Below are positions 1 to 34,656 of a stretch of DNA of 34,656 nt, piece after piece. This stretch comes from an uncultured Clostridia bacterium. GTDB lineage: Bacteria; Bacillota; Clostridia; Christensenellales; Borkfalkiaceae. Numbering within the stretch: the first letter of the stretch is position 1; the number at the start of each line of letters is the position of its first letter. A program made the position numbers and the translations under genes. The notes under the pieces are model-generated. The model was given only the letters and a program-made list of their open reading frames with translations. It had not been told where the DNA came from and searched no databases. Location of the stretch: contig CANQBG010000015.1 of assembly GCA_947588985.1 (NCBI GenBank), forward strand, positions 1 to 34,656, read 5' to 3'.

Positions 1-267
1 AAAGTTAAATTACTCGGTGTAAAAACCAATCTTGTTTGGTCTGAAAAGGCGATAGAATTTTTGCAAGACAAATTCAGGAAGAGAAAGGTCTATCTGAAAT
101 TTGATTCTACCAAATACGATGAGAACGGAAACTTGCTTTGCTATTTGTATCTTGATAACCGCACTTTTGTGAACGTGCATTTGATACGCACAAAGTATGT
201 AGAAGTTGATACATCAATCGAATACAAATATAAGAAAAAATTTATTGAGGTATATGCAAATGGCTAA
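1..267 (+). CDS. C-terminal part of a protein with an SNase-like (thermonuclease-fold) domain; 5' end outside the window
   Basis: The frame is open from base 1 to the TAG at 265-267, so only the last 88 residues are visible. They carry the pattern of staphylococcal-nuclease-like domains: a 'FLQDKF...RKVYLKFD' strand pair, then 'KYDENGNLLCYLYL', then 'FVNVHLI'. In the family this part forms the beta-barrel; whether the catalytic Arg/Glu residues are kept cannot be judged from this piece. The stop overlaps the start of the next gene, a restriction enzyme, so the two are probably co-transcribed and translationally coupled. Such a domain next to an MjaI-type endonuclease could be the C-terminal part of the partner DNA methyltransferase or a separate nuclease; the missing upstream sequence would decide. 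The domain call is by recognition of pattern. Its role in a restriction-modification system is inferred. Confidence 0.6.
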   Translation, partial: KVKLLGVKTNLVWSEKAIEFLQDKFRKRKVYLKFDSTKYDENGNLLCYLYLDNRTFVNVHLIRTKYVEVDTSIEYKYKKKFIEVYANG

Positions 268-895
268 GGAATGGATCTTGAACAGCGCAACAAACAGATT
301 CCAGTTGAACTTTAAGCGAAACGTTGGGGCAACCTCCGAGGCGATTAGAAAATGTGCGCCGAAATCGCTTGAGGAATGGCAAACGTATTACTTTGAGAAT
401 GTTCGTTCTGAAGAACACATTGTTGAATTAGGGAAAAAGTTGTATGTAAAAATTACGGAGGTCTTGGTTGCCGAAATAGAAGAGGTCACGGAAGAAGATT
501 GCATTAACTTCATTAAGGAGTTGGTTATTGACCGTACATACGACGGCTATGTTCGTGAGATCAAAACGATTTATGAGCAATTACAAGAAATTCTACAAGT
601 TCCCATAAAGCCTGCGCCCGATGAATGGGACCGATTGTTCAATGTTGATTTCTATATCGAAATTAACGGAAAATTCATCGGCTTGCAAATTAAACCTGTA
701 TCGCAGGTATCAAGCATTCCCGAAATCTACAAAGAGCGCGAAATTCAACATTCCACCCATATAAAGTTTACGCAACAATATGGCGGAAAAGTATTTTACT
801 TATTCTCCTGCAAATCAGGCGACAAGAAAATAATCGTAAACATCGAAGTGATTGACGCAATCAAAGAAGAAATGGCGAGATTAGTAACTATTTGA
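260..895 (+). CDS. MjaI-family type II restriction endonuclease
   Basis: A protein of 211 residues beginning MAKEWILNSA. It resembles the MjaI restriction endonuclease family throughout, with stretches such as 'NRFQLNFKRNVGATSEAIRKCAPK', 'EEWQTYYFENV' and 'PAPDEWDRLFNVDFYIEI'. The likely PD-(D/E)xK-type core is 'NVDFYIEINGKFIGLQIKPVS', with the Asp of 'NVDF' and the Gln-x-Lys of 'LQIK' as candidate metal and catalytic residues. It would cut double-stranded DNA lacking the partner methylation; MjaI itself recognises CTAG, but specificity here is unknown. I chose ATG 260 over ATG 254 because GAGG at 247-250 is 9 nt from 260 but only 3 nt from 254. The start overlaps the end of the upstream nuclease-domain gene. 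The methyltransferase is expected upstream of the window. The gene is AT-rich compared with most of the window, fitting horizontal transfer. Confidence 0.75.
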   Translation: MAKEWILNSATNRFQLNFKRNVGATSEAIRKCAPKSLEEWQTYYFENVRSEEHIVELGKKLYVKITEVLVAEIEEVTEEDCINFIKELVIDRTYDGYVREIKTIYEQLQEILQVPIKPAPDEWDRLFNVDFYIEINGKFIGLQIKPVSQVSSIPEIYKEREIQHSTHIKFTQQYGGKVFYLFSCKSGDKKIIVNIEVIDAIKEEMARLVTI

Positions 896-980
896 TTCCC
901 AAATGGATAAGTTAAAATTCGCAATCGCCCATAAGGATAGCGTTAAGTTTGAATTTTGATATTAAAACAAGAGGTCGGAA

Positions 981-2441
981 ATGGATTTAATTAAGACAAA
1001 AGTGACAGAAATTGATTTAGCAAAATTATTTGGTAAAGACCGAGCACAGGAAGATATTAATCTTCAATATTATTTCGTAAAAACGAGGCAATATAGTGAA
1101 ATTCAAAATGGAGCTAAAGAACTCGTTTTGGGCAGAAAAGGATCTGGTAAAAGCGCGTTCTTTTCAATGCTAAAAAACGAAGCGCCTTCCAATGGAGAAA
1201 TCCCTATAGCAATTGCATTTGACGGAGAAGATTTTGTGCATATTGAAAACGCTTTAAAGGCGAATCAGGTTTCGTTTGATGTAAATGATGATTTCAAATT
1301 TTCACTCGCGTGGAGAGACTTCATAGTTTCCGAAATAATTTATCAATCTGTTGCGGAACAGGATAAAATCGATTCGCAAATTAAAAAAATACTTTCGGAT
1401 GCTGGTTATATTAAACCTAATAAATGGAAACGTTTTGCCGATTCATTATTATCGGTATTAAAAGGAGCTCGATTAAAAGGCGAATATGGTGAAATCGATT
1501 TTGATTTATCTAGTTTGCACCTTGATGAAGGAAATAAGTTGGCAATTAAGGAAAGCTTCAATGCTATAGTTAAAAATAATAAATTTATCGTCTTAATTGA
1601 TAATTTGGATGAGCCGTGGGTGAATTCAAACACAATGAACTCTTGGCTACGTGGATTAATATTTGCTATTCGACAAATTAAAAGAGATTATAACAACATA
1701 AAAATTGTTGCATTTTTGCGTAGCGATATATATGATGTTATTTCTAGAGGAAGTGATTTGTTTGATTCTAAAAGTGAAATTACAACATTGACGTGGGATG
1801 ATAATAACTTCCTCAATCTTCGCAAGTTAATTGCAATGCGAATAGCTTACTATTTTGGACTACCCTCTCCAAATACATTGCCAGATATTTCTACCTTATG
1901 GAATAACCTCTTTCCTCAAACTATACGCTATGGAGGAAGAAGTGATGAATTTTGGCATTATATTATAATTAGAACTTTTCAAAGACCGCGGGAGCTGTTG
2001 CAATTTTGTCGGCTTTTAATTGAAGAGAGTCAAAAAACCTATCTCCCAATTGAGGACAGCATAGTTTCTCCTGTTGAACTTAAATACTCTAATTGGAAAG
2101 AATCGGATTTAATTGGAGAATATTCAAAAACATATAGAAATTTAGGGGAGTGCATCGATTCCTTTATTGGAGCAAAACGAACTTGGGATTGGACTTGTCC
2201 TGAATTATTAAAACACCTAAATGGTCTGAAAGAAAATGAAACTATATTCTATTTATCCACTAACACACAAGCAACTGCAAAAGAAGCAGTAATCATTTTG
2301 TATCGAATAGGATTTCTACGTAAAGTAAGTGCCTCACATTTTGATAGATACAAAATGTATCATCAAGACACATCTATTAATTTTGTATCTTCTCGATTTG
2401 ATATTCATCCTGCTTTTCGCAAAAGATTTACTAATCAATAA
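981..2441 (+). CDS. P-loop ATPase, Sll1717-like family (putative defence ATPase)
   Basis: A 486-residue soluble protein. The N-terminal half is a P-loop NTPase: Walker A 'GRKGSGKSAF' near residues 51-60 and Walker B 'FIVLIDNLDEPW' near residues 201-212. An Arg in 'AFLRSDIYD' (about residue 247) is a candidate sensor or finger residue. The C-terminal ~100 residues, with 'ECIDSFIGAKRTWDWTCPELLKHL' and 'EAVIILYRIGFLRK', look like a winged-helix domain. This layout matches the bacterial 'P-loop ATPase, Sll1717 family', which I recall as common in accessory and defence regions; no enzymatic role is established that I know of. GAGG at 971-974 lies 6 nt before the ATG. It follows the restriction gene by 85 bp on the same strand, in the same AT-rich DNA, and ends 18 bp before the first hairpin repeat. 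A defence role is inferred from context only. Confidence 0.65.
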   Translation: MDLIKTKVTEIDLAKLFGKDRAQEDINLQYYFVKTRQYSEIQNGAKELVLGRKGSGKSAFFSMLKNEAPSNGEIPIAIAFDGEDFVHIENALKANQVSFDVNDDFKFSLAWRDFIVSEIIYQSVAEQDKIDSQIKKILSDAGYIKPNKWKRFADSLLSVLKGARLKGEYGEIDFDLSSLHLDEGNKLAIKESFNAIVKNNKFIVLIDNLDEPWVNSNTMNSWLRGLIFAIRQIKRDYNNIKIVAFLRSDIYDVISRGSDLFDSKSEITTLTWDDNNFLNLRKLIAMRIAYYFGLPSPNTLPDISTLWNNLFPQTIRYGGRSDEFWHYIIIRTFQRPRELLQFCRLLIEESQKTYLPIEDSIVSPVELKYSNWKESDLIGEYSKTYRNLGECIDSFIGAKRTWDWTCPELLKHLNGLKENETIFYLSTNTQATAKEAVIILYRIGFLRKVSASHFDRYKMYHQDTSINFVSSRFDIHPAFRKRFTNQ

Positions 2442-2459
2442 TTCAACTTACGCACAAGG

Positions 2460-2515
2460 TGCTCAACCAAAACAAGGCATGGACTTTTTGTCCGTGCTTT
2501 GTTTTGTATTGCGAT
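2460..2515 (+). repeat. Hairpin-bearing repeat, copy 1 (constant flanks, private stem)
   Basis: The 12-mer TGCTCAACCAAA (2460-2471) and the 11-mer TGTATTGCGAT (2505-2515) bracket a hairpin at 2469-2505: a 16-bp stem with two G-T wobbles and a TTTTT loop. The same two flanks, about the same distance apart and in the same orientation, occur at 3991-4045 around an unrelated stem. Each copy sits shortly after a plus-strand gene unit, so it may act as a transcription terminator, but there is no 3' T-run beyond the stem itself. Confidence 0.7.
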
Positions 2516-2563
2516 GCGGTTTGTCCGCGGTCTCTTGCCGTCCCTAACCAAGAATAAAGGGCT

Positions 2564-2661
2564 CCCGAAAAAGATCGCGTAGCGAGATTTTTCGGGAAAA
2601 GGAGCCGCAGAGGGCGAAACTGAGCTTTTCGCAAGAAAAGCGTAAAATGCACTCTTGCGGC
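2564..2661 (+). other. Two adjacent long hairpins in the gap between the ATPase and UDG-like genes
   Basis: The first hairpin (2564-2596) pairs CCCGAAAAA with TTTTTCGGG and TCGC with GCGA around a GTA loop; a GA/GA internal loop separates the two stems. The second domain (2604-2661) pairs GCCGCAGAG with CTCTTGCGGC, leaving one bulge, and contains a perfect 7-bp stem with a GCAA tetraloop at 2624-2641. GNRA loops and tandem GA mismatches are typical of folded RNA, but the element could equally act as single-stranded DNA. I recognise no named family. Confidence 0.5.
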
Positions 2662-2669
2662 GACGAAGG

Positions 2670-2708
2670 GACCAAGAGGTCGCGTGTTCAAGTCTCCCAC
2701 CTCAACCA
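2670..2708 (+). other. tRNA-like 3' end (T-loop consensus plus CCA), possibly a decayed tRNA or attachment-site remnant
   Basis: GTTCAAGTC at 2686-2694 fits the tRNA T-loop consensus GTTCRANYC and is followed by a sequence ending in CAACCA at 2708, as in a tRNA with encoded CCA. A small GACC/GGTC hairpin lies just before it (2670-2681). No acceptor 5' half or D arm can be paired with it and the T stem has mismatches, so it is not an intact tRNA. Genomic islands often leave such 3' tRNA fragments at their ends. A chance resemblance is possible. Confidence 0.25.
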
Positions 2709-2755
2709 CGAAGAGCCTAACTTGAACACGCAAGTGTTTGATTTAGGTTCTTTCG
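2709..2755 (+). other. 47-nt near-perfect stem-loop with GCAA tetraloop
   Basis: The arms 2709-2729 and 2734-2755 pair over about 20 bp with one mismatch, one bulged T and a few wobbles, closed by a GCAA loop at 2730-2733. No T-run follows, so it is not a standard intrinsic terminator. Part of its left arm (2721-2730) is also an exact 10-bp inverted repeat of 2683-2692, so an alternative fold with the tRNA-like segment is possible. Confidence 0.5.
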
Positions 2756-2829
2756 TAATATTTATGCGCCGCTGCGAAAACCAAAGCGCCAAGTATTTTA
2801 TTTTGGTTCAAACGGCATTATAATGGGAC

Positions 2830-2858
2830 TTGAAAACTTCATGCGAAAGTGATATAAT
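2830..2858 (+). promoter_or_regulatory. Sigma-A type promoter of the UDG-like gene
   Basis: TTGAAA at 2830-2835 and TATAAT at 2853-2858 are separated by exactly 17 bp. The predicted start is near 2865, giving a ~16-nt leader that holds the AGGAG at 2870-2874. It provides separate transcription for the two-gene unit that follows. Confidence 0.75.
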
Positions 2859-2880
2859 GATGACGACAAAGGAGATTCGT

Positions 2881-3657
2881 ATGGATAACACATTGGAAAA
2901 CATCATGAAACAATACTGCGACGATTTCAATCAAATAATTGGCGATAAAACGATGTCAAGCTACATCGTTAAAAATTCCATCCCGATTATTTGGTTCGGC
3001 GACCTCGAAAGATATCAGGCGTCGCCCGTGAAGATCGTGACCGTGGGCTTAAACCCCTCTTGGCATGAGTTTTTGGAAAAGGACAAAACACCGTTAAAAA
3101 ATCCACGTTTCAAGTACATCGATTTGTCGTCGCCCGACGAAAACAATCTGAACGAATTATATTCCACGCTGAATGAGTATTTTTACGTCAATCCGTTTAG
3201 CTTTTTCAAACAATATGAAAAGATCTTACAGGGGATCGGCGCAAGTTTTTATCAAGCTGGCTACAGTAATATTGCGCTTCACGCCGATGCCTATACGCCG
3301 TTCGCGACAGACCCGTTTTTCGGGAAATTATCTTCCGACGTTCAATGGCAACTCAAAGCGAGAGGAATGGCATTGCATCAAAACCTGATAAAGTATTTGT
3401 GCCCCGATGTCATTTTGATCTCCGTCGCCAAAGACGTCTTCTTTGAAATTCATACCGATGTCACTTTGGAAGAAGTTGATGTCGATCCGAGGACAAAAGG
3501 AGTCTATATTCTCAAAAGTTCTAGGGCGAAGAATGGACATAATCAAAAAATTATTTTGGGAAAGAATTTCAAGGGAACGCCTTTCGGCGGTCGCCCCACT
3601 AATGAAACAATTAGAATTTTACAAAGAATGCTTGCAGGCACGGTGAATACAAAATGA
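2881..3657 (+). CDS. Uracil-DNA glycosylase-superfamily-like protein
   Basis: A 258-residue protein starting MDNTLENIMK; AGGAG lies 6 nt before this ATG, so the in-frame ATG further upstream is not needed. The segment 'SPVKIVTVGLNPSWHEF' (about residues 48-64) resembles motif 1 of the Mug/TDG branch of the uracil-DNA glycosylase superfamily (GINPG-type loop after a hydrophobic strand). 'ALHADAYTPFATDP' and 'CPDVILISVAKDVF' fit the later strands of that fold. Known members remove uracil or mismatched bases from DNA; catalysis here is unproven, since the loop has NPS rather than NPG and no clear second active-site motif was identified. It overlaps the next gene by 4 bp (ATGA), so they form a coupled pair. 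The pair has its own promoter and is flanked by the two hairpin repeats, in AT-rich DNA. A role in defence or repair is inferred. Confidence 0.5.
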   Translation: MDNTLENIMKQYCDDFNQIIGDKTMSSYIVKNSIPIIWFGDLERYQASPVKIVTVGLNPSWHEFLEKDKTPLKNPRFKYIDLSSPDENNLNELYSTLNEYFYVNPFSFFKQYEKILQGIGASFYQAGYSNIALHADAYTPFATDPFFGKLSSDVQWQLKARGMALHQNLIKYLCPDVILISVAKDVFFEIHTDVTLEEVDVDPRTKGVYILKSSRAKNGHNQKIILGKNFKGTPFGGRPTNETIRILQRMLAGTVNTK

Positions 3658-3938
3658 AACAGGGCGTATTTTGGATGATTCCGAAAGACAAGGGTGACTT
3701 TGAACTCATTCACCGTTTCGATGATACAAGAGGGCATTCCGAAATCTGGGAGGAAGTTGTCGCTGAATATCCCGCATTGAGGAAGTACGATTATGAGCAT
3801 TTCCCGCGCGGCAGAGTTTGGATCAAAGACGGAAAAGCAACGATTTTCCTCGATGAAAAGATCAATACTCGGAACATTCTCGAGAAAATCGCTCGAATAT
3901 TTTGCTTAAATGAGGATTATGAGATCCAAACTGTTTGA
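3654..3938 (+). CDS. Conserved hypothetical protein, partner of the UDG-like gene
   Basis: A 94-residue protein with no signal peptide or membrane segment. Its visible features are a 'GVFWMIP' start, an 'HRFDDTRGHSEIWEEVV' segment, and 'YDYEHFPRGRVWIKDGKATIFLD', which looks like a small alpha/beta fold with a Tyr/Phe-Pro-Arg-Gly-Arg motif. I have the impression of similar small proteins in other Firmicutes but cannot name a function. Its ATG overlaps the stop of the UDG-like gene (ATGA), so translation is probably coupled and the two products likely act together. A toxin, antitoxin or accessory subunit are all possible; none is supported by a motif. Confidence 0.6.
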   Translation: MKQGVFWMIPKDKGDFELIHRFDDTRGHSEIWEEVVAEYPALRKYDYEHFPRGRVWIKDGKATIFLDEKINTRNILEKIARIFCLNEDYEIQTV

Positions 3939-3990
3939 CGGAACTTCGCCAAGTTATACCACAAACAAAATTTTCAATTTAAGTGGATGA

Positions 3991-4045
3991 TGCTCAACCA
4001 AAGAGACGGACTTCCGTGGGGAAGTCCGTCTCGCTGTATTGCGAT
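3991..4045 (+). repeat. Hairpin-bearing repeat, copy 2 (constant flanks, private stem)
   Basis: The same 12-mer TGCTCAACCAAA (3991-4002) and 11-mer TGTATTGCGAT (4035-4045) as at 2460-2515 surround a perfect 13-bp stem, 4003-4015 with 4020-4032, and a GTGG loop. The stem sequence is unrelated to that of copy 1. It marks the 3' end of the AT-rich island; the minus-strand lipoprotein gene ends 59 bp later. It could stop transcription from the UDG-like unit. Confidence 0.7.
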
Positions 4046-4103
4046 ATTGTGAAGCGGAAGATGTGCTTCTTACGGTTGAATGACTGCCGGGAGGCGGGAG
4101 GAA

Positions 4104-6971
4104 CTAAGCCTGTTCGCGCCGAGGGGGTAGGTCGGAGGGAATATCCGCGGGGAGGGAAGAAGAGCCGGCGAGGGAGACGGCGCTATCCCCGAGGGGGAAG
4201 AGCATGGCGGAGGAGAGCTCCATGCCGCAGACTTCGCAATACCCATTCGAAACGCGCGGGTGCTTGCATTGGTAGCCGCAGCGCATACAAGCGCCCGTGC
4301 CCATGCTGAAATCGTGCGACTCACGGTCTATGTGGCAGATCTCGCAGGAATGGGTGTCGGCATCCGATGTCCACCGATGCTCCTGCTCCATTCCGCAGAG
4401 ATCGCAGCGGTGCGTAAGCCGATCCTCCGTATCGAAGCCGGTATCGGAAACCCAGCCCATGAAAGAGCCGATATGATTGGAATGCGGGCCGTGGTCGCAC
4501 TCCCAGCCGCAGACGGTGCAGACGCCGTCTTCAAACTTGGAGCCATAGAAATCTTCCCCCACCTGCCTGCCATGATCGCAGTACCGATGGCAGACGGAGC
4601 ATACCATGTCTTCGCCGGATCCGTCGTCCACCCAGCTGTGGTCCTCCAAATGCCCGCAGAATCCGCACCGATGTTGCACTGCGGGATCATAGCCGCCGAA
4701 TTGCTCGGCGTTGGGATCGTTGTAAGTATGGGTGCACTTCCAGCCGCAGGTCATACATACGCCGTCCATGAACATCCACGATGTATCGTAATAGGAGGAA
4801 TGCTCACAATACGTCCCGCAGAGCCTGCAGGTGCTTATGCCGGATCCGGAAGAGACCTCATACTGCCAATCGTGTTCACATTGATAGCCGCAGTCGTTGC
4901 ACACCCCGGTGGTGCCCCAATTGCGATGCCTGCAATGATAATTGCAACCCTCCTCGGTACAAATGCCGTCGCCGCCATAGATAAACGTGTGCCAGTGCTC
5001 CAACCCCATGCCGCAGATGTGGCAATATTTGTCCTCGCCGTATTCGTGCGTACACGCCATTCCGCAGATAAAACACGTGCCGCCCCGGTCGTCCCAATCG
5101 TGGTCGCATTTCTTGCCGCAAACCGTGCACTGACCGTCTTTGTAGGGACCATGTCTGCATGCAGACCCACAGACAGGGCATTTCCCGTCTTGCGTATGCG
5201 TCTCGTGCGCGCATTCCTTTCCGCATACTTTGCACCGGCCGGATTCCCACGCTTCGTGGGTACAATGGAATTTGCAGAGCACGCAGGTATCGGTCTCATC
5301 CATATAATGCGGGCATTTTGCGCCGCAGACGGAGCAAGGTTCGCCCTTTCTGAAGTCGGCGGCGAGGTGGAAGCAGCGATACGAGCAGACGGTGCACACC
5401 CGCGTGCCGTTGTTGGCGTCCTCCTCGAATTGGTGCCCGACATGTTTGCCGCAGACGCTGCAGTTCCCCAAGGCGTCGTGGAAGGAGTGCGTGCACACAT
5501 AATTGCAGCTCGTGCACCGGTGATCCTCGGACATGGTATGCCCAACGCGCGTGTGACAGACGGTGCAGGTGCCCTCGGGATCGGCATAGTGACTCACGTG
5601 ATCGCACCCCATGCCGCACTTGTAGCAGAACTCAAACGGGTCCTCGTCGGGTCCCCCTGTCCACTCCCACGAGTGTTCGCACTTGTAGCCGCAGTCCTCG
5701 CAGACGCCATTTACAAAGTTGTGCGAAAGGATCTGGCCGCAGGTGAGGCAGCAGTGCCCGTCTTCGTGCGGATAGCGATCCCCCTGCCGGTTATCCTGCT
5801 GTTTGCCTTCTTCATCGACGTAAACCGTGTAGGAACATGTCTCGTGCGCGCACAAGAAGAGGAAGCCGCAGCCTTCGTCGTTTCCGTTCATGCCGCCGAC
5901 GCAGAAGCCATCATGCCCCCACCGGTGCTCATGGACCGCGCCGCAGTAGACGCAGACGCCGTCCGACGTGAACCTGTGCGCCCGGAATTGGAAGCCGCAG
6001 ACGGTACAGACGCAGCCGCTGTTGCCTTCGTGGCGGCACTGCATGCCGCAGACGGTACAGACGCCGCCCGCGCCATCGTCCCCTTGGGCCCAATCGTGCT
6101 TACAGGGCTTATGGCACTCGGTGCAGAAGCCGTCGCGGTAGCTCTCGTGATAGCATGCGTTCCCGCACACGGTACAAACGTAGGACTCCTTCTCCGCTTG
6201 GGGCTCGTATTTATGGGGGCCGTATTCCCCGTCCTCCGCGGTCTCCTCCGCTTCGCAGTACTTGCACCGGTAGACGGTGTAGCCCTTATGCGCGCAGTCC
6301 CCCTCGACATGGGTGCCCTCTTCGTAGTCATACTCGTGGCTGTCGCGCGCGGGAAAAACTTCCTGTTCGACATGGCCGCAAGTTTTGCACGTCCTTGTGA
6401 CGGTGCTGCCCTCCAAACAATTGGCGGAAATCACCTCCTCCTCGCATTCCGGATGCGCACAGAGGACGCCGCAGACGGTGCATTGCCCGCTCTCCTTGTC
6501 CCAGACATGGGTGCAGGACGCGCCGCAGACGGTGCAGACGCCATCCGCCCACAGCTTTTGGCCGTTTTCCTCATGGGTACAGGCATGGCCGCATTCGTCG
6601 CAGCGGCCGTCGGTGTAATGTTCATGGGGACAGGCGGCGCCGCAGGCGGTGCAGACGCCATCCCCATCGCGATTGAGGTGAGGACAGGGCGCGCCGCAGA
6701 CGTCGCAATTGGAGCCCGTCGTATACACATGCCCGGGGGCCTTTACCGTGATCTCGCTCTTGGTGAGCTTTTGCGTGGCCTCTTCGTCCGCGAAGAGCGC
6801 GCCACACAGGGTGCATTCGTAGTGGGCGAGGGTGCCGTCCTTCTCGCACTGCGCCGCGACGCCCTCCCGAAAGACGAGCGTGTGATTGCAGAGATCGCCG
6901 CAGGCGGTCAGGGAGACGAGCATCAAAACGATCGCCGTCAATACGAAAAACAGGCTGCTTCTTTTTTGCAT
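4104..6971 (-). CDS. Giant Cys/His-rich lipoprotein with 37 CxxC motifs
   Basis: A 955-residue protein. It opens with a lipoprotein signal (MQKRSS, hydrophobic stretch, lipobox 'LTAC' with the lipidated Cys at 24), so it is predicted to be anchored on the outer face of the membrane. The rest is almost entirely a degenerate repeat of ~20-30 residues, centred on 'DGxCTVCGxxCxH'. I count 37 CxxC motifs and two degenerate ones; about two dozen have the full C-x2-C-x3-C-x-H spacing, which could make a zinc-knuckle-like site, and others keep only the CxxC and a later His. The repeat stops about 30 residues before the C-terminus, which is Ser/Pro rich. I recognise no named family. Metal binding, metal storage or a disulfide-linked surface rod are possible. 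The ribosome binding site GAGGAGGA lies 4 nt before ATG 6971. Upstream is a structured RNA with a terminator. The antisense strand is also open, a by-product of the repetitive GC-rich codons. Confidence 0.8.
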   Translation of the reverse strand: MQKRSSLFFVLTAIVLMLVSLTACGDLCNHTLVFREGVAAQCEKDGTLAHYECTLCGALFADEEATQKLTKSEITVKAPGHVYTTGSNCDVCGAPCPHLNRDGDGVCTACGAACPHEHYTDGRCDECGHACTHEENGQKLWADGVCTVCGASCTHVWDKESGQCTVCGVLCAHPECEEEVISANCLEGSTVTRTCKTCGHVEQEVFPARDSHEYDYEEGTHVEGDCAHKGYTVYRCKYCEAEETAEDGEYGPHKYEPQAEKESYVCTVCGNACYHESYRDGFCTECHKPCKHDWAQGDDGAGGVCTVCGMQCRHEGNSGCVCTVCGFQFRAHRFTSDGVCVYCGAVHEHRWGHDGFCVGGMNGNDEGCGFLFLCAHETCSYTVYVDEEGKQQDNRQGDRYPHEDGHCCLTCGQILSHNFVNGVCEDCGYKCEHSWEWTGGPDEDPFEFCYKCGMGCDHVSHYADPEGTCTVCHTRVGHTMSEDHRCTSCNYVCTHSFHDALGNCSVCGKHVGHQFEEDANNGTRVCTVCSYRCFHLAADFRKGEPCSVCGAKCPHYMDETDTCVLCKFHCTHEAWESGRCKVCGKECAHETHTQDGKCPVCGSACRHGPYKDGQCTVCGKKCDHDWDDRGGTCFICGMACTHEYGEDKYCHICGMGLEHWHTFIYGGDGICTEEGCNYHCRHRNWGTTGVCNDCGYQCEHDWQYEVSSGSGISTCRLCGTYCEHSSYYDTSWMFMDGVCMTCGWKCTHTYNDPNAEQFGGYDPAVQHRCGFCGHLEDHSWVDDGSGEDMVCSVCHRYCDHGRQVGEDFYGSKFEDGVCTVCGWECDHGPHSNHIGSFMGWVSDTGFDTEDRLTHRCDLCGMEQEHRWTSDADTHSCEICHIDRESHDFSMGTGACMRCGYQCKHPRVSNGYCEVCGMELSSAMLFPLGDSAVSLAGSSSLPADIPSDLPPRREQA

Positions 6972-6996
6972 GGTTCCTCCTCAAAATTGCGGAATC

Positions 6997-7143
6997 AAAA
7001 AGGGCGTCCGAAAAGGATGCCCGCATGCGTATCCCCATCGGTCGCTTGATCGCTTCCTTCCCATGCCCGAAACGCGGGATACAGCGATGTCTACAAAGGT
7101 CCGTCCGGCGGGGGATGGGCTCCCCCACGGGAAGAGATCAAGC
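6997..7143 (-). ncRNA. Structured leader or small RNA with a terminator, upstream of the CxxC-repeat lipoprotein
   Basis: The predicted start of the minus-strand promoter falls at about 7143, exactly where an 8-bp outer stem begins: GCTTGATC (7143-7136) pairs with GATCAAGC (7051-7044). A second stem (7134-7129 with 7062-7057) continues it. Inside are a 6-bp G/C hairpin (7126-7110) and a 4-bp hairpin (7078-7066). Then comes a terminator-like stem (7022-7015 with 7009-7002, one A-C mismatch) with five U residues, ending about 25 nt before the lipoprotein ATG. This is the layout of a riboswitch or attenuator, or of a ~147-nt small RNA. I do not recognise a known class. Confidence 0.5.
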
Positions 7144-7149
7144 CTCTTC

Positions 7150-7178
7150 ATTTTATCATACGAATCAATTTTTTGCAA
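7150..7178 (-). promoter_or_regulatory. Predicted promoter of the structured RNA and the CxxC-repeat lipoprotein
   Basis: On the minus strand, TTGCAA (7178-7173) and TAAAAT (7155-7150) are 17 bp apart. The predicted start at ~7143 coincides with the first base of the outer stem of the leader RNA. The -35 is a 4/6 match and the -10 a 5/6 match. Confidence 0.5.
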
Positions 7179-7239
7179 GGATATCGGCAGAATTTTCATA
7201 AATTTTTGCGCTCCGTCGCGAAAAGTCCCCTCCTTCCGC

Positions 7240-7268
7240 TTGATTTTTCGGCGTTTTTCTGTTATAAT
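7240..7268 (+). promoter_or_regulatory. Promoter predicted to give a leaderless mRNA
   Basis: TTGATT (7240-7245) and a perfect TATAAT (7263-7268) have a 17-bp spacer. The predicted start, ~7 nt after the -10, is the ATG at 7276 itself, and no Shine-Dalgarno sequence precedes that ATG. Confidence 0.6.
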
Positions 7269-7275
7269 TCTCACT

Positions 7276-9159
7276 ATGATGAAGCGAATCACATTTTTGA
7301 TCCCCGCGCTCGCCCTGTCCCTCGGCCTTTTGGCGAGTTGCGGCGGGAAACCATTCACAAACCCCGGCGACTTCCTCGGCGGGGGCGGCACGGGTGAGAT
7401 CGCGGATAGCGCCGAGGACGTGACGGGTGGCGTAAAAGAGGATTTCTCCGACGGCGGCTTTGCCGATTTGGCGGGCGACACCTCCTCGGAAGGGGCCGTC
7501 GCAGCCGAACCGACGGAGGGCGTCTACTCCATTTCCGAGAGCGGGAGCTACCTCTTCCGCGGCGACTACGGCGGGATCGCGGTCGGCGCAAAGAATTTGA
7601 AGCTGCACCTCATTTTCGACGGCGCAAAGATCACGACGGCCGAAGGGATCGCTCTCGACGGCGCGACCAACAAGGGCGCGGAGGTCGTCATCACGCTTAT
7701 CGGGGAAAATTCCATCGTTTCCACCGCCGAGGGGGAGAACGCCGTTCAGATCAAAGGCGGTTCTCTCTCTTTTAACGGGGACGGCGCTTTGTCGGTGACA
7801 AGCACGGGCAAGAACGCGATTAAGGTCTCCAAAGAACTTACCGTCGTAAATTGTTCTCTCACGCTCACGGCCGGAAGTCACGCCGTCTCCGCCCTCTCCG
7901 TCTCGGCCTCCGATTGTACGATCGACGTCCCGTCCGCGGGAAAAGACGGCATCCACGCGGAGTGCGACGACGAGACGACCGCCTTCACGACCCAAGAAGG
8001 CTATGTCTATCTCAAAAATGTAGATTATTCCTGCGCGGTGGCGGGCGACGGCATCCAGGCCGATACCGTGGTCTACCTCGACGGCGGCACATACGATATC
8101 AAGACGGCGGGCGAGTTCGTGGAGGACAACGCGCAGAATCGGGCAGAGTATGGGCTCGCGGCCGACGACTTCCGCTACATCAAGAGCGGCAACGGCTACC
8201 AAAAGGTGGCCTCCGACTACATGGGGCGCGACACGATGTATGGGCTTGCGCAGGGCTGCAAGGGCATCAAGGTCGGGGAAATCGAGTATCCCGATCCGAG
8301 CGACTCCGAGAAGGAGATCGCCGTCACGGAGGGAGATTATTCCATCCTCATCGAGGGCGGCACCTTTACGATCGACAGCACGGACGACGCGATCCACGCC
8401 AACAGCGGGACGCTCTCGGTGCGCGGCGGGACGTTTACGATCTCCACTTCCGACGACGCCCTCACGAGCGACGTTCTCACCAAGATCTCGGGCGGCGAGA
8501 TCACCGTAACCAAGAGCTATGAGGGCATCGAGGGCGGCTATGTGGAGATCACGGGCGGCACGGTGCAAATCACGGCGCAGGACGACGGGATCAACGCCGC
8601 AAGCAACGACATGGGTATCACCGAGCACGTCATCATCAGCGGCGGAAAGGTCTATGTGGACGCGAGCGGCGACGGGATCGACTCCAACGGCACCATCCTG
8701 ATTTCGGGCGGAGAGACGTATGTCGCCGGCCCCACGAGCAATATGGATTGCTCCATCGACTCCGAGCGCGGGACGGTCGTCACCGGCGGATACCTCTTTG
8801 CCGTCGGCTCTTTGGGCATGGTCGAGACGCCCGCCCAAAATTCCACGCAAAACGTCGTCTCGTTCGCGCAAAGCCGGTCGATCGCGGCAGGGACCAATCT
8901 CTCTTTGACGGATGAAAACGGGAACGCGCTCTTCACCTTCCAAACGCCGAAAGCGTGCCAGTCGGTCATCCTCTCCTGCCTCGAACTTGCGCAGGGGAAG
9001 AGCTATAGGATCTACGGCGGAGACAGCAACCTGTGCGAGTTTACCGTGCAGGGAATCATTACTACGGTCGGCTCCTCCGGCGGCATCGGCCGTCCCGGCG
9101 GATCCCCCGGCCCCGGCGGCCCCGGCGGCCCCGGCTTCGCCCCCCGCACCACAACCTGA
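7276..9159 (+). CDS. Carbohydrate-binding beta-helix lipoprotein (Cthe_2159-like)
   Basis: A 627-residue protein. It starts MMKRITFLIPAL, with a hydrophobic segment and lipobox 'LASC', so it should be lipid-anchored outside the cell. After an acidic/Gly linker (to about residue 75), the body is built of short beta-strand rungs with repeated phrases such as 'ISGGEITVT', 'ITGGTVQIT', 'IEGGTFTI', 'DDAIHAN' and 'DDGINAAS', up to about residue 510. This is the pattern of the Cthe_2159 carbohydrate-binding family, a parallel beta-helix related to polysaccharide lyases; the founding protein binds cellulose and pectin-like polymers. The end is a Gly/Pro-rich tail ('GGPGGPGF'). The gene lies divergently to the Cys-rich lipoprotein and has its own promoter at 7240-7268. 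Enzymatic activity is not evident. A role in binding plant or host polysaccharide at the cell surface is inferred from the family. Confidence 0.75.
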   Translation: MMKRITFLIPALALSLGLLASCGGKPFTNPGDFLGGGGTGEIADSAEDVTGGVKEDFSDGGFADLAGDTSSEGAVAAEPTEGVYSISESGSYLFRGDYGGIAVGAKNLKLHLIFDGAKITTAEGIALDGATNKGAEVVITLIGENSIVSTAEGENAVQIKGGSLSFNGDGALSVTSTGKNAIKVSKELTVVNCSLTLTAGSHAVSALSVSASDCTIDVPSAGKDGIHAECDDETTAFTTQEGYVYLKNVDYSCAVAGDGIQADTVVYLDGGTYDIKTAGEFVEDNAQNRAEYGLAADDFRYIKSGNGYQKVASDYMGRDTMYGLAQGCKGIKVGEIEYPDPSDSEKEIAVTEGDYSILIEGGTFTIDSTDDAIHANSGTLSVRGGTFTISTSDDALTSDVLTKISGGEITVTKSYEGIEGGYVEITGGTVQITAQDDGINAASNDMGITEHVIISGGKVYVDASGDGIDSNGTILISGGETYVAGPTSNMDCSIDSERGTVVTGGYLFAVGSLGMVETPAQNSTQNVVSFAQSRSIAAGTNLSLTDENGNALFTFQTPKACQSVILSCLELAQGKSYRIYGGDSNLCEFTVQGIITTVGSSGGIGRPGGSPGPGGPGGPGFAPRTTT

Positions 9160-9256
9160 ACCCTTGAGAAGGATTGACCCTCGCTGTCCCCCTTGGGGAG
9201 CCAACCCTCATACCGAGCCGAAGGCGAGTGTATCTTTTCATACCGAGGGCGTAGCC

Positions 9257-9302
9257 TGCCCCGACCGAGGTTTCTATTTGTGATTCTAAGGTCGGCACGA
9301 GC
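9257..9302 (+). repeat. Inverted repeat D, left copy (flanks the giant pilin gene)
   Basis: About 46 bp, from CTGCCCCGACCGA to GGTCGGCACGAGC, recurs as its reverse complement at 15073-15119 with one mismatch. Just beyond it, both copies have a short palindrome followed by CGAAGTAG. Here the palindrome is GCGC-GTA-GCGC; in the other copy it is GCCC-AAA-GGGC. Confidence 0.75.
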
Positions 9303-9345
9303 GCGTAGCGCGAAGTAGTGTATCTTGGCTCCGTCGAATCCTTAA

Positions 9346-9386
9346 AGATACACTCCCCCTCGCGGCGCGAGGGGTCGGTATGAGGG
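9346..9386 (+). repeat. Interspersed palindromic repeat A, copy 1
   Basis: AGATACACT, a CCCCTCGC-GGC-GCGAGGGG palindrome and GTCGGTATGAGG. The same element occurs at 15333-15372, 15537-15576 and 15601-15639 with different loops or stem bases. Confidence 0.8.
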
Positions 9387-9433
9387 GGATCATAAGGGCA
9401 TAAAAAGATCCCCCCTGCGGGCGCGGGGAGGAA

Positions 9434-9533
9434 CGGACAAAGAGGAGAAAGAGTCCGAACCCAGCCCGCGCGGGCAGAGAGGATTTCCCGACCCCAAAAG
9501 CAGACGTACAGAGGAGAAGAGTCCGTCTGCTTT
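9434..9533 (+). repeat. Two hairpins with the same loop and different stems
   Basis: 9434-9457 and 9497-9533 share a loop core close to AGAGGAGAAGAGTCCG. The first is closed by a 5-bp CGGAC stem. The second is closed by a 10-bp AAAGCAGACG stem. Shared loop with changed stem repeats the style of the other elements in this gap. Confidence 0.5.
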
Positions 9534-9560
9534 CGAAGTGTGGGAGCAAGAATATTTTTC

Positions 9561-9600
9561 CCATCGCCGTGGGGCTTCCGTGGAAGCCCCACGGCGATGG
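9561..9600 (+). repeat. Perfect 19-bp hairpin
   Basis: Bases 9561-9579 are the exact reverse complement of 9582-9600, with a GT loop. Neither strand has a T-run directly after the stem, so it is not a clear terminator. Confidence 0.6.
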
Positions 9601-9682
9601 CGTTTAGAGCACAAACGGCCATACCATGTCTGAGATGGGAGGTGTCTGCGGCCATCATGAGGAAGGCGAGGCGTTCTAATAC

Positions 9683-9793
9683 CGTCATTGCGAGAGCGAC
9701 GAAGCGTTCTAAATTACGTCACCCTGAGTTCCGTCGAAGGGTCTCACCATATTTATAATAAGGCGGATGTTTCGACTACGCTCAACATGACGT
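9683..9793 (+). repeat. Dispersed-repeat remnants of the 'GTCATTGCGAGAGCGACGAAGC' kind
   Basis: Three short blocks resemble dispersed repeats seen in many bacterial genomes: a 'GTCATTGCGAG...CGAAGC' block (9684-9705), a 'GTCACCCTGAG...CGAAGGGTCTCA' block (9718-9747) and a 'TTTCGACTACGCTCAACATGACG' type block (9770-9792). A related block is at 14937-14972. No ORF is preserved. Confidence 0.4.
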
Positions 9794-9817
9794 TATTAGA
9801 ATGTCTGGCAGCCCCCT

Positions 9818-9866
9818 CGCTGTCCCCTTTGGGGAAAGTGGCCCGTAGGGCCGAAAGGGGTTTGCA
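9818..9866 (+). repeat. Interspersed palindromic repeat C, copy 1
   Basis: GCTGTCCCC and GGGGAAAGT on one side and GAAAGGGGTTTGCAG on the other surround a GGCCC-GTA-GGGCC palindrome. The reverse-complement copy at 15445-15500 keeps the flanks but has the palindrome CCCGC-GGA-GCGGG. Confidence 0.65.
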
Positions 9867-9878
9867 GAAAGGTGCAAT

Positions 9879-9929
9879 ATGAGCGAACCCCCTCAGTCAC
9901 TCCGTGACAGCTCCCCCAAAGGTGGAGCC
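9879..9929 (+). repeat. Interspersed palindromic repeat B, copy 1
   Basis: ATGAGCGAACCCCCTCA, a GTCAC-TCC-GTGAC palindrome, CAGCTCCCCC and ...GGAGCC. It repeats directly 72 bp later at 9951-10003, and inverted at 15381-15434. Confidence 0.8.
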
Positions 9930-9950
9930 GAGGGCTCTCGCAGGCCCCTC

Positions 9951-10003
9951 ATGAGCGAACCCCCTCAGTCACTCCGTGACAGCTCCCCCGAGAGGGGGAG
10001 CCG
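9951..10003 (+). repeat. Interspersed palindromic repeat B, copy 2
   Basis: Same element as 9879-9929. The 3' hairpin differs: CTCCCCC-GAGA-GGGGGAG here, CTCCCCCAAAGGTGGAG in copy 1. Between this copy and the stop codon of the pilin gene at 10074 are two more short C/G palindromes and no gene. Confidence 0.8.
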
Positions 10004-10073
10004 AGACCCCCCACCACCCGCTGCGCGGGAGCCTCCCCCCGAAGGGGGTAGGCCTTGCGCGAGGCGGGATTCT

Positions 10074-13000
10074 TTAGGCGGACTCTTTCGGGATGACGAG
10101 CTTATAGCAATCGTAGCCGCCGTGGAATTCCGTAGCGGAAGAGAAATTCGCCGGGGTATTCGAAATATCAAAGTCCGTTGCAGAAACGCCATCCGAAGGC
10201 GAACCTGTTCCCACCTGCACCGTCACGGTGCCGCTGCCGACAAATAGCTTGGATTCCCCGTTGCCCTCGGCCGCGAACCAATTGTTGTCCTCGCCCGCGC
10301 AGACCAAATTGAGAGAGCAATTCGCGCCCACAGAGAGGGCCGTCGCCTTGTTATTGGTCGTCGAGGCCACTACGGTGCAATTCATCATCTTCTCCACAAC
10401 GGCATACGCTTGGAGGTCGAGGCCGACCGTAGCGGGATTCCCTGTTCCGTTCAAAGCAGCTCTATCTCCCGCAAGAACGCAATCCGTGATCTCCTTGATC
10501 GTAACTTTTGCCGCATCCGAAGCGCCCTTTACGAAAATCGCCGTTCCGGGACTCACAAACGAACTATCCACGATCTTGTTGATCGTAATTGTTGTACCTG
10601 CCGTGCTTGTAATATCCAATGCTTTGTCTGAATCATAACTCCCGTAAAATTTGCACCCTTCGATCGTATCGATCTGAATATCTTTTGTAGCATTTAGTTT
10701 TACGGCTTGACCGAAACAAGTTTTAACCGTAGTGTTTTTAATCTGAACACCTTTGCCCCCCTCTGTAGCGGTAGCCGTAACTTTGATACCGGTCTGTGCA
10801 TAAATATTTGCGTTATCGATTTGCGCAGAACCTCCTTCGATGGCAATTCCTACGCCGTAGACATCCCCTTGTATCGTTAAGCCGTTGACCGTTAAGTCAC
10901 CATAATATGCTGGATGACCCGGGCCGAAAATGCCATCTGGTTCCTCGTCTACATAATACGATCTGATACCGTTAAGACTCAAACTTTTTTGGGCTAGAGC
11001 GTTGGTATTGTACGTGCACAACACAAGATTCGACACCGTCAGTTCCCCCAAAGATTGTATATAATAGTGCGTAGAATCCTGAACATTCGAAGGGCTGCTG
11101 GGCATCGGAAGATTTTCTGCTTCAAAAGTACCATTTTTTATCGTCAAAGTACCGTCGTGATCTACACTTACAAGTTGGCTTTGTACATTGCTGCCATTTA
11201 GATTCATGCCTGAGCTCAGAGTATTTGAAGCAAATGTTACCGTATATCCGTTCAAATCGAAGGTTACTTTTTGGGATTCCGCAACATGAAGTGGTTGTTC
11301 AAATCCTTTATTCTGATTGCTGTTTCTATCTATATCGAGACTAGGATCGGGATTACAATAAGAACTAAATTGTGTCCACTGCGTCTTATTTTCGTCCGCC
11401 GGACGCGCATCCCGTGCGAAAAGTAAGGATATATCGCTATACAAGGTGAACGTAACATCGATATTCTGTATACCTTTCATTGAGGTAACAGTCCCACCGG
11501 TATCACTCTTGAAACATTCGTAATGCCCTACGTACGTATTCCATGCAGCATAGAGAAGCGTACCTGCGGGATCGGGTGTTCCACACGATTGTTGATTCGT
11601 ATCTTTCACCTCTATTCCCGTAGGCGCCATGCTGGCCATGAAGTAGATGACGGTCATGTCGCCCTCGGTGCTGGTATAATCTTGCAACGACATTCCTTCG
11701 GGGAGGGTCAGGAACGAAGTATCGACATCCGTATACTTCGACGCATCGCTCGTCTTATAAGACACGGTGAAGAGGATCTGCATCTCGGCCGCGGTGCCGA
11801 TTTGTTTCACCGCGTTTTTCTCTTTTTCCGACACGAGTTTGGTGACGTGTTCGGAGTACTTCTCGAGCGCTTGCGAGGCATGGTATGCCGCGAGCGCCTT
11901 ATCGAGGCCCGCGCCCTCGGCAAATGCAGCTTGGTAGGCGGCCTTAAACAAATCGGTCATCTTCGTTTCATTGTAGGTGCCAATCTCAAAGCCCGCGCCG
12001 CTGGAGCCCTTTACCTGATTTCTCGCTGCGGGGGAGAGGCCATAGTATGCCTCCACCAAGGCTGCGGCTTTGCTAAAGTCGGATACCGCCGTGCCCGTGG
12101 CGCCGTCCAACGCTTTGAAGGCGCCCACCTGCTCCGCATATCCACCTGTCTGCCGGAACGCGAAAGAAGCGGCGAACGAGGTCTCCACGGCGGACTCCGT
12201 CTTTTCGTAATACTGTTGCCCTGCCGCGGTGAAGTAGTTAGTGGCTTCGGACGACGAGGCGCTATATTTCACATAGTACGTGACGGGAGTCTGATCCTTT
12301 ACCGTCGCTTCCGTGGTGGTGTCCGATTGATACGTGCTGTTCTTGACGACGTTGACGAGGCGGATGGCTTCCTCGAGCCGATAATCTTCGTCGCTCATAG
12401 TAACCGTGGCGATATCAAAGACGCGGAGCGGGAAGAGATAGGAAGAGGTATTGGCATCGTAGGTCCCCACGCCGCCGATATTGAACTTTCCGCTCAGATC
12501 GGCGTCTCCGATCGTAAGCGTGGCGTCAGCCTTCTCCGTGCGGATGATGCCGCCCGCCTCGGCGCCACCTGCCACTTCGAACTTGCCATCGACGGTGAGG
12601 CTGCCATAGGTATTGAGGCCTGCCGCTTTCAGCTCGGCCTCCGTGGGATAGAACTTGCCGCCGGACATCTGCGCGCCCTGCTTGAGGTAGTCCATCACAT
12701 AGAGAGTGGAATCCTTTGCGACGGTCAATGTGCCGCTTGCTTGAACGGTGACTTCTGCGCCCGGGAGGATGACGTAGTGATTGTGGATGCTCATCTCCCC
12801 GAAAATCTCGAAATTGAAGTTGAAGGGCACGGGGAAGAGGACGCTCGCCGTGGATACCATGCCCAAGAGGCTCAGCGATTCGGTGCGCGCCTTGCCATAG
12901 ATTTGGACGGTCGTCCTGCCGAGGTCGCCCATGAGGTCGTTTTTCGTTTTGTCCGTCAATTCGTTGCTACCCGTGACATTTTTCGTAAATTTATACGTGC

Positions 13001-14888
13001 AGACGACTTTAGAATCGCTATCCTTTTCGAGGGTGATGAGGCCCTTGGTCGTCGAATTGCTGTCGCCATAACCGATGACGACTTCGTCGGTCGTATTATA
13101 GCCGGCGCCCGACTTCAAGTTGCAGTGCGCCCAGAGTTGGCCGCCGTAATTCACGGTGAGGGTGCTTTGGATATTGACCATGGCATACCGAAGGAAGGGA
13201 GACTGGCCAAGCTGGTAGAGCGAGAGACAGTTGGAACCGCCCGTGAAGTCGGTGACGATGAAGGGTTCGATGGCCGAGCCGCCCTCCGCAATATTGACCG
13301 CGCCACCCTTGATGTAGCCGTAGCACTCGAGGCGGCCGCCCTCTTCGATCGTGATTTGGCCTTCGCTACTAATATCGATCTGCGCGTAATTATTGGAGGT
13401 GTGGCCTTGATAATTTTGGTCGTAATACGACGTGATCCCGCCGACGACCAGCTTGCCGCCCGCCTCGACCGTGATCGACTTTCCCGCAGCGAGCGTGACC
13501 GAGAACTGCTTGTATGTTTTGCTGGAATAATTCGCATGAATGGTATTGTTATCGTCATCGACGATGCTCTTTTCGCCGGACCCGAAGCTGTGCCCGCCGC
13601 CGAGCATGCGCCCATCCGGAGTGATCGAGACGTGGCTGTATCCGTGACCCAAATAGTAGGAATCTTTGCCAGATAACGTCTCGCCCGGTTGCGTTTTATC
13701 TGCGGGAACAAACGAGTGCGGCACGCTGAGCGTGACATTCTTGGGAATGATGAGATCTTCGTCGATCGCGGTCCTATTATTGGTGAGGACGACGGTCTTT
13801 TCCTTATTAGAATAATATCCGGCTTCCTTCGCGCGATCGATCGCTTCTTGGATCGTGTGATAGAGGAACTTCTCCTCGTCTGTCGCCTTGCTCGTATCTA
13901 CATAGAAGTAGGACTGCGCCATGGCTCCGCCGAGCGACGCCACGCCCAACTTCACATTGTCTAAAGTTTGATCGAGGACGTTGTTCTGGAGGATCTCGTC
14001 ATCCGCCTTTAATCCCTTCCGAAGCGCATCCACGTTACCCGCGAAGTTCACCTCCGAAGAAAACGACTGCTCGGTCTCGCGCGTCACCGTTTCCACGGTA
14101 TCGGGCAGGACTACCGTAAGACGCTCAAAATTTGCGAAGAGCTCTACGTTTACCTCGGTGATCGTCTCATTGAACGTCACACCGGTGGGATGGGCCGCTT
14201 CCACTGTCTTGCCCTCGATCATGGTCCACTGCTGGCTGCTCCCGCTCGACGCTTGGAACATGATGATTTTGCTGCCGCCATCTCCATCCGGAACCACAAA
14301 GCCGGTGGACGAAATGATGCTTTGGATCTTCCCCTTCACCTTGGTGTTGAGTTTGCTGAAGAAATTGGTCATGTTGAAATCGTCCGTCATCGTGTGCAGG
14401 GAATAGAGAGCTTCCGCAAAACTATTCCCGCCCGTGCTCGTGATGATCCGATCTTTGAGGACCTCTTCGGGCGAATACGGATGCTCTTCGAGATAACTCT
14501 CCTGCTCTGTCGTCGCGGCGATTGCAACGATCTCGCCGCTCGTATTCTCTTTGCCGAACGTTTTCTTCAGATTGACACGCTCAAATTGATTCGTGGCCTT
14601 ATTGTAAACGATGACCATGTCGTCGTTTTTCGTGACAAGATCCTTGCTTTCGATGCCGTTGTCCTTTAAGAGCTTGCGAAGATTTTCGGCCGTGGCGTTC
14701 TCCTTGATCTCGAGATTGGTCGAAAGCACGGTGTTCATATTGCGCACGAGCTGCAGATCCGCGCTGTTGTTCGCGTTGTCGATCACGGTGATGAACGTGG
14801 GGATGAGCACTGCCGCAAGAATGGCGATGACCGCGATCACGATGACGAGCTCCACGAGCGTAAAGCCGCGTTTCTTGATTTGTTTCAT
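10074..14888 (-). CDS. Giant type IV pilin-like (pseudopilin) surface protein with beta-helix regions
   Basis: A 1604-residue protein with a classic type IV prepilin N-terminus: MKQIKKRG, cleavage before Phe9, 'FTLVELVIVIAVIAIL', with Glu at mature position 5. Prepilin peptidase should process it and the N-terminal helix could pack into a pilus or a secretion pseudopilus. Ordinary pilins have 100-200 residues. After a ~300-residue alpha/beta part, 'FLYHTIQEAIDRAKEAG' (about 340) opens a region of beta-solenoid-like strands ('GQITIEEGGRLECYG', 'GTLTVAKDSTLYVMD'). A helical, Ala-rich insert follows at about 910-1035, and then a second beta-helix to the end ('VTFDLNGYTVTF', 'IQIDTIEGCKFYGSY'). 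The last third is visibly AT-richer than the rest. AAGGAG (14900-14895) is 6 nt before the ATG. No pilus assembly genes are in the window. It lies alone between two repeat-filled gaps. An adhesin or minor pilin is the best guess. Confidence 0.75.
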   Translation of the reverse strand: MKQIKKRGFTLVELVIVIAVIAILAAVLIPTFITVIDNANNSADLQLVRNMNTVLSTNLEIKENATAENLRKLLKDNGIESKDLVTKNDDMVIVYNKATNQFERVNLKKTFGKENTSGEIVAIAATTEQESYLEEHPYSPEEVLKDRIITSTGGNSFAEALYSLHTMTDDFNMTNFFSKLNTKVKGKIQSIISSTGFVVPDGDGGSKIIMFQASSGSSQQWTMIEGKTVEAAHPTGVTFNETITEVNVELFANFERLTVVLPDTVETVTRETEQSFSSEVNFAGNVDALRKGLKADDEILQNNVLDQTLDNVKLGVASLGGAMAQSYFYVDTSKATDEEKFLYHTIQEAIDRAKEAGYYSNKEKTVVLTNNRTAIDEDLIIPKNVTLSVPHSFVPADKTQPGETLSGKDSYYLGHGYSHVSITPDGRMLGGGHSFGSGEKSIVDDDNNTIHANYSSKTYKQFSVTLAAGKSITVEAGGKLVVGGITSYYDQNYQGHTSNNYAQIDISSEGQITIEEGGRLECYGYIKGGAVNIAEGGSAIEPFIVTDFTGGSNCLSLYQLGQSPFLRYAMVNIQSTLTVNYGGQLWAHCNLKSGAGYNTTDEVVIGYGDSNSTTKGLITLEKDSDSKVVCTYKFTKNVTGSNELTDKTKNDLMGDLGRTTVQIYGKARTESLSLLGMVSTASVLFPVPFNFNFEIFGEMSIHNHYVILPGAEVTVQASGTLTVAKDSTLYVMDYLKQGAQMSGGKFYPTEAELKAAGLNTYGSLTVDGKFEVAGGAEAGGIIRTEKADATLTIGDADLSGKFNIGGVGTYDANTSSYLFPLRVFDIATVTMSDEDYRLEEAIRLVNVVKNSTYQSDTTTEATVKDQTPVTYYVKYSASSSEATNYFTAAGQQYYEKTESAVETSFAASFAFRQTGGYAEQVGAFKALDGATGTAVSDFSKAAALVEAYYGLSPAARNQVKGSSGAGFEIGTYNETKMTDLFKAAYQAAFAEGAGLDKALAAYHASQALEKYSEHVTKLVSEKEKNAVKQIGTAAEMQILFTVSYKTSDASKYTDVDTSFLTLPEGMSLQDYTSTEGDMTVIYFMASMAPTGIEVKDTNQQSCGTPDPAGTLLYAAWNTYVGHYECFKSDTGGTVTSMKGIQNIDVTFTLYSDISLLFARDARPADENKTQWTQFSSYCNPDPSLDIDRNSNQNKGFEQPLHVAESQKVTFDLNGYTVTFASNTLSSGMNLNGSNVQSQLVSVDHDGTLTIKNGTFEAENLPMPSSPSNVQDSTHYYIQSLGELTVSNLVLCTYNTNALAQKSLSLNGIRSYYVDEEPDGIFGPGHPAYYGDLTVNGLTIQGDVYGVGIAIEGGSAQIDNANIYAQTGIKVTATATEGGKGVQIKNTTVKTCFGQAVKLNATKDIQIDTIEGCKFYGSYDSDKALDITSTAGTTITINKIVDSSFVSPGTAIFVKGASDAAKVTIKEITDCVLAGDRAALNGTGNPATVGLDLQAYAVVEKMMNCTVVASTTNNKATALSVGANCSLNLVCAGEDNNWFAAEGNGESKLFVGSGTVTVQVGTGSPSDGVSATDFDISNTPANFSSATEFHGGYDCYKLVIPKESA

Positions 14889-14936
14889 AACTTTCTCCTT
14901 TTTACTTTGCTCTTCGAAGGGGGGACGGCACCGACG

Positions 14937-14972
14937 TCATTCTGAACGGAGGCGTAACCGAAGTCGAAGAAT
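14937..14972 (-). repeat. Dispersed-repeat remnant upstream of the pilin gene
   Basis: CGTCATTCTGAACGGAGGCG...CGAAGTCGAAGAATCC resembles the blocks at 9684-9792. It lies in the 5' untranslated region predicted from the promoter at 15205-15236. Confidence 0.35.
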
Positions 14973-15072
14973 CCCCTTGGTCGATGTCGGAATCGGACTT
15001 CGTACCTCGGGATCCTTCGAGGATGGGCTATTCGGACTTCGTATAGCCGTTTCGGCTACTTCGCCCTTTGGG

Positions 15073-15119
15073 CTCGTGCCGACCTTAGAATCACAAATAG
15101 AAACTTCGGTCGGGGCAGA
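15073..15119 (-). repeat. Inverted repeat D, right copy
   Basis: Reverse complement of 9257-9302 with one mismatch over about 46 bp. It lies 185 bp upstream of the giant pilin gene, so the two copies bracket that gene in opposite orientation, 5.8 kb apart. Confidence 0.75.
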
Positions 15120-15204
15120 ATGACGGCGTCACCCATCGCTCGGGATTCAGTTGGGTTGTCCACAATGCCGCCGTCGTTATCCACGCCCATTCGAAGGCAT
15201 AACT

Positions 15205-15236
15205 ATCATAACACCTACACCCCCCCCCCGTGTCAA
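15205..15236 (-). promoter_or_regulatory. Candidate phase-variable promoter of the giant pilin gene (poly-G spacer)
   Basis: On the minus strand, a perfect TTGACA (15236-15231) and TATGAT (15210-15205, with a TGT extended -10) are 20 bp apart. The spacer holds ten consecutive G (15229-15220). A 20-bp spacer is 3 longer than optimal, so slippage of the G run would change promoter strength. The predicted start is near 15198, ~310 nt before the pilin ATG, and no other convincing promoter is seen in between. Confidence 0.6.
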
Positions 15237-15332
15237 GGATTTTTCATGCCTTTTTTGAAAAAATTTTGGGAAATCTTTTGTTTTGGAGTAGTTTGTAGTA
15301 AGAAATTGAGTGAAATGAGGAAAGGGAGGGGA

Positions 15333-15372
15333 AGATACACTCCCCCTCGCTCCGCTCGGGGTCGGTATGAGG
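15333..15372 (+). repeat. Interspersed palindromic repeat A, copy 2
   Basis: Same flanks as 9346-9386. The palindrome is CCCCTCGC-TCC-GCTCGGGG, with a changed loop and one altered stem position. Confidence 0.75.
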
Positions 15373-15380
15373 GGGGCCCC

Positions 15381-15434
15381 TTGGCTCCACCTTTTGGGGG
15401 AGCTGTCACGGAGTGACTGAGGGGGTTCGCTCAT
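15381..15434 (-). repeat. Interspersed palindromic repeat B, copy 3 (inverted)
   Basis: Reverse-complement copy of the elements at 9879-9929 and 9951-10003, with the same GTCAC palindrome. It follows repeat A copy 2 directly. Confidence 0.75.
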
Positions 15435-15444
15435 ATCCTTCCCC

Positions 15445-15500
15445 GCTGCGAACCCCTTTCCCCCGCTCCGCGGGTACTTTCCCCAGAGGGGACAGCAAGG
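15445..15500 (-). repeat. Interspersed palindromic repeat C, copy 2 (inverted)
   Basis: Read on the minus strand: GCTGTCCCC, TGGGGAAAGT, the palindrome CCCGC-GGA-GCGGG, GAAAGGGGTTCGCAG. It corresponds to 9818-9866, but the palindrome stem is different. Confidence 0.65.
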
Positions 15501-15516
15501 GCTCGGTATGAGGATG

Positions 15517-15639
15517 GGGGCAGGATGATTGCGGGAAGATACACTCCCCCTCGCGGGGCGAGGGGTCGGTATGAGGAGCGGGGGCAGGATGATTGTGGGA
15601 AGATACACTCCCCCTCGCGAGCGAGGGGTCGGTATGAGG
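15517..15639 (+). repeat. Tandem pair of 64-bp units carrying palindromic repeat A (copies 3 and 4)
   Basis: GGGGGCAGGATGATTG, then YGGGAAGATACACT, a CCCCTCGC palindrome and GTCGGTATGAGG occur twice with a 64-bp period. The first copy has a GGG loop, the second a shortened GA loop. The duplication includes unique sequence outside the palindrome, so it is a local tandem duplication. Confidence 0.75.
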
Positions 15640-15693
15640 GACTGTCCTCCTTGAGGGGACAGCGAGGAGTTCGCGCGTTTACAATATATATAT

Positions 15694-15723
15694 GAAGCCC
15701 GCCTCCGGATGGAGGCGGGCTTC
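15694..15723 (-). terminator. Strong hairpin downstream of the DUF1858 gene
   Basis: A perfect 13-bp stem (15694-15706 with 15711-15723) with a 4-nt loop lies 60 bp after the DUF1858 stop. On the minus strand it is followed by ATATATATAT rather than a T-run, so termination is likely but not typical. Confidence 0.45.
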
Positions 15724-15782
15724 CCGCTTTCTCGTTCATGCGACTTTTGCGTTCATGCCGCTCGCGTGCAAAAGGTTTGAGG

Positions 15783-15977
15783 TCAAATGCCTTCGTTGAG
15801 CTTATTCAGAAGCTCGTCGAGATCGTTGCCGTGCACTTCGACCGCCTCGGCAATCGTTTCGCCATGCGCCAAGGCGCATCCGAAGCAGTGCATCCCCGCA
15901 GCCATCAGAATTTCCGCCGCGTTGGGGTTGAGCTCGAGGCAATCCGCGATGAGCGTATCCGCCGTGATCTTTGCCAT
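15783..15977 (-). CDS. DUF1858 domain protein
   Basis: A 64-residue protein that consists of a single DUF1858 domain: 'ITADTLIADCLELNPNAAEIL', then the conserved 'GMHCFGCALAHGETIAEA' with a CxxC pair, then a C-terminal helix. The family is found alone or fused to redox and hybrid-cluster-type proteins; its reaction is unknown, and the two Cys suggest thiol redox or metal chemistry. GGAGG precedes ATG 15977 by 8 nt. A good sigma-A promoter lies at 16007-16035, between this gene and spoVAC, so it can be transcribed independently. A strong hairpin follows. The family assignment is confident. The function is not known. Confidence 0.85.
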   Translation of the reverse strand: MAKITADTLIADCLELNPNAAEILMAAGMHCFGCALAHGETIAEAVEVHGNDLDELLNKLNEGI

Positions 15978-16006
15978 AATGGTTTCCTCCCGTATTTTTC
16001 CCCTCT

Positions 16007-16035
16007 ATTCTACCACGTTCGCCGCCGCTTTTCAA
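16007..16035 (-). promoter_or_regulatory. Sigma-A promoter of the DUF1858 gene
   Basis: Minus-strand TTGAAA (16035-16030) and TAGAAT (16012-16007) with a 17-bp spacer. The predicted start at ~16000 gives a short leader of about 22 nt. Confidence 0.7.
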
Positions 16036-16062
16036 CTGTTTTTCGAAAGGTTTTCCGAAAAT

Positions 16063-16518
16063 TTACAGGCCGAGCAAAAAATAGATGAGTCCGACGGCCG
16101 CTCCGGCGCTCACGCCGAACACGATGATGGGCCCGGCGACGACGAACATCTTGGCCGCCATGCCATAGACGTAGCCCTCCGTCTTGAACTCGATGGCGGG
16201 CGAAGCGACGGAATTGGCAAAGCCCGTGATGGGCACGATGCTGCCCGCGCCGGCGTTTTTCCCGATCCTGTCGTAGACGCCGAGGCCGGTGAGCAGCGTT
16301 CCCAAAAAGATGAGGATCGCGGAGACCGTGCCGGCGAGGATATCCCCGCGCAGGCCGGCGTACTCTAAAAGGATGCGGAAGAACTGCCCGACGCAGCAGA
16401 TGAATCCGCCGACGAGGAAGGCTCTCAGGCACGTCTTGAAGTGTTGTGTGGGCGGATCGAAGGAATTGACGTAGCGGAGATAATTTCGGTTATAATTTTC
16501 GCGCGTCTTGCCCGTCAC
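16063..16518 (-). CDS. spoVAC: Stage V sporulation protein AC (SpoVAC)
   Basis: A 151-residue membrane protein close to SpoVAC over its full length. It has 'LRAFLVGGFICCVGQ', 'LIFLGTLLTGLGVYDRIGKNAGAGSIVPITGFANSVASPAIEFK' and 'AAKMFVVAGPIIVFGVSAG', with about four hydrophobic segments. In spore formers, the SpoVA proteins form a forespore-membrane channel for dipicolinic acid uptake during sporulation and release during germination. The start is GTG 16518, with a purine-rich AAGGGGG 8 nt upstream; it overlaps the TGA of a possible 30-codon ORF. SpoVAC is usually encoded with spoVAD and spoVAE/B, but here neither lies beside it, so the other subunits should be elsewhere. This gene is strong evidence that the host makes endospores. 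Confidence 0.9.
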   Translation of the reverse strand: MTGKTRENYNRNYLRYVNSFDPPTQHFKTCLRAFLVGGFICCVGQFFRILLEYAGLRGDILAGTVSAILIFLGTLLTGLGVYDRIGKNAGAGSIVPITGFANSVASPAIEFKTEGYVYGMAAKMFVVAGPIIVFGVSAGAAVGLIYFLLGL

Positions 16519-16607
16519 GGTCGGATCCCCCTTGCTCCCGCCTCCGGGAAGCAGCTCTCCCGCTCCTCTTTGGTTTTCCCGAGCGGGTTGTCCTTTCCCT
16601 TTTTCAT
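16516..16607 (-). CDS. Possible 30-residue ORF overlapping the spoVAC start
   Basis: ATG 16607 opens a 30-codon frame (begins MKKGKDNPLGK, ends GIRP) that stops in a TGA overlapping the GTG of spoVAC (GTGA). The peptide is charged and Gly/Pro rich, with no membrane segment. AGGGG lies only 1 nt from the ATG, which is poor spacing. It may be a leader peptide that couples translation into spoVAC, or a chance frame. Confidence 0.25.
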
Positions 16608-16679
16608 ACCCCTAATTTGGACTTTACGGGGGGAATTTATACATGGGAACGGGAAACGCGGGAGGGCGGGGCGGGCTCC

Positions 16680-17174
16680 TTATTTCACATAGGAAGCGAG
16701 GAGGTCGTAGAGGGTGGAATAGAAGTCCCCGAGATAGGTGCGGGCGAGCGAATCCATGTGGTAAGCCTCGAGACGGGCCGCCGCGTCGCTCGTGACGTGC
16801 ATATAATAGTCACGGACGACGAGAAAGCGTTGGGAATAAGAGAGGTTATAATTGGGATTCTCGGGGTAGCGGTAAGGGCCCAACTCGTTGCCCTCCGAGC
16901 CGAGGGCCTCATAGGCGAGTTGATAGAGAAGGTCCTCGCGGATGACGGCGATCTCCGTCTCGGCCGCTTGGTCGATGGCCCCCTCCTCCCGCGTGCGGAC
17001 GGAGGCGCGCAGATTGTCGTTGCCGAGGAGATGATAGAAGAGGTTCTCCCTGGAGGTGGCGGCCTGCGCCGTTACGGCGTCCTTCTTGGCCTGCGCCGCC
17101 CGCACCATGGCGAGCTGCACGGGCGAGAGATCGGCGTACTGCGGATCGCTGAGGTCGATGATATCGATGGTCAC
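16680..17174 (-). CDS. Phage-type protein at the end of the head module, function unknown
   Basis: A 164-residue protein. GTG 17174 is chosen because GGAGG lies 7 nt before it and the GTGA overlaps the stop of the upstream beta-propeller gene. It starts 'TIDIIDLSDPQYADLSPVQLAMVRAAQAKKD', a segment predicted helical, and then has long amphipathic helices ('TREEGAIDQAAETEIAVIREDLLYQLAY') and a Tyr-rich C-terminal part. No enzyme motif, signal or membrane segment is seen. It is the last gene of the tightly coupled module. By position it corresponds to the tail-accessory genes that follow gp10 in P22-like phages, but sequence similarity is not apparent. Structural role inferred. Confidence 0.55.
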   Translation of the reverse strand: MTIDIIDLSDPQYADLSPVQLAMVRAAQAKKDAVTAQAATSRENLFYHLLGNDNLRASVRTREEGAIDQAAETEIAVIREDLLYQLAYEALGSEGNELGPYRYPENPNYNLSYSQRFLVVRDYYMHVTSDAAARLEAYHMDSLARTYLGDFYSTLYDLLASYVK

Positions 17175-18433
17175 GGCGACACCTCCCGAAAGTGTACGGT
17201 CACGGCCTCGACGGCGGCTTCGGGATCGGAGGTCGTAAGGTCGCATCGGAGCGTTTCCCCGCGCAAAAATCTCTCCGGGAGCAGCCGCTTTCCCGCGACG
17301 GTCTCCCGCGAGATGCGGCCCGCCTCCGTCTCGAGCGAGACCGTAAATTTACCCTTCCCGTGGACGGTGACGCCCGCGACCATGCGCGGCGCGCCGTTGC
17401 TCCCGCCGATATCGAGGAGGTACGAAATGCGCTTCTCTTTTTCGATGGTTTGCGGCGTGAGACGTGAAAGGGTGGTACCATGTACGAGGTAGACCCCATC
17501 GTAAGCGCTTGTGAGCAGCTCGGCTTCCTCCTCGATGAGGTAGTCCCCCGCGACGGGATCATAGACGTAGATACACCCCTCGCCGCCCGGTTTTTGGGCG
17601 AGGAAGAAGTACTTCCCGGCGTACCCTGCGGCCTGTACGGGGCGGACGGGCGTCACGCCGAAGCTCGTCCGCACGAGGCGGACCGAGCCATCGACGACGT
17701 GGAGCCCGCGCTCCGTGAGGAAGGCCAAATAGGAGCCGCAGTCGGCCGCGGAGCCGGGGTAGATCGTCTCGCCGTCGAACAGCACGCGGCGGAAGCGGAA
17801 ATCGAGGTCGTCGGCGTCCGCTTCGAGCGTGCAGAGGCCGTGCTCGCGGAAGCAATAGAGGGCGTCCCGGAAGGAAATCATGGCGTGGATGTTCCCCTCC
17901 GTGCCCGAGAGCGCCACCGAGCCGGAGCACCGCCCTTCCTCGGAAAACTGCGTGGGACCGAGGGGAACGGAATAGCGCAGGGTGCTGCCCTTGGCTATGA
18001 ACACGCGCTCGCGGTGGACCGCCATGCAGTCCCCGCCCGCCGCACCCTCCACGCCGCCGAACTGCTCCGGCGAACGGTAGCGGGTCATCCCCGTATCCCA
18101 CAGCAGGTAAAAATCGCGCACGCCGTCCTCTCCCCAATAGGAAATGACGCCGTTGAGGCCACCCATGCCCGCGAATGCCCCCTCATCGGGATAGACGCTA
18201 TAGAATCCGTTCATGCCGATGAAGAGCTTCCCCTCGGCCGAGAACATGCGCTTTGCGCCGCGGAGCGAGGTGGAGACGGGGAGCGGCTCGGCCGTCTCGG
18301 CGGGGATCAGCGCGCCCCCTTCCCGCCGGAAGCCGTAGAGCTTGCGCCACAACACGCGCCCGCCCTCCTCAAGCCCTATCCGCAGGGCCCGGTGCGTGGG
18401 CCGCGGTATGGTCAACTTTTTGAGCGGGATCAT
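17171..18433 (-). CDS. Phage beta-propeller protein, P22 gp10-like tail-accessory/DNA-stabilisation candidate
   Basis: A 420-residue protein. ATG 18433 overlaps the upstream TGA (ATGA), and GGAGG is 5 nt before it. The body is a series of short beta-blades such as 'GKLFIGMNGFYSVYP', 'DFYLLWDTGMTRYR', 'MAVHRERVFIAKGSTLRYS', 'DALYCFREHGLCTLE', 'SYLAFLTERGLHVVDG' and 'GCIYVYDPVAGDYLIEEE', typical of a beta-propeller, followed by a C-terminal beta-rich domain. In P22-like phages the gene after the gp4 connector encodes gp10, which plugs the portal and joins it to the tail. The gene order here (portal, scaffold, coat, connector-like, propeller) matches that. The fold is seen in the sequence pattern; the gp10 equivalence is inferred from order. 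Confidence 0.55.
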   Translation of the reverse strand: MIPLKKLTIPRPTHRALRIGLEEGGRVLWRKLYGFRREGGALIPAETAEPLPVSTSLRGAKRMFSAEGKLFIGMNGFYSVYPDEGAFAGMGGLNGVISYWGEDGVRDFYLLWDTGMTRYRSPEQFGGVEGAAGGDCMAVHRERVFIAKGSTLRYSVPLGPTQFSEEGRCSGSVALSGTEGNIHAMISFRDALYCFREHGLCTLEADADDLDFRFRRVLFDGETIYPGSAADCGSYLAFLTERGLHVVDGSVRLVRTSFGVTPVRPVQAAGYAGKYFFLAQKPGGEGCIYVYDPVAGDYLIEEEAELLTSAYDGVYLVHGTTLSRLTPQTIEKEKRISYLLDIGGSNGAPRMVAGVTVHGKGKFTVSLETEAGRISRETVAGKRLLPERFLRGETLRCDLTTSDPEAAVEAVTVHFREVSP

Positions 18434-18969
18434 ATCCACCTCCGGCTGCGCATGGCGAGCGGCCTGCGGGTCTGCCCTGCCGCGCGGATCGCCTCGCGGT
18501 ATTTTTCGTCGTACACCGTCGCCTCCGCGAGTCTGCCGCAGGCGAGCAGGTATTCAGTCGCCGTGCCGTAGGCGAGCAGCCGCGCCGAGACGGCGCCCGC
18601 AAAGTCGGAGTTCTCCCCGAGGCGTTTTGCGGCGGGGGCGTAGGCGTAAGTCACGTTGGCGCTGCCCGCGTACCCCTTGAGGTCGAGGTAGGCGGGGAAG
18701 GCCTCGAACGCGAGTGCGCAGCCGTAAGGATCGGTCACGCGGAGGATGTGTACGGGGGCCGACGAGAGCGCCGCATACTCCATTTTATCGCTTACGGCGA
18801 CTTCCTCCGTCCGTTTGAGGGGGAAATAGTCGAGCGCGACCTCGTTTTCCACGAAATTGAAGCAGCGGACCAAGAGGAGGACTTCCTCCGAAGATTCGTC
18901 CTCCAAGTTGGCCGTACTTCCGACAAGGCGGGCCGCCGCCTCAACAACTTCCTTGACTGTGATCGGCAT
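18430..18969 (-). CDS. Phage head-completion/connector-like protein (gp4 position)
   Basis: A 179-residue protein starting 'MPITVKEVVEAAARLVG', followed by 'EEVLLLVRCFNFVENEVALDYFPLK' and later beta-rich and helical segments ending in basic residues. N-terminal helical pairs of this kind ('VKEVV..AA.LVG...') are typical of head-tail adaptor proteins that bind below the portal. It lies just after the major capsid gene and before the beta-propeller gene, the place of gp4 in P22-like modules. GGGGAG lies ~9 nt from ATG 18969, and the gene is 16 bp from the capsid stop. No catalytic motif is visible. The adaptor role is inferred from position and helix pattern. Confidence 0.5.
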   Translation of the reverse strand: MPITVKEVVEAAARLVGSTANLEDESSEEVLLLVRCFNFVENEVALDYFPLKRTEEVAVSDKMEYAALSSAPVHILRVTDPYGCALAFEAFPAYLDLKGYAGSANVTYAYAPAAKRLGENSDFAGAVSARLLAYGTATEYLLACGRLAEATVYDEKYREAIRAAGQTRRPLAMRSRRWI

Positions 18970-18985
18970 GCCTTGTCTCCCCTCC

Positions 18986-20146
18986 TCAGGCTTCGTCGAT
19001 CCCGGTGAGCATGGCCTGCCCGGCGGGACGGTAGCAGAGCAGCTCGGCGTATTTCACGAGCGTGGCCTTGTAGACGGGCTTATCGGCAACCTGCTTCAAG
19101 ATCTTGCCGCTCTCGCCCTCGAGCCACTGCCAATCGCAGAGCTGGTGCAGGGCAAAGTCGTCGGTGTTGAGCAGGTACATCGTCCCCTCGGGGCAGAAGC
19201 GGTCGGCAACGACGGGGATGCCGCCGAAGCTGATGGCCTTGAAGCCGCCCTCGAGCTCGAGCGTCTCGGTGGCGCGGTACGCCGAGAGCAGTTTGAAGAG
19301 CGCCCTGCGCACCCCCCACGAGCACACGATGAAGTTGACCTTGCTGCCCGAATTGGCCTCCACGTCGTCGATGGCCTTCTGGATGACCTCTTCGCTGAGC
19401 GCGCCGACTTCCGTCTTGATGTAGGGAGTCATCCACGCGTTGCCCTTGCGCGGCACGCCATAGAGATCGCCCGTGCCGAAGATGGCGCCGAGGCCGGTGA
19501 TCTCGAGGTCCTTGGACTTCTGGATGTAGATGCCGTAGTCGGTGGGCGTGGAGATGGCCGACCCCGAGAGGGTGACTTTCTTGTTTGCGCGGTCTACCGA
19601 CGTCACCGTCCGATAGGAGCCCGCGTTGATGCCGTCGCCGTCAAAGACGTCCACGATCATGCCCTCCGCGAGGTTGCGGACGCTATCCACGACGTAGGTC
19701 TTATTGTCGGACCCGTCGACGGACTTGATGGTGGCGAGTTTGCCGGTGCCGTCTCCGAAGAGCATGCGGCCGAAGTTGAAGGAGGCCGTCTTGACGAGCC
19801 CGTCCATCTCGTCGTTGAGGAGATCCACAAAGGCGCCCTCCGCCCCCTTGGAGGAACGGATGGCCTTATCGGAGATCTCGATGACGCCATAGAGATTTTT
19901 GAGCGGCGCGACGAACTGCTTGTAGTTGTTCCCTCCCGCGGTGGGGAGCGCGTCCGTCTCCGTTCCCGCGGCGATGCCGCCGTTTACGCCGAAGCGCACG
20001 GCCTTTCTCACGTCCTTCCCCCACACGTCGGACGTCGTCTTTTTGATCTGCGCGAGCAGGGGATTGACGGACTTATCGAGCTGATCGCTCACCGCGCTCA
20101 GGTAGTAAGATTTCAAAACGCTGTCGGCTGTTCCTGTATCGATCAT
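18986..20146 (-). CDS. Phage major capsid protein (HK97-fold type)
   Basis: A 386-residue protein with the features of HK97-fold coat proteins. An N-terminal helical part is followed by 'KNLYGVIEISDKAIRSS' and 'FVDLLNDEMDGLVKTASFNFGRMLFGDGTGKL' (about residues 84-138), the usual spine-helix region with the 'GDGTG' turn. A beta-rich E-loop/P-domain-like section and a C-terminal 'YKATLVKYAELLCYRPAGQAML' follow. It would self-assemble into the procapsid around the scaffold and portal. AGGAG lies 6 nt before ATG 20146. It follows the scaffold-like gene by 39 bp. No N-terminal prodomain or protease gene is obvious, which fits P22-like coats that are not cleaved. The frame is intact, with no sign of decay. 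Confidence 0.85.
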   Translation of the reverse strand: MIDTGTADSVLKSYYLSAVSDQLDKSVNPLLAQIKKTTSDVWGKDVRKAVRFGVNGGIAAGTETDALPTAGGNNYKQFVAPLKNLYGVIEISDKAIRSSKGAEGAFVDLLNDEMDGLVKTASFNFGRMLFGDGTGKLATIKSVDGSDNKTYVVDSVRNLAEGMIVDVFDGDGINAGSYRTVTSVDRANKKVTLSGSAISTPTDYGIYIQKSKDLEITGLGAIFGTGDLYGVPRKGNAWMTPYIKTEVGALSEEVIQKAIDDVEANSGSKVNFIVCSWGVRRALFKLLSAYRATETLELEGGFKAISFGGIPVVADRFCPEGTMYLLNTDDFALHQLCDWQWLEGESGKILKQVADKPVYKATLVKYAELLCYRPAGQAMLTGIDEA

Positions 20147-20185
20147 ACTGTACTCCTTTTGATGCGGGGCGCGGCATACCCCGAA

Positions 20186-20548
20186 TTATTTTTGCCGCTT
20201 GAGATAGTTGAGGGCGAGACTGCCGGCCTCCGCGATCGAGGCGGGGCGCTGCATGGGCGCAACGACCCCCATTCCCCCCGCCCCCATGAGGGGGACTTTG
20301 GGCGCTTGCAGGAAGGCCGCCGGGAAGGCGACGGGCTCTTCGCTCTGCCCGCGCGGCGCGGCCTCGGGCCTTTCGAGGGAGGCGAGCTGCTCCTCGAGCG
20401 CTTTCAGCCGTTGACTGCGGCGGGTAAATTCGGCCTCCAACTCCCCATAGGCGTGCGTCAGGGCATCTACGCTCTTGAATTTGCCCGCGAGAAGCCCTGT
20501 TTCGGACATGCCCCCCTCGGATTCTGCGTGTTTGTTTTCCTCTTCCAC
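20186..20548 (-). CDS. Putative phage scaffolding protein
   Basis: A 120-residue, highly charged protein. It has an acidic N-terminus, then 'GLLAGKFKSVDALTHAYGELEAEFTRRSQRLKALEEQLASLE', a helix with coiled-coil character, then a Pro/Gly-rich linker, and a basic C-terminal helix ending 'NYLKRQK'. Phage scaffolds commonly have this design: a coiled coil for self-association and a basic C-terminal helix that touches the coat. It lies between portal and coat genes, as in P22 (gp8). It is much shorter than P22 gp8 (about 300 residues). The start is GTG 20548 with AGGAG 8 nt upstream, 3 bp after the portal stop. The role rests on position and composition. Confidence 0.6.
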   Translation of the reverse strand: MEEENKHAESEGGMSETGLLAGKFKSVDALTHAYGELEAEFTRRSQRLKALEEQLASLERPEAAPRGQSEEPVAFPAAFLQAPKVPLMGAGGMGVVAPMQRPASIAEAGSLALNYLKRQK

Positions 20549-20551
20549 AAA

Positions 20552-22396
20552 TTACTCTCCTTTGCGGCGGTGGCTTTCGAGGTGGCGCACCATCCTCGCC
20601 TTTGTCGCCGCGTCGTTTTCCCCGCCCGAAAGCAGGGCCCGGAGGTGCTCGGTGATATGCACGGCGTGGTCGTCGTAACTATCCGCCTCCACCTCCTCCT
20701 GCGCCAAAAGCACGTTCTCCCGCTCCGCCTTGCGAAGATGCAAGTAGGAGATATCCCGTGCCGTTTCGAGCGAGCCGTAGCCGAGCGCGTCTAAGACGCG
20801 CGTGCGCACCTCGCCCGAAAGTTCGCCTTTCTCATCCTGCAAGAGTCCGAGGCTCAAGAGACTTAAAATTTCCTCCCGCACTTGCTCGGGCGTCTTATCG
20901 TACCCCGTGGTAAACTCCACGTCGTCCGCCGAAATATCGCTTGCGTCGAAGTAGAAGAGCTCGGTATCCCCGCCCGTTCCCGTCATGCGAAGGAGACGCT
21001 TGGTGTGCGCGAACTGCTTATAAAGGTGCAGAATCTGTTTGCCCGCTTCCTTTACGGCACGCTCAATGCTCTCCGTCGCCTGATGCATCCGGTTGGTATC
21101 CTGTTCGAGGAGCAGTCTCAGGCCCACTGCGCTCGTGACATGGGTGGGATTGGCGGAGTTGCGCGAGATCTCACTCATGCCGGAGACGAGGATAAACTCG
21201 TCTGCGATGCGCTCCTCTTCGGCCTCGAATTCGGGCGGGAGACTCCCGCAATCGAGGAAGCGGGGCGCATCCGAGCCGCGCCGGTAGACGAGGATCTTTC
21301 CCGGGTACAACCCCTCGTCTGCGAGCGCGTCCGCGTCCACGGAACCGTCCTCCACCGCGATGACGCCCGCAGTCAGCCTGTTGAGAAACTCATGCTTGCG
21401 GTTTCTCACCGCGTTATACGCGCGCTGCAGGGGGATCATGCGGTCTACGACCGACGTTCCGAAGAAGGCGCCCGCGAGTTCGATGCTCGTCTGCCGGATA
21501 AAGGGCAAGATCCGCTCCCCGCGGTCGCCGTTTTGATACGGAAGGGGCCCCTCATAGAGGAGCTTATCCCCCGCTACGATCTCCAACCGTCCGTCGGGGT
21601 GCTCCCCGCACGGCCGGGTATACCGTTCGATCAAAATTTCCCTGTTCTCGAGGGAAGGGTGAAAACTGCCGTCGATGGGCCGCTTCCAATTGCTCGGCGT
21701 GGAATAGGGCGCGAGCGAAAATTCGTCGATCGTCCTGCCCGCGATCTCCACGCCGAAGCGCTCGAAAATCTCGGATACGGGGACGGCTTTCGCATGGATC
21801 AAGCTCTTGATCTCAGACATGCCCCCCGCGTTTAATGTGTCGGGGTAGATCTCAAAGGGGGAGAGCGCGATGACGTTGACGTCCCCTTCCCGCACGGAAT
21901 GCCCGCTCTCGTCGGCGCCGATGAGCTTGCCGTCCTCGAAATTCCACACCACTTTATAAAACGCCGTGCCGCACACCTCCGACCAGAGCGTGGCCTCCGA
22001 GATGACCCGATCGAGGTCGATGCGGTTCTTTGCAGACTTCAATATATTGGAAGCGACGCGCGCGATCTGTATGTCCGCTTCGCTATCGGAAAAGGCCCGC
22101 ACCTCGAGGGAGGGGCGCACGGCCGCGAGCTTGGCAATGCGGGTATCCACGGTGGGCGCGATGTGGTTGAAGCACCGCCGCGACCGCCAGAAGAAATCCG
22201 CCGTCTCCTCTTCGAGTTCCCCCTCGGGCGTGACGTCGCAGAATTGGTTGCCGCTCAAAAAGTTCATATTGAGCTCCCAACCCCGTTCGAGATGCCGCCG
22301 CATCTCCCTTCTCGCCGCGAAATCCGCCGCCACTTCGGCCGCCAAGGCCTGCTTTCGCGCGGCTTCCCGCCGCTCCCGTTCCTGTTGTTCCGTCAT
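20552..22396 (-). CDS. Phage portal protein (P22-like family)
   Basis: A 614-residue protein. It begins with a long charged helix, then 'ELNMNFLSGNQFCDV' and 'RRCFNHIAPTVDTRIAKLAAVRPSLEV', the usual opening of P22-type portals. 'WSEVCGTAFYKVVWN' and 'EGDVNVIALSPFEIYPD' (about residues 137-186) fit the wing. 'VDRMIPLQRAYNAVRNRKHEFLNRLTAGVIAVEDGSVD' (about 317-354) fits the stem and clip. A helical C-terminus follows. Twelve copies would form the ring through which terminase pumps DNA. ATG 22396 overlaps the upstream TGA (ATGA). It is full length for the family and intact. Confidence 0.85.
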   Translation of the reverse strand: MTEQQERERREAARKQALAAEVAADFAARREMRRHLERGWELNMNFLSGNQFCDVTPEGELEEETADFFWRSRRCFNHIAPTVDTRIAKLAAVRPSLEVRAFSDSEADIQIARVASNILKSAKNRIDLDRVISEATLWSEVCGTAFYKVVWNFEDGKLIGADESGHSVREGDVNVIALSPFEIYPDTLNAGGMSEIKSLIHAKAVPVSEIFERFGVEIAGRTIDEFSLAPYSTPSNWKRPIDGSFHPSLENREILIERYTRPCGEHPDGRLEIVAGDKLLYEGPLPYQNGDRGERILPFIRQTSIELAGAFFGTSVVDRMIPLQRAYNAVRNRKHEFLNRLTAGVIAVEDGSVDADALADEGLYPGKILVYRRGSDAPRFLDCGSLPPEFEAEEERIADEFILVSGMSEISRNSANPTHVTSAVGLRLLLEQDTNRMHQATESIERAVKEAGKQILHLYKQFAHTKRLLRMTGTGGDTELFYFDASDISADDVEFTTGYDKTPEQVREEILSLLSLGLLQDEKGELSGEVRTRVLDALGYGSLETARDISYLHLRKAERENVLLAQEEVEADSYDDHAVHITEHLRALLSGGENDAATKARMVRHLESHRRKGE

Positions 22397-22659
22397 ACAT
22401 CCTCCGTTTTTTGTTGCGACTTGGCGTATTCCTCCAAGAGCCGCTCTCGTTCCCGTTCGAGCTCCTCATCGGAGAGGGCCGCGTAGTCCTTCTCGTCAAT
22501 GAGCAGCTTTGCCGCCTTCAGGTCGGGCGGCACGTCCTTTTTGGTCTCCTTGCGCTTGATGAGCCGGAGTTCCCCGTCCTTCATGTCGTATTCCTCGGTG
22601 ACTTCCTCGATGGAATAGCCGAGGGCCACCCGCAGGATGGCGTCTTTGAGCTTATCCAT
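22393..22659 (-). CDS. Small phage protein between terminase and portal
   Basis: An 88-residue, charged protein: 'LKDAILRVALGYSIEEVTEEYDMKDGELRLIKRKETKKDVPPDLKAAKLL', then an acidic, helical 'LSDEELERERERLLEEYAK' tail. Proteins with this 'ALGY..EEVTEEY...PPD..A.K.L' pattern often lie beside the large terminase in Firmicutes prophages and may serve as a small terminase-like or accessory packaging protein; their role is not established as far as I know. It has no nuclease or ATPase motif. It lies 18 bp after the terminase stop and overlaps the portal start by 4 bp. Confidence 0.6.
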   Translation of the reverse strand: MDKLKDAILRVALGYSIEEVTEEYDMKDGELRLIKRKETKKDVPPDLKAAKLLIDEKDYAALSDEELERERERLLEEYAKSQQKTEDV

Positions 22660-22677
22660 ACATCCTTGCTTCCTCCT

Positions 22678-24108
22678 TTACCGGCGTTTTCCCGCGCGCA
22701 TGACCGCACGGATGCGCTTTTGTTTGTCCCGCTCGATCTCGCTCTGCGCGGCGGCCGGCGGCGTTCGCGGACGGCTCATGAGATAGTATCTGAGCTCGTC
22801 CATCGCGTGGTCGTCCCTCTTTACGGGGCGTTCGTCGCTTCCCCAGAAGTATCCCTTGAACTCGCGGATCATGTGGACGCAGTTGGAGAAGATATAGAGA
22901 TCGGGGAAGCTGTTTTTGCGGGAGAGGTAACTCTTGACCTGCGCGATCCCGCTATACAGGTCCTTATCCACGAGGGGAGAGACGAGAATGCCGCGGTCTT
23001 GGAAGAGCTCCGAAACGCTCTTCTGCGCGGCGAGCGTCCTCGCTTCGGCGGCCGCGTCGATGAGGGCCTCGAGCCTCCCCTTCCCGTCCCGCTTCCAACC
23101 GAGCTTCTCGGAGATGGCGTCGATCGCGGCGGCATGTTCATCCACCCCCGCCCCCGCGAGATAGTGCTCCGCGACGACGTAGACGTTCCCGTCGTTGTCC
23201 ACCGCGTACCAATGGGCGGAGAGCGGATTTTTGAGCCCGGGGTCGATGGAGATGGTATCCTGCCACGCAGGCGGCACGTCGAAGGGGGGAATGACGTGCA
23301 CGCTCTCGTCGAATTCGGGGTAGACGAGCCCCTCGCGCATGCAGAACTTCCCATAGCGGCGGGATTGCAGCGTCGTCTCGTCCATGGTGCTCTCGAGGAG
23401 GGCGATCTCCTTCTTGGAGAGGTAGGGATTATCCGCCCACTCCATGAATTCATACCAGATCTCGGGGTCGTTTTTGGGATTGAGGTAGATGCGTTCATAG
23501 GCAAAGGTGAGGCCCTTTAAGGGCGTCATGGTGCCGAAGATATCCCCCTCCTTATCGACGACGCGCATGCGGCATTCCTCATAGATGTCCTCGGGCGGCT
23601 CCTCGTCGAACCACACGAAGTCGAGCGAGCTGCCCTGAAAGCGCTCCCGCCCCATCTCGCAGCTCTTGAAGCCGATCACCGACGTCCCCCCGAACACGTT
23701 TTTCACGAGAATTTGATCGATGACCCCGGACATGGGTGCGTCCTTTCTGCCGCTCGCCATCACGATGTCCGCGATCTGGTCGCTTCTTAGGTAGTGCAGG
23801 ATCTTCTTTTGGGCGACGTCGCGCTGGACCTGCGAGGTGAGCGAGACGACCCATCCGAACACATTGGGCCTGTTCTTGCGGTACGGATGGACGCCGCGTG
23901 CCATCCACACGGCCTCTACGGCTCCGCATTCCGTCTTGCCCGAGCGGTTGCCGCCGAACACCCAGCGGTTGCGCTTCTTGCACTTGTGGAAGGCGAGCTG
24001 TTTTTTGTGCTTTTTGGGGCCCTTGTTGTAGCGGGCGAGCGCGTCCTCCTCCCGCCGTTTTCGCTGTTCGGCCTCGATCGCCATGATTTTCTGCAATAAT
24101 TCGTCCAT
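22678..24108 (-). CDS. Phage terminase large subunit
   Basis: A 476-residue protein. The ATPase domain has 'GGNRSGKTE' (about residues 51-59) as Walker A and 'LDFVWFDEEPPEDIYEE' (about 161-177) as Walker B with the catalytic Glu, followed by a motif III-like 'GTMTPLKG'. The nuclease domain has 'ISIDPGLKN' (about 286) as the first Asp and 'KRDDHAMDELRYY' (about 430) as the last acidic pair. It would cut and pump phage DNA into the procapsid through the portal. Start choice is uncertain: ATG 24108 has only a weak purine stretch upstream, and an in-frame TTG at 24141 would add 11 residues. It is the first gene of the head module and shares a ~50-bp divergent region with a membrane-protein gene. 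All motifs are intact. Confidence 0.9.
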   Translation of the reverse strand: MDELLQKIMAIEAEQRKRREEDALARYNKGPKKHKKQLAFHKCKKRNRWVFGGNRSGKTECGAVEAVWMARGVHPYRKNRPNVFGWVVSLTSQVQRDVAQKKILHYLRSDQIADIVMASGRKDAPMSGVIDQILVKNVFGGTSVIGFKSCEMGRERFQGSSLDFVWFDEEPPEDIYEECRMRVVDKEGDIFGTMTPLKGLTFAYERIYLNPKNDPEIWYEFMEWADNPYLSKKEIALLESTMDETTLQSRRYGKFCMREGLVYPEFDESVHVIPPFDVPPAWQDTISIDPGLKNPLSAHWYAVDNDGNVYVVAEHYLAGAGVDEHAAAIDAISEKLGWKRDGKGRLEALIDAAAEARTLAAQKSVSELFQDRGILVSPLVDKDLYSGIAQVKSYLSRKNSFPDLYIFSNCVHMIREFKGYFWGSDERPVKRDDHAMDELRYYLMSRPRTPPAAAQSEIERDKQKRIRAVMRAGKRR

Positions 24109-24161
24109 ATTCGGCAAAACTTCGCGGAATTCGCCCTCCAAATTGCGCTATGCTTGCGCGT

Positions 24162-24869
24162 ATGGGAATGTTTCCGCGTATGAAAAATCTGCTGCTCGCA
24201 GCGCTGATGCTGATGCTCTGCTTTGCCGCGGCTCCCTCCGCGCGTACGGCCGCGCGCGCCGAATCCCTGCGCTACGCCGTCGCCGCCGATTCCAACGTCT
24301 GGTTCTACGCCGCCGAGAGCGAATCCGAGCGGCTCTTTCTCGTGCCCGAGACCTACTACGTCCGCGTCCTGAACGAGGGGGAGATCTTCACGGCCGTGGA
24401 ATACCTCGTCAACGACGCTCCCTACAAGAAAGTCATGGGCTACTGCCGCACCGAGGCGCTCACCTTTGTGGACTTCATCCCCGCGCGCCCCTTCCTCCGC
24501 AAGCAGATCACCGTCACCTATACCCTCCCCGGCCCCGGCACGCTCGGCGGCGAATTCTCGGGCGTGGAGAAAACGTTCGTCTACTACGGCATGCGCTACG
24601 ATGCCGGCGGCCTCTATTTTTATGTGCTCGCAGACGGGAAATTCGGCTACATCCCCGCGGAGGAGCCCATCGAATTCGAGCGCAACGACGACTGGCTCTC
24701 CGTGCCCACGCCGCCCACTTCGGGCGAATCGGAGGCACCCATGCCCGATGATAGCCCTTCCGTTTTACAGATCGTCGCCATCTGCGCGGTGGCACTCTGC
24801 GCCCTCGTCGTGGCCGCGCTCGTTTTGAAAGGGCGAAAAAACCCGCCGCGAGACGACCCCGACCCCTGA
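24162..24869 (+). CDS. Secreted, C-terminally membrane-anchored protein with SH3-like segments
   Basis: A 235-residue protein. Of the in-frame ATGs at 24150, 24162, 24168 and 24180, the last two also give a good signal peptide ('MKNLLLAALMLMLCFAAAPS'); none has a clear Shine-Dalgarno. A TATGCT at 24149-24154 would put a transcript start at 24162, but there is no matching -35. The exported part has short beta-strands ('VWFYAAESESERLFLVPETYYVRVLNEGE', 'VMGYCRTEALTFVDF', 'LYFYVLADGKFGYIPAEE') reminiscent of bacterial SH3 domains. A Pro/Ser linker, a C-terminal membrane helix ('ILQIVAICAVALCALVV'-like, about 205-223) and a short basic tail follow. The layout resembles that of the 25592-28114 protein. 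Its 3' end overlaps the opposite-strand gene by 105 bp. Function unknown. Confidence 0.65.
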   Translation: MGMFPRMKNLLLAALMLMLCFAAAPSARTAARAESLRYAVAADSNVWFYAAESESERLFLVPETYYVRVLNEGEIFTAVEYLVNDAPYKKVMGYCRTEALTFVDFIPARPFLRKQITVTYTLPGPGTLGGEFSGVEKTFVYYGMRYDAGGLYFYVLADGKFGYIPAEEPIEFERNDDWLSVPTPPTSGESEAPMPDDSPSVLQIVAICAVALCALVVAALVLKGRKNPPRDDPDP

Positions 24870-25328
24870 GGTCATCCGATAGAGCCCCTGCCCGCCCCGC
24901 CTGCACGAGAGCACGCGCGCCAGCCGGCGAAAGGGCCCGTAGCCCGAAAAACTATTTTGGAATGCCTCCTCGGTGAGGCCGTTTTCCTCAAGCGCCCGCT
25001 TCACCTTCTCGAGGCTCATCTCCTGCTTGCGATAGTAGGAGCGATCCCGCGTGACGGGCGCTTCTCCTTTGCGAAAATATTTACAGGCGACGAGGGCGCG
25101 TTCCTCCTCGTTCAACGTCTCGAGCGCGGCCTCCAAGCGCGCCTTGAGCCGATACAGCTCGCCCGCGCAGCGCATCTCTTCATAGACTTCCGCCGCCGAC
25201 TCCTCTGCCGGCCGCGGGCTGCGGTAGGAGAGCACCGCCTTGTTGCGCGCCGCCGCCTCCGAAGCCTCCGCCAACGACTGCAGGCAGGGGTATACATATA
25301 AAACCAGCTTTACCGTTATCTTCCTCAC
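24765..25328 (-). CDS. Sigma-region-4-like/helical conserved hypothetical protein with an aberrant C-terminus
   Basis: A 187-residue protein. GTG 25328 is preceded by GGAGG at 5 nt. The first ~135 residues look like a conserved soluble helical protein: 'ITVKLVLYVYPCLQSLAEA', a long helix, then 'LNEEERALVACKYFRKGE' and 'RSYYRKQEMSLEKVKRALEENGLTEEAF', reminiscent of a helix-turn-helix of the sigma-70 region-4 or phage ArpU type. The last ~45 residues, after 'FRRLARVL', are Arg/Gly/Cys-rich and lie partly antisense to the end of the neighbouring gene. That suggests that the ancestral stop was lost and translation now runs on. A TATAAT on the minus strand at 25388-25383 may be its -10; no good -35 is seen. 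It might regulate the nearby phage module, but that is a guess. Confidence 0.5.
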   Translation of the reverse strand: MRKITVKLVLYVYPCLQSLAEASEAAARNKAVLSYRSPRPAEESAAEVYEEMRCAGELYRLKARLEAALETLNEEERALVACKYFRKGEAPVTRDRSYYRKQEMSLEKVKRALEENGLTEEAFQNSFSGYGPFRRLARVLSCRRGGQGLYRMTSGVGVVSRRVFSPFQNERGHDEGAECHRADGDDL

Positions 25329-25554
25329 GCGTTCCTCCCCGGCGATTTGCCGTTGTGAATCCGAACATTTGTTTGTAATTTTATTATAGCACGTTCGTGC
25401 CGAAGTGGGTCCTCTGTCTGCCAAAATTTTCCGAAAAATTTTTTACGGCCCTTTTGCGGGGAAACGGTCCCGCGCGGTCCCCTCCCCGAAGGGCGGCCGT
25501 GCGGAAGTTTGGCAAGAAAATGCGGTCCGCTTTCAAGAATTTTCGGAAATCTTC

Positions 25555-25583
25555 TTGCCTTTGCGCGCGCGACATGTTATAAT
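25555..25583 (+). promoter_or_regulatory. Promoter predicted to give a leaderless mRNA
   Basis: TTGCCT (25555-25560) and TATAAT (25578-25583) with a 17-bp spacer. The predicted start is ~25590-25592, so ATG 25592 would be the first codon of the mRNA, and ATG 25586 would lie upstream of it. Confidence 0.6.
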
Positions 25584-25591
25584 ACATGCGT

Positions 25592-28114
25592 ATGAACACC
25601 AAGGTCAAACATCTCCTCTTCGGAGTTATGCTCATTTTCTTGGGGCTGTCCGTGCTGCTCGGCGCGCAACGGCTCACGGCGCATGCCGTCTCGTCGCTGC
25701 CCGATCTCGAAGCCGCGCTCGTCTCGCCCTCCTCCTATGAGGAGTACCTCCCCCTCCGCGCCCCCACCGACGTCGCCTTCTCGGCGGAACACATCGCCAT
25801 TGCCGACGGTGGCACCCTCTACGTCTACGACCGCGCCGAGGGGACGTATACTTCCGTCGCGCTCGCGAGCGGCCGCACCGCGTCTAAGGTGGGCTTTGCG
25901 GGCGAACGGCTCTTCGTGGCCGATACGGGCGTCGGCAACTTCTTCTATGAATACGACTACACAAGCAAGCAGCTCACCCAGCTTGCTTCCATCAACTGCT
26001 CCACCTTCCTCATCGAAGGGGACACCCTCTACACGGCGACGGTGAGCAGCGACACGCGCATCGGCGCCTACACCGTCTCCCAACTCGGCATAACTGCGGT
26101 CGCCCGCGATCTCGGGGTAGTCCACGAAAACAAGACCCCTTCGATGACCATGCTCGGCGGCACCCTCTATTGCGCTTTCGGGGACCGCGTCTTTCTGCCC
26201 GACGCCAACTCCGGGCTCTTTGGCGACAACGTCTTTTATCTCTCTGACAACGCTTCGCTTGCAACGGGAGTCAAGTCCGTCTGCGCCTATCGCGACGAGC
26301 TCTGCTACACCGCGCAGGGCGGGCTGTATGCGAGCGACCTCACCGCGCACAAGAGCCGTCTGCTCCTTGCGGGAGAGGATTTCGGCGCGCTCACGTCCTA
26401 TGGCGACGCGCTCTATGCCGTCTGCGGGACGGCCGTCCGCCAAATTTCCGCGAGCGGGGATACGGCCGCGTTTACGGGCTATGAGATCACTGCGGCGTCC
26501 TCCTCCGTCAACCGCCTTTCGGGCGCGGTGGACACGGCGCGGGCGGGCGACCTCCTCGTCACGGCCGACGCGGGCAACGGGCGGGTGAGCGTCCTCAACC
26601 TCAAGACGGGCACGTATGCCGAGGCCCTTCCCCCCGAGAACGCGCGCGATTTTTCTCCCCGCTATGTGGCGACGGACGGCAACCTCATCGCCGCGGCGAC
26701 GGAGAAGGCCGTCTATACCTGCACCTATGCGGAGGGGGAGACCATGCGCCTCGCGGTGGCCGAGAGCCTCGGGGAGGGCATCGTCCACGGGATCGCCTGC
26801 GTCTATGGCTCCGTCTACTATGTGACGGGCAACGCCTATGGGAAAGCGGGCGGCGCGGCCTCCTTCCACGAGAGTTTCGGCTCTCCCGCCGCGCTTGCGG
26901 CGGACGTCTATGGCGACCTCTACGTGGCCTACGATCATCTCGGCGTCGTGCGGTTCACCGAGCGGGAATTCGTCTCCGACAGCGGGGGCGAGAAGCTGAA
27001 TTACACCCTGCCCGCGGGGTTCACTTCCCTCCGTTCCGACTTCGAGGGCAACCTCTATTGCCTCGCCGCGGGCAACGTCTACCAAAACGGTTCCCTGCTC
27101 CTCTCCTGCGGGACTTCGGCGCAATTTGTGTATGCGGCCGCGGACATGCCCCTCTCGTTTGCGCTCGGCTACGAGGACAGCACGCTCTATTTGCTCTATG
27201 GGAATTACCTCGTAAAGACGGCCGTAGAGGAGATCCCCACCCTCGACGCCATCGACGCGGGCGGCGTCTTTGGGGAGGTCTTTACGGCGCACGCCGAAAG
27301 CGGCCTGCTCTGCGAGATCCCCGAAAACTCCATCGGCGTCCGCATCGACCTCGAAGCGATGCGCCGCGACGATCCCGAAAACTTCCCCTATCTCGCCTAC
27401 TATCGCACCGACGCGCCCATGCAAGGCGTGCTCGTGGCCACCAAGGATCGTTATGCCCTCGTCATCCTCTATGAGGTAGAGACGGCTTCCCGCGCCTTCA
27501 CGGCCACCCTCTTCCGCATGGACGACCCGCTCGAGCCCCTTCCTACCGAGGAATACTTCCGCGCCGAACAGCAGCGCGCCTATCTCTCGAGCGACGTCTC
27601 CTCCTACTACTACCCCTGCCTGCATCCCGCGCTCGCGCAGGACGCGCTTGCCCGGGGCACGGACGTGGAGGTGCGCGGCTATCTCAAGCTGCCCGAGCGC
27701 GACTATGCCCTCGTTTCCTACGGGGACCGCTTCGGCTACGTCCCCGCCGCCTATCTCACCGACGTGCGTCCCCTTCCCGAGGACGCGGGCGCCTATGAGC
27801 CCGCATGGCTCAAGGAGAGCGCGGAGGGCGTGCGCTTTACGGCAAGCGACGGCGAGGAGCTCCTCGTCACCGAGCGGACGCGCGTGGAACTCGTCGAAAA
27901 CGACGACGGGACCTATCTCGCGCGGCTCCTAAAGGACGGAAAGACGTATCGCGCCACCGTCACGGAGGGGCAGATCGACCGCGGCGAATCGGACGCGCTC
28001 CGCATCAGCCTCATCGTCATCCTCTTCGTGCTCGCGGTGGGGATCATCGCCGTCTACCTCTTCCTCCTGCCCAAAAAGAGTGAGATCGCAGACCTCCCCG
28101 AAAAGCGGTCCTGA
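25592..28114 (+). CDS. Secreted beta-propeller/SH3-like protein with C-terminal membrane anchor
   Basis: An 840-residue protein. It has an N-terminal signal sequence (MNTKVKHLLFGVML, hydrophobic stretch, then 'RLTAHA'). A large extracytoplasmic part follows, made of repeated blades ('HIAIADGGTLYVYDRAEG', 'AGERLFVADTGVGNFFYEYD', 'GDTLYTATVSSDTRIG', 'GDALYAVCGTAVRQIS', 'GSVYYVTGNAYG', 'YGDLYVAYDHLGVVRF'), a beta-propeller pattern to about residue 550. Then come SH3-like segments near 'YALVSYGDRFGYVPAAYL' (about 705-722), a membrane helix ('LIVILFVLAVGIIAVYLFLL', about 803-823) and a short Lys/Glu-rich cytoplasmic tail. ATG 25592 is chosen because the promoter predicts a start there. The likely role is sensing or scaffolding at the cell surface. 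No enzyme motif is visible and I cannot name a family. Confidence 0.65.
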   Translation: MNTKVKHLLFGVMLIFLGLSVLLGAQRLTAHAVSSLPDLEAALVSPSSYEEYLPLRAPTDVAFSAEHIAIADGGTLYVYDRAEGTYTSVALASGRTASKVGFAGERLFVADTGVGNFFYEYDYTSKQLTQLASINCSTFLIEGDTLYTATVSSDTRIGAYTVSQLGITAVARDLGVVHENKTPSMTMLGGTLYCAFGDRVFLPDANSGLFGDNVFYLSDNASLATGVKSVCAYRDELCYTAQGGLYASDLTAHKSRLLLAGEDFGALTSYGDALYAVCGTAVRQISASGDTAAFTGYEITAASSSVNRLSGAVDTARAGDLLVTADAGNGRVSVLNLKTGTYAEALPPENARDFSPRYVATDGNLIAAATEKAVYTCTYAEGETMRLAVAESLGEGIVHGIACVYGSVYYVTGNAYGKAGGAASFHESFGSPAALAADVYGDLYVAYDHLGVVRFTEREFVSDSGGEKLNYTLPAGFTSLRSDFEGNLYCLAAGNVYQNGSLLLSCGTSAQFVYAAADMPLSFALGYEDSTLYLLYGNYLVKTAVEEIPTLDAIDAGGVFGEVFTAHAESGLLCEIPENSIGVRIDLEAMRRDDPENFPYLAYYRTDAPMQGVLVATKDRYALVILYEVETASRAFTATLFRMDDPLEPLPTEEYFRAEQQRAYLSSDVSSYYYPCLHPALAQDALARGTDVEVRGYLKLPERDYALVSYGDRFGYVPAAYLTDVRPLPEDAGAYEPAWLKESAEGVRFTASDGEELLVTERTRVELVENDDGTYLARLLKDGKTYRATVTEGQIDRGESDALRISLIVILFVLAVGIIAVYLFLLPKKSEIADLPEKRS

Positions 28115-28202
28115 GCGAAAACGGGGCACCCATGTCCGAAAGCGGACATTCAAAATACGACAAAGGAATTGGAAAATACATTGATTCAAAGGCGGTAAAT
28201 TT

Positions 28203-29213
28203 ATGGCAACTTACCTTTCTCCCCTCGCGCCTCAGCGCGCCGACCCCTACCTCTATAAGCACACCGATGGGAAGTACTACTTCACGGCTACCTGCCCTCA
28301 CTACGACCGCGTGGAGATCCGCTGCGCCGACACCGTAAACGGGATCGCCACGGCAGAGCCCCGCGTCGTATGGACGAAACATCCCTTCGGCAAGATGGCG
28401 TGCCACGTCTGGGCGCCCGAGATCCACTTCATCATGGGCAAATGGGTCATCTACTTTGCCGCGGGCAACGTCCCCGGCAAGTGGAACATCCGCCCCTACA
28501 CCCTCATCTGCGAGGGCAGCGACCCCATGCGGGACGAGTGGGTGGAGGGCGGCATGATGCAGGCGGCCGCGGGAGACCCCTACCCCTTCACCAACTTCTC
28601 GCTCGACATGACGGTGTTTGAGCACCGCGGCAGGTGGTATACCATCTGGGCGCAGAAGTTCGGCACCCCCGAGGCCGAGAAGGACATCTCCAACCTCTAC
28701 ATTGCCGAGCTCGAGACGCCCACGAAGCTCAAGAGCTTCCACGTCCTCCTCTCCACGCCTGACTACGATTGGGAGCGCGACGGCGGCTTCTGGGTCAACG
28801 AGGCCCCCGCCATCCTCAAGCACGACGGCATGATCTACTGCGCATTCTCGGCCTCCGCGACGGGCGCGTGCTACTGCGTAGGGCTGCTGCGTGCCTCGGA
28901 GGACGACGACCTCATCGACCCGCGTTCGTGGAAGAAGGACCGCTACCCCGTGTTAAAGACGGACGCCTCCCTCAAGGTCTACGGCCCGGGGCACAACTGT
29001 TTCGTCCTCGGGGACGAAGGCGAACAGCTCGCGCTCGTCCACTTCCGCAACTACGAGACCATCCACGGCGACCCCCTCGATGACCACAACCGGCATGCCC
29101 ATGTCTTGAAGGTGGCCTTCCGGGAGGACGGCTCGCCCACCTTCCTCCTCCAAAAGGACGCGCTCTACAACGCCCCTTTCGAAAACGAGGCGCAAAAGAA
29201 CATCAACTCCTAA
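28203..29213 (+). CDS. Glycoside hydrolase family 43 (arabinosidase/xylosidase type)
   Basis: A 336-residue soluble protein without a signal peptide. It has the GH43 five-bladed propeller signature and all three expected acidic residues: Asp14 in 'RADPYLYK' (base), Asp135 in 'FSLDMTVFEHRGRWY' (pKa modulator) and Glu200 in 'WVNEAPAIL' (acid). 'HVWAPEIHFIMGKWVIYFAA' (about residues 67-87) is the usual second-blade motif. Family members are inverting enzymes that remove arabinose or xylose from plant polysaccharides; substrate cannot be read here. A purine-rich AAAGGCGG lies 7 nt before ATG 28203. A perfect terminator follows at 29231-29262. As a cytoplasmic enzyme it would act on imported oligosaccharides. 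It is 88 bp after the propeller/SH3 gene and probably transcribed separately. Confidence 0.85.
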   Translation: MATYLSPLAPQRADPYLYKHTDGKYYFTATCPHYDRVEIRCADTVNGIATAEPRVVWTKHPFGKMACHVWAPEIHFIMGKWVIYFAAGNVPGKWNIRPYTLICEGSDPMRDEWVEGGMMQAAAGDPYPFTNFSLDMTVFEHRGRWYTIWAQKFGTPEAEKDISNLYIAELETPTKLKSFHVLLSTPDYDWERDGGFWVNEAPAILKHDGMIYCAFSASATGACYCVGLLRASEDDDLIDPRSWKKDRYPVLKTDASLKVYGPGHNCFVLGDEGEQLALVHFRNYETIHGDPLDDHNRHAHVLKVAFREDGSPTFLLQKDALYNAPFENEAQKNINS

Positions 29214-29230
29214 GTCGCGCAAAGCACCCG

Positions 29231-29262
29231 AAAGCGGCGGCCGTCCCGGTCCGCCGCTTTTT
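29231..29262 (+). terminator. Intrinsic terminator of the GH43 gene
   Basis: AAAGCGGCGG (29231-29240) pairs with CCGCCGCTTT (29251-29260), followed by T's. It starts 18 bp after the stop codon. Confidence 0.85.
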
Positions 29263-29293
29263 GATGCGTTCAATAAAAATCCCCTCCCCTTCA

Positions 29294-29299
29294 TATACT
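29294..29299 (+). promoter_or_regulatory. Candidate -10 element of the murG gene
   Basis: TATACT lies 6 bp before ATG 29306, so a start near that ATG is predicted. No good -35 is seen at 17 bp (TTCAAT is 19 bp away). No correctly spaced Shine-Dalgarno precedes the ATG, which again hints at a leaderless mRNA. Confidence 0.35.
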
Positions 29300-29305
29300 G
29301 TAGGT

Positions 29306-30358
29306 ATGAAGAAGATCCTCTTTACGGGCGGGGGAAGCGCGGGGCATGTGGTGCCCAATCTCGCCCTCATGCGCGAGCTCCGCTACCTCTATGCCCTCTC
29401 CTACTTGGGCACGGGCGGCATCGAAAAGCGGCTGGTCACAGAGGCGGGCTATCCCTTTTCTCAGGTGGAGACGCCCAAGCTCCGCCGCTCCTTTTGCCTC
29501 GAAAATTTTGCCATCCCCTTCGCCCTCCGCCGCGCCAAAAAGGAGGCCCTCGCCGTCCTCCGAACGATCGGGCCAGACCTCGTCTTTTCCAAGGGGGGCT
29601 ACGCGAGTTATCCCGCCGTGTGGGCCGCCCATCGGCTCGGGATCCCCGTCCTCACCCACGAGAGCGACCTCTCCCCCGGCCTCTGTACCCGCCTCATTGC
29701 AAAAAAGTGCGCCTATGTCCTCACCTCCTTCCCCGAGACGGCCCGAAAATTTCCCAACGGGAAATACGTCGGCTCGCCCATCCGCAAGGAACTTTTGTGC
29801 TGTGAACGGGAGCGCGCCCTCCACAAATTCGGCTTCAGCGGCAAGAAGCCCGTCCTTCTCGCCTTTGGAGGCGGGAGCGGGAGCGCGGCCTTGAATTCGG
29901 CATTAGACGCCGCCCTCCCCCGCCTTTCGGAGAAGTTCGCGATCTTCCATATTCGCGGAAAAAACAGCCCCCCGCCGGAAAAAATTCCAACGGGGGAAAT
30001 CCTTTTTCGCACCTTTGAGGCGGACATGGGTGGCGCGTATGCGGCCGCGGACGTCGTTTTATCCCGCGCGGGGAGCAACACCGTCTTTGAGATTTTGGCC
30101 TTAAAAAAGAAGGCCGTGCTCGTGCCGCTCGAGCGCGGTTCGCGGGGCGACCAGCTCGAAAACGCCCGCTATTTCGAGGAGAAGGGGCTCGCCTTTGTCG
30201 TCCGCGAACACGCTTTGCCCGATCTTGCGGAGGCAGTCGAGGCGGCGTATGAGAGCGAAACTTTGCAAGCGGCCCTCTCCGCTTCCGACTACCTGAGCGC
30301 GACGGAGGAGATCGTGCGGCTCATCCGCGAACTTGCCGAGGGCGGGGCGAGCGAGTAG
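29306..30358 (+). CDS. murG: MurG: UDP-GlcNAc:undecaprenyl-PP-MurNAc-pentapeptide GlcNAc transferase
   Basis: A 350-residue GT-B glycosyltransferase. Its N-terminus 'ILFTGGGSAGHVVPNLAL' is the glycine-rich loop of MurG in the form usual in clostridia. 'LVFSKGGYASYPAVWAAHRLGIPVLTHESDLSPGL' (about residues 92-126) is the second conserved block. In the C-terminal domain, 'LLAFGGGSGSAALN' and 'ADVVLSRAGSNTVFEILALKKKAVLVPLE' (about 250-278) bind UDP-GlcNAc. It adds GlcNAc to lipid I at the inner face of the membrane to make lipid II for peptidoglycan. ATG 29306 is chosen over upstream in-frame starts by family alignment and the -10 at 29294-29299. The gene is not in a dcw cluster. Its last 70 bp overlap the convergent yunB gene. 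A lipid-I transferase paralogue cannot be excluded. Confidence 0.8.
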   Translation: MKKILFTGGGSAGHVVPNLALMRELRYLYALSYLGTGGIEKRLVTEAGYPFSQVETPKLRRSFCLENFAIPFALRRAKKEALAVLRTIGPDLVFSKGGYASYPAVWAAHRLGIPVLTHESDLSPGLCTRLIAKKCAYVLTSFPETARKFPNGKYVGSPIRKELLCCERERALHKFGFSGKKPVLLAFGGGSGSAALNSALDAALPRLSEKFAIFHIRGKNSPPPEKIPTGEILFRTFEADMGGAYAAADVVLSRAGSNTVFEILALKKKAVLVPLERGSRGDQLENARYFEEKGLAFVVREHALPDLAEAVEAAYESETLQAALSASDYLSATEEIVRLIRELAEGGASE

Positions 30359-30984
30359 CCGCCGCCAAAGAGGTCGGCCTGCAGGTAGGTCTCGGGGACC
30401 TTCCCCACGAGCACGCTCTCCGCGATCAAGACTTCGGTGAGCGAGGCGAAGTTGCTTGTCCCCGTCGGCATGATGATGGAGATATCCGCCACGATCTCGA
30501 GGTAGATGGAGTGCTTGGTCTGGTTGATGCCCGCGCTCTGAAAGGAGGAGACGAAGCGGCACTCCACATTGGAGATGGGGATGATCTTCATGTGCATCTT
30601 GGGCCCGAAGCCCGCCCACGCCTCGATGCCGAAGAAGGCGCCGAGCGGGACGTCTACGCCGTCCTCGCTCATTCTCTGCAAGTTCTGTTGCGACATGTAT
30701 GCCGTGTCGCGCGCGATGCGGTTGATGAGGAGGGGGTTGGAGGTGATGGCCGAGATCCCCTCCCCGTCGCGCTCCACCGTCACGAGGTCCTCATAGCGGA
30801 GCTCATCCGAGAGGGTGTAGTAGATGGCGTCGTTGACGGCCACCGTCGTAATGGAGCGCATGTTGGCCTCCGCGATGGATTTTAAGACGCGCGTCACATT
30901 GACGTGCAGGAGCACGACGAGAAGAAGCAAGATGAAAAGGATGGAGAGGGCGACCGTGAGCCCTCTTTTTCGCGCGCGCCTCAC
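30289..30984 (-). CDS. yunB: Sporulation protein YunB
   Basis: A 231-residue protein with a short basic N-terminus, one membrane helix ('LTVALSILFILLLLVVLL', about residues 9-26), and the rest outside. The family blocks are present: 'INRIARDTAYMSQQNLQRM', 'VPLGAFFGIEAWAGFGPKMHMKI', 'SAGINQTKHSIYLEI' and 'VPETYLQADLF'. In Bacillus subtilis, yunB is sigma-E dependent and contributes to spore formation. The start is a GTG with no well-spaced Shine-Dalgarno; a sigma-E-like -10 (30997-30990) lies 5 bp before it. The last ~22 residues ('SLAPPSASSRMSRT...') go beyond the usual family end and lie antisense to the murG end, as if the original stop was lost. A bidirectional terminator lies upstream at 31085-31112. 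Confidence 0.85.
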   Translation of the reverse strand: MRRARKRGLTVALSILFILLLLVVLLHVNVTRVLKSIAEANMRSITTVAVNDAIYYTLSDELRYEDLVTVERDGEGISAITSNPLLINRIARDTAYMSQQNLQRMSEDGVDVPLGAFFGIEAWAGFGPKMHMKIIPISNVECRFVSSFQSAGINQTKHSIYLEIVADISIIMPTGTSNFASLTEVLIAESVLVGKVPETYLQADLFGGGYSLAPPSASSRMSRTISSVALR

Positions 30985-30989
30985 ACGCT

Positions 30990-31019
30990 ATTCTATGCCC
31001 CTCTCCCCCAAAAAAGAAC
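30990..31019 (-). promoter_or_regulatory. Candidate sigma-E promoter of yunB
   Basis: On the minus strand, CATAGAAT (30997-30990) matches 7 of 8 positions of the sigma-E -10 CATACANT. GTTCTTTT (31019-31012), 14 bp upstream, matches about 5 of 8 positions of the -35. The predicted start is at or just before the GTG. Confidence 0.35.
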
Positions 31020-31084
31020 GGGCCGCGAGGGCCCTATCGGGAAGAATTCTATAAAGCGAGTACGGAGTCGCATTGAAGCGCGAC

Positions 31085-31112
31085 AAACGGGCGGGATCCT
31101 TCCCGCCCGTTT
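31085..31112. terminator. Bidirectional terminator hairpin
   Basis: A perfect 12-bp stem, AAACGGGCGGGA with TCCCGCCCGTTT, around a TCCT loop. Each strand ends in TTT. It separates the 31168-31788 gene from the upstream region of yunB. Confidence 0.7.
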
Positions 31113-31167
31113 GCATTTCACCGTTTCCGGCTTGGGACCCTTTCATTGCGTTGGCAAAATAGGATCT

Positions 31168-31788
31168 TTACTTGTTCATGGAATTTTCGGAGTCGGCTGC
31201 CGTAAGACTTTCCGTTTGGGTTTTCAGGATCTCCGAGATCACGGCGTCTCTATTTTGCGGCGAGAGGGATGAACTCAGCATGATCGCGGCATACAGTTGC
31301 TCTTCGCGGCCCGCTTCGTCGCTGAGCTTGGAGACCTCTTTGAGCGTCGCGCGGTGGACGGATAATATGATCCCGCTGAATATTTCCACGATCGCCGCGC
31401 TGATCGCGGGGATCAACGATACCAACAGCTTTTCCTGAAACGCCAGCGCAACGCACACCGTGATCGCAAACAGCAACAGCCCAAAGACCGCGCTCATCAG
31501 CGCTAACGCAAAGGTCAGTTTGAGCTGCCTTGTGATGATCAAAAAGTATTCGTCATTCTCCCGACGCTTCGAAAGCCATATCTGCGCCAGCGAGGGCGTG
31601 ACGGCATCCGCGGGAAGCTGTCCCATCGCGTCCTGCAAAGCCGCCATGCGCGCCTCCGCGCCCGCTCTCGTCATCTTGCTCTCGTATTTTCCATAGACGA
31701 TAAACCCCACGACCAGCAAAACCAACACCCCGAGCGCAACCAGTGCGACCGTTATGATGAAGATGATCGTTGCCGAATCCGTATTCAT
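31168..31788 (-). CDS. Three-TM protein, possibly of the TRADD-N-associated membrane-domain type
   Basis: A 206-residue protein. An N-terminal membrane helix ('FIITVALVALGVLVLLVVGFIVYG', about residues 10-33) is followed by a ~55-residue charged, helical segment. Then 'NDEYFLIITRQLKLTFALALMSAVFGLLLFAITVCVAL' and 'LLVSLIPAISAAIVEIFSGIILSVHR' (about 78-145) form two closely spaced membrane helices with a short turn. A helical cytoplasmic C-terminus follows, with 'YAAIMLSSSLSPQNRDAVISEIL'. The two-helix block resembles the domain described next to TRADD-N-like domains in bacterial conflict proteins, but the call rests on visual similarity. GGAGG is 5 nt before ATG 31788. The gene is followed by the terminator at 31085-31112. 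No enzyme domain is present. A signalling or defence adaptor is a speculative role. Confidence 0.45.
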   Translation of the reverse strand: MNTDSATIIFIITVALVALGVLVLLVVGFIVYGKYESKMTRAGAEARMAALQDAMGQLPADAVTPSLAQIWLSKRRENDEYFLIITRQLKLTFALALMSAVFGLLLFAITVCVALAFQEKLLVSLIPAISAAIVEIFSGIILSVHRATLKEVSKLSDEAGREEQLYAAIMLSSSLSPQNRDAVISEILKTQTESLTAADSENSMNK

Positions 31789-31855
31789 ATTTTCCTCCGA
31801 ACCCGCGTTTTTCCCCGCTGTTTTTCTATATAAAATTTTCCTTGCCTGTGAGGCG

Positions 31856-32773
31856 CTATTTCAGAAATTTTCCGTAGACCTCGGAGGCCTGTGTGAAGTA
31901 GGCGAAGGTGCCGGGGTACTCCTTCACGATGCGCCGGACCTCGGCCACCTGCCGCTTGCGGATGATGCACACGAGCAGGCTCTTGTCGCCGTGGGTATAC
32001 ATGCCCGTGGCGTGGACGAGGGTGACGCCGTGGTGGGTGCGCTCCATGATCTCCTCGGCAAGCTGTTCGGGGCTATCCGTGATGATCTCGAATTTATACG
32101 CCGTCTGGAAGCCGTGGACGATGACGTCGCACGTCTTGCTCGTCACGAAGAGGGAGATGAGGGCGAGAAGAATAGGGTCGAGCTTGACCATGAAGGACGC
32201 GCCTTGGTTGTAGACGAAGAAGGAGGCAATGACGACGACGGCGTCGAAGGCGGAGGTCATCCAGCTCACGCTGAGATACTCCCACTTCTTCTTGGCGACG
32301 GAGGCGAGAATGCCCGTCCCGCCCGCCGTACCGCAACTGCGGAGCATGATGGCGAGCGCCGCGCCGAGCAGGATCCCGCTCGCAACGGCCGCCATGAGGC
32401 CCGTCACCGTCGCGGGGCCGTCCTCCCCCGTGCCATAGACGGGGAAGCCGGGGATATAATCGAACACGATGAGCAGGCCCGAGGTGAAGAGCATGGAGAG
32501 CGTGGAGACGATGGCCTCGCGCTTTCCGAGCAGGAAGAAGGCGACGAAGAAGAGGGGGACGTTAAAGAGAATGAGAAAGTACCCCGAATTGACCTTAAAT
32601 CCCGCCTGCCCCGTGACATATTCGAGCAAGACGGCAAGGCCGTTGATCCCGCCGGGCGCGAAGTTGTTGGGCGAGACGAAGATGTAGATGCCGAGGGCGC
32701 GCGTAATGCCCGAGAGCAGGATGGGCAGGATATAGAGGGAGACGAGCCACCGCCAATCGAATTTTTTCTGCAT
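31856..32773 (-). CDS. YitT-family membrane protein with C-terminal DUF2179 domain
   Basis: A 305-residue protein. The first ~215 residues form about five or six membrane helices with the YitT (DUF161) blocks 'LGIYIFVSPNNFAPGGINGLAVLL', 'GKREAIVSTLSMLFTSG' and 'RSCGTAGGTGILASVAKKK'. The C-terminal ~80 residues, 'KFEIITDSPEQLAEEIMERTHHGVT' to 'EYPGTFAYFTQASEVYG', form the cytosolic DUF2179 domain. The family is common in Firmicutes; transport has been proposed, but the substrate is unknown. It starts 18 bp after asnS with a weak GAGGG at 15 nt, so it probably depends on read-through or coupling from asnS. The frame is full length. Confidence 0.85.
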   Translation of the reverse strand: MQKKFDWRWLVSLYILPILLSGITRALGIYIFVSPNNFAPGGINGLAVLLEYVTGQAGFKVNSGYFLILFNVPLFFVAFFLLGKREAIVSTLSMLFTSGLLIVFDYIPGFPVYGTGEDGPATVTGLMAAVASGILLGAALAIMLRSCGTAGGTGILASVAKKKWEYLSVSWMTSAFDAVVVIASFFVYNQGASFMVKLDPILLALISLFVTSKTCDVIVHGFQTAYKFEIITDSPEQLAEEIMERTHHGVTLVHATGMYTHGDKSLLVCIIRKRQVAEVRRIVKEYPGTFAYFTQASEVYGKFLK

Positions 32774-32791
32774 ATGCGTAAATCTGCGCCC

Positions 32792-34165
32792 TCACATGAT
32801 ATTTTTGACGCTGCGGGGGAAGAGGGTGACGTCGCGGATGTTCTCCATCCCCGTGCAATACATCACGAAGCGCTCGAAGCCGAGGCCGAAGCCGCCGTGC
32901 GGGACGCTCCCGAAGAGCCTGAGGTCGAGATACTGCTTGTAGGCGGCCATGTCCATCCCCCGCTCCTTCATCGCGGCCGTGAGTTTTTCGTAGTCGGCCT
33001 CTCTCTCGCTCCCGCCGATGATCTCCCCGATGCCGGGGACCAGGAGATCGGTGGCGGCTACCGTCTTGCCGTCGGCATTCTGCTTCATATAGAAGGACTT
33101 GATCTCCTTGGGATAGTCGGTGACAAAGACGGGCCGCTTGAACACTTCCTCCGTGAGGTACTTTTCGTGCTCCGACTGCAAGTCGCTCCCCCAATGCACG
33201 GGGAATTGGAAGCGCGCGTTCTGCTGCTCCAAAATGGCGACGGCCTCGGTATAGGTGCACACGGCGAAGCTCGAGTTTGCGACATGGTTGAGCTTTTCGA
33301 GGAGGCCCTTCTCCACAAAGCTATCGAAGAACTTGATCTCCGCGGGGCACTCCGTAAGAACGGCGCGGATGAGGTACTTCAAAAGGTCCTCCGCGATCTC
33401 AATGACGTCGGGAAGCTCGGCAAAGGCGATCTCGGGCTCGATGTGCCAGAACTCCGCGAGATGGCGGGTCGTGTTGGAGTTTTCGGCGCGGAAGGAGGGG
33501 CCGAAGGTGTAAATTTTGCCGAGCGCCGTCGCGGCTACCTCGCCCTCGAGCTGCCCCGAGACGGAGAGCCCCGCCTTCACTCCGAAGAAGTCGTTTTTAT
33601 AGTACTCCTCCTCGGAGGCATACTTGGCGTTCCACGGCTGCGTCGTCACACGGAACATCTCGCCCGCGCCCTCGCAGTCGCTCGCCGTGATGAGGGGGGC
33701 GTTGATATAGTAGTACCCGTGCGCGTGGAAGTAGCGATGGACGGCCTGTGCGGCCACCGAGCGCACGCGAAACGCCGCCTGAAAGGTGTTGGTCCTGAGG
33801 CGGAGGTGCGGGATGCCGCGCAGATATTCGAGCGTCTGCCGCTTCTTCTGAATGGGATACTCGGGCGGACACTTTCCGAGGAGGGAAAGGCGCTCCGCGT
33901 TGAGCTCGTTGCCCTCCCCCTTGTAGGCCTTGACGACCTTGCCCGCCACAACGACGCTCGCCCCGAGCTTGGTGCATTCGGGATCGGGCGTGAGCGACGT
34001 TTTATCGATGACGACCTGCAATTTTTCGAAGCTCGTCCCATCGGAGAGCTCCAAAAAGGCGACTTGCGCCGAATCGCGGAAGGTGCGCACCCAACCGCAT
34101 ACGACGGCGTCGAGGCCTACCATGTCCGCATCGGACAGGACTGTTTTGATATCTGTATGCTTCAT
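32792..34165 (-). CDS. asnS: Asparaginyl-tRNA synthetase
   Basis: A 457-residue class II synthetase. The N-terminal OB-fold anticodon-binding domain has 'VVCGWVRTFRDSAQVAFLELSDGT' (about residues 21-44). The catalytic domain has motif 2 'FRAENSNTTRHLAEFWHIEPE' (about 223-243) and motif 3 'GGFGLGFERFVMY' (about 427-440), and the 'SEREADYEKL' and 'YLDLRLFGSVPHGG' segments are typical of AsnRS. It joins Asn to tRNA-Asn with ATP. ATG 34165 is chosen because GAGAGG lies 7 nt upstream and the OB fold starts correctly. It lies 56 bp downstream of proS and 18 bp upstream of the yitT-type gene, forming a likely proS-asnS-yitT unit with a possible attenuating hairpin at 34188-34208. No T-box is seen in the window. 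Confidence 0.92.
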   Translation of the reverse strand: MKHTDIKTVLSDADMVGLDAVVCGWVRTFRDSAQVAFLELSDGTSFEKLQVVIDKTSLTPDPECTKLGASVVVAGKVVKAYKGEGNELNAERLSLLGKCPPEYPIQKKRQTLEYLRGIPHLRLRTNTFQAAFRVRSVAAQAVHRYFHAHGYYYINAPLITASDCEGAGEMFRVTTQPWNAKYASEEEYYKNDFFGVKAGLSVSGQLEGEVAATALGKIYTFGPSFRAENSNTTRHLAEFWHIEPEIAFAELPDVIEIAEDLLKYLIRAVLTECPAEIKFFDSFVEKGLLEKLNHVANSSFAVCTYTEAVAILEQQNARFQFPVHWGSDLQSEHEKYLTEEVFKRPVFVTDYPKEIKSFYMKQNADGKTVAATDLLVPGIGEIIGGSEREADYEKLTAAMKERGMDMAAYKQYLDLRLFGSVPHGGFGLGFERFVMYCTGMENIRDVTLFPRSVKNIM

Positions 34166-34187
34166 AAGAATACCTCTCACGGGAAAC

Positions 34188-34208
34188 GCCCCTCCCTGCG
34201 GGAAGGGC
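34188..34208 (-). terminator. Hairpin between proS and asnS
   Basis: A 9-bp stem (34208-34200 with 34196-34188, one G-U pair on the minus strand) with a 3-nt loop lies 13 bp after the proS stop. Only a short TTT follows, so it may be a weak terminator or an mRNA processing site. Confidence 0.4.
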
Positions 34209-34221
34209 GACGTTGCACATT

Positions 34222-34656
34222 TTAATAGGCCCGGGCGAAAAAGACGGTGTGCGCTGCCTTCTTGCCGCAACACACGCACGCGGGCATGTCGTTCTTCTCG
34301 TCCATGACGCGCGCCGTGGCCTGTGCGAATTCCTTCACCTTATCCTCGCAGGCGCGCTCGCCGCACCAGCCCGCGCGGACGAAGTTGCCGCCGTTGACCC
34401 CGGAGAGCAACTCCTCGAGGGAAGCGGCGGGGACGATCCGCTCCTCCATCCGCTTCTTCGCCTTGGCAAAGAGGCTCTCGCCCATCGCGCGGAGCAGCTC
34501 CCCCACGGCCGTCTCGGCCTCCGAAAGGGAGAAGCCGTCCGTCTTTTCGAGGGTATCGCGGCGGAACACCGTCATCTTCCCGCTCTCGATGTCGCGCGGG
34601 CCGAGCTCGATGCGGAGCGGCACGCCCTTCATCTCCCACTCGTTGAACTTCCAGCC
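34222..34656 (-). CDS. proS: Prolyl-tRNA synthetase, C-terminal part (archaeal/eukaryotic-type); 5' end outside the window
   Basis: The frame is open to the window edge and shows the last 144 residues. They begin with 'GWKFNEWEMKGVPLRIELGPRDI', the conserved entry of the anticodon-binding domain of ProRS type 3. A helical section and the zinc-binding-like C-terminal domain with 'CGERACEDKVKEFAQATARVM' and 'CVCCGKKAAHTVFFARAY' follow. The terminal Tyr is the typical last residue of this subtype, where it helps the active site. The enzyme joins Pro to tRNA-Pro. The catalytic part lies outside the window. The gene is upstream of asnS in the same direction. Confidence 0.88.
   Translation of the reverse strand, partial: GWKFNEWEMKGVPLRIELGPRDIESGKMTVFRRDTLEKTDGFSLSEAETAVGELLRAMGESLFAKAKKRMEERIVPAASLEELLSGVNGGNFVRAGWCGERACEDKVKEFAQATARVMDEKNDMPACVCCGKKAAHTVFFARAY

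Follow-up and report, generated by a model that had tools for sequence, protein, structure and literature searches.

Does a run of ten G, set between the two hexamers of the promoter that faces a giant pilin-like gene, act as a switch, and does it stand alone? The run lies in the window, by which we mean the whole stretch of 34,656 nucleotides analysed here from an uncultured Clostridia bacterium (contig CANQBG010000015.1), and the initial annotation had read it as a likely phase-variation tract, noting a TTGACA and a TATGAT with an extended -10 placed 20 bp apart around the ten G. Direct reading of the minus strand bears out each of these elements, which are laid out, together with the gene downstream, as follows.

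15237..15312, minus strand: A/T-rich block of about 76 bp, similar without being identical across six promoter copies in the genome
15236-15231, minus strand: perfect -35 hexamer TTGACA, read directly, identical in 6/6 members of the promoter family described below
15230, minus strand: single C between the -35 hexamer and the G run, read directly
15229-15220, minus strand: G10 tract within the spacer, read directly
15219-15211, minus strand: nine bases, TGTAGGTGT, between the G10 tract and the -10 hexamer, read directly
15210-15205, minus strand: -10 hexamer TATGAT preceded by TGT (extended -10), giving a spacer of 20
14889..15204, minus strand: 5' leader of the pilin mRNA, 316 nt, if this promoter is used
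10074..14888, minus strand: giant type IV pilin-like gene, 1604 aa, N-terminus MKQIKKRGFTLVELVIVIAVIAILAAVLIPTF, ATG at 14888

The A/T-rich block may be UP-element-like. The pilin-like character of the gene, already proposed, is upheld by a match of the 1604-aa protein to the Pfam family N_methyl (E 7.7e-7), and the protein would be exposed at the cell surface. The G run by itself is unremarkable, with three overlapping G8 matches in the window against 2.36 expected from its composition. The combination is another matter: TTGACA, at least seven G and TATNAT occur in this order once in the window and in 0/100 dinucleotide shuffles, which together with the empty reversed controls of the genome searches rules out a chance origin of the combined pattern. 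The window promoter thus carries one feature of promoters of the porA and tp0126 type, a homopolymer of at least seven between a recognisable -35 and -10. A generic promoter scan covered spacers of 16-18 only and therefore leaves this promoter, with its spacer of 20, unlisted.

The surroundings of the promoter are themselves repetitive. Within the leader, about 14932-15128 is a dispersed repeat of the genus with 13-nt imperfect inverted ends, perhaps a MITE-like element, which may also be the cause of the contig ends found beside sister promoters. A 551-base query that includes the promoter, the leader repeat and the pilin start matched in 69/103 genus genomes; among the matches listed outside the window's genome, many fall in the leader-repeat part, others at the pilin start and none on the promoter part, so that the tract of the window can be judged from its paralogues only. 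No Rfam family matches at gathering score within 14000-16600. Upstream of the promoter, 44-nt direct repeats (GGGAAGATACACTCCCCCTCGC...GGTCGGTATGAGG) are present at 15329-15372, 15533-15576 and 15597-15640, and text resembling them, by eye, is found near 9170-9390. Some 2 kb farther upstream than the promoter, phage-like genes lie on the minus strand at 17171-24141 and comprise an internal-virion-protein-like match, an SU10-like capsid protein, a P22-like portal and a terminase large subunit. A phage origin of the promoter was considered and set aside, as the viral collection holds no copy of the promoter and none of the pilin; a narrower poly-G promoter pattern has 0 matches there, in a search run without a positive control.

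The genome to which the window belongs (G000; 1.6 Mb, 69 contigs, 84% complete) contains 35 runs of at least eight G. Its promoters are readily recognised, since TTGACA-N13-22-TATNATA gives 61 matches and the reversed control 0; the ordinary-promoter pattern gave a few reversed-control matches in one search and none in another. With a slightly wider -10 rule, which leaves out promoters whose -10 precedes C or T, and with equal-flank entries collapsed, 13 distinct promoters with at least seven G and 53 ordinary ones were read. The genes behind the 13 are seven pilin-like and five lipoprotein genes, the last one lying off a contig end, whereas the ordinary promoters with a readable gene precede a lipoprotein in 5/45 cases and a pilin in none. 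Pilins or lipoproteins, as assigned here and below together with signal peptides by simple motif and hydropathy rules and not by a trained predictor, thus follow 12/12 readable poly-G promoters against 5/45 ordinary ones (Fisher p 9e-9), a type of gene that would fit the surface-protein targets named in the earlier proposal. The two poly-G lipoproteins that were scanned contain BspA-type leucine-rich repeats and Listeria-Bacteroides repeats. A 14th poly-G promoter, on C26 (TTGACA-T-G10-N9-TATAATC), is missed by the -10 rule; the protein encoded behind it has 276 aa and begins like a signal peptide.

Six of the poly-G promoters form a family with a common upstream block of about 76 bp, namely those on C15 (the window), C12, C19 (at 26644 and at 49), C29 and C60. 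In this order their tracts are G10, G10, G9, G10, G10 and G10, and their spacers 20, 16, 19, 20, 20 and 20. Three of the six stand no more than about 80 nt from a contig end, at the start of the repeated leader.

The view of a single locus, from which the initial annotation started, had to be given up, the same arrangement recurring throughout the genome and the genus. TTGACA-N0-9-G7-N0-14-TATNATA is found in 68/103 genus genomes and its reversed control in 0/103; the matches total 159 and are partly second matches at one promoter. The genus loci that were read give 152 distinct promoters, a count that leaves out those whose -10 precedes C, and these stand ahead of 87 lipoproteins, eight pilins, 21 other signal-peptide or membrane proteins and 26 other proteins, with ten lacking a readable gene. 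The 26/142 promoters with a readable gene that precede no obvious surface type include some followed, by eye, by ABC-ATPase-like genes. Three of the genus genomes, G005, G002 and G069, are recorded as Clostridia bacteria; two of them are labelled Lapin, presumably for rabbit, and one comes from water-deer colon.

Across the order, the pattern is present in 56/396 genomes and 21/142 genera (reversed control 0/396), a distribution that divides into 11/14 same-genus genomes, 0/20 genomes from other genera of the same family and 45/362 of the remainder, the 45 including 17, 12 and 7 in families f19, f32 and f28, respectively. Farther away, a Candidatus Ancillula genome holds 22 matches with tracts of G9-G15 and spacers of 15-21, and the reversed control of the poly-G pattern was also empty in a set of 50 genomes (0/50). 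Bacilli genomes labelled Lapin (those of loci L159, L109 and L070) show 21, 18 and 36 matches, and the genes that follow in the Bacilli loci read form small families encoding membrane or secreted proteins. Single matches in far-off phyla, among those listed, may be due to chance and were set aside.

If the tract tunes the distance between the hexamers, the distribution of spacer lengths should be informative, and here poly-G promoters depart strongly from ordinary ones. The ordinary promoters of four genus genomes, counted with a pattern limited to spacers of 14-21, have 17 bp in 110/145 cases, the others being 16 (14), 18 (16), 15 (3) and 19 (2), and those of the window's genome have 17 in 45/53. 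Among the 152 poly-G promoters of the genus, by comparison, only seven have a spacer of 17, against 38 at 15, 27 at 16, 18 at 18, 17 at 19, 19 at 20 and 26 at other lengths; the 13 in the window's genome have spacers of 16 (4), 17 (2), 19 (4) and 20 (3). The scarcity of 17 bp is seen both where the tract touches the -10 (2/35) and elsewhere (5/117), and it persists once promoters of the G002 type, a clustered family described below, are removed (7/140). For promoters ending in TATAATA with spacers of 14-21, a spacer of 17 occurs in 3/88 poly-G promoters (Fisher p about 1e-30 in comparison with ordinary promoters). The dip at 17 relative to its neighbours 16 and 18 (7/52, p 0.001) is to be taken as a guide only, related promoters being non-independent. 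A tract held one to three steps on either side of an ON length fits a switch that is OFF by default.

Does the tract change in length between copies that are otherwise alike? The initial annotation had proposed looking for such variation in related genomes, and it is encountered both among paralogues of the window's genome (G9/G10) and in one set from three genomes. In the latter, a lipoprotein promoter of G066, G001 and G079 (L261, L274 and L316) has tracts of G10, G9 and G9 and spacers of 16, 14 and 15, with flanks identical at 58-60/60 positions upstream and 56-57/60 downstream; the base beside the tract differs as well as the number of G. In the former, the short-pilin promoters on C2 and C34 have G10 and a spacer of 17 and the adjacent C34 copy has G9 and a spacer of 16, the C34 pair being identical across the 36 upstream bases compared and the C2 promoter and the G9 copy at 58/60 upstream and 25/25 downstream positions. 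The three-genome set is the only one among homologous loci across genomes in which both flanks are near-identical. A second homologous set (L307, L318 and L320, from G013, G017 and G080) has spacers of 17, 15 and 13, but is weak evidence for length change, since L307 and L318 agree at 59/60 downstream positions and the other flank comparisons at 16-38/60, leaving at most one flank in common. At the opposite extreme stand the eleven clustered lipoprotein promoters of G002, with G8 in ten and G7 in one, a family that looks fixed or recently copied. All these comparisons use one assembly per species, probably from short-read metagenomes, in which G runs can be miscounted.

Loss of mismatch repair would be a ready driver of unstable tracts, as MutS suppresses slippage, but it is rejected for the window's genome, where MutS_I is present; MutS is found in 36/37 same-genus genomes, the window's included, which counts against slippage, and MutS_I in 58/61 genomes. 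Besides a normal MutS, four genomes contain open frames that span some 3300-3770 codons and give a MutS_I-like match (G001:C51, G006:C2, G013:C125 and G024:C50).

Taken together, the gene association, the tract differences between paralogues and between genomes, and the spacers on both sides of 17 lend support to phase variation by tract slippage, as originally suggested, and we consider it probable that the window promoter is phase-variable and belongs to a genome-wide set ahead of surface-protein genes. From these patterns we infer that slippage is the cause, which length is ON, that transcription is affected, that the products are surface-exposed and that the benefit is antigenic or adhesive diversity. 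On this reading, the G10 tract would gain or lose G by replication slippage, altering a spacer that now measures 20 bp, and the spacer length would in turn set how well the sigma-A RNA polymerase uses both hexamers. A spacer of 17, corresponding to seven G in the window promoter, would be the ON state, and with ten G the promoter would be weak or OFF. From 20 bp, taken here to be a weak state, the loss of three G would by arithmetic give 17, in agreement with the tp0126 and porA data discussed below.

The members of the set would drive satellite type IV pilin-like proteins and adhesin-like lipoproteins, and the pilins of the window's genome indicate how such satellites may relate to the pilus machinery. 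Eleven sequences in the genome match the N-terminus of the window pilin, one of them weakly (39% identity), and a poly-G promoter stands ahead of 7/10 of the others. The pilin on C52 probably has a poly-G promoter too, because its contig opens with a leader resembling, by eye, the end of the C60 promoter contig. The pilins on C65 and C31 have, also by eye, ordinary-looking TTGACT promoters without a G run. The neighbours of the C31 pilin are a prepilin peptidase, a T2SSF (PilC-type) protein, an ATPase fragment (MshEN and T2SSE) and two further N_methyl proteins, and the locus (G000:C31:5000-12500) is a type IV pilus assembly locus. From its content and from the promoter readings it follows that the pilin of the assembly locus has an ordinary-looking promoter and that most satellites carry tracts; the machinery would thereby stay available while the poly-G pilins flicker. 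The start of the C31 pilin is nearly identical to that of a poly-G pilin on C34.

The strongest competitor, which we regard as unlikely, is that the G tract is a fixed element, serving as a binding site or as part of the structure of surface-gene promoters that form a stable class, weak or dependent on a regulator. It draws on the uniformity of some families, such as the G8 tract and spacer of 15 in 10/11 of the clustered G002 promoters and the G9 tract and spacer of 15 in four G030 members of another cluster, on the sharp mode at G9 (77/152 genus promoters), and on a strand bias, 159 matches having the spacer tract as G on the coding strand against 6 that have it as C, the latter in 5/103 genus genomes. 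This bias is not predicted by slippage alone; it may reflect the origin of such tracts or a promoter role of the G tract. A fixed element should, however, have one preferred spacer, whereas the 152 spacers range from 11 to 27 and lie on both sides of 17, the start of the tract varies from 0 to 9 bases past the -35 (9 being the limit of the pattern), and the lipoprotein promoters L261, L274 and L316 differ at the tract within near-identical flanks. MerR-type promoters work with spacers of 19-20 bp, and a single such length is likewise at odds with the 16, 17, 19 and 20 found in the window's genome and the 16, 19 and 20 of the window family; among the inverted repeats sought (at least 10 nt), no pair falls in the spacer as a MerR-type operator dyad would.

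Two further explanations would leave the tract in place and remove its meaning. Errors of sequencing or assembly in G runs, by which the tracts would be real and their lengths and the scarcity of 17 bp untrustworthy, seem to us improbable. Annotated G-tract lengths can indeed be wrong, as a study on Bifidobacterium breve warns (PMC9187656), and in G009 (L017, L029 and L259) TTGACA is followed by G17-G23, several times at a contig end, which are very long tracts or an assembly artefact. Yet miscounts falling at random would neither deplete the 17 class while populating the lengths around it nor change the base beside the tract as in the three-genome set, and the recurrence and the gene association are independent of exact length. 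Least probable of all is an incidental promoter, transcription of the pilin gene starting elsewhere in the 316-nt leader so that the tract matters little. The length of this leader and the dispersed repeat it holds speak for such a start; against it, the C12 paralogue has the same type of promoter 91 nt ahead of its pilin start codon, poly-G promoters stand 26-87 nt ahead of the starts of four other pilins, and on the minus strand the generic scan, for spacers of 16-18, lists nothing promoter-like at 14889-15204.

A phase-variable promoter of this kind has well-studied relatives. In Treponema pallidum, according to PMC7864442, the promoter of tp0126, which encodes an OmpW homologue, has a poly-G between -35 and -10 and is transcribed best when the spacing is 17 nt, and the tprL, tprE, tprG and tprJ promoters also carry poly-G, so that several such loci exist per genome. 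The likeness to the present system lies in poly-G tracts in promoters of surface-protein genes, at several loci of one genome; T. pallidum is a spirochaete pathogen, in which the effect of length was measured. The targets also differ, being in the gut Clostridia pilins and lipoproteins, in some genomes paralogous families. The same paper describes, for Neisseria meningitidis, a poly-G between the -35 and -10 of porA with an optimal spacing of 17, a placement shared with the window promoter, and for opc a poly-C region that encompasses the -35, unlike the Clostridia tracts, which are G on the coding strand (159 matches against 6 with C). The authors of PMC9187656 report that in B. breve G-tract slippage switches sortase-dependent pili, and mention further tracts in promoter spacers. 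This resembles the present case in that G-tract slippage acts on pili of a gut commensal, and differs in that the tract studied there sits within the pilin reading frame, where it affects translation, and that the pili are of the sortase type.

Random switching of surface genes at the promoter is also achieved by the invertible promoters of gut bacteria, which differ from the slippage proposed for the window promoter in using recombinase inversion. The window promoter was not identified as one of these, since the three pairs of inverted repeats (at least 10 nt) within 14900-15600 include none with arms on both sides of 15205-15236.

In N. meningitidis, promoter-type loci are few per genome, and most known cases of promoter switching by slippage come from a few pathogens. 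The titles and abstract openings listed in open-access literature searches report no switching of promoters by poly-G tracts for Christensenellales, Faecalibacterium or other gut Clostridia. The mechanism is already known; the host group and scale look new. The observation at this locus is confirmed, its reading as phase variation is supported, unproven, and the scale on which it recurs is unusual. Going further, we see the balance tipping slightly in favour of a promoter-based phasome, taken as a whole, in this Clostridia genus, evolved independently in further gut lineages as well (some Bacilli, Candidatus Ancillula and other families of the order). In it, poly-G switches would act gene by gene on surface lipoproteins and satellite pilins at one to three steps from a 17-bp ON state, selection would keep most genes OFF by default and the promoter of the pilus machinery would remain ordinary; the near-constant G on the coding strand hints that the tract does something in the promoter besides changing length. 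If this is true, these commensals would exist as mixtures of surface types, with consequences for attachment to the host, for recognition by its immune system and for sensitivity to phages. From the scarcity of 17-bp spacers it is predicted that most assembled states are OFF, and the sequence signature would allow switching to be read from existing metagenome reads.
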